IMG/VR virus record: IMGVR_UViG_3300027736_000099
Coordinates: 1-38,929 of that record
From: a virus
Direction: 5' to 3' (one strand)
Length of the DNA stretch: 38,929 bases
This document shows, piece after piece, positions 1-38,929 of the stretch. Position 1 is the first letter of the stretch. Every line of letters begins with the position of its first letter. The translations under genes and the position numbers were made by a program. Below the pieces are notes generated by a model. The model ran no database searches. It had not been told where the DNA came from and saw only the letters and a list, made by a program, of their open reading frames with translations.

Positions 1-869
1 AAATCAATGTCGCGATAGACACCGAGGATCTGCAAGCGCTTTACCGTCGATGGGCGCAATTTGGTGCGGTGCGTTACACGTTTTGCATTGCGCAAATCAG
101 TGGCGCTGTTGCTGACGATCAAGTCATCCGCATCCACACTCTCGCTCACTGGACGATTCCGCAGCGGGCAAAAATAGACTTTCTTGAAGCTTGTCCCACC
201 AAAACCCAGCATGAGCAGCATGCGATCCGTGTCAGGGTAATACTCGCTCGCAACCGCTGTAAGGTAGTGGTTCATATCCTTTTCAAGGGCGTTGCCCAAT
301 TGATCTTGCTCAAGGGTAGACGCCACCGAATCGTTGCGGATCTTAACCGGGCCATCGGTAGGCAGCATTTCGCTGCGGGCGTTTGCTTGGAACCGCAGCA
401 CTGCTTCAAGCAGCAGCGGGTGGCGGATGCGGGACATGCCTTCCACCGGAGCGCCGTCAGCCGATCCCTGCAAACCGGGGATCTCGATCTTTAGGCCCAG
501 CAGCTTAATGCCCTGTGCGCGATCCTCAATCCACTCACGGCGACTTTCAATGTCATCGCCAACGCCGCGCATCAGTTCTTCGGAAATGCGTGTCAGTTCG
601 CCGCCGTCAATGTCATCGACGAGGTTGCGGAACCAATCCTTAGCGCGCTCGGCTTCAGTCTCTTCGCTGCCGATGCCTTTGCCGTTAAGGGAGATCGAGA
701 TCGACCCATCGGGATGCTCAATACGGAGGATGTTGCCCTTGTCGTCCCTGTCAACCGCAGGCGCGTCATCATCGACAATGACCTGAACATCATCGTCATT
801 AGACGCGATGTTGGGCATCTCCGGGGCTAACTGGCGGATGTTGGGCACAAGCCCCGGCGTCATAGGCAT
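1..869 (-). CDS. Portal protein, N-terminal part (3' end outside the window)
   Basis: Partial gene: 289 codons are visible and the frame stays open to base 1. The translation starts MPMTPGLVPNIRQLAPEM and contains a stretch ending in SRIRHPLLLEAVLRFQANAR followed by an ARSEMLPTDGPVKIR-type segment, which is characteristic of P22-like portal proteins of short-tailed phages. A portal forms the dodecameric ring at the capsid vertex through which the terminase pumps DNA. The ATG at 869 follows an AAAGGG ribosome site and lies three bases after the preceding stop. Its place directly downstream of terL fits the usual terminase-portal order. The N-terminal 70 residues are acidic and low in complexity. 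The family call rests on remembered sequence pattern and context; the crown and barrel parts are not visible. Confidence 0.8.
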   Translation of the reverse strand, partial: MPMTPGLVPNIRQLAPEMPNIASNDDDVQVIVDDDAPAVDRDDKGNILRIEHPDGSISISLNGKGIGSEETEAERAKDWFRNLVDDIDGGELTRISEELMRGVGDDIESRREWIEDRAQGIKLLGLKIEIPGLQGSADGAPVEGMSRIRHPLLLEAVLRFQANARSEMLPTDGPVKIRNDSVASTLEQDQLGNALEKDMNHYLTAVASEYYPDTDRMLLMLGFGGTSFKKVYFCPLRNRPVSESVDADDLIVSNSATDLRNAKRVTHRTKLRPSTVKRLQILGVYRDID

Positions 870-872
870 TGG

Positions 873-1085
873 TTATCCCTTTGAAATCTCTTGGCTTTCC
901 ATCTCCGCGACGAAACGCCGAATGCCTTCTTGCGCGGCTATTGTATCCGATTGGGCCATAATTTCATAGTGACGAACGAAGTCATAGGGGTCTTGACCCC
1001 ATACCTCGACCCGGAAGTTTCCTATGGTCTTTGGTGTGTTAGGCTTGATGACTTCGACTGTGGCGCTTGCTAGTACCTGTGCCAT
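873..1085 (-). CDS. Small hypothetical protein between terL and portal
   Basis: 70-residue protein, no family recognised. It has a mixed composition with a central RVEVWGQDPYDFVRHYEIMA segment and no membrane segment or signal peptide. The ATG at 1085 is preceded by GGGGATTAAA, a good ribosome site. The stop is three bases before the portal start, so it is co-translated with the portal. Small genes at this position can be head-assembly accessories, but nothing in the sequence shows that. It appears to be the first gene after a candidate extended -10 promoter at 1109-1117. Confidence 0.7.
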   Translation of the reverse strand: MAQVLASATVEVIKPNTPKTIGNFRVEVWGQDPYDFVRHYEIMAQSDTIAAQEGIRRFVAEMESQEISKG

Positions 1086-1108
1086 TTTAATCCCCGTTTA
1101 AGGGGTTC

Positions 1109-1117
1109 ACTATAGCA
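1109..1117 (-). promoter_or_regulatory. Candidate extended -10 promoter upstream of the portal operon
   Basis: On the minus strand this reads TGCTATAGT, a TG-N-TATAAT-like extended -10 with five of six matches in the hexamer. There is no convincing -35, as is common for extended -10 promoters. It lies 24 bases upstream of the 70-residue gene that precedes the portal. Confidence 0.35.
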
Positions 1118-1154
1118 TAGTTTTGGTGGGCTGGGCGAGGGCTCCAGCATCTTG

Positions 1155-1182
1155 GGTGCCTGTTGCGCGACAGGGCCTCACC
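1155..1182 (-). other. Structured spacer after terL: interrupted hairpin
   Basis: GGTG and CACC pair around an inner CCTGT/ACAGG stem (1159-1163 with 1170-1174, loop TGCGCG), with a GCCT bulge. It sits in the 118-base gap between terL and the next gene, and no U-tract follows on either strand. It may be an RNA-processing or attenuation element. The remainder of the gap holds no gene. Confidence 0.3.
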
Positions 1183-1203
1183 GGTCTTTCCGGCCACCGC
1201 AGT

Positions 1204-2838
1204 TCAAATACCATAGAGCGAAGGCGGTGGCGAACCTGTGTGGTACATTTGGCTATCAAGATCGGCTGCAAATTCAACATTGCGAGTTAACAACCCAATC
1301 TCGCGCAGATGACGCAGCGCCATGCTGACCGTATCGACCAGATCGTCATGCTTGCCCTTGGGGAACGTGCTGACTTGCGTGATTACCTGATCAGCCCATG
1401 TCCTATCAGGTGCATAGATCAGGCCCTCCGCAAATAGATGCTGCACCGAGTACAGCCGCGAAAGCTTGTCTTGGCTCTTCGGGTCTACAAGTTGAACAGA
1501 AAAATCCTCGTGGGCAAACAATCGGCGGATTTCTTGCGCCACACTAATTCCAGCGGCCTTATTCTCAATGAGTATTTTATCAATCTTGTACTCTTTCATG
1601 GTCTCCGAAACTTTAAGAACCAATTCATGAAGCTCCAAACGCTCTTGCCACGCAAACATCATCATGACCCTCGGCTGCTCTTCAGCCGCTATTCGCCTGA
1701 TGACCGAGACCGTTTCCTCATCGCGCCCAATGACCCGGTTAGCCATTGCATTGCGGGAATAGCTGTCTGAAAACACGCCAAACACTGTCATGGCCGAGTA
1801 ATCATTCTCGGTCTTCGTCGTGTACGCCGTATCCAGCGAAGCCATCACATAATCCAGCGGGGGAAACTTCTCGCGCTCCCAAAGCTGCCACCACTCCCGC
1901 TTAATGACGCCGCCACCGGCTGGCTCAGGCCGTTGCTGAAGCTGCCCAGCGGACTTGTAAGGCCCCATCTCGCGTTCAAGGCTCTTGACCTCTGGCTCAC
2001 CAAAACGCTCAGGCCACAGAAGCTCTCCAGCCTCAACACGAGGGTCTTTCCAGCCGATCACCGTATGGAACGAACGTTCCGGCTCATACCGCATCGGCAG
2101 GCATAGGTGCGTCCACTCCCCGTGATCCTTGCCCAAAATATGCCCGGTCAGATCTTCTTCACCAAGGCGCTGTTGAATCACAACGAACGCGCCCGTCTTC
2201 GCATTGTTCAACCGGGTTGAGAGCGCGCCATCCCACCATTCGATGGTGCTGGCGATAGTAGCCTCCGAGAAGGCCTCCTGCGCGGCGTTAGGGTCATCGA
2301 CAACAATAATGTTGCCGCCTTCACCCGTCAGCGATGAGCCCACCGAGGTAGACAGCCGGGAACCACCTTGATTGTTGTCAAAACGGGTCTTCGTATTCTG
2401 ATCGGACATAAGTTGGAACCGATCACCCCATATTCTTTGATACCAAGGGCTCTCAATCAAGCGGCGGCACTTTGTTGAATCACGCAGGGACAAGCTTTGA
2501 GCATAGGACGCATGCAGGAACTGAACGCCGGGCCCGCTGGTGTCGCTCTTATGCCTCTGCGCCCATGTAAACGCAGGGAACGCTACGGAGGTCAGGGACG
2601 ACTTTGCGCAGCGCGGAGGTATGTTGATGATGAGCCGCTTGATGTCGCCGTCTACGACCGCCTGAAGGTGTTCAGCAACCGCCTCAATGGGCCAGCCGTG
2701 GGCAAACGGAGCAGGATCAATGTACTTCCACCCATTCATCAGAAACGCATAAAGCGAATCCTCATACTCGGCTCGGTCTAGATCCCGCAATTGCTCATCG
2801 ATGGAAATCGTTTTGCCGTCAAGTTGAAGGATTTTCAT
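1204..2838 (-). CDS. terL: Terminase large subunit (TerL)
   Basis: 544-residue packaging motor. The ATPase half has a Walker A-like INIPPRCAKSS at residues 71-81 and a Walker B NIIVVDDP at about 176-183. The C-terminal RNase H-like nuclease shows a first aspartate in VMASLDTAY, an ILIENKAAG strand and a HDDLVDTVSMAL motif near the end. It hydrolyses ATP to push DNA through the portal and cuts concatemers. The Walker A lacks the usual glycine before the lysine (alanine instead), a tolerated variant in some TerL groups. I chose the ATG at 2838 because it overlaps the upstream stop as ATGA and has an AAGG site; an in-frame ATG at 2859 is also possible. TerS lies 3.7 kb upstream instead of being adjacent. 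Confidence 0.95.
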   Translation of the reverse strand: MKILQLDGKTISIDEQLRDLDRAEYEDSLYAFLMNGWKYIDPAPFAHGWPIEAVAEHLQAVVDGDIKRLIINIPPRCAKSSLTSVAFPAFTWAQRHKSDTSGPGVQFLHASYAQSLSLRDSTKCRRLIESPWYQRIWGDRFQLMSDQNTKTRFDNNQGGSRLSTSVGSSLTGEGGNIIVVDDPNAAQEAFSEATIASTIEWWDGALSTRLNNAKTGAFVVIQQRLGEEDLTGHILGKDHGEWTHLCLPMRYEPERSFHTVIGWKDPRVEAGELLWPERFGEPEVKSLEREMGPYKSAGQLQQRPEPAGGGVIKREWWQLWEREKFPPLDYVMASLDTAYTTKTENDYSAMTVFGVFSDSYSRNAMANRVIGRDEETVSVIRRIAAEEQPRVMMMFAWQERLELHELVLKVSETMKEYKIDKILIENKAAGISVAQEIRRLFAHEDFSVQLVDPKSQDKLSRLYSVQHLFAEGLIYAPDRTWADQVITQVSTFPKGKHDDLVDTVSMALRHLREIGLLTRNVEFAADLDSQMYHTGSPPPSLYGI

Positions 2839-3077
2839 TTGCTTGCCTTGGCCCAGCATTTAACCGGCAACCGTGTGAACGTGAGATACTTTTTGCCGGT
2901 GTCGGCATCGCGCCAGCAATCGAGATAGGCTCGCACCGAGTGCGTGGTGCGGCGGGTGAATATTACATCGCCGTCAGCTTCCTCGTAGGCATAGCCGTTC
3001 GCGTCGTCTAGCTCCGGGCGACGGAGCCATCCGTAGCGATAGTGCCAGCCGCTGGAGACATAGGTGTCGTCTGTCAT
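2835..3077 (-). CDS. Small hypothetical protein upstream of terL
   Basis: 80 residues, unknown function. It is rich in tyrosine and tryptophan near the N-terminus (SSGWHYRYGWLRRPEL), with an acidic middle and a basic C-terminus. The start at 3077 forms an ATGA overlap with the preceding gene's stop, and its own stop overlaps the terL start in the same way, so it is translationally coupled on both sides. A longer reading from 3194 exists, but that would overlap the upstream gene by about 120 bases without a good ribosome site. Confidence 0.6.
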   Translation of the reverse strand: MTDDTYVSSGWHYRYGWLRRPELDDANGYAYEEADGDVIFTRRTTHSVRAYLDCWRDADTGKKYLTFTRLPVKCWAKASK

Positions 3078-3250
3078 GCTGTTATCGTACCACATTTGAC
3101 AACCCGCCCAAAATCCAGATCGTGGTGAAGTTCCCAAAAATAACCTTCGGGCGGTTGGAAGCCATAGGCATGGACGACCATGCCCGGAATCCACATGCCC
3201 ATCATCATGCGGGCCTTCCAGCGGCGTCTAGAGGTTCGTTTGAGGATCAT
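3074..3250 (-). CDS. Small basic hypothetical protein
   Basis: 58 residues beginning MILKRTSRRRWKARMMMGM: a strongly basic, methionine-rich N-terminus, then an aromatic middle (AYGFQPPEGYFWELHHDLDF). No family recognised. The ATG at 3250 has a GGAAG ribosome site six bases upstream; a TTG two codons earlier is in frame but worse placed. It overlaps the upstream coiled-coil gene by 23 bases and the downstream gene as ATGA. Confidence 0.5.
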   Translation of the reverse strand: MILKRTSRRRWKARMMMGMWIPGMVVHAYGFQPPEGYFWELHHDLDFGRVVKCGTITA

Positions 3251-3437
3251 CTTCAACTTCCAGTGCTTGACGAGCGATAGCCCGCATGGCCTTTGATACG
3301 TTGCAACAATCCCAATCCGTGGACAGTTCCCGCAGCGCCGCCTCCAGCCTTTCGATGCGGTCGGCGGCGGCCTCTAGCATTTCATACGTTTCAGTTCTGA
3401 AGGCTTTTTCGCGCAGGCGCTTCACAAGATTAGTCAT
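3228..3437 (-). CDS. Small coiled-coil protein, paralogue of the 3430-3666 gene
   Basis: 69 residues. A heptad-like ADRIERLEAALREL segment in the middle predicts a short coiled coil, followed by a basic-alanine tail (KAMRAIARQALE) and an acidic end. The same plan, DRI.KLEAALR followed by A.KALE, occurs in the gene immediately upstream, so the two look like a diverged tandem duplication. Similar ADRIE-LEAALRE proteins are common accessory proteins of phages of alphaproteobacteria, with no assigned function. An excellent GGAGGGGAAAG ribosome site precedes the ATG. It overlaps the upstream stop by eight bases. Confidence 0.7.
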   Translation of the reverse strand: MTNLVKRLREKAFRTETYEMLEAAADRIERLEAALRELSTDWDCCNVSKAMRAIARQALEVEDDPQTNL

Positions 3438-3666
3438 CTTTCCCCTCCAGTGCTTTGCGGGCGAACATTTTTAATGCTTCAGCGTTTGGCGGTGCTGGCA
3501 CCTCACAATGCACGATGATATCCCGCAGCGCCGCCTCCAGTTTCGCGATGCGGTCGGCGCGCTCTCCAAGCACTGTGTTGTAACGCGCCAGCCAGTCTTG
3601 CCATTGCGGGAACGTCAGTTCACCGACTGCTGGTAATTTAAGATCGTAACCCATGTCGTCGCTCAC
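3430..3666 (-). CDS. Small coiled-coil protein, paralogue of the 3228-3437 gene
   Basis: 78 residues: an N-terminal DLKLPAVGELTFPQWQDWLA segment, then a coiled coil ERADRIAKLEAALRDI and an alanine-rich KMFARKALEGKDD end. I chose the GTG at 3666, which forms a GTGA overlap with the previous stop and follows a strong AGGGGGAAGGG ribosome site. An ATG four codons in (3654) is the alternative. Function unknown. The shared C-terminal architecture with the next gene points to duplication inside this accessory cluster. Confidence 0.65.
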   Translation of the reverse strand: MSDDMGYDLKLPAVGELTFPQWQDWLARYNTVLGERADRIAKLEAALRDIIVHCEVPAPPNAEALKMFARKALEGKDD

Positions 3667-4001
3667 AGCCCTTCCCCCTCTTCAAAATCCAACTCAACCT
3701 TGATGCAGGCGATGCGGTCGCACCGATATTGATCCGCCAATTCTCTCGACAGATGAAGAGCGGGCTTGCTGTCGCCATATACATTTACCCACACCGTCCG
3801 CTTGTGGCGGGGGCGGACTTCGATGAGATCATAGGGATGCTCTTCGCACAACATGATGCGACCTGCGCCGGTCCATGTCCTATGCTCCCAACCTTCTTTA
3901 TCAAGCATTCCTCCATGAATTTTTCCGTTAGCCCCATCCGTCGCATAGATGCGGACTTCACGGCCATCTCTGGTTTTGTAGACCTTATTTTTGTCAATCA
4001 T
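3663..4001 (-). CDS. Conserved phage hypothetical protein (TRDGREVRIYATDG type)
   Basis: 112 residues starting MIDKNKVYKTRDGREVRIYA, followed by an IHGGMLDKEGWEHRTWTGAGR segment and a charged C-terminus. The pattern of a short beta barrel with RDGR-VRIYATD, HG and W...G residues recurs in many small phage proteins of unknown function. It is cytoplasmic and has no membrane segment. The ATG at 4001 shares its first base with the preceding TGA (TGATG) and follows AGGGGG; a GTG directly before it is in frame. Confidence 0.65.
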   Translation of the reverse strand: MIDKNKVYKTRDGREVRIYATDGANGKIHGGMLDKEGWEHRTWTGAGRIMLCEEHPYDLIEVRPRHKRTVWVNVYGDSKPALHLSRELADQYRCDRIACIKVELDFEEGEGL

Positions 4002-4282
4002 CACTCATCCCCCTTGTTAGGCTTCCAATCTGGAAGATTCAGCTCATCTCTTACAATTCCCGTAATGTAGCCAATTACCCACCATCGTCTTCCATTGTCC
4101 TGTTCAGCCATTAGATGCCATCTGTCACCATATGGGCCAATACTGAATTGATGGAAATTGTCATCGCCACCCCACCGTTTTACAAAATCAATGTTAAGCA
4201 ACTCCTCAAGAGTTTCGAAGTTTTTCGTCGCCGGATCGAATCCAGACACGAAGTTTGGTATATGTTGTTTGATCGTTCCCAT
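4001..4282 (-). CDS. Hypothetical protein in the terS-terL accessory cluster
   Basis: 93 residues, unknown family. A middle stretch FHQFSIGPYGDRWHLMAEQD and the following RRWWVIGYITG look like beta strands of a compact domain. The start ATG at 4282 is preceded by the same GGGGGATGAGTG junction that precedes the next gene's start. Upstream is a 42-residue membrane peptide gene whose stop lies three bases before this ATG. Confidence 0.6.
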   Translation of the reverse strand: MGTIKQHIPNFVSGFDPATKNFETLEELLNIDFVKRWGGDDNFHQFSIGPYGDRWHLMAEQDNGRRWWVIGYITGIVRDELNLPDWKPNKGDE

Positions 4283-4285
4283 CAC

Positions 4286-4414
4286 TCATCCCCCTTTGAA
4301 GATGTCACGCAGCGTCTGCCACATCATGTAAGTGAAAAGAATCACTGTTCCGCCTATCATGAACAGCGCCCAGATGATGAAGATCAGTTGGCCCAGCGTC
4401 TTAAGGTAATCCAT
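4286..4414 (-). CDS. 42-residue single-pass membrane peptide
   Basis: Very short gene starting MDYLKTLGQLIFIIWALFMI, continuing GGTVILFTYMMW and ending QTLRDIFKGG. One hydrophobic helix spans roughly residues 9-32, with positive residues at the C-terminal end. The ATG has a GGAGAAGAAAG ribosome site and overlaps the upstream gene's stop by 14 bases. Spacing, overlap and the clean membrane helix make it a credible gene. The function is unknown; small membrane peptides of this kind in phages include lysis modulators and superinfection-exclusion factors. Confidence 0.6.
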   Translation of the reverse strand: MDYLKTLGQLIFIIWALFMIGGTVILFTYMMWQTLRDIFKGG

Positions 4415-4634
4415 CTTTCTTCTCCATCCCAACAAGCGTTCTGGCAAAGTCTAAGCTTTTATTCACATATGGTTCACCGGCTGCTTTGGCTAATGTTTCA
4501 TTCACTTCTTCATTTCGGATCATAAACTTTAAAACATTTTCCAATTCTTTAACGCGAGACTTTAATTTTTCATTATCCTCTAACAAGCTCAGTACAATTT
4601 GTTCGTAGCGAATCATAATTTCAGATTGTTCCAT
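4401..4634 (-). CDS. Small coiled-coil hypothetical protein
   Basis: 77 residues. Residues 8-40 (EDNEKLKSRVKELENVLKFM) form a predicted coiled coil. The C-terminal segment LDFARTLVGMEKKDGLP ends with the same MEKKDG residues as the protein encoded upstream, because both 3' ends contain the same 18-base junction sequence. The ribosome site GGAGAAGAAAG lies inside that junction. No family recognised. Confidence 0.65.
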   Translation of the reverse strand: MEQSEIMIRYEQIVLSLLEDNEKLKSRVKELENVLKFMIRNEEVNETLAKAAGEPYVNKSLDFARTLVGMEKKDGLP

Positions 4635-5022
4635 CTTTCTTCTCCATCAGTTGCTTTAGCTTTGCTTTGTTCTCATCATCCAGATAGTAGCCCAGCCCGC
4701 GCCGGGTGCAGACTTCGATGCCATGCTCCCGCAGCTTCTTCTTCAACTTGTGCAGCGCCACCTTCACCCGGTGGCGGGCATAGTCATCGCCTTCGCCACG
4801 GTTGATGTGGCCGCTCCTAGAGCAGATCGCATCGAGGTAAGCGTAGGTGGCGAGGCGCTTGCTGTAGATGCCTAGCAGCAAGGCTGAATGCTGATAGGAG
4901 AACAGATGCAGGAACGGGTTGTTCACCGGCACGAGGTCTTCGCGAAGCTGGCGCAGTTCTTCCTCAAGCTTGCCAATGTACCTCGTCAATGAGGCGATGT
5001 GGATGTCAGCGGAGGTTGTCAT
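4621..5022 (-). CDS. Winged-helix DNA-binding protein (OmpR/PhoB-type)
   Basis: 133 residues. An N-terminal coiled coil (RYIGKLEEELRQLREDL, residues 14-30) is followed by a winged-helix domain at about 45-115. The segment VALHKLKKKLREHGIEVCTR plus RGLGYYLD matches the recognition helix and wing of OmpR/PhoB-type effector domains. There is no receiver domain, so it is a stand-alone DNA-binding protein, perhaps dimerised through the coiled coil. It overlaps its upstream neighbour as ATGA. It may regulate its own operon through the half-sites at 6021-6068, which is inference. Its C-terminal MEKKDGTI comes from a repeated junction sequence. Confidence 0.7.
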   Translation of the reverse strand: MTTSADIHIASLTRYIGKLEEELRQLREDLVPVNNPFLHLFSYQHSALLLGIYSKRLATYAYLDAICSRSGHINRGEGDDYARHRVKVALHKLKKKLREHGIEVCTRRGLGYYLDDENKAKLKQLMEKKDGTI

Positions 5023-5216
5023 TTCCGGGCTCCCCGCCAGATGTCATCGACCATCTTCCCGATCTGGTCACGCACTGCGGCATCGGTAATGTGGGCCAGC
5101 GCCAATGCCTCAACTGCCCGTAGCGTGGTCTCCATCTCGTCCAGCAGCTTTTCTGAAGCCATATACTGCTCATACCAGCGCTGTTCCTGCGCTTCCCAAT
5201 AGTGGGCCATCTTCAT
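5019..5216 (-). CDS. Small hypothetical helical protein
   Basis: 65 residues starting MKMAHYWEAQEQRWYEQYMA, predicted almost entirely alpha-helical, with a central DEMETTLRAVEALALAHI segment. No family recognised. The ATG at 5216 overlaps the previous stop as ATGA, and the stop overlaps the next start the same way, so it is coupled on both sides. An ATG two codons in is the alternative start. Confidence 0.6.
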   Translation of the reverse strand: MKMAHYWEAQEQRWYEQYMASEKLLDEMETTLRAVEALALAHITDAAVRDQIGKMVDDIWRGARK

Positions 5217-5989
5217 TTGCCGCCCGCCTTCTTTTTAGCTGCAATGAGCGCATTGACCTTGCTGACAATGCCCTTGGGCTTGTTCTTGCTGCCAACAGGG
5301 CGACCGCGCTTTGAAGCGGGTTTAATGGGGCCACGGCCATGTTCTGCCCTAAGCTTGTTGATATACTCGTGCAACGGCCCAACCTCGACCACAGGCTCCC
5401 CGAGGGGCTTAGAAGACGGCATAAGATCTGACCGCGAGAGGATCGTAGCGGCTCTCCGGTCTATCATCGCCGCGAGCCAATCATTGACGGTTCCTTGCGT
5501 CAGTGCGGGCAACGGCGGGAACGTCTTAGCCTTGCTGGCGCGCTTAGCCTTGCGAGCCTCACTCTTGCGATCATTCTCCGCGATGAGGCGGTCAATCTCG
5601 GCCTGCTGCGCTTGACGGTCAGCTTTCCACTTCTCTTCCATCAGTTCGCGTGTGGTCTTCGGCTTAGGGATTACACCTTTGTCAGCCAAGTGCTTGTAAG
5701 GGTCGTAGCCCTTCGTGATATCAACCCAGCCATCGGCGCGAATCCCGCTTTCACCGAGGACACCGCTAAGGATGTTCGCATACAGGCTCGCCTCTGAGAC
5801 AAGCTCCTTATAGGAGCCCGAAGCATCGAGGCTGCACACGGTGTTCGCAAGGTTGGCGATCATCTCTTGGCATCGCTTCAAGGCACCGAGAGCATCATCA
5901 AGCTTCCGCTTAGGAACTGTGGTTTTGTAGGCTATGTCGAGAGCCGCTTCGAGTTCGGATATCAAGTATGCGGGGACGTATTGGGTCAT
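5213..5989 (-). CDS. Hypothetical protein with a C-terminal AT-hook
   Basis: 258 residues. The first 90 are helical; residues about 110-160 form a long charged helix (ELMEEKWKADRQAQQAEIDR and a lysine-rich continuation). Near the C-terminus KRGRPVGSKNKPKG is a classical AT-hook core (RGRP flanked by basic residues), which inserts into the minor groove of AT-rich DNA, and the protein ends in a lysine-rich tail. It is probably a DNA-associated protein, otherwise unrecognised. The ATG at 5989 follows AGGAGCAACAC. It begins a run of overlapping genes and has its own candidate promoter/operator in the AT-rich gap upstream. Confidence 0.75.
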   Translation of the reverse strand: MTQYVPAYLISELEAALDIAYKTTVPKRKLDDALGALKRCQEMIANLANTVCSLDASGSYKELVSEASLYANILSGVLGESGIRADGWVDITKGYDPYKHLADKGVIPKPKTTRELMEEKWKADRQAQQAEIDRLIAENDRKSEARKAKRASKAKTFPPLPALTQGTVNDWLAAMIDRRAATILSRSDLMPSSKPLGEPVVEVGPLHEYINKLRAEHGRGPIKPASKRGRPVGSKNKPKGIVSKVNALIAAKKKAGGK

Positions 5990-6014
5990 GTGTTGCTCCT
6001 AATTGAACAACCCC

Positions 6015-6068
6015 AATGTAAACCATTTGATTGACAGTTCAATGGTTAATCACAAGTTAATAACCAAT
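6015..6068 (-). promoter_or_regulatory. Candidate promoter with three repeated half-sites
   Basis: On the minus strand, TTGAAC (6037-6042) and TACATT (6015-6020) are separated by 16 bases, giving a plausible sigma70 promoter for the AT-hook gene. Three copies of an AACCATT half-site lie over it: AACCATT at 6021-6027, its perfect inverse AATGGTT at 6041-6047, and AACCAAT at 6062-6068. They are spaced 20 and 21 bases apart, about two helical turns. The first is in the spacer next to the -10 and the second overlaps the -35, as expected for repressor binding. Confidence 0.45.
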
Positions 6069-6299
6069 TTATGTTGGCAGATACGGCGGGCGATTGAAGG
6101 TGGTGTTCTTCTCGGCGCGCACATCCTGATTCCGCCAGCACCAGATTTCGCCATCCTGCTGAAAGCAAGTCCAGATCAGATCATGCTCTGGGCCGTAATC
6201 GATTAGGATGTGAGCCATAGCCTTGCCCTTCGGTGTCACCACAGGCAGCGGCGGGTTGAGTTGCAGCATTGTGCTGTTCACGTCATTCTCCATCGTCAT
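6069..6299 (-). CDS. Conserved phage hypothetical protein (LIDYGPEHDLIW type)
   Basis: 76 residues. The core LIDYGPEHDLIWTCFQQDGE followed by IWCWRNQDVRAEKN is a pattern I recall from small proteins of many alphaproteobacterial phages; its function is unknown. It is likely a small beta-rich cytoplasmic protein. The 5' end overlaps the DUF551 gene by 17 bases. Starts at 6299 and 6293 are both possible and neither has a good ribosome site, so the N-terminus is uncertain. Confidence 0.65.
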   Translation of the reverse strand: MTMENDVNSTMLQLNPPLPVVTPKGKAMAHILIDYGPEHDLIWTCFQQDGEIWCWRNQDVRAEKNTTFNRPPYLPT

Positions 6300-6573
6300 A
6301 AGTAGTTATGCAATCTTCTAACTTTGGTGGCTTGGGCAGCGTCGTCCAATGCGAGTAGAACTCGGCGATGTTCACAAGCTCCCCGTTCCTGACGTAGTGC
6401 ATGTGAAAGTCTCGGTTGCCGTCGATGATCCCGAGCGCCTGCCTTAGCAGCACAACGTCACAGACCCACTCATAATCTGAGCCATCCTTTTCATCGCTGT
6501 AGTCGTAGTAGTAGCCAGCGAGGACATGGGTGCCGTCTTTCGGAGCGGTGTCGATAGGTTTCCATCTACTCAT
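6283..6573 (-). CDS. DUF551-like protein
   Basis: 96 residues beginning MSRWKPIDTAPKDGTHVLAG and ending in a WTTLPKPPKLED segment. This W-PIDTAPKDGT start and W..LP..P end are the signature of DUF551-type phage proteins, whose role is unknown. The ATG at 6573 is preferred over 6579 because the GAGGGGG ribosome site sits six bases upstream of it and would be adjacent to the other. It overlaps the end of terS by eight bases. Confidence 0.8.
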   Translation of the reverse strand: MSRWKPIDTAPKDGTHVLAGYYYDYSDEKDGSDYEWVCDVVLLRQALGIIDGNRDFHMHYVRNGELVNIAEFYSHWTTLPKPPKLEDCITTYDDGE

Positions 6574-7120
6574 TTGCATCCCCCTCTGGTTGGGCCTGCG
6601 CAGCCAGCAGGATGGCTCTTAGGGCGTCCCGCTGCTCAGGGTCGAGCGAGGCGCTGTCGATGATCGTATGCTGCTGCATCTGGATCGGAGCGCCATCCTT
6701 GCCGGTGACTTCCGTCTTCGTCCTTGGACCATACACGCGAGACGCGATGCGCTCTGCGTTCCACTGTTCGAATCCCAACTCGATCTTGAACCAAGTCGGA
6801 TCTTCCTTGGCCTTCTTAGCATCCTTGATGGACAGGCGAAGGTCAGATAGCCGTTTCTCCATCATGGCTTCACGCGCGCGTGTACATAATGTGTCAAATT
6901 CTGGATACTGATCCTTCCACCGATAAATCTGCCCACGGTTTAGCTCAAGATACTTGCAAGCCTCAACCATATCCATGCCTGCGACTAGGCACTCGTAGAT
7001 CTTCTCTGAGATCTCTGGGCCATACTCGTGCTTTGCTGGGCGACCAACGCGACGTTTGATCGCTTCAACAACCTCCGGTGTTTCGCTTGCCTTCTTGATT
7101 ATCTTACTCTGTCTCGGCAT
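6566..7120 (-). CDS. terS: Terminase small subunit (TerS)-like protein
   Basis: 184 residues. The N-terminus is basic with a RRVGRPAKHEYGPE stretch. It is followed by a helix-turn-helix at about 45-85: CLVAGMDMVEACKYLELNRG, then QIYRWKDQYPEFDTLCTRARE. The middle is helical and the sequence RVYGPRTKTEVTGKDGAPIQ is typical of small terminase subunits of this type. TerS recognises packaging initiation sites and loads TerL. The ATG at 7120 has a GAGG site and overlaps the methyltransferase gene by 17 bases. The matching TerL lies 3.7 kb away, an unusual separation. It could also be another phage HTH protein, but the GKDGAPIQ-type tail favours TerS. Confidence 0.7.
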   Translation of the reverse strand: MPRQSKIIKKASETPEVVEAIKRRVGRPAKHEYGPEISEKIYECLVAGMDMVEACKYLELNRGQIYRWKDQYPEFDTLCTRAREAMMEKRLSDLRLSIKDAKKAKEDPTWFKIELGFEQWNAERIASRVYGPRTKTEVTGKDGAPIQMQQHTIIDSASLDPEQRDALRAILLAAQAQPEGDANE

Positions 7121-8267
7121 CTGGTGCCTCGTTCCCTATGACATCCCATCCCATACGCCCGATGCGCGCGAACATCTCTAACTTGGGAGTTGTCGGGTAT
7201 AATGTCGAGATCATGTCCGCGAAGAATGCTGGCTTTTCGCTGTGACGGCCAAGTGGGAGTTCGATGACTGATGGGGGTTGTGTGCCCATTGACGGGGCGG
7301 GAACTTTGCCCTTAGTGCCGATCAGGAGCATCTCGTGCTTGTTGCGCGTCCAATATCCGGTGCCGATGCGATCCTTGATCCAGACGATGTGCGACTTGTA
7401 CTCAAAGCCCCATGTGTCGAGGAGGTCGAGCGCTTCGGGGAGCATTGGGACTGTGGCCCACATGAACATGACGCAGTCGTCAGCCGCAGGCACATCCAAC
7501 GACATCATGTCGAACATGGACATCGTGGGGTAGTGGTTGTCGGCGGATCGATCCATGCCGTTCTCGCTGAACGTCTCGTACTTCCACGGCGGGTCTGCAT
7601 AGATGACCCCGTAAAGGCTCGTGTTGGCGGATAGGGATTGGCCGATTGTCTTTCCGGCAAGCTGCTGCTCCTTCTCTTGCCGGGCAATCTTCTTGATGGC
7701 CTGCTCTGGCTTCGGATCAGCCATGACTTGCGCTTGCTGCTTATGGTCAAGCTCTGCAATTTTAGCTGCTACAGAGACAGCGATCTCTCCAGCCTCGACA
7801 GCCTCAACAAGCTCTCGTGTTCCTTGCTTCAGAACCTTCTTGGCTTTTTTGACGGTGAAGTCGCTGACGTTCATACGCTTGGCTGCTTCAGCATTGCTAA
7901 CCGCCGTGGGTGGGAGATTTCTACCACCCCCCATAAATTGGTTATCGCCAAGCTTCAGGTTAGCTATGCGGGCCGAGATCATTCCACGCTGGGAATCATC
8001 CAAATGCCTACGACTTAGGTTTAGGGCTATGACATACCCAAGGGCGTCTTCACCCTCGTATTCCTCAAATCTGGGCTCAATGCCGAGGTTGATGCAAGCC
8101 TTGTATCTGTGCCTACCGTCAAGGATCTTGCCCTCATGCAGAACGATAGGCGTGAGCTGCCCGTGATCGCGGATGCTGTCGATCAGGCTGTTGAATTGGT
8201 CTTCCGGCATGGGCGGGAAGAGCTTGCAAAGATCATGTATTTCGAGGTCTGTTGTTTCGTTGGTCAT
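7104..8267 (-). CDS. ParB-N domain fused to an MT-A70 adenine methyltransferase
   Basis: 387 residues. Residues about 8-100 are a ParB/Srx-like domain with KILDGRHRYKACINLG, in which DGRHR at 50-54 is the diagnostic loop. A helix-turn-helix of ParB type follows (NAEAAKRMNVSDFTVKKAKK, about 125-145). The C-terminal half is an MT-A70-type N6-adenine methyltransferase with YGVIYADPPWKYETF; the catalytic DPPW is at 225-228. Later segments MFMWATVPMLPEALDLLD and HEMLLIGTKG are typical of the family. It probably methylates adenine in DNA, with the ParB and HTH parts giving DNA targeting. The ATG at 8267 follows AGGGGG. A role in escaping restriction or marking phage DNA is inferred. Confidence 0.9.
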   Translation of the reverse strand: MTNETTDLEIHDLCKLFPPMPEDQFNSLIDSIRDHGQLTPIVLHEGKILDGRHRYKACINLGIEPRFEEYEGEDALGYVIALNLSRRHLDDSQRGMISARIANLKLGDNQFMGGGRNLPPTAVSNAEAAKRMNVSDFTVKKAKKVLKQGTRELVEAVEAGEIAVSVAAKIAELDHKQQAQVMADPKPEQAIKKIARQEKEQQLAGKTIGQSLSANTSLYGVIYADPPWKYETFSENGMDRSADNHYPTMSMFDMMSLDVPAADDCVMFMWATVPMLPEALDLLDTWGFEYKSHIVWIKDRIGTGYWTRNKHEMLLIGTKGKVPAPSMGTQPPSVIELPLGRHSEKPAFFADMISTLYPTTPKLEMFARIGRMGWDVIGNEAPDAETE

Positions 8268-8315
8268 GATATCCCCCTGAATGGATGGGGACGCCGTGAA
8301 GCGCCCCCGATGGTG

Positions 8316-9248
8316 TTAGCGAACTTCTGGGAAATCCCCGGAAAGGTTCCATGTGAAGATAGCTTTACTAGGACGCACCTCGCCACGGAAAGCATTCCAT
8401 GCCTGAACAAGCAAAGCGTTGCGCACGGCCTCATGCAGCCTTCCGCCGTTAGCATCCATGCGCTCTCGGATCGCGGTGATGTAGACCCTGCCGTGACCCT
8501 TGTTGTTCAACAGCAGATCAGCGAACTCGGCGGCATGCTTCCGGTTGATTTTGCTGAAGATCAACAGATATGCAGCCAACGCCCCTGCTGGAAGGTAATT
8601 GCGGCGAGGCCCAGACGCTGTGCGATCCTTACCCGCCTTTTCAATGGCGACAGCAGCAGAGACCGCATTATGGAAGATCGGCGTATCCAACGATTCCTTG
8701 TAGAAATTGTAAAGCTCATCGTTGGTGTAGGTCACGCCACGGTTGAGAGGGTCATTGCTGTGGATCATGACCCACCGGGCAGCCGATGATGCAACGCCGG
8801 GGTGAGGAACCCGCTGAATGGTGAACGCATCGACGTTGCTGCGCTTCCTCCCGATATCAATCAGGGCGAAGGAGCCATCCGAGATATTGAACGCCGCAAA
8901 TGTCGTTAGGGCCACTTTAGCGCGGGCGCAGGCGAGCAGCCGATGCTGGCCGTCAAGCAGATACCCCGACTTACTGAAGACGATGGTGGAGCCTGTGACG
9001 GGCCAGCGCTTGGTTTTCATCGCATGGACATATTCATCTACCTTCCGCTGGTTTGGCTTGCGGTTGGCTCCATTGCGGGCCTTGAGGATATGTTCAGCTA
9101 ACTCAGGGCTGATCGTGTAAACGCGAGCGGAATCCGATGGTGCGGTTGAGACCAGCGAATCTAAAATTTCAATCTGTTCATCAAGGGGTTGGCCGGGCAT
9201 GAAATAGCGCAGTGGCCGCTGTTCTTTCAGCATGGTGGTGTTCGACAT
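8316..9248 (-). CDS. ParB/sulfiredoxin-fold phage protein
   Basis: 310 residues. After a short leader comes a segment ANRKPNQRKVDEYVHAMKTK and then GYLLDGQHRLLACARAKVAL. The DGQHRL at 99-104 matches the ParB-like DGQHR motif found in phage proteins that carry ITPELAEHIL and RW-VTG elements. The C-terminal 180 residues are helical and lack a methyltransferase motif. ParB-fold proteins bind nucleotides and often DNA; here the activity is unknown. It is transcribed just before the ParB-methyltransferase gene from a candidate promoter at 9314-9341. The ribosome site is AGGAGAAGACC. Confidence 0.8.
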   Translation of the reverse strand: MSNTTMLKEQRPLRYFMPGQPLDEQIEILDSLVSTAPSDSARVYTISPELAEHILKARNGANRKPNQRKVDEYVHAMKTKRWPVTGSTIVFSKSGYLLDGQHRLLACARAKVALTTFAAFNISDGSFALIDIGRKRSNVDAFTIQRVPHPGVASSAARWVMIHSNDPLNRGVTYTNDELYNFYKESLDTPIFHNAVSAAVAIEKAGKDRTASGPRRNYLPAGALAAYLLIFSKINRKHAAEFADLLLNNKGHGRVYITAIRERMDANGGRLHEAVRNALLVQAWNAFRGEVRPSKAIFTWNLSGDFPEVR

Positions 9249-9313
9249 GGTCTTCTCCTAACGGGATTGGATACCGGTCCCGCAACCGGCTTGTGCTGAT
9301 TTATCAACCACTT

Positions 9314-9341
9314 AGGATAACCCAATGCTTTATTAAGTAAA
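9314..9341 (-). promoter_or_regulatory. Candidate promoter for the ParB-methyltransferase-terminase transcript
   Basis: On the minus strand TTTACT (9336-9341) and TATCCT (9314-9319) are 16 bases apart. An imperfect dyad GTAAAACCCTAGGTTTAC (9337-9354) covers the -35. The rest of the 9249-9411 gap also holds a CCGGT/ACCGG leader hairpin (about 9274-9290) and, on the plus strand, an extended -10 TGCTAATAT upstream of the lone rightward gene. Confidence 0.4.
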
Positions 9342-9411
9342 ACCCTAGGTTTACAGTTTCCCCAGAAAAAATGTGCTAATATCTGGCAACTCGCACCCTT
9401 CGGAGTCCGGC

Positions 9412-9606
9412 ATGCAGATCAATCGGGTTTCCCCATCCATCCTTCAGGCGCTTGGCTCCAAGACGCAGCCTGTGCAGCGCCCGGCTCCCGTGCAGGGAAC
9501 GCCCCCGGTGATCCGGGAACGCTACTCCGAAGATCCTGCGGTTGCTGCCGCCATCGCTGAGATGAACGCCTACACCGGCATCGGCAAAAAGGCGAAGCGG
9601 TTCTGA
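9412..9606 (+). CDS. Lone plus-strand small protein, function unknown
   Basis: 64 residues starting MQINRVSPSILQALGSKTQP, then proline-rich, then YSEDPAVAAAIAEMNAYTGI and a basic end GKKAKRF. It is probably partly disordered and no family is recognised. The ATG at 9412 follows GGAGTCCGGC; a GTG at 9373 is in frame without a ribosome site. It is the only rightward gene in the left 14 kb, is divergent from the ParB-like gene, and overlaps the 3' end of the convergent DnaA-like gene by 37 bases. It could encode a small regulator or inhibitor; that is only a guess from its orientation. Confidence 0.55.
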   Translation: MQINRVSPSILQALGSKTQPVQRPAPVQGTPPVIRERYSEDPAVAAAIAEMNAYTGIGKKAKRF

Positions 9607-10109
9607 ACCTCTTCAATCAAACCTGCATTTACCCGCATCTTTTCTTGGTAGAGGTTTTGGAGCGTCTGGCTCAAAGCCTCATAGTCGGGATGATTCAAAC
9701 CCTTTTTCCGCCCATGTAAAACCGTGGTGTGATCCCGTCCGCCGGATGCCCGGCCGATCTGCGGCAAGCTCAAATGCGGGCAATGCCTGTATGCCAACGC
9801 CCACAACAATTGACGATCAAAGCAAAGCTTGTGGGTGCGCCGTTCCGCAAAGATCCCCCGGCGTTCATACCCCAGATGCTGGCACACGAGCGCAACAACC
9901 TCGTCAAAATTCACGCGAATGAAGTCTGGATGTACCGGCTGCACGGTCATGATGGCTATGGGTGCTTCGGTAGCAACCGGCTCCGGCTTTGGTTCTGGTT
10001 CAGGAGGAGGCAACATGACAACCGCCCTTACCGCAGGGCCATGCAGGCGGGCGCGAACAGTAGCGTAGTGAGCCATCAGGTCTTCGGCTGTGCTGAACTT
10101 AGCGATCAT
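9570..10109 (-). CDS. DnaA domain IV-like DNA-binding protein
   Basis: 179 residues. An acidic proline-rich linker (about 34-50, PPPEPEPKPEPV) separates a short helical N-terminus from a C-terminal domain. That domain has the DnaA box-binding signature: HLSLPQIGRASGGRDHTTVL then HGRKKG, with GGRDHTTV at 123-130. There is no AAA+ ATPase domain, so this is only the box-binding part of a DnaA-like initiator. It may recruit or compete with host DnaA. The ATG at 10109 has an AAAGGAGCAAACG site and overlaps the previous stop as ATGA; a longer start at 10145 is less likely. A perfect DnaA box lies at 13402-13410. Confidence 0.85.
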   Translation of the reverse strand: MIAKFSTAEDLMAHYATVRARLHGPAVRAVVMLPPPEPEPKPEPVATEAPIAIMTVQPVHPDFIRVNFDEVVALVCQHLGYERRGIFAERRTHKLCFDRQLLWALAYRHCPHLSLPQIGRASGGRDHTTVLHGRKKGLNHPDYEALSQTLQNLYQEKMRVNAGLIEEVQNRFAFLPMPV

Positions 10110-10270
10110 CGTTTGCTCCTTTGGTCGATGTCTTGTGAGCCCCAATTTTTGGAGTCGTTGAATGGATCAGGCAGGGCGGGCGTCAGCCAAGCTATGATTG
10201 CAGCGGCTAGCATCAATCCAACAGGGACAACACCAAATGCAATAAAGGCGATTAGAAGCTCTGTGGGCAT
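10106..10270 (-). CDS. 54-residue single-pass membrane protein
   Basis: It starts MPTELLIAFIAFGVVPVGLM and continues LAAAIIAWLTPALPDPF: one long hydrophobic helix at about residues 4-30, then a short polar tail (NDSKNWGSQDIDQRSKR). The ATG at 10270 lies four bases after the previous stop with an AGAGGA site. A longer frame from 10420 is in conflict with the upstream gene and lacks a ribosome site. Unknown function in the replication cluster. Confidence 0.6.
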   Translation of the reverse strand: MPTELLIAFIAFGVVPVGLMLAAAIIAWLTPALPDPFNDSKNWGSQDIDQRSKR

Positions 10271-10274
10271 GGTT

Positions 10275-10613
10275 CTAGTCCTCTCGGTACTGTCGGGGCG
10301 GCGCGGCTGGTTTTTCCTGCCTGCGGGCTCCGTAGCTCGTCCTAGGGGCATCGTGGGCGGGATGGTAGCTGAGATCAAACGTGCGGGGGTCTTCCGAGGG
10401 AACCGTGGCCGCTTTTCCAATGCCGCCCCAGATCGATTTGAACACCTTAGCGGTCTGATGTAGGCGCTGCTCTTCGAGGTAGTCCAGCCACATGGCGCGG
10501 GCCTTCATCTGACGGTCGAGATCTTCGGTGGGGTTTGACCAGATGATGAACGTCGCGTCGGGGGCCATCTTCATGTAGTTTTTGGCCTTGTCGTAAAATT
10601 TGCGGCTATCCAT
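10275..10613 (-). CDS. Hypothetical protein next to the replication initiator
   Basis: 112 residues. The N-terminal 65 residues look folded and helical (SRKFYDKAKNYMKMAPDATF; QMKARAMWLDYLEEQRLHQT). The C-terminal 45 are proline- and charge-rich and probably disordered. It overlaps the initiator gene's stop by eight bases and has a GGAGCGAAGCA site. The position is that of a lambda P-like helicase loader, but it is too short and no ATPase or loader motif is visible, so I leave the role open. Confidence 0.65.
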   Translation of the reverse strand: MDSRKFYDKAKNYMKMAPDATFIIWSNPTEDLDRQMKARAMWLDYLEEQRLHQTAKVFKSIWGGIGKAATVPSEDPRTFDLSYHPAHDAPRTSYGARRQEKPAAPPRQYRED

Positions 10614-11343
10614 TGCTTCGCTCCATCTTTTCTTTGTTTTTCCAGAACTCGTCGAACCGGCGGGCGGCTTCCCACTTCTCGTCTTCCGTCAGTTCACGCT
10701 TTTGGCCTTGGCCCTGCGCGAAGCTACCGGCGGGCTCATCGGCCCATCGGCCTTGGTTCAACCATGTGGCGGGGTGAACGGTGAATTGCTCATCCTGCCC
10801 GGCCCGGCTTGTGGCGTAGCGGCGGATGCCTTCCAGCAATTCGGAATCCGAGGTGGTCTTGCGAGCTTTCTCGTATGCTCGGCGGGCTGCTTCCTTCCCG
10901 ATCCTACGGGGACAGGCCAACCAAAACTTCTCAAATCCGACGATAGAATCTTTAGTGATAGGTTCTATGATAGGATTGGCGGCAGATTTTGCCGGTGGGT
11001 GCTGCAAATTTTGCCGGTGGGGGGCGGCAGAATCTGCCGGAGGGTATACCGTATCTTGCCGGTGGGGGGCGGCAAATTCTGCCGGTGGGTTCAGCGTGTA
11101 AGTTAGTTTTGTTCCAAAGGCATGCTTGGTCGTTTCAACTGTCAATAAACCATGCTCAACCAACCAGTTCGTCTTGTCGCGAACTGTGCGTTCACTCATG
11201 CCAGTATCAGCCATAAGCGTCTTCTGGCTCGGCCATGCCCGATAATCTTCATCGGCATAATTTGAAAGAATTAGCAGCAATAACCGGCAGCCGGAATCGC
11301 CAGCCTTTTGTTTGATAGCCCATGCCATAGCTTGGAAAGACAT
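10606..11343 (-). CDS. O-like replication initiation protein with an internal iteron array
   Basis: 245 residues. The N-terminal winged-helix (about 5-90) has a RAWPSQKTLMADTGMSERTV segment plus RDKTNWLVEHGLLTVE, typical of lambda O-like/HTH_36 replication proteins. A repeat-bearing linker at about 88-125 contains PPAEFAAPHRQ- and PPADSAAPHRQ-type 15-residue units. It is encoded by five spaced DNA iterons (see repeat feature). The C-terminal domain has FEKFWLACPRRIGKEAARRA, common in phage replication proteins that bind helicase loaders. The ATG at 11343 follows GAGGAGTCAACAG and was preferred to an upstream start at 11388. The layout of winged helix, iterons, AT-rich stretch and partner domain mirrors lambda O and ori. 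Confidence 0.8.
   Translation of the reverse strand: MSFQAMAWAIKQKAGDSGCRLLLLILSNYADEDYRAWPSQKTLMADTGMSERTVRDKTNWLVEHGLLTVETTKHAFGTKLTYTLNPPAEFAAPHRQDTVYPPADSAAPHRQNLQHPPAKSAANPIIEPITKDSIVGFEKFWLACPRRIGKEAARRAYEKARKTTSDSELLEGIRRYATSRAGQDEQFTVHPATWLNQGRWADEPAGSFAQGQGQKRELTEDEKWEAARRFDEFWKNKEKMERSNG
10920..11089. repeat. Iteron array and AT-rich stretch: probable replication origin
   Basis: Five copies of TGCCGGTGGG (one with TGCCGGAGGG) lie at 10990-10999, 11012-11021, 11035-11044, 11057-11066 and 11080-11089. They are spaced 22, 23, 22 and 23 bases, about two helical turns. Because 22 is not a multiple of three, the same decamer is read alternately as PPA and as PHRQ. Conservation is therefore at DNA level, not protein level. 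Next to them, 10920-10983 is AT-rich. In lambda, the origin likewise consists of iterons inside the O gene followed by an AT-rich stretch. Origin function is inferred from this organisation. Confidence 0.75.
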
Positions 11344-11360
11344 CTGTTGACTCCTCATAT

Positions 11361-11403
11361 CTTGTGCGTTGCACGAGGAGCCAGCCACATGATATAGATG
11401 TGG
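11361..11403. promoter_or_regulatory. Two dyads upstream of the replication initiator
   Basis: CCACAT-gatatag-ATGTGG at 11385-11403 is a perfect six-base inverted repeat of operator size. CTTGTGC-gtt-GCACGAG at 11361-11377 is a second, near-perfect dyad closer to the ribosome site. Both lie in the 142-base gap between the HTH gene and the initiator gene. No clear -35/-10 pair was found there. Confidence 0.4.
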
Positions 11404-11440
11404 TCAGTCCAACGCGCGCCGGAATCGCGAAGTTGGTTTC

Positions 11441-11474
11441 TGAGGCCCGCTGGCTGCAACCCCGGCGGGCCTCA
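11441..11474. terminator. GC-rich hairpin after the small HTH gene
   Basis: TGAGGCCCGC pairs perfectly with GCGGGCCTCA (10 base pairs, 14-base loop). It begins 12 bases past the stop of the minus-strand HTH gene. The T-rich side (AATCTTTTC) follows on the plus strand, so as an intrinsic terminator it would act better on rightward transcripts. It may still attenuate leftward transcription into the initiator gene. Confidence 0.45.
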
Positions 11475-11485
11475 ATCTTTTCATA

Positions 11486-11695
11486 TTACACTTTTACGGC
11501 AGACTGCTGCAAGCGCAAAGTAAGCTCCAGCAGTTTTATGGCTGATGGGTGGATCTTGCTTGTACCGCTCAACCAATTGTAGATCGTCCGCTCTGACACG
11601 CCGCAGATTTCAGCGGCTTCGACGTTGACGAAGTTGAGTTCCCACAGCAGGCGGTTGAGCCGGGTGGCGTCAGACTTTAGCGGGCGTGGGCACAT
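11486..11695 (-). CDS. Small helix-turn-helix protein
   Basis: 69 residues. It contains a helix-turn-helix: LNFVNVEAAEICGVSERTIY followed by NWLSGTSKIHPSAIKLLEL, the usual XRE/Cro-like order (A-E-ICGVSERTIYNWLSG). It probably binds DNA as a regulator. The start is uncertain: ATG at 11695 overlaps the preceding gene by 26 bases and keeps the whole domain, while a longer frame to 11755 would overlap much more. It could act on the dyads at 11361-11403 just downstream, which is inference. No ribosome site stands out. Confidence 0.6.
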   Translation of the reverse strand: MCPRPLKSDATRLNRLLWELNFVNVEAAEICGVSERTIYNWLSGTSKIHPSAIKLLELTLRLQQSAVKV

Positions 11696-12008
11696 TGTAC
11701 ATCTCATCAATTGCTTGAACGACATCGGCCTCAGACCAGACAAAACTGGGGTCATTGGGGCGGTTCTTCAGGGCGCAATAGGCTGCCCACAGATCTGGGT
11801 TTACCGCGCTGCACAAATCGAAGCTGGGCATGTCAGGAAACAGGTCATCGGCAAACTGATTGATCAGGTCAAGGATTGCCTTTTCGCGGGTAGGCCCGTA
11901 GCCGATCCGGTCATTGGGCTCGCCGCCGTAGGTGCTGTCGTCAATGGCTGACCAGTCCATGTCGCGGGTGCCAATTGGGGGGAAGTCGAAGGTGGTGATG
12001 ATTTTCAT
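11670..12008 (-). CDS. Conserved small phage hypothetical protein
   Basis: 112 residues. It starts MKIITTFDFPPIGTRDMDWS, then AIDDSTYGGEPNDRIGYGPT and REKAILDLINQ. The PPI..RD-DW and G.G.T...AI.DL pattern is shared by many small phage proteins of unknown role. Acidic, cytoplasmic. The AAGGATTGCAGCC site precedes the ATG. It lies in the leftward early region between other small genes. Confidence 0.65.
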   Translation of the reverse strand: MKIITTFDFPPIGTRDMDWSAIDDSTYGGEPNDRIGYGPTREKAILDLINQFADDLFPDMPSFDLCSAVNPDLWAAYCALKNRPNDPSFVWSEADVVQAIDEMYNVPTPAKV

Positions 12009-12054
12009 GGCTGCAATCCTTGTTGGGGTGGCGGGTTAGTCTTCCTCGAAGCAA

Positions 12055-12312
12055 TCACTCCCTAATCTCAAGGGCAACTTGCTCAAACTCGTCGTAAATT
12101 TTGCTGATCGCCATATACCGCTCGTTGAAAGCGTCACGGGCTTCAATGGCGGCTTTTTCGCCTTGTGGGTAATAGTCCCGCCCATTCGGGGTGGCGGCCC
12201 TCATGGCGGCCAGCAGGCCCCGGCAGGCGTCGAGGATTTCCATGTGTTGCTCAAGCAAATCACGCGGTGAGCTACCGTTCAGGTGGATGGTAGGGATCAG
12301 AAGCTTGTTCAT
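12055..12312 (-). CDS. Small helical phage hypothetical protein
   Basis: 85 residues starting MNKLLIPTIHLNGSSPRDLL, then EQHMEILDACRGLLAAMRAA and a PNGRDYYPQG turn before a helical C-terminus. The pattern is of a recurrent phage early protein without known function. ATG 12312 is chosen because GGAGATTGAT precedes it; an ATG at 12324 is in frame but has no site. Confidence 0.7.
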   Translation of the reverse strand: MNKLLIPTIHLNGSSPRDLLEQHMEILDACRGLLAAMRAATPNGRDYYPQGEKAAIEARDAFNERYMAISKIYDEFEQVALEIRE

Positions 12313-12328
12313 ATCAATCTCCATTGGG

Positions 12329-12559
12329 TCAGTCTTCCTCAGATGAGGCTTCGTCGAGGTTAGCCATTAGGCTGTCGAGATCGACCAAAGCGCTTTCAAG
12401 GTAGCCAATGCGGTTGGTAAGCACTTCACCCTTTTCGCTTTCCTGCCACTTGGCAGATTTACGGTCGAGGGTGTCCTGATACGTCTCTAGGATGGCTTTG
12501 AGATCCGATTGGATCTGCTCAAGATTGGAATAGAGGGCATTGATTTTCTTGACGGTCAT
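12329..12559 (-). CDS. Small helical (coiled-coil) early protein
   Basis: 76 residues, nearly all predicted helix: NALYSNLEQIQSDLKAILET and YLESALVDLDSLMANLDEAS, with an acidic C-terminus SSEED. Unknown function. The start follows AGGAACCCAGCC. Four tandem copies of a 10-base repeat lie directly upstream of the ribosome site (12571-12610). Confidence 0.6.
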   Translation of the reverse strand: MTVKKINALYSNLEQIQSDLKAILETYQDTLDRKSAKWQESEKGEVLTNRIGYLESALVDLDSLMANLDEASSEED

Positions 12560-12570
12560 GGCTGGGTTCC

Positions 12571-12610
12571 TGTCGATATTTGTCGGAGATTGTCGGAGAT
12601 TGTCGGAGTT
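12571..12610. repeat. Four tandem 10-base repeats upstream of an early gene
   Basis: Reads TGTCGATATT, TGTCGGAGAT, TGTCGGAGAT, TGTCGGAGTT on the plus strand: four head-to-tail decamers, the last three nearly identical. The 10-base period puts every copy on the same face of the helix. It sits 11-50 bases upstream of the leftward ATG at 12559 and next to the hairpin at 12610-12627. Confidence 0.7.
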
Positions 12611-12627
12611 GGGGGCCGCAGCCCCCA
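12610..12627. terminator. GGGGGC/GCCCCC hairpin in an early intergenic gap
   Basis: TGGGGGC pairs with GCCCCCA around a four-base loop, five bases past the stop of the 12632-12910 gene. No U-tract follows on the minus strand, so it is at best a weak terminator or attenuator ahead of the tandem repeats. Confidence 0.35.
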
Positions 12628-12631
12628 GTTG

Positions 12632-12910
12632 TTAGATTTTGACGTATTCGCTGGGGTTCAGCCAGAAGGGGCAGCCAAGCGAGCCAACCAGCTTGCCTTG
12701 CACATAAACCGCCTCAACATACTCAGCATGGTCAGGGGTTTCCATCTCAACGATCTCAACAAAATCCGAAGCCTTGACGCCAGAGTGGGGGTCAGCGCCG
12801 AGGACATGATCAGCGATGGATTCGCACAGGTCGTCCCAGAGGCCATTGCCGCCGCAGGAAAAAGTGAAAGTGGGGAGAGTTTCGTTGAGGGCGTAAAAGA
12901 TGAAGGTCAT
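12632..12910 (-). CDS. Small hypothetical protein behind a duplicated leader
   Basis: 92 residues starting MTFIFYALNETLPTFTFSCG, then GNGLWDDLCESIADHVLGAD and a beta-rich VEAVYVQGKLVGSLGCPFWL end. No family recognised. The ATG at 12910 is preceded by GGAGCCAAAAC; a frame opening at 12982 runs back through the promoter module and is rejected. It is expressed from copy A of the promoter-hairpin module at 12929-12997. Confidence 0.65.
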   Translation of the reverse strand: MTFIFYALNETLPTFTFSCGGNGLWDDLCESIADHVLGADPHSGVKASDFVEIVEMETPDHAEYVEAVYVQGKLVGSLGCPFWLNPSEYVKI

Positions 12911-12928
12911 GTTTTGGCTCCGTTGCTG

Positions 12929-12997
12929 TGGGGTAATCCAACCCCATGTCCGTACAATCTCATGATTCGGGGAGCATGTCAACTCTGCATGCTCCCC
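12929..12997 (-). promoter_or_regulatory. Promoter-hairpin module, copy A
   Basis: On the minus strand a perfect -35 TTGACA (12977-12982) lies in the loop/stem edge of a 10-base-pair hairpin, GGGGAGCATG/CATGCTCCCC (12969-12978 with 12988-12997). Downstream is a leader hairpin TGGGGT/ACCCCA (12929-12934 with 12941-12946). The -10 is weak (GATTGT at 17 bases). On the plus strand the big hairpin is followed by TATTTTAT, terminator-like. A second copy lies at 13312-13385. Confidence 0.55.
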
Positions 12998-13004
12998 TAT
13001 TTTA

Positions 13005-13292
13005 TCAGGCCAGCACGGGGGCCTTCACAGCCTTCACACGAATGGTGGTGACAAGCTCGCCGGTCTTGGTGCAGGCAGCGATCTGCTCGGCAGTCAGCAG
13101 CTTCTTGGCGGCAGTGGCGTCAAAGCGGACGGGCTCGGAGAGAGTGACGGTGACAATGCTGCGCTCGCCTACGATTTCGTCCATGCCGGTGGCCTTGATC
13201 TCGGCCTTCACTTCGTCCAGCAGGCGGGTCAGGCCATCGATTTCGGCCTTGATGGAGGCGTAACGGTCAGCGAGGGTGTTGAGGTTGTTCAT
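13005..13292 (-). CDS. Small phage early protein (coiled-coil plus beta tail)
   Basis: 95 residues starting MNNLNTLADRYASIKAEIDG, a helical hairpin up to about residue 36 (LTRLLDEVKAEIKATGMDEI). The rest is VGERSIVTVTLSEPVRFDAT, then AAKKLLTAEQIAACTKTGE and a strand. This plan, a helix followed by a G-ER..V.V and D...AKKLL segment, is recurrent among small phage proteins near recombination genes; function not established. The ATG at 13292 has an AGGAGCAAGACC site. It is expressed from copy B of the promoter-hairpin module. Confidence 0.7.
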   Translation of the reverse strand: MNNLNTLADRYASIKAEIDGLTRLLDEVKAEIKATGMDEIVGERSIVTVTLSEPVRFDATAAKKLLTAEQIAACTKTGELVTTIRVKAVKAPVLA

Positions 13293-13311
13293 GGTCTTGC
13301 TCCTGTTTGTC

Positions 13312-13385
13312 TGGGGTAATCCAACCCCATGAACAGACATTACTCCCGAATCGCAGGACATGTCAACTCTGCATGTTCCCGCGAT
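13312..13385 (-). promoter_or_regulatory. Promoter-hairpin module, copy B
   Basis: Same elements as copy A: TTGACA (13361-13366 on the minus strand) inside an inverted repeat, ATCGCAGGACATG (13350-13362) against CATGTTCCCGCGAT (13372-13385). The nine-base loop is identical to that of copy A. The leader hairpin TGGGGT/ACCCCA (13312-13317 with 13324-13329) has the same loop AATCCA. The second base pair outside CATG changes from G-C in copy A to A-T here, so pairing is kept. A -10-like AGTAAT follows at 16 bases. Confidence 0.55.
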
Positions 13386-13389
13386 CCAA

Positions 13390-13420
13390 ATTATTTTAGC
13401 CTGTGGATAACTTTATTTGG
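13390..13420. promoter_or_regulatory. Perfect DnaA box in an AT-rich gap
   Basis: TTATCCACA on the minus strand at 13402-13410 is an exact match to the strong DnaA box consensus TTATNCACA. It is flanked by AT-rich sequence (AATTATTTTAG and CTTTATTTGG). It lies between the GapR-like gene's stop and promoter module B. The phage encodes a DnaA domain IV-like protein at 9570-10109 that could bind it. Confidence 0.55.
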
Positions 13421-13691
13421 CCCCGCTGCCCAAAGGTGTGTCTTCCCATCGATTGATGGCGCGCATGTACACGTCCACCATGCTCTCGCGGGCCTCCCGC
13501 TTGCTGGGGTCTTCTTTGCGAATCTTGATAATTTCTTTTAGGGCGGCGGCATCGTAGCCACGGCCCTTGGTCTCCTTGTAAATGTCGCTGATGTCGCTTG
13601 CGATCTGCTTCTTTTCGTCTTCTAGCCGCTCAATTCGGTCGATGATGCTCGACAGATCTTTTGCTGCATTGTCCCCGATGATGTCGCTCAT
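13413..13691 (-). CDS. GapR-family nucleoid protein (DUF2312)
   Basis: 92 residues: SIIDRIERLEDEKKQIASDI, then SDIYKETKGRGYDAAALKEI and IKIRKEDPSKREARESMVDV. This is the GapR (DUF2312) signature: long N-terminal helix with IERLE-EKK, then G-GYD..ALKEIIK.RK. In Caulobacter, GapR clamps around overtwisted, AT-rich DNA ahead of replication forks and supports topoisomerases. Here it would coat or relieve phage DNA during replication, or compete with the host protein. The ATG lies four bases after the rusA stop, with AGGGGA upstream. Length is typical of the family. Confidence 0.9.
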   Translation of the reverse strand: MSDIIGDNAAKDLSSIIDRIERLEDEKKQIASDISDIYKETKGRGYDAAALKEIIKIRKEDPSKREARESMVDVYMRAINRWEDTPLGSGAK

Positions 13692-13695
13692 TTGC

Positions 13696-14046
13696 TTAGT
13701 CCCCTAAGTTTTCGAGGATGATCGTACAAGGAGCGCCGTCCTCGACCCAACGCGCCTCAATCCAACGGCAATGCCGGTCATTCGCGATCACCCCTGCGCC
13801 AGCTAAGGCATCAAGGGTGGCCTTCAACAGGTTGTCCAAATCCCGGTGCCGCTTGTCTGGCGGGACCACCAGCATCGTAAACTTGAACGGCCCCTTGATC
13901 CTATCGGCTCTACATTGAGCAGCGATGGCCCAACAGGCTGCTTCTTTCCACTTGGTGTACTCTGGCGACCTGTAGACACCGCCGCCCTTAGTGGCCCTCC
14001 ACAGGCGGTTCATGCTCGGCGGGAACGGTATCTCGATCCGTAGCAT
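13696..14046 (-). CDS. rusA: RusA-family Holliday junction resolvase
   Basis: 116 residues, normal for RusA (120 in E. coli). It starts with EIPFPPSMNRLWRATKGG, the conserved PPS.N...R region. The catalytic core is PDKRHRDLDNLLKATLDALA followed by GAGVIANDRH: acidic residues D69, D71 and D90 with K75, matching the D70, D72, D91 and K76 of RusA. It resolves four-way junctions formed during recombination-dependent replication, producing DNA fit for packaging. The ATG has AAGGATCGGCA upstream. It overlaps the preceding HTH gene by 59 bases in a different frame. Confidence 0.95.
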   Translation of the reverse strand: MLRIEIPFPPSMNRLWRATKGGGVYRSPEYTKWKEAACWAIAAQCRADRIKGPFKFTMLVVPPDKRHRDLDNLLKATLDALAGAGVIANDRHCRWIEARWVEDGAPCTIILENLGD

Positions 14047-14209
14047 TGCCGATCCTTTTTGCCTCTAAAGCGAACCGCAGGAGACGGTAGGCCTCATGCT
14101 CGCGGATTCCGTAATGGTCAGCTATGTCCACGGTGTCCACGCCACGCAAGAAGAGCTTCAGCACCTCCATAGGCGTCGTCGTTATCCGAGGCGGGTCAGA
14201 TACCGTCAT
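13988..14209 (-). CDS. Small helix-turn-helix protein
   Basis: 73 residues. VDTVDIADHYGIREHEAYRL then LRFALEAKR resembles a helix-turn-helix (IADHYGIREHEAYRLL). The start at 14209 overlaps the repressor gene by 14 bases, and the end overlaps rusA by 59 bases, a long overlap for this genome. It could be a second early regulator, as expected next to a Cro/CI-like gene. Family not certain. Confidence 0.6.
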   Translation of the reverse strand: MTVSDPPRITTTPMEVLKLFLRGVDTVDIADHYGIREHEAYRLLRFALEAKRIGNATDRDTVPAEHEPPVEGH

Positions 14210-14393
14210 AGATATCAGGCCTTAACACGGCAGGCGAAAGCCCGGTGAACTGGGACAAACGCCGCACATACTTAAGCGGCACATGCCTCCATTTGGAGAC
14301 GGCTTGGCGTGTGACGCCTAGCTCCTTCGCAAGCTTGGTCTGGCTGCCGTAGGCGCGAAATACGTCGAGGACGATGGGATCACACTGTTTCAT
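14196..14393 (-). CDS. YdaS/Cro-like repressor, probably from a leaderless transcript
   Basis: 65 residues. The helix-turn-helix FRAYGSQTKLAKELGVTRQA plus VSKWRHVPLKYVRRLSQFTG and the ending LSPAVLRPDIYDGI match YdaS/Cro-type phage regulators (the LRPDIY end is typical). It probably represses one of the divergent promoters at 14.4 kb. The ATG at 14393 has no ribosome site. A good promoter, TTGACT-17-TATTTT, puts transcription initiation almost on the ATG, so it should be leaderless, like lambda cI from PRM. It is the first gene of the leftward transcript. Confidence 0.75.
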   Translation of the reverse strand: MKQCDPIVLDVFRAYGSQTKLAKELGVTRQAVSKWRHVPLKYVRRLSQFTGLSPAVLRPDIYDGI

Positions 14394-14492
14394 GTTGTGT
14401 AAAATAAACGAGCCTGTGGGTACAGTCAACCACTCGCTTGACCTATGTCCCCAAATCATTGTACCCATAATTTGTCATCGGATGAGGACAAC
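14394..14492. promoter_or_regulatory. Divergent control region of the two early transcripts
   Basis: Leftward: TTGACT (14424-14429) and TATTTT (14401-14406) with a 17-base spacer, ending at the repressor ATG. Rightward: CATAAT at 14466-14471 is a good -10, but the nearest TTGACC (14438-14443) is 22 bases away. Inverted half-sites GGGTACA (14418-14424) and TGTACCC (14460-14466) are 42 bases apart centre to centre, four helical turns, one at each promoter. A second dyad GTCAA/TTGAC lies at 14425-14442. These are candidate operators for the repressor. Confidence 0.55.
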
Positions 14493-14981
14493 ATGAAACC
14501 AAATATTGAACAGCTTAAGATACAGATCAGCTTGCTACTAGATCGGCACCCTGAACTGGTGGATGATGTCGATCTACGGGCCGACATGCTTGAAGGCAGC
14601 ACCGATCTCTATGCCATCATGGAGCGTTTGCTGAACGAAGAGCGCGAAGCCAATGAGCTTATCGCTGTGGTAGGCAACCGCATCGAAAACTTGTCTGCCC
14701 GGCGCGCTATGTTTCGCTTAAGGCAGACCTCCCTGCGCGCAGTCATGCAAGCAATTCTTGATCGTGCGGAGCTACGCAAGATTGCGTTGCCAGAGGCAAC
14801 CATCAGCATCACACGCCGAGGGCCTGCGGTGCAGATCATTGACGAGACGCTTGTTCCTGACGCTCTCTGTCGATTTAAGCGCGAGGTTTCTAAAACAGCA
14901 GTCAAAGAAGCAATCAACGCTGGTGAAGAGGTGCCCGGAGCGGTCCTCGATAATGGCAGCGAAACCTTGAGGATCGGCTAA
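14493..14981 (+). CDS. Gp157-like siphovirus family protein
   Basis: 162 residues. It is helical in the first 90 (NIEQLKIQISLLLDRHPELV; REANELIAVVGNRIENLSAR), then RAVMQAILDRAELRKIALPE followed by ATISITRRGPAVQIIDETLV. This is the plan of Gp157-type proteins, which in Streptococcus thermophilus phages were linked to resistance against phage infection, and which commonly sit next to single-strand annealing proteins. It is the first gene of the rightward operon, with GAGGACAAC before the ATG. The stop shares bases with the Rad52-like gene start (TAATG). Confidence 0.8.
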   Translation: MKPNIEQLKIQISLLLDRHPELVDDVDLRADMLEGSTDLYAIMERLLNEEREANELIAVVGNRIENLSARRAMFRLRQTSLRAVMQAILDRAELRKIALPEATISITRRGPAVQIIDETLVPDALCRFKREVSKTAVKEAINAGEEVPGAVLDNGSETLRIG

Positions 14982-15637
14982 TGTTTTCGACTCAAATAAA
15001 CGGTGCGCTATCAGCGCCATTAGATCGTGCGTTCGTGAAAGAGCGCGAGCAGTCGGGTAGACGGTTCTCCTACATCGAGGGATGGCATGCAATCGCTGAA
15101 GCAAACCGCATCTTCGGCTTTGATGGCTGGCACCGAGAGACTGTCGAGGTTCGCCTTGTCAACGAAAGACCACGCAAGATCGGTCGTGATGGTCGTGAAG
15201 GGTGGGCTGTTAGTTACATCGTGCGTGTTCGCATTATTGTTATGGATACTATACGCGATGGTATGGGAAGCGGGCATGGCATTGATGTCGATCTCGGCCT
15301 CGCGCATGAGTCAGCTATTAAAGAAGCTGAGACTGACGCGATGAAGCGGGCGCTGATGACCTTCGGGAATCCATTCGGGCTCGCGCTCTACGACAAGGAA
15401 CAGCGTCAGGTTGTTGAGGCCCAGCCCGAAAAGCTTCAGCCTACAGACCTGAACGCTATGATTGAAGAGGTCTTACGCATGAAGACCACTACCGCCCTGC
15501 GCAAGTGGTGGAAGCAGACCGCCGACTTCCGCAACAGCGTTGGCCTTGTGGATGGCACTGAGGAATATCAGTTGCTCTACACCACCTTTGTAACTCACGG
15601 GAAAAAACTTGCAGCAGGAGAAACCGTCAATGGCTAA
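14981..15637 (+). CDS. Rad52-type single-strand annealing protein
   Basis: 218 residues. The core YIEGWHAIAEANRIFGFDGW is followed by a GREGWAVSYIVRVRI strand, then GLAHESAIKEAETDAMKRAL and MTFGNPFGLALYDK. This order matches the N-terminal annealing domain of Rad52/Rad22-type phage recombinases (Sak-like group). It would anneal complementary single strands and promote homologous recombination and concatemer formation. The C-terminal 70 residues are helical and less conserved. It is coupled to Gp157 upstream and to the SSB-like gene downstream, as in other phage recombination operons. Confidence 0.88.
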   Translation: MFSTQINGALSAPLDRAFVKEREQSGRRFSYIEGWHAIAEANRIFGFDGWHRETVEVRLVNERPRKIGRDGREGWAVSYIVRVRIIVMDTIRDGMGSGHGIDVDLGLAHESAIKEAETDAMKRALMTFGNPFGLALYDKEQRQVVEAQPEKLQPTDLNAMIEEVLRMKTTTALRKWWKQTADFRNSVGLVDGTEEYQLLYTTFVTHGKKLAAGETVNG

Positions 15638-15917
15638 TCGTTATGATGCACTCACAGTTAGCAAATATGTTGATCGCAATGGTGATGAGAAAAGCTTCTT
15701 TACCAAGATCGGCACGATGTTTCAAAGCAAGAGCGGCGATACATACAGCTTGGAACTTATTGCGCTTCCTATCCCAGATAAGGAAGGCAAGGTTCGCTTG
15801 TTCCTCAAACAACCGGAGCAGCGCGAGGGTGCGCAACAGGTCTCGCGTAGCACATCTCGTCCTGCGGCTCGTCCGCAAGCGTCTGAGGACGATGTAAACG
15901 ATTCAATTCCGTTCTGA
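15630..15917 (+). CDS. SSB-like protein with an SSB-type C-terminal peptide
   Basis: 95 residues. MANRYDALTVSKYVDRNGDE then KSFFTKIGTMFQSKSGDTYS and LELIALPIPDKEGKVRLFLK suggest a small beta-barrel. A serine-, arginine- and proline-rich linker follows, and the end is an acidic tip DDVNDSIPF. That tip resembles the DDDIPF peptide by which bacterial SSB binds partner proteins. So this is a candidate single-stranded DNA-binding protein of a non-standard kind. The ATG at 15630 follows AGGAG and overlaps the Rad52 gene; a frame opening 21 bases earlier is weaker. Confidence 0.7.
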   Translation: MANRYDALTVSKYVDRNGDEKSFFTKIGTMFQSKSGDTYSLELIALPIPDKEGKVRLFLKQPEQREGAQQVSRSTSRPAARPQASEDDVNDSIPF

Positions 15918-16426
15918 TGGATATTCTCACTCCTAGGGGGCAGGAGTCGAGGAAGTGGGAGGACCGGGCCGTTGAGATCTGGTCCTCCCATTACCCCAAT
16001 ATAATATATGCCTCTACCGATAAAGACACGCCATGCGTTGTTGATGCGGTTCTTGTGAAAAACGGGAACGTCATCGGTGTTGCAGAGCAAAAATCAAGAC
16101 CGGGCATCTCGTTCATAGACTTCATCGTGACCTATGAAAAACGCTGGTTGGTCACACAGAAGAAACTAGACGACGCTTCAGGGGTTGCCCGATCTTTGCA
16201 AACAGGACTTGTTGGGTTTCTCTACTTCCCATCAGCAGATGTGCTTCTAGTGAAGACCCTGTTTGCGCATGGCAAAGGATGGGTTGCCGATATCAGGACA
16301 GAACAGACCAGAACACAAGCAACTATCAATGGTGGAAGCGCCCTTCGCTACAACGCATACATCGACATGACCGGGGCGCTCATATTGCGGGGAGATGAAC
16401 ATGGACCAAGACAGACCCTTGAGTGA
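15917..16426 (+). CDS. Predicted PD-(D/E)XK-type nuclease
   Basis: 169 residues. CVVDAVLVKNGNVIGVAEQK carries D43 and E57-x-K59, spaced as in the PD-(D/E)XK nuclease core, after an N-terminal helix (SRKWEDRAVEIWSSH) that could supply the leading acidic residue. Later LVTQKKLDDASGVARSLQTG and a beta strand complete a restriction-endonuclease-like fold. It starts with a TGATG overlap with the SSB-like gene. The position after Rad52 and SSB suggests an exonuclease partner for end processing. A perfect 10-base inverted repeat lies inside its 5' end (15956-15990). The family call is from motif reading only. Confidence 0.6.
   Translation: MDILTPRGQESRKWEDRAVEIWSSHYPNIIYASTDKDTPCVVDAVLVKNGNVIGVAEQKSRPGISFIDFIVTYEKRWLVTQKKLDDASGVARSLQTGLVGFLYFPSADVLLVKTLFAHGKGWVADIRTEQTRTQATINGGSALRYNAYIDMTGALILRGDEHGPRQTLE
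15956..15990. repeat. Perfect inverted repeat inside the nuclease gene
   Basis: TGGGAGGACC (15956-15965) and GGTCCTCCCA (15981-15990) are perfectly complementary with a 15-base loop. It falls at codons 14-25 of the nuclease gene, followed by AT-rich sequence but no U-tract. It could slow ribosomes or polymerase, or be a protein-binding site. Confidence 0.55.
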
Positions 16427-16718
16427 ACAATTCAGGCTTATAGCGAAAAAATGGGTTGATGCGGATTCCGCAGCGAGCCTTTTAGAAGAAACAAAGAGCG
16501 CGATGCTGGCTCGCATGATGTCAGCATTTGGCGACATACCGGTGAACCGCGCGGAGCTTAACGTGAAGGCCTCAGAAGAGTGGTTAGATTTTATCACCAA
16601 GATGGTGAAGGCGCGGGAGCGAGCCGCGCTCTTGAAAGTGCAATTAGAATACATCCGCATGCGGTTCAACGAATGGCAGTCCCATGCAGCAAATCGTAGA
16701 GCGGAGATGAAACTATGA
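16401..16718 (+). CDS. Conserved helical phage protein of unknown function
   Basis: 105 residues starting MDQDRPLSEQFRLIAKKWVD, then ADSAASLLEETKSAMLARMM, VNRAELNVKASEEWLDFITK and LLKVQLEYIRMRFNEWQSHA. This all-helical pattern is common in phage recombination operons, but its role is not known. The ATG at 16401 has GGGGAG seven bases upstream; an ATG two codons earlier abuts that site and is less likely. The stop overlaps the next start as ATGA. Confidence 0.75.
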   Translation: MDQDRPLSEQFRLIAKKWVDADSAASLLEETKSAMLARMMSAFGDIPVNRAELNVKASEEWLDFITKMVKARERAALLKVQLEYIRMRFNEWQSHAANRRAEMKL

Positions 16719-16957
16719 CATTGCTATCCGATGATGAATGGGAGCAGCAGGCCGAGTTTCTAGCAGATGCAATCACCGATCTTATTGACGGCAAAGACAG
16801 CGACATGATCATCGAGGTTCTAGCCTGCATAGTAGCCGACATGCTTGCGCCATTTGAATCCAATGACGGCATTGCCTTAGTGTTAGCCTTTACAGGGCAG
16901 ATCCTTGAAAAGGCATACGGGTTAAGCGCCAAATTTACAAGCGGGCGCATACAATGA
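16715..16957 (+). CDS. Small acidic hypothetical protein
   Basis: 80 residues, acidic and helical: LLSDDEWEQQAEFLADAITD, then MIIEVLACIVADMLAPFESN and a basic end FTSGRIQ. There is no membrane helix, although the middle is hydrophobic. It is coupled on both sides by ATGA overlaps, which supports real translation. No family recognised. Confidence 0.6.
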   Translation: MTLLSDDEWEQQAEFLADAITDLIDGKDSDMIIEVLACIVADMLAPFESNDGIALVLAFTGQILEKAYGLSAKFTSGRIQ

Positions 16958-17301
16958 AGCGAGTCCGTATAACAGCAAAGATGCGGGCCGACATCTTTCT
17001 GTCCAAGGGAGGCATGTGCCACCTATGCAATATGAAAGTTGTGCCGGGAGCAGATTGGGATGTCAGTCATGAAATACCTCTTGAAGCCGGTGGGGCCGAC
17101 GATGCAAGCAATTGGCTGGTTGCTCATAGGAAGTGTCATAGGACTCACACTAGCACTGTGGATATCCCACTGATCGCCAAAGTTAAACGGATTCATCAAA
17201 AGCATGTAGGCGCAAAGAAATCTCGGTCGCCAATGCCGCTTGGCCGCAATTCTAAATTCAAACGCAAGATGGACGGCACCATTGTCAGGAGAGAACCGTG
17301 A
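16954..17301 (+). CDS. HNH endonuclease
   Basis: 115 residues. CHLCNMKVVPGADWDVSHEI, then PLEAGGADDASNWLVAHRKC and HRTHT give an HNH fold: zinc-binding pairs C22-x2-C25 and C61, the catalytic histidine in the SHE motif (H39), N53 and a metal-binding H58. HNH enzymes cut DNA. In an early recombination operon it might nick host or phage DNA, or act with packaging. It has a basic C-terminus (KKSRSPMPLGRNSKFKRKMD). It overlaps the previous gene as ATGA. It is free-standing with no intron signs. Confidence 0.9.
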   Translation: MKRVRITAKMRADIFLSKGGMCHLCNMKVVPGADWDVSHEIPLEAGGADDASNWLVAHRKCHRTHTSTVDIPLIAKVKRIHQKHVGAKKSRSPMPLGRNSKFKRKMDGTIVRREP

Positions 17302-17582
17302 ATGTTGTTTTTACGATAATCCTACCAAGATCGCTCAGACCTAAGTCTGTGCCTGCGCATGATGATGAAGGAAACATAATTCTACCATTCCAAAACATCT
17401 ATGCGTCGGTAGAAGTGGATTCACTAAAAAACCTTTTGAAACTGCTTCACGAAAACGACTTCATAGTAGCGCGTGAGTTCAATGCAAAAACGAAGTTTGA
17501 TGGCTCTCGCCTTTACGAGGATCGTGGCGAGGTCATTATCAACTGCCAAATGATTGGCAAAATTAAACCCTTCTTTGAGTGA
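17298..17582 (+). CDS. Small hypothetical protein with GTG start
   Basis: 94 residues, start GTG at 17298, which overlaps the HNH stop as GTGA and follows AGGAGAGAACC. The sequence is mixed: NVVFTIILPRSLRPKSVPAH, then SVEVDSLKNLLKLLHENDFI and a C-terminal VIINCQMIGKIKPFFE. It looks like a small alpha/beta protein; no family recognised. Confidence 0.6.
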   Translation: MNVVFTIILPRSLRPKSVPAHDDEGNIILPFQNIYASVEVDSLKNLLKLLHENDFIVAREFNAKTKFDGSRLYEDRGEVIINCQMIGKIKPFFE

Positions 17583-17593
17583 GGAGAACCCAC

Positions 17594-17959
17594 ATGGAAT
17601 ACCGCGAAATCATGCATGAAGCTGCCCGTGTCTTCAATGACCGCAACATAGGGTATGGAGATATGAAAGTAGGAATTGCGAACGCCGCCCAATTGGCGAC
17701 AATCATCACCGGCATTCATTTGACCCCACACGATGTCGCGCTTGTCCTGCATGCCGTTAAGCTCTCTCGGCTTAACACTGACCGCAGGAACCCGGACCAT
17801 TACATTGACGGAGTCAACTATTTAGCTTTTGCGGGTGAACTTATAGAGCCCGTGCCATTGGGTGGCAATGTTGATGCCGTGCTGAATGGCATTGACCAAG
17901 AGTTTGCTACGCTAGCGGATCAATTTGAAAACCAAACCGCAACGCCTCACCAAGGCTAA
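17594..17959 (+). CDS. DUF6378-like protein
   Basis: 121 residues: MEYREIMHEAARVFNDRNIG then YGDM, AQLATIITGIHLTPHDVALV and LHAVKLSRLNTDRRNPDHYI with DGVNYLAFAGEL. This matches DUF6378 of phages, which has REIL..A......R...YGD, LTPHDVAL, K..R and D.Y.D..GY. Its helical, nucleotide-pyrophosphatase-like layout has been noted, but no activity is established. The ATG at 17594 has GAGGAGAACCCAC; a GTG five codons earlier is an alternative. The C-terminal 30 residues are variable and acidic. Confidence 0.8.
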   Translation: MEYREIMHEAARVFNDRNIGYGDMKVGIANAAQLATIITGIHLTPHDVALVLHAVKLSRLNTDRRNPDHYIDGVNYLAFAGELIEPVPLGGNVDAVLNGIDQEFATLADQFENQTATPHQG

Positions 17960-17968
17960 GGAGCAGCT

Positions 17969-18190
17969 ATGGTTGGCGGTGCCCCCAGACAAGTTAGATC
18001 GAGCGGCATCCGCCTTGATGAACTGCGGTATAATTCATGCCGTTATATCATCAGCGAGGTTGCCGCCCTTTCAGTGAGATACTGTGGGCATAATCGCCAA
18101 CGAGGATCGTACTGCACCCTACATGCAGAACTCTGTTATTTGCCACCTAAATTAAAACAACATGTTGTTGCGAATTTGGAATCGGCATGA
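17969..18190 (+). CDS. GcrA C-terminal-like small protein
   Basis: 73 residues. NSCRYIISEVAALSVRYCGH followed by RGSYCTLHAELCYLPP resembles the C-terminal part of GcrA: C[KR]W..., F.FCG, YC..H...AY. GcrA is an alphaproteobacterial regulator that binds sigma70 and methylated GANTC sites. Only this region is present; the GcrA N-terminal helix-turn-helix is missing. The C, C, C and H residues could bind a metal, which is my inference. It is the last gene of the rightward operon, with AAGGAGCAGCT before the ATG. A phage mimic of the host regulator is possible. Confidence 0.6.
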   Translation: MVGGAPRQVRSSGIRLDELRYNSCRYIISEVAALSVRYCGHNRQRGSYCTLHAELCYLPPKLKQHVVANLESA

Positions 18191-18204
18191 GACACTAATC
18201 AAGT

Positions 18205-18325
18205 CAAGGAATGGTCCTTGGCTTACATGCGGCGATAGTTTTGCGTTAGGCGCTTGTAGGCCCAGTCCCGTGATTTGTCGAAACGCGCACTTGCCCCAGT
18301 CTGTTAATTTAGACTGGGGTTTTTT
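18205..18325 (+). terminator. Rho-independent terminator of the rightward operon
   Basis: CCCCAGTCT (18294-18302) pairs with AGACTGGGG (18311-18319) across an eight-base loop and is followed by six Ts. It ends the rightward early operon just before the convergent fibre gene stop at 18327. A smaller hairpin CAAGGA/TCCTTG sits in the same 3' untranslated stretch at 18205-18220. No gene was found in 18191-18293. Confidence 0.9.
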
Positions 18326-18326
18326 G

Positions 18327-18656
18327 TTAACTATGCCAAGGCAGTGGAGGCGTCACAGTGGGAGGGTTTACCTGATTGGCGATGTTGGTGGCAAGTCCGG
18401 CCTCTATGCTGGCAACCTGCTCCGCGCCCATAGACGTTTGAACCCACCCAACAACCTGATCCTGTGTCAGATCAGCGAAGGGCGTGTAGGGCGAGCCAGC
18501 CTCGTAGGTGACGCCCGCCGTGCCATAGGCGGTGGCGTTGTAGGTGCCGTCAGTGGCGTTAACGCGCCATGCGACGTTGAACACCACGTCAGTCTGGCCT
18601 TCGGAGGTGGGGTAGCAGTTCATCTGCTCGATGACCCAAGTGGTAGTGATGCTCAT
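18327..18656 (-). CDS. DUF7936-like phage tail-associated protein, copy 1
   Basis: 109 residues: MSITTTWVIEQMNCYPTSEG then QTDVVFNVAWRVNATDGTYN, SPYTPFADLTQDQVVGWVQT and ANQVNPPTVTPPLPWHS. This matches small proteins encoded near tail fibres of aquatic phages (DUF7936): beta-rich N-terminus, TPFADLT..QV.GWVQ and a NPP...PLPW end. Role unknown, presumably structural. A second copy of the same length is at 37141-37470 and is almost identical over most residues. It ends the leftward late region. Ribosome site GGGAAACCGTACA. Confidence 0.8.
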   Translation of the reverse strand: MSITTTWVIEQMNCYPTSEGQTDVVFNVAWRVNATDGTYNATAYGTAGVTYEAGSPYTPFADLTQDQVVGWVQTSMGAEQVASIEAGLATNIANQVNPPTVTPPLPWHS

Positions 18657-19116
18657 TGTACGGTTTCCCTTAAACTGAAGTTATGGTTTGCCACGCAGAC
18701 CCACTGTACACGCACAGCTTGGCAAGCGTTGTGTCGAAGACAACCAATCCCGCCGCTGGCGACGATACGGCGTTCTTCTGAGTTGTCGTCATGTTCGGGA
18801 AACGAACACCTTTTGTCGTTGATTGCGCATCTAGAATTGCGCTGGCGTTTGGCGTAGCGGTGCCAATCCCCACGTTGCCGCTGGAGTCGATGCGCATACG
18901 TTCGGTGTTTGAGGTGGCAAACTTCAGGTTTGCAGACTCCTGCATCCAAACAATAGCATCATTTGAGCTATCAACGCCGACAAGCATCCCATCGCCAGCA
19001 GCAGTGCCGGTGCTGCCATTGGTTATTTGGAAGTAGTTGGCGGTGCTGGCGGGGGTGACATTAAGTTGTAAACGCCAGTTTGGCGAACTCGTCCCAATCC
19101 CCACGTTGCCGGTGGG
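18338..19116. repeat. Long direct repeat, copy 1 (partner at 37152-37924)
   Basis: About 780 bases covering the DUF7936-like gene, the spacer and most of the fibre C-terminal region are repeated, in the same orientation, at 37152-37924. Similarity by eye is about 90% or higher, including the non-coding spacer, with one 3-base indel. The gene order inside the repeat is kept. Confidence 0.85.
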
Positions 19117-19221
19117 CACATAGAGGTCATTGCCAACAGCCACATTGCCGCTGGCGTCGTTGACGAGGTTGTTGACCGTGGCAGAGGGGTGGAGGATAGT
19201 TACAACCTTGGCTGTAGACAT
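18670..19221 (-). CDS. Short tail-fibre-type protein with GNVGIGT repeats
   Basis: 183 residues. N-terminal MSTAKVVTILHPSATVNNLV is followed by repeats of the SSGNVGIGT type (GNVGIGTSSPN, GNVGIGTATPN). The C-terminal domain, from LQLNVTPASTANYFQITNG to SAWQTITSV, is nearly the same as the end of the 447-residue fibre at 37485-38828. It lacks the shared MAFITADRV virion-attachment domain of the larger fibres. Possibly it is a separate tip or a reserve cassette. The ATG lies two bases after the cupin gene's stop, with AAGGAAGACC upstream. Confidence 0.75.
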   Translation of the reverse strand: MSTAKVVTILHPSATVNNLVNDASGNVAVGNDLYVPTGNVGIGTSSPNWRLQLNVTPASTANYFQITNGSTGTAAGDGMLVGVDSSNDAIVWMQESANLKFATSNTERMRIDSSGNVGIGTATPNASAILDAQSTTKGVRFPNMTTTQKNAVSSPAAGLVVFDTTLAKLCVYSGSAWQTITSV

Positions 19222-19222
19222 C

Positions 19223-19489
19223 TCAGGTCTTCCTTATGTTTACAAGACGGCTGCCGGGCTCCAGCGCCACAAACTCATGGGCGTAGTTGGCGGGCCAGTC
19301 GATGACGTTGCCGCAGACCAGCACCTTCTCCCAATCAACCCCGTGCGCCCTGAAGCTGCCCTTGGCGACGATGGAGATATGCACGTCAGCTTCGGTGTGC
19401 GTGTGCATGGGCAGAACGTCATCAATCTCAGGGAAGTCGTAGACTGTCCCGTTCAAGATGCCGTACTCCATGACTGTCGTCTGCATCAT
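19223..19489 (-). CDS. Small cupin-fold protein
   Basis: 88 residues. PMHTHTEADVHISIVAKGSF, then VLVCGNVIDWPANYAHEFVA is a single cupin barrel. The HTHTEADVH segment gives H-x-H with a downstream E/H, and HEF supplies another histidine, as in metal-binding cupins. The substrate is unknown. It lies between an Ig-like protein and a fibre, all in one leftward run with gaps of 1-2 bases, so it may modify or belong to the adhesin apparatus. Start at 19489, or at 19471. Confidence 0.75.
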   Translation of the reverse strand: MMQTTVMEYGILNGTVYDFPEIDDVLPMHTHTEADVHISIVAKGSFRAHGVDWEKVLVCGNVIDWPANYAHEFVALEPGSRLVNIRKT

Positions 19490-19490
19490 G

Positions 19491-19952
19491 CTAGATCACC
19501 GTCGCCTGCAAGGTCGTCGCCGCCTGCGCTTCTCCAGATGTAGCATAGACCCGCACAGTCGCCGTAGCCGTGGCAGACCCGGCGACATTGGTCCCCGTCA
19601 CGGTCACGGTCTGGGAGCCAACGGCGGTGTAGGTGAAGTCATATGACCCACTGGCGGGGAATGTCTGAAACGGCAGACTGCTGATCGTCACAGTGTCCGC
19701 GCCAGTGCAGTCCCAACTCAGGGTCGTCGTCTGGCCCACAAAGATCGGGCTGGGGTTGAACGATGCGCTGGCGGACGGTGGGCCAACCCAGACGCCCGTA
19801 GAGGGGTCGTAGTGCCAGCCGATGCCAACCTCCTTACCGTCGATGTTGACGGTGTAGTGATCAGCGGGCGGGTTCCATGTAGAACCCTCGTCCAGCACGA
19901 TGATGTTGTCGCAAATGCCGGTGGCGTTGTCGATAACTGCAAAGATTGACAT
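19491..19952 (-). CDS. Tail-associated protein with an Ig-like domain
   Basis: 153 residues. The N-terminus FAVIDNATGICDNIIVLDEG then STWNPPADHYTVNIDGKEVG and IGWHYDPSTGVWVGP is a module seen in small phage tail proteins. Residues about 60-140 form an Ig-like domain: SFNPSPIFVGQTTTLSWDCT, ...YDFTYTAVGSQTVTVTGTN, repeating threonine strands. It probably decorates the virion and binds carbohydrate surfaces. Function inferred. Confidence 0.7.
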   Translation of the reverse strand: MSIFAVIDNATGICDNIIVLDEGSTWNPPADHYTVNIDGKEVGIGWHYDPSTGVWVGPPSASASFNPSPIFVGQTTTLSWDCTGADTVTISSLPFQTFPASGSYDFTYTAVGSQTVTVTGTNVAGSATATATVRVYATSGEAQAATTLQATVI

Positions 19953-19961
19953 GATCGCTCC

Positions 19962-21080
19962 TTACGCCGGGAAGACTGTGATGATGATCTGACCAGCGCC
20001 ACCAGCGCCGGAAGATGTGCCGGTGTTTGTTCCACCGCCACCGCCAGCAGGCTGTGTTCCGGCCACTCCGTTAGTTGTCGCCCCGCCAGCCCCGCCAGCG
20101 CCGCCAAAAGAGGATGTGCTGCCCGCTTGCGAGCCACTGCCACCGCCGCCGCCGCCGCCCCCCCAAACAGAGTAGACACCAGCCCCGCCGCCACCCCCAG
20201 CGCCGTGCATAAATGCTTTATAGGTCGGTTGGCCCTGATAATAAGGGTAAGCAACAGTGATGAACCCTCCGCAACTGGTGGTATAAAGCCCAGCAGCAAT
20301 CAATGGGCCGCCGGGGAAAGCACTATTAAGTCCGCCACCCGCATCACCTGCGCTTAATTGCCCGCCCCCATTGCCGCTGTTACCACCAGAACTTCCGCCA
20401 CCGCCGCCATACGCCGAAATTAAAGAACCGGCTGAAGAAGTGCCGCCTACGTTCCCAGAGGTATTGGCCGCAGTTATGGCCGTGCCGCCAGCGCCAACAG
20501 TTATGGTTTCAGTTGCACCCATTGCAGAAAGACTGAGCCACCGTTCATTATAACCGCCGCCGCCGCCGCCGCCACTTCCAGCAGAAAATCTACCCCCACT
20601 CCCACCACCACCCCAAGCCTGAATGAGGACGCGAGAGTTTGCGGAGTATGCGGGCTTCGTCCATGTGCCGGATGAGGTGAAGGACTGGACGTTGATGCCG
20701 GTGGAGGTGGGCGCAGACGATGCCCACGCGCTGCCGGTGCTGGTCAGGACATTGCCTGCGGTGCTGGGAGCTACAGCCGTGACCGCGCTGGTTCCGTTGC
20801 CGATGAGAACGGCGTTGGCGGTTAACGTGGCAGCGCCCGTCCCGCCAGCCGCCACAGGCAATGTTCCGGCAGTCATTGCGGACGATGAAGTGGAATACAG
20901 AGCGTTATTAGCCGCAGTCAAGGTTGCGAGCCCCGTCCCGCCTTGCGCGACAGTGACAGCGGTGCCGGACTGGAGAACAGTGCCAGTGGTGTTAGGCAGC
21001 GTCAGCGTGGTGTCGGCAGCCGCAGCGCCAGCCGAGAGAGTGACAGAACCGCCACCAGTTCCTTTAATTGCGACGGGCAT
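19962..21080 (-). CDS. Glycine-rich tail fibre/adhesin
   Basis: 372 residues. N-terminal third: VTVAQGGTGLATLTAANNAL and VAAGGTGAATLTANAVLIGN, with the QGGTG repeat of phage tail fibres. From about residue 160 a glycine-rich region (GGGGSGGRFSAGSGGGGGGG, then ATETITVGAGG, GGGGGAGVYSVWGGGGGGGG) resembles polyglycine-II sandwich adhesins such as Salmonella phage S16 gp38, which bind receptors. The tip ends GGAGQIIITVFPA. The ATG at 21080 shares bases with the upstream stop (TAATG); an earlier ATG is rejected. It probably determines host range. Confidence 0.8.
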   Translation of the reverse strand: MPVAIKGTGGGSVTLSAGAAAADTTLTLPNTTGTVLQSGTAVTVAQGGTGLATLTAANNALYSTSSSAMTAGTLPVAAGGTGAATLTANAVLIGNGTSAVTAVAPSTAGNVLTSTGSAWASSAPTSTGINVQSFTSSGTWTKPAYSANSRVLIQAWGGGGSGGRFSAGSGGGGGGGYNERWLSLSAMGATETITVGAGGTAITAANTSGNVGGTSSAGSLISAYGGGGGSSGGNSGNGGGQLSAGDAGGGLNSAFPGGPLIAAGLYTTSCGGFITVAYPYYQGQPTYKAFMHGAGGGGGAGVYSVWGGGGGGGGSGSQAGSTSSFGGAGGAGGATTNGVAGTQPAGGGGGTNTGTSSGAGGAGQIIITVFPA

Positions 21081-21643
21081 TACACCACACTCCATGTTGA
21101 GCCAGAGGAAACGGTTATAACGACCCCAGTATCTACCGTCACTGGGCCGAATGTACCGGCATTCTTGCCCGTTGGGATAGTATAACTCGTCGTGATGGTG
21201 ATGTCATTCAGATAGAAGGCCTTGCTTGACCCGCCGCCTGTGGGGACATCCGTCGAACTGGGCAGATAGACGTTCGTGCCATCGCAGACCACAGTCGCCA
21301 CGATGTTGTTCGCTACCGAGACGCTAGAGCCACCGCCAGCAGAGGCGATGATGATGCTATACCCGCCCGTTGTCAGGTTCTTGACCACCCACTGCCCGCC
21401 AACCCCGGAGGGTATGGTGTAGGTCACATTTGCCGCAATCGCGCCGGTGACATTAAGGATCAGCTTCTGGTACTGGCTGACAGACAGCGTCACCGAGCCA
21501 GACGTTGCATTCAGGCTAGTTGTTCCGCCCAAAGCAGCATCAAGGATGGACATGTCACCGTTAACCGGGACGTTCCATGTGTTGACGTAGTCGCCGTTGG
21601 CAGGGAGTTCTAAGTTCTTGTTCGTAGAAAAAGTACTGGTCAT
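21080..21643 (-). CDS. Tail fibre-associated structural protein
   Basis: 187 residues, beta-rich: NLELPANGDYVNTWNVPVNG then DMSILDAALGGTTSLNATSG, SVTLSVSQYQKLILNVTG and a VTVDTGVVITVSSGSTWSVV end. The first 45 residues match a widespread phage tail module that attaches fibres, with N..L..PA.GDYV.TWN...N. I infer a structural role. It is translated directly before the glycine-rich fibre. Confidence 0.75.
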   Translation of the reverse strand: MTSTFSTNKNLELPANGDYVNTWNVPVNGDMSILDAALGGTTSLNATSGSVTLSVSQYQKLILNVTGAIAANVTYTIPSGVGGQWVVKNLTTGGYSIIIASAGGGSSVSVANNIVATVVCDGTNVYLPSSTDVPTGGGSSKAFYLNDITITTSYTIPTGKNAGTFGPVTVDTGVVITVSSGSTWSVV

Positions 21644-21653
21644 TGCCCGGCCC

Positions 21654-23876
21654 TCAAGAGTGCTGGTTAGCGATTGCCAGAGCGCGAGTGATCGCTTCGT
21701 CTGACTGATTCAGTAGGGGCTCTGTAGCCTTGCCGTGGCCCTTCTTGGCGCGTTCAGCAGCGGCCATTAGCATAGCGGCGGTGGTGATGCCTGTAAGACG
21801 GCCCCCGGAGGCTCTGTGAGCCCTGCCGCCGCGAGCTTGTGGCTGTGGCTGTCCCCTGCCTGCTTCGACACCTGCGCCGCTGCGCGCAAGGACCATCGAG
21901 GTCTTTTCAAGGAATGAGCGGGCATTAGGGTCGGAAGCCGCAAGACGGGCAAGTTCTGCGGCCCTAGATGGGTCCATTACCAACTCAAGCGTCTTGGCTG
22001 CAACCCTCGCTTCTTTTAGGTTGTAGAGCTTGCCAAGGCCCGCGCCAGCCAAAGCAGTCATGATGGCAGCGGGATTTGCTGCCCACAATTGGGGTTGCAG
22101 GATAGTTTCTCCAAGGCCAAGAGCCGCCCCGGCAAAGCCACCCTTAAGTGATGGCGACAAGAAACTTCCAGTTCCGCCAGTTGCAGGCTTCAGTTGTTGG
22201 ATATTTCGATTCAAATTTTCTTGAAGGATGCGCCCAATCAATGGATCTGCTTCATTACCCATCATCAATCGAAAACGAGCCATCTTGTCACCGGCTTGGG
22301 GGCCAGTAAACATTTTAAAAGCGGCGGTTGGATCTTTTTCAAGTTCCTGACGATATGCACCAGCAAGGCCATAAGCAGCGCTCGCCCTCTGCTCATCGTT
22401 CAAGCGCCTGAAAGCTTGTTCAATGTTTCGCCGATTTGTGGGATTCCCTTCTTTCAGATACTGCATCCCCAATTCAACTGCGTTCGTCGCACCAGCGGCT
22501 TCCGCTGCGGCTCCACGGATTGCATTGTATTCCGGGACGGCATTGTCCAACGTGCTTTTGAGGCGGTTATTGATAGCCGTGTAATTGCGAACATCTGAAG
22601 CCGTAGTAGGGCCGGGTGCGCCGCGCCTCAAAGAGTAGATCTGGTCATCTAACTCTCGTTTGACAGAATCCCAGAACGACAAAGGCATACCTTGCGGATT
22701 TGTAGCCCACCCTTGTCTAGTGCGAACCATCCCGATTGCACGGGGGTCATTGCCTTGAAGGAACGTAGTGTTAGCAACCCGATCAAGGATATTGCTGCCT
22801 TGCTGCAAAGACCGTGAGATGTTTGTTAGTTCAGCCCCTCCAATTTGCGCAGCTTCAGGGGAAGCCATTACACGGCGGTAATTTTCATTGTTCATTTCAC
22901 GGCCAGCATTGCGCAGTCGATCACCTTCATCGAAAGGGTTCACCGCGTTGCCTTCGCCGAACACTCTATCAATATGCCGCTGGACATTCGTATGTGCCGC
23001 ACCCCTAGCTTCTCCAGCGGCACCTGTAAAAGCACCAACAGCTTTCTCAGGAGCTTTTTCAGAAGCTTGTTGAATGAGAGCGCGGGTTTTGTCACCAGCG
23101 GCAGCAGCTACGGGAAGCTCCCCGGAAGCTAGAGCTTCAGGGGTTGCCCGTTGACCGCCTCGCGCAATGTCAGACCCCCAAGCAGAAGAAACGCGACTAG
23201 CTGCCGCTGCCTCAGGCATAACAGCGCCCTCAAGAGGCTTTGCCAATCCTGCAAAACCTTTAGCGCCTAAAGCGTATCCGGGGATAGACGCGCCTATCTT
23301 CAACGCAGTCTCAAGCGCACCCCCTTCATTTTGCTTGCCTTTGAAATACTCCTCGACTCCCTGCGAGCCAATACCAGCCCCCGCAGATCCTGCAACCTTC
23401 ATTCCTATTCCGCCGGGGCCTGCAAGAGCGCCGGGAAGAAATTCAGCAGCGGTCCTTACATATCGGCTAGGCGTCCATTGCGGCTTGTAGTCCATAAATT
23501 CTTTTGCGCCGGGTATTACGGACTGCGCTTTTTTTATCATTGCCTCAGATGTTGGCAGATATGGTTCAGCCGCGACATCGTATCCGGCTTTACGAATCCC
23601 ATATCGGGCAAGCGTTTCAATGTCGCCCGGAAGACCTGTCAATCCTACAGCGCCCCGGCTAAGACCAGCACCGGCTGAACGCGCAACATCTTCCCCAAGG
23701 GGGACAGTAGGCGCGGCTTTGGGCGCGGTCATTTCATTTAAATCTTCAAGAGTAGGCGCACCCTTTGAAGCAACCTCAGAACCTCGTGGTTTTTGAGGTT
23801 GAGGTGAGGGTGAAGCCTCCCCGTCAGAGAGCATCCGGTTAAGATCGTCAAGAGTAGGTGCTTTATGTTCAGCCAC
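21654..23876 (-). CDS. Large internal virion (ejection-type) protein
   Basis: 740 residues, start GTG at 23876 after AAAGGAGCTTCAG, overlapping the upstream gene by eight bases. Near the N-terminus two related segments recur: APTLDDLNRML and APTLEDLNEM. Then comes a glycine/alanine-rich hydrophobic stretch with possible membrane-active helices (LPGALAGPGGIGMKVAGSAG, about 145-170). Long helical parts follow (TRALIQQASEKAPEKAVGAF, AINNRLKSTLDNAVPEYNAI). The position next to the lysozyme-containing protein and the helical, alanine-rich make-up fit P22-like ejection proteins. The specific role is inferred. Confidence 0.65.
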   Translation of the reverse strand: MAEHKAPTLDDLNRMLSDGEASPSPQPQKPRGSEVASKGAPTLEDLNEMTAPKAAPTVPLGEDVARSAGAGLSRGAVGLTGLPGDIETLARYGIRKAGYDVAAEPYLPTSEAMIKKAQSVIPGAKEFMDYKPQWTPSRYVRTAAEFLPGALAGPGGIGMKVAGSAGAGIGSQGVEEYFKGKQNEGGALETALKIGASIPGYALGAKGFAGLAKPLEGAVMPEAAAASRVSSAWGSDIARGGQRATPEALASGELPVAAAAGDKTRALIQQASEKAPEKAVGAFTGAAGEARGAAHTNVQRHIDRVFGEGNAVNPFDEGDRLRNAGREMNNENYRRVMASPEAAQIGGAELTNISRSLQQGSNILDRVANTTFLQGNDPRAIGMVRTRQGWATNPQGMPLSFWDSVKRELDDQIYSLRRGAPGPTTASDVRNYTAINNRLKSTLDNAVPEYNAIRGAAAEAAGATNAVELGMQYLKEGNPTNRRNIEQAFRRLNDEQRASAAYGLAGAYRQELEKDPTAAFKMFTGPQAGDKMARFRLMMGNEADPLIGRILQENLNRNIQQLKPATGGTGSFLSPSLKGGFAGAALGLGETILQPQLWAANPAAIMTALAGAGLGKLYNLKEARVAAKTLELVMDPSRAAELARLAASDPNARSFLEKTSMVLARSGAGVEAGRGQPQPQARGGRAHRASGGRLTGITTAAMLMAAAERAKKGHGKATEPLLNQSDEAITRALAIANQHS

Positions 23877-26800
23877 CTGAAGCTCCTTTGTTCTTGAAGT
23901 ATTTGGTTATATCCGCGCCGTATTTTTCTTTTAGCAATCTTTCGATTACCTCAGGTGTATATATTTTTGCGATCTCTTTGTTTTTACCTTCGCCCATAAG
24001 ATACGACAGCAAATGCTCACCAGTTGGGAGCTTAGTGCGCGGGTCTTTAAGGCCGGGAAGCAGCAAGAAGTCTTTCACATGCGCTTTTTCTTTTAAGAAT
24101 TGGTTCTCCAATTCATATTCAGGATTTTGAAGCCTGTAAGCAGCATTTGCGTTTTTTGCAACAGGATTCAACATTCCAGTTCGCGTGGGGTCGCCGTAGT
24201 TCAATGTAAACTCATTACGATGTTCATCTTTATAATTATCTACATAGCCGGAAGCCAACAGAGATGCGGCAGCATCTTTGTCGATTGCTTTAGTAGCAAA
24301 TGCTTTGGTGACATCTTCAAGAACGCCTCTTGCATGCATTCCAAGATTTTTAACCGCATCACTAGCCATGACAGCTTGCATTTTATCTGCAAGAGCAATT
24401 TGGGTCATAGTTCCGGGGGCAATGCGAGGGATGCCAGCCGTATCCAATACAGAATTGAACTTCGTCAATAGCCCCCCAAGAACAGGAGCTAATGCGTTGG
24501 GTTCAATAACTTGACCAGCCGCCAATCCAGTAATAGGCAGCGCTAAATTATTCATTTGATTTTTAGCGCTTTGAGAAGACTTGACGGATTCTCTTGCAGT
24601 ATCAAGAAGCTTGTTATTCGCAACTGCATCGGATTCTGGAGACATAGAACTTAACATTGCGGTATGTTCTTGCTGCGCAAGATTAGCAGCGGGGCCTTGC
24701 GGTTTTGTGCGAGACAAATCTGTTACGGGGACAGGTCCGCCGATCAGTTCTTCCGCCTTTTTCCTTTGCTGCTGTTGGCCTTGTTCAAGCGCTTCCATAG
24801 ATGTTTTAGGTTTCAAAGACTGACCGCCATACGTTATGTTTTTAACATCGTATATAGGTTGCCCATTGGCATCAAACTTACCAATAATTTGACCGACACG
24901 GCTAAGACCTTCAATAGACCTCGCTTTGGATTCTTGAATATCAGCTTGTTGCTTCTCCACATCGCCATAAGCCTTCGCACCCGCACCAAGCCCCTGCAAT
25001 GCAGCGGCCCACGGGGATATACTCTTGGAGCTTGCCATAGCTCCAATGCCTTGGAGAACGGGGAGAATAATTCCCTTGTTGCGGTCAAAGAAACCGAGTT
25101 CTGCGGATTTCCCTTCCGCAGGACGGCCAACATCTTGAGGTGGACGGCCAGCACCAAGGCCTTGCCCAGAACGATCAAAGCCGGTCATACCAGCGCCCAT
25201 CGCCATGTAGTCTGAAAGGCTCTTACGCCCATCATTCGGGTTGATTTGACCGCCGGATTCAAGATATTTTTGGAGCCCACCCTTGCCGCCCAAATGCGCA
25301 GCGTTAATCATCCCTTGCTCAGTAACAGGGATGCCGTTGATTTTAGTGCCAATTAGGCGGTCATAGCCCTTATTGGCGATGAAGTTCGATATATCGCCAA
25401 AATGCCAAGCTTCGGTTTTTTCTTGGAGTTTTGCATTATCCATAAATTGTTGCGGAGTTGTGCCTTCTGGGACAACCCCAGCATTCATCGCGTCTTGCAA
25501 TCTTGCGTGACCAAATTGCGCACGGCCAAAATGTCCATACATTCCGCCGTGGCCGCGAGCCTTGTTCTCAGCTTCCCAATTGCCGCCGCTTTCGCTTCGG
25601 ATCAAGGTTGGATCTGAAGCAAGATTTTTCACTTCTTGCGGAATTGCAGCCGGGCGCTGCTCTTCACGCCTAAGTTCAGAGACAACATTAGGGTCTAGGC
25701 CGGGGGCGCGCTCAACAATCTCAGCATTGATTGGAAGATCATCGACGGTTCCAGCGGTCTGATAACCGTGGCGAGGAACGACGCCGCCGTTAGCCAAGAA
25801 AAACTTGCCTATATCAAATGCGGTTTTGGCAAGACCGACACCCTTTGCAATGTCACCGCCGAGACCACCACCACCCCCGCCGCCGCCGCCAGATGGCTTC
25901 AACATCTGAGGCTTTTGCCCACCAGCCTTCAGTACACCCTCCATAGGGTCTTTCCCGCTCATCACATCGCTGGGATCGTAGGGAACGGCTTCATCGCCTT
26001 GGCTGTCTTCGCCACCGCCATCAGCATAGTGATGGCGAGGCATGATGCCGCCGCCCTCAGACTTGAAAGGATTCAAATTGCTTATGAAATCGCCAAAGCC
26101 CCCACTGCTTGATGCGGTTGAAGCATCAGGGGTCGCAGGGGAAGACGGCTTTGCAAGATTTTTAAACTCGCTTTCAGTTAGATCTCGCGTTTGACCTGCA
26201 TCTTTGACATCGACATCATTTGCGCCTTTTGGAGCATCGCGAACGCCCATCTTCTCGCCAATGCGCTGCGTGAGACCCTTGCCGCTAAGGCCCTTTGTCG
26301 CCTCATCAGCGAGGCTGTAAACCTTGCCAAGTTCCGCGCCAGCACCCGGAGCCGCTTTAGGAGCCGCACCCGCAGTGACAAGCTTGGGAACGTGCATCTG
26401 CTGTTGCGGCACAATTCCGCCGGGGCCATGAGGCGTTGCGCCCGCAGCCTGACCATAGGGGCCAGCCGCTGCAAAGGGGCCAAAGGACTGGCGCTGTTGG
26501 GCAAGAATTGCAGCAAGGTCATTGGAGTCCACAACGGAACCAGCCGTCGCGTAGCCGCCCCTCTCAAAGGCTCCCGGCTCATAAACAGCGCCGCCCATCG
26601 AGTTGGGGTCTAGACCGCCGCCGTAGGCCTTCCCAGTCCGCCGCAGGCTATCCCCAGTCTTGAAGCCGCCACGGTTCGAGAAGAACCCGCGAGGCTGCGT
26701 CGATGTCGTTGTCGAGCCAGACAGCGCGCCAGTTCCCATCGCGATGTTCGCAAGGAACTGAGCCACTTGGAAGTCGTAGCCGCGCTGCTGCAAGAACTGC

Positions 26801-27609
26801 TGATACTGAGCAGTATCCTGAGCCTGCTGTGTCTGCTGTTGAAGAGTGCCCGCGCCGATCTGCGCCTGAGCCCCCTGCAAGGCCGCTTGCTGCGCCCCAG
26901 TGCCAAGCCCGGCAAGTTGCTGGGATGCGCCAGCGCCCATCGCGTAGCCCTGCTGGCCGAGGCCACCCAACTGCTGGCCCAACTGTTGAACAGCCTGACG
27001 ATTGGCCTGCTCTGCGCCAAGACCCACGCCCTGCTGCTGCTGGGCCGTCTGGAGAGCCTGCTGGTAATTCTGTTGATACAGCGGAGCGATAGCCTGCGAC
27101 TGAGCAAGGCTTTGCTGCCCCCTCAACGCCTGACGCTGCAAGCCTGCCCTGTCGCCACCAAAAGCACCCGCCCTAATGGCTTCCGACTGTTGTTGGGAAA
27201 GCTGCTGACCCTGCTGCTGGTTCATGGCAGCTTGCGTGGCACCCACAACATTCTCAGTGTACGGGTTCATATAGCGGCCAACTTGAAGGCCGCTAGGGCT
27301 CACAGGCATCGCGCCTGCAAGAGCCGCCCCCGTAGCTGCTCCGATGTAATTGGCTCCACCCTGCTGGGCCCCCAAAAGGCCCTGCGTCGCCGCCCCGTAA
27401 TAGGGCTGGGCCAACTGGGAGGCGGCGCTAGTATTTTCAATTCCTGCCGTCTGCGTAGGCGTCAGGGGGGCAACAAACTCGCCACCGTATTGCTGGAAAG
27501 GTTGCTGGGCAACATTCTCCGCGCGGGCGTTGACAGCATTGTACCGCGCCAAAACCTCCGGCGGGATCGACACCGATTGGGTTGATGTAGATGACTTCCC
27601 ACCGCCCAT
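23869..27609 (-). CDS. Giant internal virion protein with lysozyme/transglycosylase-like domain
   Basis: 1246 residues. The N-terminal third is glutamine- and alanine-rich (for example QQGQQLSQQQSEAIRAGAFG), typical of ejection proteins. Regions around residues 340-620 have GGG repeats. At about 660-805 lies a lysozyme-like domain: RSESGGNWEAENKARGHGG, GHFGRAQFGHARLQDAM, AAHLGGKGGLQKYLESGGQ. The E of SESGG is the likely catalytic residue, as in transglycosylases. The rest is helical, with an LPTGEHLLSYLMGEGK end. It likely opens peptidoglycan during DNA entry, in the way T7 gp16 does. Starts at ATG 27609 with GGAGTAATCAAT. Confidence 0.75.
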   Translation of the reverse strand: MGGGKSSTSTQSVSIPPEVLARYNAVNARAENVAQQPFQQYGGEFVAPLTPTQTAGIENTSAASQLAQPYYGAATQGLLGAQQGGANYIGAATGAALAGAMPVSPSGLQVGRYMNPYTENVVGATQAAMNQQQGQQLSQQQSEAIRAGAFGGDRAGLQRQALRGQQSLAQSQAIAPLYQQNYQQALQTAQQQQGVGLGAEQANRQAVQQLGQQLGGLGQQGYAMGAGASQQLAGLGTGAQQAALQGAQAQIGAGTLQQQTQQAQDTAQYQQFLQQRGYDFQVAQFLANIAMGTGALSGSTTTSTQPRGFFSNRGGFKTGDSLRRTGKAYGGGLDPNSMGGAVYEPGAFERGGYATAGSVVDSNDLAAILAQQRQSFGPFAAAGPYGQAAGATPHGPGGIVPQQQMHVPKLVTAGAAPKAAPGAGAELGKVYSLADEATKGLSGKGLTQRIGEKMGVRDAPKGANDVDVKDAGQTRDLTESEFKNLAKPSSPATPDASTASSSGGFGDFISNLNPFKSEGGGIMPRHHYADGGGEDSQGDEAVPYDPSDVMSGKDPMEGVLKAGGQKPQMLKPSGGGGGGGGGLGGDIAKGVGLAKTAFDIGKFFLANGGVVPRHGYQTAGTVDDLPINAEIVERAPGLDPNVVSELRREEQRPAAIPQEVKNLASDPTLIRSESGGNWEAENKARGHGGMYGHFGRAQFGHARLQDAMNAGVVPEGTTPQQFMDNAKLQEKTEAWHFGDISNFIANKGYDRLIGTKINGIPVTEQGMINAAHLGGKGGLQKYLESGGQINPNDGRKSLSDYMAMGAGMTGFDRSGQGLGAGRPPQDVGRPAEGKSAELGFFDRNKGIILPVLQGIGAMASSKSISPWAAALQGLGAGAKAYGDVEKQQADIQESKARSIEGLSRVGQIIGKFDANGQPIYDVKNITYGGQSLKPKTSMEALEQGQQQQRKKAEELIGGPVPVTDLSRTKPQGPAANLAQQEHTAMLSSMSPESDAVANNKLLDTARESVKSSQSAKNQMNNLALPITGLAAGQVIEPNALAPVLGGLLTKFNSVLDTAGIPRIAPGTMTQIALADKMQAVMASDAVKNLGMHARGVLEDVTKAFATKAIDKDAAASLLASGYVDNYKDEHRNEFTLNYGDPTRTGMLNPVAKNANAAYRLQNPEYELENQFLKEKAHVKDFLLLPGLKDPRTKLPTGEHLLSYLMGEGKNKEIAKIYTPEVIERLLKEKYGADITKYFKNKGASGG

Positions 27610-27614
27610 ATTGA

Positions 27615-28106
27615 TTACTCCGCAGCAGCCGGGTATGCACCCGTCTTTGCATTATACAGGAAAAACGCGCCACTTGGTTTCCCAAATTGGCGCTCGTATA
27701 GACGAACTTTGGCTTCCGTACGGTGGTCCGACAGAACGCCGATGATCAAAGGAATCCCAAGTTCATCGGAAGTCTTCTTCGAAAACTCGCACAACCGCCG
27801 AGCCCGCCCCCCTTTGGCACTGCGATAGTTAGGATGGATGAAGATTGCTTTTTCCTCAAGCACTTCAGCATCTGAATACCACATTGTGCCGATCCTGAGA
27901 AGGATCGCGCCCTCTAAACCGCCGCCCTCGTCTTGAATGATGCCAACCAGCCCCCTATCGAGGTTGAGCGCGGGCCATATCTCGGCCAGCAGCTTCTGCG
28001 GGTTGGGATCAACAAATCCATTTTCATCACATGCCTGCATTGCCAGATCCATCATGGGATGGACATCATCCGGCGTTCCAATCCTGACCCCAAAATTTTC
28101 AAACAT
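27615..28106 (-). CDS. GNAT-type N-acetyltransferase
   Basis: 163 residues. VRIGTPDDVHPMMDLAMQAC is the usual first helix of GNAT folds. EEKAIFIHPNYRSAKGGRAR followed by RLCEFSKKTSDELGIPLIIG includes the HPNYRSAKGGRARRL acetyl-CoA loop, and YERQFGKPSGAFFLYNA is the C-terminal motif. Such acetyltransferases appear in structural modules of many P22-like phages. The substrate is unknown and may be a host or virion protein. ATG at 28106, with AGGGGGGACT immediately upstream. Confidence 0.85.
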   Translation of the reverse strand: MFENFGVRIGTPDDVHPMMDLAMQACDENGFVDPNPQKLLAEIWPALNLDRGLVGIIQDEGGGLEGAILLRIGTMWYSDAEVLEEKAIFIHPNYRSAKGGRARRLCEFSKKTSDELGIPLIIGVLSDHRTEAKVRLYERQFGKPSGAFFLYNAKTGAYPAAAE

Positions 28107-28114
28107 AGTCCCCC

Positions 28115-28705
28115 CTAATCCTTCTTTGGCCCCGGAAGCTTCCGAAGCGTCTGAACTGTTTTGGCCCGCATCAGTTTGACAAAGCTGTCCAGTTCTCTGT
28201 GCCCCAGATCGATGTTCCCGCCACCGATGCGCGTCACATCTTCAGGGTGAATAACATATTCGCCACCAGCAGCAACGATGGGGACGGGCGGGGAGGATGG
28301 TAGATTTCTCCCACCCAATGCCTTGCCGGGCAAACCTAATTGGGCGTCAGCACCCGGCATGCCAGCCATATCAGTCATTGGCGTGAAGATCGTATTGGCA
28401 ACCTTGAACCCGGCTTCCGTGTTCCCCTCGCCCATTGCAGAAATGATATCTGCTGGGATGACGTAGGAGCCAGAGTGGACATGCATGGGCAGATGATCGG
28501 TGCGGCCAGCGACAGGGCTGCGGATAGGGCCAACGTGGATCTTCTCGGTCATAGGGGGGGACAATAACCCACCGCCAGCCGCGCGACGTTTGCGAGACTC
28601 ACTAAGAGCAATCGCTACAGCCTGCTTCTGCGGGTAATCCGATTTCATCAGTTCCCTAATGTTGGAACTGACAACGGTATTGGAGGAACCCTTTTTCAGT
28701 GGCAT
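28115..28705 (-). CDS. DUF6496-like structural-region protein
   Basis: 196 residues. The start MPLKKGSSNTVVSSNIRELM followed by KSDYPQKQAVAIALSESRKR is the small DUF6496 module seen in phages. Then comes a segment with HSGSYVIPADIISAMGEGNT and GGEYVIHPEDVTRIGGGNID; the two GSYVIPAD/GEYVIHPED motifs look like a repeat. I infer a virion-associated protein of unknown role. Ribosome site GGGG upstream. Confidence 0.7.
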   Translation of the reverse strand: MPLKKGSSNTVVSSNIRELMKSDYPQKQAVAIALSESRKRRAAGGGLLSPPMTEKIHVGPIRSPVAGRTDHLPMHVHSGSYVIPADIISAMGEGNTEAGFKVANTIFTPMTDMAGMPGADAQLGLPGKALGGRNLPSSPPVPIVAAGGEYVIHPEDVTRIGGGNIDLGHRELDSFVKLMRAKTVQTLRKLPGPKKD

Positions 28706-28708
28706 GGC

Positions 28709-29065
28709 TTACCCCGGAGAATAGGTGACGTTAATGGACTGACCAGTGCCCGGCGTGACCACCAAGCCCGCTGAGAAGACTTGTCCTAATTTGACAATGC
28801 CAACTACGGCTGGGATTGCGCAAAGAGCATTAGCTGCTGCTACTGTACTGACAGCTCCGGTGTTGCTGATAGTCCCGGAAGTTGTGCCAGCGACAACAAC
28901 CACAAAATTTACGAGATAGCCTTTTCCAACGTAAATCACTGTGGCGGCAGTAATCGTAGCAGAAGTTTGCGTTCCAAGGCCCCGAAGCGTTCCCTGTGAC
29001 AAGTTATTGATGCCGACAACGCCGTTCTTTTGTACGGTAAGAATGTCATCAAGAGATGCGGGCAT
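28709..29065 (-). CDS. Small beta-rich structural-region protein
   Basis: 118 residues. MPASLDDILTVQKNGVVGIN then NLSQGTLRGLGTQTSATITA, VIYVGKGYLVNFVVVVAGTT and an INVTYSPG end. Rich in threonine, glycine and valine, with no signal peptide; one VNFVVVVAGTT strand is hydrophobic. Probably a virion decoration or tail component. It starts with a TGATG overlap at the stop of the stabilisation protein. Confidence 0.65.
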   Translation of the reverse strand: MPASLDDILTVQKNGVVGINNLSQGTLRGLGTQTSATITAATVIYVGKGYLVNFVVVVAGTTSGTISNTGAVSTVAAANALCAIPAVVGIVKLGQVFSAGLVVTPGTGQSINVTYSPG

Positions 29066-31347
29066 CAGAATTTTCCGTCAGGTTGGATGCGGTAGCGGAT
29101 ATTCCCCAATCTCCAGAACGAGCCAATGTCATTACTCTCAATGCGAATTGAGACCAATCGGCCACGGAACCGGGGCGTGATGAATGTCGTCGCCTGCGTC
29201 AGCGTATAAGGCCCGTAGGCGATAGGTGTCTGGCCGGGGTAGTCGGTCACATAGAACGTCAGCAGAATATTAGCGCCCTGCGTCCCATCAAAGTATCCCC
29301 ATTTCATGTCAGGCCAAACTTGATCAATGAAACTTTTAACATCCGCCTCCGTTAGGGTGAAATAGCCCGTCTGGAAATAGGAGTTCATTGCCACGCCATC
29401 GGCGTCTTTGGAAGTTTCGTGCTGGTAAAGGTACTGGTTTAACCCTGCCCCAATTGGAGGCCCAAGAACCGATTCGTTGATCCATGCGGAACGAGCTACA
29501 TAGGGGTTGGCGGTGGAATTGAAGCCGTAGTCCCATTGGTCAAGGATGACGCTATATTTGACGTAGCCGTAGTTTTCGCCGCCATTTCCGTTTGTGGGGA
29601 AATACCAAGTAATCTCACCAAAGCGAGAGTTGGGGGCAATCCTGATGCGGTCTAGATTAGACGTATCCAAATCCTGAAAGACAACATCCCAGATCGGGCA
29701 TTTGATAGGCTCGACGCCACCCCCTGCAAGCCTGTAGAACTGGCTCTGGCCCATCCAGTAAACAATGCCGTTCATAGATCCGGCTGCTTTGCGCCCTATA
29801 AGACCGCAGCCAGTGCCAAGCTCGTTGAACTGATAGACATAGGGTGGCCCAACGTACTGCATGGCAAAGATGCCCAAGTCAGTCCATAGGAGGCCCTGTT
29901 GGGGGCCCTGAATACATTGAACAAGGCGCGAACCCTTGGGTATGCGGTAGCTGCCAGCCTGATTGGTAATAGTTGCGGTCCAATCATCGTAGTTGTCAAC
30001 ATCGCACCAGCGTACCAGCAAAGGATCTGTGATGCCGGTAAACGTAGACCCCCAAGCAATGATTTGGCGCTGCGGCATGGCAACGAATACGCCCTGATTT
30101 ACCGATGGCGCAGCAACAATAATTTCAGCAACCGCTGTGCCTTCCGTGGGGTTCCATGTGTAGATAGGGCCGCCAAGGGGGTTGGCGATTAGAACTTCGC
30201 CCCAATTGTCCAACGTCCAATCAGTCGCATTAATTGGAACTCCTCGATAGGATGCAGGGATAACGCCGCCATAACCGTAAAACCCATATCCAGCAACACC
30301 GTACCCAACGCCCGGAGGGTATGCGCCAACGCCATTATGATAGAGGAAGTGAACTTGCCCACCGTTCATGGAGGCCGACGTGGAAGATGTTGCAGTCGTA
30401 GATGCGGAAATTATAAAAACATTGGCGCTTGTGACGCTCAAGACTGTGTAATTCCCATATATCGTACACCCACCGACTGATGTGGCAATCAAGACGGGGA
30501 AGGTATCGCCAGCCAAATAGCCATGATTATTCAATGTCACCGAGACAGCGCTAACCGCATTAACAGTGGTGAACAGAGCAACAGCGCCGCCATTGTTGAC
30601 AGTCGAAGTGGCAAGATTGCTGGCATAAATGGTGTATTGATTCACATTGAGAGACGGGTTGAATATTTGATATTGTCCAAAAAGAACAATCCCGCCGATG
30701 CTAATTTGCGTTTGAATATCAACAACATAGTAATCATTTGTGCCACTGTTAGCATCAACAATGACAACCGCATTGCTGCCGGAAGTTGTACTGAAATCAA
30801 TGGTAGTGTTCTCTACAGTCTGCTCAGGCGTGATGTCTTGGCTTCCGCCAGAAATAATGACCCCAAGTGAATTGCCGCCGCCAGTGATTGTCCCGCCTGA
30901 AACATAAGCAGTTGTTGTGGCGCTGGCATACGAAACACTAGTCGATGTAGCAGCCGTGACAACATAGGTGCCATTGTAGCCGTTTGGATTTACGCTGCTA
31001 ACAGTGATCCGTTGATTGACATTAAATATGAACGGGCCAGTGAACGTCAGGGTGGCGGTTGTGCCGTTGCCGCTTGCGCCTGTGACAGTAATTGCGTCAA
31101 TGCCAACAGCGCCAACAGCCAAATAAGAGTTGGCGTTGGTGTCTTCCCAAGCCCATAGAGCGCGAACCGTTGAGCCAATTTGGGCTGCGTAAAAGCGCGT
31201 CCACCCACCAAGTTTTTGGACTAGACCACCAAGAGTCCGATCCGGGATAAACCGAACAAGCTGGCTCTGCGAGATTGCAGCCTCATTGAGAGCGGGCGTC
31301 TTATTGACATCCACTCCGGGCATAAGCTTGAGGGCGGCATGGGGCAT
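29065..31347 (-). CDS. P22 gp10-like packaged DNA stabilisation protein
   Basis: 760 residues, longer than P22 gp10 (about 470). The N-terminus KLMPGVDVNKTPALNEAAIS then QSQLVRFIPDRTLGGLVQKL is typical of this tail-hub family. About residues 85-330 form an inserted threonine/serine-rich Ig-like part (VTGASGNGTTATLTFTG). The C-terminal propeller has YRIPKGSRLVQCIQGPQQGL and NGIVYWMGQSQFYRLAGGGV. It plugs the portal after packaging and links it to the tail. Overlaps the next gene as TGATG. The insertion explains the extra length. Confidence 0.75.
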   Translation of the reverse strand: MPHAALKLMPGVDVNKTPALNEAAISQSQLVRFIPDRTLGGLVQKLGGWTRFYAAQIGSTVRALWAWEDTNANSYLAVGAVGIDAITVTGASGNGTTATLTFTGPFIFNVNQRITVSSVNPNGYNGTYVVTAATSTSVSYASATTTAYVSGGTITGGGNSLGVIISGGSQDITPEQTVENTTIDFSTTSGSNAVVIVDANSGTNDYYVVDIQTQISIGGIVLFGQYQIFNPSLNVNQYTIYASNLATSTVNNGGAVALFTTVNAVSAVSVTLNNHGYLAGDTFPVLIATSVGGCTIYGNYTVLSVTSANVFIISASTTATSSTSASMNGGQVHFLYHNGVGAYPPGVGYGVAGYGFYGYGGVIPASYRGVPINATDWTLDNWGEVLIANPLGGPIYTWNPTEGTAVAEIIVAAPSVNQGVFVAMPQRQIIAWGSTFTGITDPLLVRWCDVDNYDDWTATITNQAGSYRIPKGSRLVQCIQGPQQGLLWTDLGIFAMQYVGPPYVYQFNELGTGCGLIGRKAAGSMNGIVYWMGQSQFYRLAGGGVEPIKCPIWDVVFQDLDTSNLDRIRIAPNSRFGEITWYFPTNGNGGENYGYVKYSVILDQWDYGFNSTANPYVARSAWINESVLGPPIGAGLNQYLYQHETSKDADGVAMNSYFQTGYFTLTEADVKSFIDQVWPDMKWGYFDGTQGANILLTFYVTDYPGQTPIAYGPYTLTQATTFITPRFRGRLVSIRIESNDIGSFWRLGNIRYRIQPDGKF

Positions 31348-31350
31348 GGC

Positions 31351-32124
31351 TTAACCCCTTGTCGGCGTGGCAACAGTTGCAGGGCTTTGCGATGACCATC
31401 CAGCAGCGTCAAACTTTTTGCGCGCCTCCTCAACAATGGCGCTCTTTAAGAGGGCTTGATATTGGCTCTCGTAGGTAATAGCCATTTGAGGGTCGTCGTT
31501 AGCTCTGCCAAAATTGCGCTGATATGCGCTAATATAGATCATGCTCGCCATGATAAACACATCAGGCAGATACAGGCTGATGAACGTCGAAGTGTTTGTC
31601 GCGGACAGGCTGTTGGGACGATAAGTGCCTACAACTTCAACCGGATACGCTTGATCTGGAACTGGCCCAACAAAAAAAAGTGTCTCGTTGAAAGGCACGA
31701 AATATTCGGGCTTCCCACGGTTGGCCGTCAAGGATGACCCATATACGGCATCCAAAAATTCTTTGGTTGTGGGCAGCAACGGTGTACGAACACATGCATC
31801 GGGATTGGTTGTAGAGGCAGCATTTCCGCTGGCGTCAGTCAAAAGGTTAATCTGCTCGCTGACGACAAATGTCCCCGACGCAGCATCCAAATTTGACGCC
31901 AAGTTGATGTTGAACGACAAGTTCCTATTGCCAGCAGTCAGGACAAAGCTGACGCCGTGCAGGGACGTGGACGTAAACATGAAGTCAATGTCACGATACA
32001 TCCGATTTTCGGCGTAGGTGATCATCTGAGGGAGGATCGTGACGTAGGCAGCGTCAGTCTCCGCTACGACAGCCATCGTGGCGATTTGGGTGACGTACTG
32101 CGAATATGTGAGGCCTGTGGTCAT
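31351..32124 (-). CDS. Head-tail adaptor (P22 gp4-like)
   Basis: 257 residues. TYSQYVTQIATMAVVAETDA then AYVTILPQMITYAENRMYRD and IDFMFT begin the protein; later KPEYFVPFNETLFFVGPVPD and SATNTSTFISLYLPDVFIMA. This YITYAENRMYRDIDF/FFVGPVPD/LYLPDV pattern belongs to phage adaptor proteins that join portal to tail. It comes just upstream of the stabilisation protein in transcription order, matching the usual order in P22-like phages. ATG at 32124 with GGGGTTAGCT upstream. Confidence 0.8.
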   Translation of the reverse strand: MTTGLTYSQYVTQIATMAVVAETDAAYVTILPQMITYAENRMYRDIDFMFTSTSLHGVSFVLTAGNRNLSFNINLASNLDAASGTFVVSEQINLLTDASGNAASTTNPDACVRTPLLPTTKEFLDAVYGSSLTANRGKPEYFVPFNETLFFVGPVPDQAYPVEVVGTYRPNSLSATNTSTFISLYLPDVFIMASMIYISAYQRNFGRANDDPQMAITYESQYQALLKSAIVEEARKKFDAAGWSSQSPATVATPTRG

Positions 32125-32166
32125 AGCTAACCCCGTGATCCGCCCTTTATACCATTGCCGGGCCGT

Positions 32167-32676
32167 TTACGCCATGCCGGAGGCTTTGTCCTTGACCTCG
32201 GCCACGCGAATGGTCCAGCCCTTGCCAAATGCCTCAAAGGTCGGCAGGCGCTTGAGGAAGTCGAGGCGCATGTCACAGAGAGCCATCACCATCTGCTCAG
32301 GGTCGCAAACTTTGATCGCTTCAAGCGACTTTGGCCCAATCACGCCGTCTGCCACAACCCCAGCAATCTCTTGGAGGTACTTGGCCGCGCGGCCAACACC
32401 TGAGTTCACTGCCAAATCATAGGCGGCGTAGTCCACGCCATTGGGGAGTTGGTCGCCCTTGATCTTGTCCCAGTACATTGCCTTGTAGAACGGCTTCACT
32501 ATTTCAGGCGTAAGCTTGCGCATGAAAGTTTCGTCCACGGGCTTGCCGACGTAGCCCTCCCAAGCCGCCTTTGTAACGCCCAAGTTTGTCATTCCGCCCG
32601 GATCTTTTGGGTGATTTACAAATCCACCTTCGTGGGCCAGTACCATCTTAAAGCTGTCATCCCAATTCTCTTGCAT
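32167..32676 (-). CDS. Endolysin, GH108-type muramidase
   Basis: 169 residues. DSFKMVLAHEGGFVNHPKDP then GGMTNLGVTKAAWEGYVGKP is the GH108 N-terminal signature, with catalytic glutamate E16 in AHEGGF. DLAVNSGVGRAAKYLQEIAG and VVADGVIGPKSLEAI give the C-terminal peptidoglycan-binding part. It cuts the N-acetylmuramic acid linkage and lyses the host. ATG at 32676 lies two bases after the holin stop with AAGGACAAGTGAC upstream; a start at 32736 is rejected. No signal peptide, so it needs the holin. Confidence 0.93.
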   Translation of the reverse strand: MQENWDDSFKMVLAHEGGFVNHPKDPGGMTNLGVTKAAWEGYVGKPVDETFMRKLTPEIVKPFYKAMYWDKIKGDQLPNGVDYAAYDLAVNSGVGRAAKYLQEIAGVVADGVIGPKSLEAIKVCDPEQMVMALCDMRLDFLKRLPTFEAFGKGWTIRVAEVKDKASGMA

Positions 32677-32677
32677 G

Positions 32678-33199
32678 TCACTTGTCCTTAGCGGCGAGGA
32701 GGCTGTTCTTTTCCTTGGAGCCAGCGGATGAGCCAAAGTAGAACTGCATCACGCCGGTCCACGAGGTGCTGAGAGAGCCCAGCATCATCAGGAGGACTTC
32801 GGTTCCCGTCTGCGGTATCCCAAATACCATGATCCAGATCAGCGCCCCGAAGAACCCGAACGTGATGAAGAAGGCCAGTGCCTTGGGGGTCCAATCTTTC
32901 GTCTCGCGCTGCATCTGCCGGGCGCTGTCGCGGTCACCGGCTGCGATGCGCTCAAGGTCGATGTCGAGGCTCTTCATCTGCACTTTGAAATCGGCGTCGA
33001 TCTTCTTGATGGCGGCGAGTTGGTCGGGCGTGGCGGACGCCATAGCCTCGGAGATCTGCTCCTCGGTGCCGTCCTCATGCCCAAAGAGGGCGCTGGACAG
33101 GGTCTTGACGGCAACGCCAGCCAGCGGGCCCCCCAGCGCCGTGGCGATGGACGGGGCCAGTTGACCAAGTAGGGGGCCAAATTTAGCAAGAAGGTCCAT
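32678..33199 (-). CDS. Holin, 3-TM type of the gene-transfer-agent family
   Basis: 173 residues. SALFGHEDGTEEQISEAMAS then LAAIKKIDADFKVQMKSLDI and AGDRDSARQMQRETKDWTPK lead to two clear membrane helices, ALAFFITFGFFGALIWIMVF and EVLLMMLGSLSTSWTGVMQF. An N-terminal stretch (LLAKFGPLLGQLAPSIATAL) could form a third. The pattern matches the 3TM holin family found with gene transfer agents of Alphaproteobacteria. It makes holes that release the endolysin. The start directly follows the upstream stop (TAAATG). Confidence 0.88.
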   Translation of the reverse strand: MDLLAKFGPLLGQLAPSIATALGGPLAGVAVKTLSSALFGHEDGTEEQISEAMASATPDQLAAIKKIDADFKVQMKSLDIDLERIAAGDRDSARQMQRETKDWTPKALAFFITFGFFGALIWIMVFGIPQTGTEVLLMMLGSLSTSWTGVMQFYFGSSAGSKEKNSLLAAKDK

Positions 33200-33673
33200 T
33201 TATTTGCCCTTTTCAAGCAGAGTGATGCGCTTGTCGAGCGCGGCGATTAGTTGTGCCATGTCAAAGCGGATGGCGGCGCGGGCCTGCGCGGCGTCAGCCA
33301 CCATGTCCATGCGGCTCTTTTCAATGGCGGCCATTGAGCGTTCACGGTCCAAAGTCATTGCGGCGCGGGCCAAGGCGCTTTCTCGGTCAACCTTGGAGAT
33401 CTGGTCGCTCAAGTGCTCCCTGATCTGCGCCATGTCGATGGTGGTGCCTTGCGGGGGGATGGCCTTGTTGTCGGCGTTGACGACTACGGCCACCTTCGAC
33501 TTTAGTTGAATGATCTCGTTGTTGGCGGCGGAAAGCGCGCTCATGAGGTAGACAACGCAAGAGAACAGGATCGGGATACCCGCGAAGGTGATCTTCTCGA
33601 CCAGTGCGCCCTTGCTGGCACTCGCAGCCATCTCAATGGCGAACTTTTCCTGTTTCTCTTCCGTTGTGCTCAT
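33200..33673 (-). CDS. Membrane-anchored coiled-coil protein of the lysis cassette
   Basis: 157 residues. One membrane helix, ITFAGIPILFSCVVYLMSAL (about 29-48), then long helices with HLSDQISKVDRESALARAAM and RERSMAAIEKSRMDMVADAA. Single-pass membrane plus coiled coil, between a small membrane protein and the holin, could be a spanin- or antiholin-like component. No lipobox or other diagnostic motif is visible, so the role is a guess. Overlaps its upstream neighbour as ATGA. Confidence 0.65.
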   Translation of the reverse strand: MSTTEEKQEKFAIEMAASASKGALVEKITFAGIPILFSCVVYLMSALSAANNEIIQLKSKVAVVVNADNKAIPPQGTTIDMAQIREHLSDQISKVDRESALARAAMTLDRERSMAAIEKSRMDMVADAAQARAAIRFDMAQLIAALDKRITLLEKGK

Positions 33674-33903
33674 TTGTCAGCCTTTCCGTCCAGCTTGTCA
33701 TAGATGCGCTGGAACATCGTCTCAATGTGGTCCATGCGCTTGTCCATATCGAATTTGCTGACGTAGGATTTGGGAAGATCAGTCTCAATCGCGTGGAGGT
33801 CTCTGCGCAATTCTTTTACCGCGCCCCATATCTCTCTAGCAAACCAGCCGCCGACAGCTATGGCTGACACGCTGATGAAGTTCATAATCGACTGCGTTTC
33901 CAT
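33670..33903 (-). CDS. Small membrane protein of the lysis cassette
   Basis: 77 residues. A short N-terminal membrane helix, NFISVSAIAVGGWFAREIWG, followed by a helical cytoplasmic tail (KELRRDLHAIETDLPKSYVS; MFQRIYDKLDGKADK). The pattern of one TM, then KELR.DLH..E...PK.YV, and a short C-terminal DKLDGKADK, is common in small phage lysis-region membrane proteins; the exact role is not known. It starts with a TAATG overlap at the glycosyltransferase stop. Confidence 0.7.
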   Translation of the reverse strand: METQSIMNFISVSAIAVGGWFAREIWGAVKELRRDLHAIETDLPKSYVSKFDMDKRMDHIETMFQRIYDKLDGKADK

Positions 33904-34982
33904 TATGCGGCCTTATCTTGAGTTTCACCAAGGTAGTAGGCGAGATTGGACCGCAGGCGGCCATCGTGCGGGGCCAAATCTACCGCAACCTGCCCCTGTT
34001 TGATAGCCGTATCCCTTAGCCCAAGGTTCCACGCCGAGATGGCCGCGAGGTCGTGCGCCTGATAGCCCCAGACCTCGGGGTCGCAGGTGTAGACCGCCTC
34101 TCGGTTGGTGATTTTCAAAGCGCGCGTGGCGTAAGCAAAGCACTCCTCCCAGCGGCCCTGCCGGTAGCAGAGAAGCGCCAGTTCGCACCACGGCTCGCGG
34201 GTGTTGGGGGCCTCTGACGCCGCCATCTGGAACGCCTTCTCGGCCTCAAAGGCGTTGCCAAGCTCGTTATAGCACCGGCCCATGACGCGGTAGGCGTAGC
34301 ACCGCTCGTTCTGCCAAGTGGCGCGGGGGAGCGCCAGATAGGCTTTGCAGGCGTCAACGGATTCTTGCCACCGAGAATGAAAGCTCAACTCGCGGGCATA
34401 GTAGAAAGCGTTGCGCGGGCAGGCGGGGTCTTCCTTTACAGAAAGAGCCAGTAGGTCCATGTACTGCCCGCGACTTTTGGTCGGGTCCGGCTTGTGGACG
34501 GCAATGAGGAAGTCGGTCTGCGCCCAAACTTCTGTGATGCGTCCGTCAGGTACAGGATATTCGTGGCACGGGTGATGCCAGTGGTAGCCGTTTCTGGCGT
34601 GGATTTTCTCGTAGTAGAACGCGATGCCCGCGCCCCAATCAAACATGTAACGGAGGCGGGTGGTTTCTCCCTTGATCCAGACACGCTCTATCTCCTCGCG
34701 CCAGCCGGGCTGAAGAACCTCGTCGATGTCTAGGCTGACGCATACGTCAATATCGCGAGGAACAAGGGCAAGAGCAGCATTCCGAGCATGATCAAACCGC
34801 CAAGGATTGATACCAATGTGGTGAACAACTGCCCCATACTTTGCCGCCTCTTCTGGAAGTCCGTCATCCGAACCCGTGTCGGCAATCATGATCATGTCTG
34901 CGCCCGCTGCCGACGTGCAGAATCGCTCGACGAAGTGCGCCTCGTTCTTGCTTATGGCGTAGACTGCTATTTTTAATGTCAT
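33903..34982 (-). CDS. Family 2 glycosyltransferase with TPR-like C-terminus
   Basis: 359 residues. An N-terminal GT-A domain: MTLKIAVYAISKNEAHFVER, MIADTGSDDG at 32-41 and CVSLDIDEVLQPGW, with the metal-binding DxD-type DID at about 85-87. The second half has repeats resembling tetratricopeptides (AYRVMGRCYNELGNAFEAEK; WCELALLCYRQGRWEECFAY). It would transfer a sugar from a nucleotide sugar, possibly to host surface glycans, virion proteins or DNA. The ATG at 34982 has GGGGGGCAAG; a start at 35078 has none. It lies between fibres and lysis genes. Confidence 0.88.
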   Translation of the reverse strand: MTLKIAVYAISKNEAHFVERFCTSAAGADMIMIADTGSDDGLPEEAAKYGAVVHHIGINPWRFDHARNAALALVPRDIDVCVSLDIDEVLQPGWREEIERVWIKGETTRLRYMFDWGAGIAFYYEKIHARNGYHWHHPCHEYPVPDGRITEVWAQTDFLIAVHKPDPTKSRGQYMDLLALSVKEDPACPRNAFYYARELSFHSRWQESVDACKAYLALPRATWQNERCYAYRVMGRCYNELGNAFEAEKAFQMAASEAPNTREPWCELALLCYRQGRWEECFAYATRALKITNREAVYTCDPEVWGYQAHDLAAISAWNLGLRDTAIKQGQVAVDLAPHDGRLRSNLAYYLGETQDKAA

Positions 34983-35001
34983 CTTGCCCCCCAACAAAAT
35001 G

Positions 35002-35373
35002 TTAGACCTGCGGAACCTCAACCCACGCCACTGTAGGTTCATCCCAACGATACATCTTCCCATCATCTGGATACGCAACAGGCGACTCCCAGAGCCATGC
35101 CGTCTGATTCAGTATCCATGACGCAAACGGCTGTGGCGCGTAGAACACATCATTGGCCGCATCATATGAGTACCCCACGCCAGCGTAGTTGCCACGCAGG
35201 GCTGTGCCGCCATCAGGCTCGTTGTCTGATCCATAATGAACCCCGCCACGGGTGTTGTAGCTGGTCTGTAGCCACTGACCGGGCGACGAGTCCACGAATG
35301 TGTCAAAGAACTCCGGTCCAGCAACGATAACCTGAAGAACCTTGCCATCGCATACCTTGGCATAGTGTGGCAT
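35002..35373 (-). CDS. Tail-associated protein (YNTRGGVHYG type)
   Basis: 123 residues. MPHYAKVCDGKVLQVIVAGP then GQWLQTSYNTRGGVHYGSDN, ALRGNYAGVGYSYDAANDVF and PYPDDGKMYRWDEPTVAWVE-type ends (here AYPDDGKMYRWDEPTVAWVE). The module is common in marine cyanophages and other aquatic phages, next to fibres. It is probably a small structural component; function unknown. ATG at 35373 has AAAGGAGCAATC. Confidence 0.8.
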   Translation of the reverse strand: MPHYAKVCDGKVLQVIVAGPEFFDTFVDSSPGQWLQTSYNTRGGVHYGSDNEPDGGTALRGNYAGVGYSYDAANDVFYAPQPFASWILNQTAWLWESPVAYPDDGKMYRWDEPTVAWVEVPQV

Positions 35374-35383
35374 GATTGCTCCT

Positions 35384-37141
35384 TTAAGACGTATATGAGC
35401 CGGATTGCGTAAATGTAAGAATGGTGTTGGACCCACTTGTCGTTACCACCGTGCTGTATCCGGTAATGCTTGTTCCAGCCGTAACCGTTTGTGAAGGCGT
35501 GACAGTCCAAGACGATCCGCTGCCTGCGGTAATGGTTGTCCCCGTTGTAACGCCGGTTCCAGACAGAACCATGCCAATGGCAATCGTGCCGGATGTGACG
35601 GATGCAACGGTGAGTGTGGTTGTTGCTATAGCACCAACAAAAACCGCTGTAGAACCAGTTGTTGTCCCGCTGTAACTTGCAGTTGGAACACTGAGAATGA
35701 CAACGCCAGATCCGCCTGCACCGCCCGCACCAACGCCAACGCTGGTCTGACCGCCACCACCACCACCGCCGCCACCTGTATTAACTGTTCCTGCGGTTCC
35801 AATCCAGTTGGGCGTGTTTGTTGTGCCGAAACCACCAGCCCCGCCGCCGCCAGCGCCGCCGTTTCCTTTGGTGCCGCTGTTATTTCCAGCGCCGCCGCCG
35901 CCGCCACCAGCATAGGTAACAGATGAACCAGTTATGGACGAGGCTGTCCCTGCACCACCAGCGCCGCCTGTCTGCCCAGAACCGGCACTGCCAACAGCAC
36001 TTGCGCCGCCGCCGCCGCCGGACCCACCCGCAGCGGTAGATGATCCTGCGCCACCAGTGTTTCCCTGACCCGATGTTCCAGCGCCACCTGCGGCAGATGC
36101 TGTATTGCCGCCACCGCCGCCTGAACCACCTGCGCCGCCTGCGCCATAACCGCCTTTGCCCCCACCAACAGCGGATGTTTGGCCTGTGATTGAGGAGTTA
36201 GAGCCAACGCCACCACTTGCTTGGGGGCTTGATGTTCCACTAGCACCACCCGCACCCACCGTTGTGGTGTAGACTGTGCCGGGAGTTGCGGTAAATGTGC
36301 CTGCAAGCAACCCGCCAGCCCCACCACCACCGGCATTTCCACCGCCGCCGCCGCCGCCGCCCGCAACAAGTAAATAAGTGATTGTGTAATCTTGAGATGG
36401 GGTCGATGTGTTGAACCCTGAGTAGGCCAGCCAACCCTGTGTTGAGTCAATATATATGAACGCTACAGTTTCTCTGGCAGTCCCAATTAAAGCATTTATT
36501 GTAGATCCGTTTATCTTGCCGCTGTTGGGGTTTACGGTAATTTTATTTGTTGCCCATGTCCCTGCATAATCAGTGATCTGCACAATGTTGCCAACAGACG
36601 GACTTGCCGGAAGCGTGACAGTGATCGCACCTGATGTGGTGTTAACAGGATAAGCATTGCCGGACACTGCCGTAAAACTGGCAGTTTGCACCGACTGCAA
36701 GGCTAACATGCCGCCATTAGCAAAGGGCAACACGCCCGTAACGCCGGTTGTTAACGGGAGACCCGTGGCGTTGGTAAGAGTTGCGGATGCGGGCGTTCCA
36801 AGAGCGGTTATATTGCCAGAAGCGTCTAGCTGTGGCGACCGAGACGCAGCTGCCGTAAGAAATATGTTTTTGGTCCCCGCAGAAAATGTAACCGCAGATC
36901 CAGAGTTAGAAGAGCTGTAGACCGTTGTACGGGTAATTGTGTTGGCGGACGAATAGGTGCCAAGCCCCACTTCCCATTCGCTGGTTGTCTGCCCTTGGAT
37001 TGAATAGTAACAAGTATCCCCAACAGACAACACAGCCGAGAACGTCCGATAACCTGCCGCAGGCGTACCAGACACAACAAAAGCCCCCGTACCTGTGGAC
37101 GTGGAGCTATCAAGAACGCGATCTGCGGTTATAAAAGCCAT
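35384..37141 (-). CDS. Long tail fibre with glycine-rich region
   Basis: 585 residues. N-terminal 110 residues, from MAFITADRVLDSSTSTGTGA to SAGTKNIFLTAAA, form an attachment module shared with the 447-residue fibre next door (about 65% identical by eye). Then comes a GNITALGTPASATLTNATGL region, and at about 265-480 a polyglycine region (LLVAGGGGGGGGNAGGGGAG) of the polyglycine-II adhesin type. The C-terminal part repeats TTT/VTSGT motifs and ends ILTFTQSGSYTS. Probably receptor-binding. It overlaps the DUF7936-like gene as TAATG. Confidence 0.82.
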   Translation of the reverse strand: MAFITADRVLDSSTSTGTGAFVVSGTPAAGYRTFSAVLSVGDTCYYSIQGQTTSEWEVGLGTYSSANTITRTTVYSSSNSGSAVTFSAGTKNIFLTAAASRSPQLDASGNITALGTPASATLTNATGLPLTTGVTGVLPFANGGMLALQSVQTASFTAVSGNAYPVNTTSGAITVTLPASPSVGNIVQITDYAGTWATNKITVNPNSGKINGSTINALIGTARETVAFIYIDSTQGWLAYSGFNTSTPSQDYTITYLLVAGGGGGGGGNAGGGGAGGLLAGTFTATPGTVYTTTVGAGGASGTSSPQASGGVGSNSSITGQTSAVGGGKGGYGAGGAGGSGGGGGNTASAAGGAGTSGQGNTGGAGSSTAAGGSGGGGGASAVGSAGSGQTGGAGGAGTASSITGSSVTYAGGGGGGAGNNSGTKGNGGAGGGGAGGFGTTNTPNWIGTAGTVNTGGGGGGGGGQTSVGVGAGGAGGSGVVILSVPTASYSGTTTGSTAVFVGAIATTTLTVASVTSGTIAIGMVLSGTGVTTGTTITAGSGSSWTVTPSQTVTAGTSITGYSTVVTTSGSNTILTFTQSGSYTS

Positions 37142-37470
37142 TAAGCACTCCAGGGCAGCGGCGGGGTTACAACCGGCGGATTTACCTGGTTGGCGATGTT
37201 GGTGGCAAGCCCAGCCTCAATGCTAGCAACTTCTTCAGGCCCCATAGACCCCTGCACCCAACCAACAACCTGAGCCTGCGTCAGATCAGCGAAGGGGGTG
37301 TAGGGCGATCCGGCCTCGTAGGTGACGCCCACAGTGCCGTAAGCGGTGGCGCTGTAAGTGCCGTCAGTGGCATTGACGCGCCATGCGACGTTGAACACAA
37401 CGTCCGTCTGGCCCTCGGCTGTGGGGTAGCAGGACATCTGCTCGATGACCCAAGTGGTAGTGATGCTCAT
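37141..37470 (-). CDS. DUF7936-like tail-associated protein, copy 2
   Basis: 109 residues, same length as copy 1 at 18327-18656 and nearly identical: MSITTTWVIEQMSCYPTAEG here against ...QMNCYPTSEG there. Both end in a V-T-PPLPW motif. It lies between two fibre genes, so it is probably a structural or fibre-associated part. ATG at 37470 with GGGAGACTGTACA upstream; a start at 37530 would read into the spacer. Confidence 0.82.
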   Translation of the reverse strand: MSITTTWVIEQMSCYPTAEGQTDVVFNVAWRVNATDGTYSATAYGTVGVTYEAGSPYTPFADLTQAQVVGWVQGSMGPEEVASIEAGLATNIANQVNPPVVTPPLPWSA

Positions 37471-37924
37471 TGTACAGTCTCCCTTTAGACTGAAGTTATG
37501 GTCTGCCACGCAGACCCACTGTATACACACAGCTTGGCAAGCGTTGTGTCAAAGACAACCAATCCCGCCGCTGGCGACGATACGGCATTCTTTTGAGTTG
37601 TCGTCATGTTCGGGAAACGAACGCCCTTTGTTGTTGATTGCGCGTCAAGAATTGCACTTGCATTTGCTGTAGCACCAATCCCTACGTTGCCGCTGGAGTC
37701 GATGCGCATACGTTCGGTGTTGGAAGTGGCAAATTTAAGGTTTGCAGCCTCCTGCATCCAAACAATAGCATCATTGGAACTGTCAACACCGACAAGCATA
37801 CCGTCGCCAGAGGTAGTTCCGGTTGTTCCGTTAGTGATCTGGAGGTAGTTTGCGGTGCTGGCGGGCGTTACATTAAGTTGCAAACGAAAGTTTGGCGAAG
37901 CGGTCCCAATCCCCACGTTGCCGC
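37152..37924. repeat. Long direct repeat, copy 2 (partner at 18338-19116)
   Basis: Contains the second DUF7936-like gene, its spacer and the C-terminal portion of the 447-residue fibre. Sequence and gene order match 18338-19116 in the same orientation. One 3-base difference lies in the GNVGIG region (near 37670). The two copies bracket the glycosyltransferase, lysis and tail-tube-like modules. Confidence 0.85.
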
Positions 37925-38828
37925 TGGAGTCGATACGCATGGTTTCTGATGCGTTTGTCGTAAATATCGTGTTGGAAGCCGCTTGATTGTTAAGAACCAA
38001 ACTTCCGTCAGAAGAGTTGCGCCTAACATAGGTGGCGGTGCTATCAAGATACAAGACAGCGTTGGACCCCGCAGTGCCAACAAGAATGTTTCCGTTATTA
38101 ACGTGAAGTTTTTGACTCGGCGAACTTGTCCCAATCCCCACGTTGCCGCTGGAGTCGATGCGCATACGTTCTGTGGAGCCAGTAGTGAAAAACAGTGGCA
38201 CGCTATTGGCCGTTCCTAAAGCAACCGCAGTTCCACCATTGCCATACATAACAATTGAATTAGTGCCGTCACTTACTGAAAGGCCGACGTTTGCAGAAGC
38301 GAGAACAAACACTTTCGAACCGTATGTGCTTGTTGTGCCAATCCCCACGTTGCCGCTGGTATCGACAGTCATCGCGGTCGTAGCGCCGTTATTGCCGACC
38401 TTGAAGAGGATGCTGTCGCTGGTGCCGACGCCGGAGGTGGATTGCAGCGTCAGGGAAGACGAGGCGGTGGTGCCGCCGATGACTGTAGGGACAGTTACAG
38501 AGCTACTAGAGTCAATTTGAAGCGTTTTATCGGCCGCCAACGTGATAAACACGTTTTTGGTGCCAGATGAAAACGACACCGCGCTACCGCTAGCTGACGA
38601 TGACAAAACGGTTGTGCGGGCAAACTGGTTAGAACTGACGTAGGTTCCAAGACCCACTTCCCATTCAGAAGTTCCCTGACCCTGAATGCAATAATAGAAC
38701 GTATCACTGACGCTCAAAACCGTAGAAAATGTCCGATAGCCAAACGGCGCAGATCCAGAAACGGTGATGTTTCCGGTGCCGGTCGTGGTCGATGTGTCTT
38801 TAACACGATCTGCGGTTATGAAGGCCAT
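37485..38828 (-). CDS. Tail fibre with repeated SSGNVGIGT motifs
   Basis: 447 residues. The N-terminal attachment module MAFITADRVKDTSTTTGTGN, then FYYCIQGQGTSEWEVGLGTY and SSGTKNVFITLAA, is shared with the previous fibre. The rest has four or more repeats of the MRIDSSGNVGIGT type. The final domain runs to SAWQTITSV and is nearly the same as the C-terminus of the 183-residue protein at 18670. The overall plan suggests an elongated, beta-rich fibre. No S74 chaperone domain is evident. ATG at 38828, ribosome site AGGATAGATCT. Confidence 0.82.
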   Translation of the reverse strand: MAFITADRVKDTSTTTGTGNITVSGSAPFGYRTFSTVLSVSDTFYYCIQGQGTSEWEVGLGTYVSSNQFARTTVLSSSASGSAVSFSSGTKNVFITLAADKTLQIDSSSSVTVPTVIGGTTASSSLTLQSTSGVGTSDSILFKVGNNGATTAMTVDTSGNVGIGTTSTYGSKVFVLASANVGLSVSDGTNSIVMYGNGGTAVALGTANSVPLFFTTGSTERMRIDSSGNVGIGTSSPSQKLHVNNGNILVGTAGSNAVLYLDSTATYVRRNSSDGSLVLNNQAASNTIFTTNASETMRIDSSGNVGIGTASPNFRLQLNVTPASTANYLQITNGTTGTTSGDGMLVGVDSSNDAIVWMQEAANLKFATSNTERMRIDSSGNVGIGATANASAILDAQSTTKGVRFPNMTTTQKNAVSSPAAGLVVFDTTLAKLCVYSGSAWQTITSV

Positions 38829-38840
38829 AGATCTATCCTA

Positions 38841-38929
38841 TCAGGTAGCTTGGAACACGCCATTAGTAGCGTCGAGCGTGACTGTAACGGTTTCACCAGC
38901 CGCAACAGCCTGACTGGAACCGTAGTCCC
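38841..38929 (-). CDS. 3' end of a structural-region protein (start outside the window)
   Basis: Only 29 codons and the TGA stop are present; they end DYGSSQAVAAGETVTVTLDA then TNGVFQAT. The residues look like a beta-rich C-terminal strand of a virion protein. It lies 12 bases upstream of the fibre start and reads in the same direction, so it belongs to the late structural run. No further identification is possible. Confidence 0.6.
   Translation of the reverse strand, partial: DYGSSQAVAAGETVTVTLDATNGVFQAT

Follow-up and report, generated by a model that had tools for sequence, protein, structure and literature searches.

A probable replication origin of inverted-repeat iterons and a repeat-bearing AT-rich stretch inside an O-like phage initiator gene

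Introduction

Most phage origins are unmapped. In one virus (IMG/VR record IMGVR_UViG_3300027736_000099; the window, meaning the whole record of 38,929 bases), an O-like initiator gene carries an array of short repeats directly 3′ of its winged-helix (wH) coding region, followed by an AT-rich stretch. Is this array part of a replication origin, with the repeats selected as DNA, or does it serve the initiator protein, its regulation or some other process? We approached the question through the anatomy of the array, the relatives of the gene and the AT-rich stretch, whose coordinates are collected in Table 1.

Table 1. Coordinates of the initiator gene, its domains and the repeats within it.
Feature	Position	Strand	Remark
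O-like replication initiator gene (P0001)	10606..11343	-	245 aa from ATG 11343
Winged-helix (wH) DNA-binding domain	11090..11320	-	about residues 23-100 of P0001
Iteron 1, CCCACCGGCAGAATTTGCCGCC	11068..11089	-	
Iteron 2, CCCACCGGCAAGATACGGTATA	11045..11066	-	3′ arm degenerate
Iteron 3, CCCTCCGGCAGATTCTGCCGCC	11023..11044	-	
Iteron 4, CCCACCGGCAAAATTTGCAGCA	11000..11021	-	
Iteron 5, CCCACCGGCAAAATCTGCCGCC	10978..10999	-	
AT-rich stretch, putative DNA unwinding element (DUE)	~10915-10977	-	3′ of array; the part with the three repeats is 10940..10977
C-terminal helical 'FEKFW...HPATWLNQGRW' domain, putative replisome-recruiting module	10753..10953	-	pLDDT mostly >90 and PHROG matches
Cassette (wH and iterons, ~340 bp) swapped as a unit in L002	10977..11316	-	DNA alignment; approximate boundaries

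Results

Five iterons in alternating reading frames

The array consists of five near-identical 22-nt units with the gene-strand sequence CCCACCGGCAnAatcTGCCGcC. A sequence-only reading of the window had described five decamers recurring every 22 or 23 bases. The spacing is as it said, 22/23/22/23 along the + strand (23/22/23/22 in the direction of the gene), but only four copies of the decamer TGCCGGTGGG are exact (+ strand, 10990, 11012, 11057 and 11080), and the fifth, at 11035, is TGCCGGAGGG with one mismatch. The same reading had placed the whole feature at 10920-11093, a span that divides into the iterons proper at 10978-11089 and the AT-rich stretch, which lies 3′ of them on the minus gene strand. 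The unit is longer than the decamer and contains an inverted repeat, CGGCA-N5-TGCCG, that is degenerate in units 2 and 4 of the five. When CGGCAN5TGCCGG was searched with at most one mismatch, seven of its eight matches in the window fell inside the array.

The units start at gene positions 299, 322, 344, 367 and 389, in frames 2/1/2/1/2, and the decamer copies encode PPA, PHRQ, PPA, PHRQ and PPA. The frames alternate in all five copies, as expected of a spacing that is not a multiple of three and as had been noticed from the letters. The array scores 33, compared with a maximum of 21 in synonymous-codon shuffles that kept the protein fixed, and its score was reached in none of 600. Also borne out is the AT-rich stretch behind the iterons: the 60 nt 3′ of the array are 65% AT, compared with 46% for the gene.

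No DnaA box TTATNCACA was found in the origin region, the nearest exact box being at 13402, so dependence on DnaA is without support; a search for a recognised promoter there also found none. Just upstream of the initiator start is a palindrome, CCACATGATATAGATGTGG (11385-11403), a candidate operator within a stretch about 98% identical to the relative L002. A terminator-like hairpin of 13 pairs lies between the initiator and the upstream gene (11441-11474); such sites are no commoner here than in shuffles.

An initiator with two confident domains and a flexible linker

The reading frame of the initiator (10606-11388, minus strand) is open to a GTG at 11388, from which it would encode 260 aa, but homology and the position of the Shine-Dalgarno sequence make the ATG at 11343 (MSFQAMAWA) the more likely start; the homologue P0002 also has the N-terminus MSFQAMAWA. 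The protein matches phrog_270, annotated 'replication initiation protein', at 2e-42 over residues 11-239, which covers both the wH and the C-terminus, and Pfam HTH_36 matches residues 35-82 (3e-11). In the AlphaFold2 model two parts are predicted with confidence, the wH (residues 20-100, pLDDT about 94-98) and a helical C-terminal domain, and the linker between them at residues 113-143 has low confidence. The residues encoded by the iterons, about 100-137, overlap this predicted disordered linker; the array codes for a flexible region directly behind the wH. The C-terminal domain matches phrog_9327 ('primosomal', 1e-16) and phrog_9474 (6e-15). With the initiator as query, a sequence search of solved structures gave no usable match and a search of genome contigs no relative, while Foldseek returned generic wH folds only, none at E <0.001; its weak structural matches include 4pql and 5kbj (a Rep-DNA complex).

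Arrays at the same site across the wH initiator family

We collected IMG/VR loci in two ways, with the C-terminal domain and with the winged helix, and called an array where at least three copies scored above synonymous shuffles. On this criterion, an array is found at the same site in 26-27 of 53 dereplicated wH genes, the count shifting by one between random shuffle sets, compared with 1 of 88 ORF segments of these loci that served as controls (Fisher p 3e-13). Some of the roughly half of wH genes that have no array by this criterion may have sites elsewhere or more diverged iterons. Most arrays begin no more than tens of nt from where the wH ends (gene positions about 245-340), with spacing modes of 22 and 23 nt, and the inverted repeats are significant in 18 of 36. 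Multiple frames are used in 24 of 27 family arrays. Among genes with the same C-terminal domain and another N-terminus, 5 of 25 pass the array criterion and 1 of 25 is multi-frame; for multi-frame arrays, the comparison of this 1/25 with 24/53 wH genes gives p 2e-4.

Among known phages of this wH group, an unannotated array occupies the corresponding site in each of JBD68, Bcep176, EBPR podovirus 2, Kepler, Mcat8, BDU-MI-1 and PMBT6, and that of Acinetobacter AB1 is borderline. As a positive control, the scan recovered the annotated lambda iterons (spacing 20/24/23) as well as the P22 array; the phi80 array, where gp15 sites are annotated, merely tied its shuffle maximum. Moraxella phage Mcat8 (L174, 2001-3119) has eight iterons as a repeated block, with spacing 22,41,21,22,41,21,22, suggesting a recent expansion of the origin.

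Iterons change with the winged helix

The closest relative of the window, L002, is 88% identical in the C-terminus and 38% in the wH, with iteron similarity at background. Over the exchanged segment (Table 1), the two are about 35-60% identical per 60-column block; upstream of it identity is about 95-98%, and downstream it is essentially 100% in the AT-rich stretch and then about 78-92%. L002 carries a different wH and its own iterons, TATACCGAGAGCCGGTA, in the same inverted-repeat layout with a spacing of 20/22/22. The sequence-only reading had named absence of the decamers from close relatives that keep the gene as evidence against an origin; they are indeed missing from L002, but the wH was swapped along with them and a different array stands in their place. 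In L155/L153 the wH is 93% and the C-terminus 42% identical, in L142/L151 the values are 86% and 2%, and in both the iterons are 16/16. The iteron DNA is far better conserved there (alignments judged by eye) than the third codon positions of residues shared by the two wHs, which are 0.58 and 0.51 identical. The comparison of relatives that had been proposed thus finds the iterons kept as DNA where wH third positions vary and, with the multi-frame arrays of the family, agrees with the earlier claim of selection on DNA.

From these alignments, we conclude that iteron sequence changes with the wH and independently of the C-terminus. Physical linkage alone could carry iterons along with the adjacent wH, so this co-inheritance supports binding of the one by the other without proving it. 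A further relative, L085 (IMGVR_UViG_3300043410_001535), has 83% identity in the ParB-like gene and a different, apparently non-wH initiator N-terminus; here the whole system for starting replication seems to have been exchanged.

A conserved repeat in the AT-rich stretch

The putative DUE of the window holds three (A/G)A(A/T)(C/T)CTATC repeats, with gene-strand starts at 10977, 10965 and 10950. Their spacing of 12 and 15 puts all three in one frame, so the case for them as DNA comes from relatives. The 60 nt behind the last iteron exceed the gene average in AT content in 26 of 27 genes (mean 62% vs 51%, p 4e-8), and in this stretch a second repeat, (G)AACC[A/T][A/T]TCA, is conserved among genes that differ in iteron type, C-terminus and host phylum. 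In the first 70 nt behind the iterons, GAACC is enriched 15-fold and AACCTATC about 258-fold (15 occurrences vs 0 elsewhere in the same genes). DUE repeats that pass p<0.1 have a period of 9-15 nt and fall in more than one frame in 15 of 19 such arrays.

When the viral collection was scanned with AACCTATCAN{2,5}AACCTATCA, 105 places were found, 76 of them distinct, and 56 of the 76 have a wH initiator domain encoded 50-220 nt upstream in the same orientation. A scan with GAACCATCAN{1,4}GAACCATCA gave at least 113 distinct places; among the matches listed, 89 have a wH and 85 of 113 distinct ones have an array just upstream. A permuted motif, a small control, gave 8 places, 6 of them distinct and none of the 6 near a wH. 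A motif placed at random in phage genomes would seldom fall within about 200 nt behind one particular gene.

The GAACC/AACCTATC motif is absent from lambda, phi80, P22, PAJU2 and PSA04, whereas AACC repeats are present in Pseudomonas JBD68 and in the enterobacterial HTH_36-group phages Pavtok, Parlo and LASTA, weaker in PPompW and altered in Morganella IME1369_02. This distribution suggests that the repeat is read by the initiator family and not by the host. We found no description of this DUE repeat in a search that covered open-licence papers only, so that one may have been missed. We consider it an even proposition that the wH initiators of phages have in common an intragenic origin of two parts, in which hypervariable iterons give specificity and the conserved (G)AACC[AT][AT]TCA is read as single-stranded DNA by the initiator family.

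Discussion

The array and AT-rich stretch very probably form a phage replication origin inside the initiator gene, similar to lambda ori. In the mechanism we propose, the N-terminal wH, probably as a dimer, would bind each inverted-repeat iteron, and dimers on the five iterons would form an O-some-like complex that wraps or bends the DNA. The bound array would destabilise the adjoining AT-rich stretch, which would open much as the AT-rich stretch beside the iterons of lambda ori does (PMC7466680, PMC5043065). The opened AACC strand, with its (G)AACC[AT][AT]TCA repeats, may then be held single-stranded by the initiator complex, by analogy with TrfA and RepE (PMC4081077), while the FEKFW domain would recruit the helicase of the host or its loader, on the model of lambda O-P and of the C-terminus of the pSK41 initiator (PMC5703833). 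Since nothing but the flexible linker between the domains is encoded by the iterons, their DNA can evolve freely as binding sites, and wH and iterons could be exchanged as one specificity cassette.

Other roles for the repeats have to be weighed against this origin. Iteron initiators often self-regulate, and inverted-repeat sites beside an HTH domain are also compatible with operators through which the initiator controls its own gene. We regard operators in place of an origin as very improbable: the sites are some 250-370 nt into the gene and are usually followed by an AT-rich, repeat-bearing stretch, their spacing resembles that of lambda and phi80, and no promoter-like site was found nearby. 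A centromere-like partition site, or a packaging site, would fit the ParB-like gene and the MT-A70 protein with a weak ParB_N match that are found nearby, yet the iterons change with the initiator wH and not with neighbour genes; the ParB-like gene of L002 is 79% identical although its iterons are different, and we give this role hardly any weight. The amino acids of the linker do repeat within each frame, and one could suppose that the PPA and PHRQ peptides are the selected trait and the DNA repeats a by-product. We hold this to be extremely unlikely, since the peptides differ between the alternating frames, the array is lost on synonymous shuffling, 24 of 27 family arrays share this multi-frame character and the linker is predicted to be disordered.

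Two genes downstream of the initiator (9570-10145, minus strand) is a 191-aa protein with only the C-terminal DNA-binding domain of DnaA (Bac_DnaA_C, 5e-15), a possible helper or decoy for DnaA boxes; L002 encodes a similar protein at 4150-4770. A Rad52-family annealing protein (3e-38) is encoded at 14981-15637 (+), on the strand opposite the replication genes, with Sipho_Gp157 and RusA nearby.

If the origin is as we propose, a short DNA signature and its adjacent gene would predict the origin of many phages whose hosts belong to several bacterial phyla. The layout, in which fast-changing binding sites precede a conserved sequence for opening, recurs in many unrelated phages and seems to be an origin. 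Since the binding sites of an initiator lie within its own gene, every winged helix is paired with its probable target and a recognition code could become readable from sequence. How the strands are opened is still poorly understood, and the conserved DUE repeat is a concrete candidate for this step.

Comparison with known systems

The origins of RK2 (TrfA) and F (RepE) resemble that of the window in having iterons beside an AT-rich DUE with short direct repeats, but they have another initiator family and other DUE repeat sequences, and they lie outside the gene. The RepA_N plasmids such as pSK41 share with the window an N-terminal wH and sites central in the initiator gene, a likeness to which the weak structural matches 4pql and 5kbj belong. 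They differ in being plasmids with an unrelated C-terminus and no sequence match, and the initiator of the window has no Pfam match to the RepA_N domain PF06970. In TrfA and RepE, the initiator binds the 13-mers or 8-mers of the DUE as one single strand (PMC4081077); in the pSK41 type, the wH binds Rep boxes central in the rep gene, the linker that the ori encodes in the middle of the protein is dispensable and the C-terminal domain recruits host DnaG (PMC5703833).

The nearest arrangement is that of lambda O/ori, phi80 gene 15 and P22 gene 18, where, as in the window, a wH initiator has about four mid-gene inverted-repeat iterons at 20-24-nt spacing, an AT-rich stretch lies 3′ of them and a separate C-terminal domain serves interaction (PMC7466680). 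The lambda layout noticed from the sequence stands as an arrangement, with the FEKFW domain in place of the P-binding domain, but this domain is of other families (phrog_9327/9474, compared with phrog_2357/391 for the lambda C-terminus), so it is not a homologue of the P-binding domain by this measure. Beside the initiator we saw a gene for a 112-aa protein of unknown function and none resembling lambda P. N-terminal homology to lambda O is through shared families only, the 'replication initiation O-like' phrog_678 (1e-10; lambda 2e-35) and phrog_345 (1e-9; lambda 5e-17). The iterons themselves differ between the window and lambda, phi80 and P22, and the window-type DUE has (G)AACC[AT][AT]TCA repeats where lambda and P22 have a ACAAAAGACA-type stretch instead. 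The initiators of PHROG 270 and 1032 (such as those of JBD68, Bcep176, Kepler and PMBT6) belong to the same wH family as that of the window, each lineage with an iteron sequence of its own.
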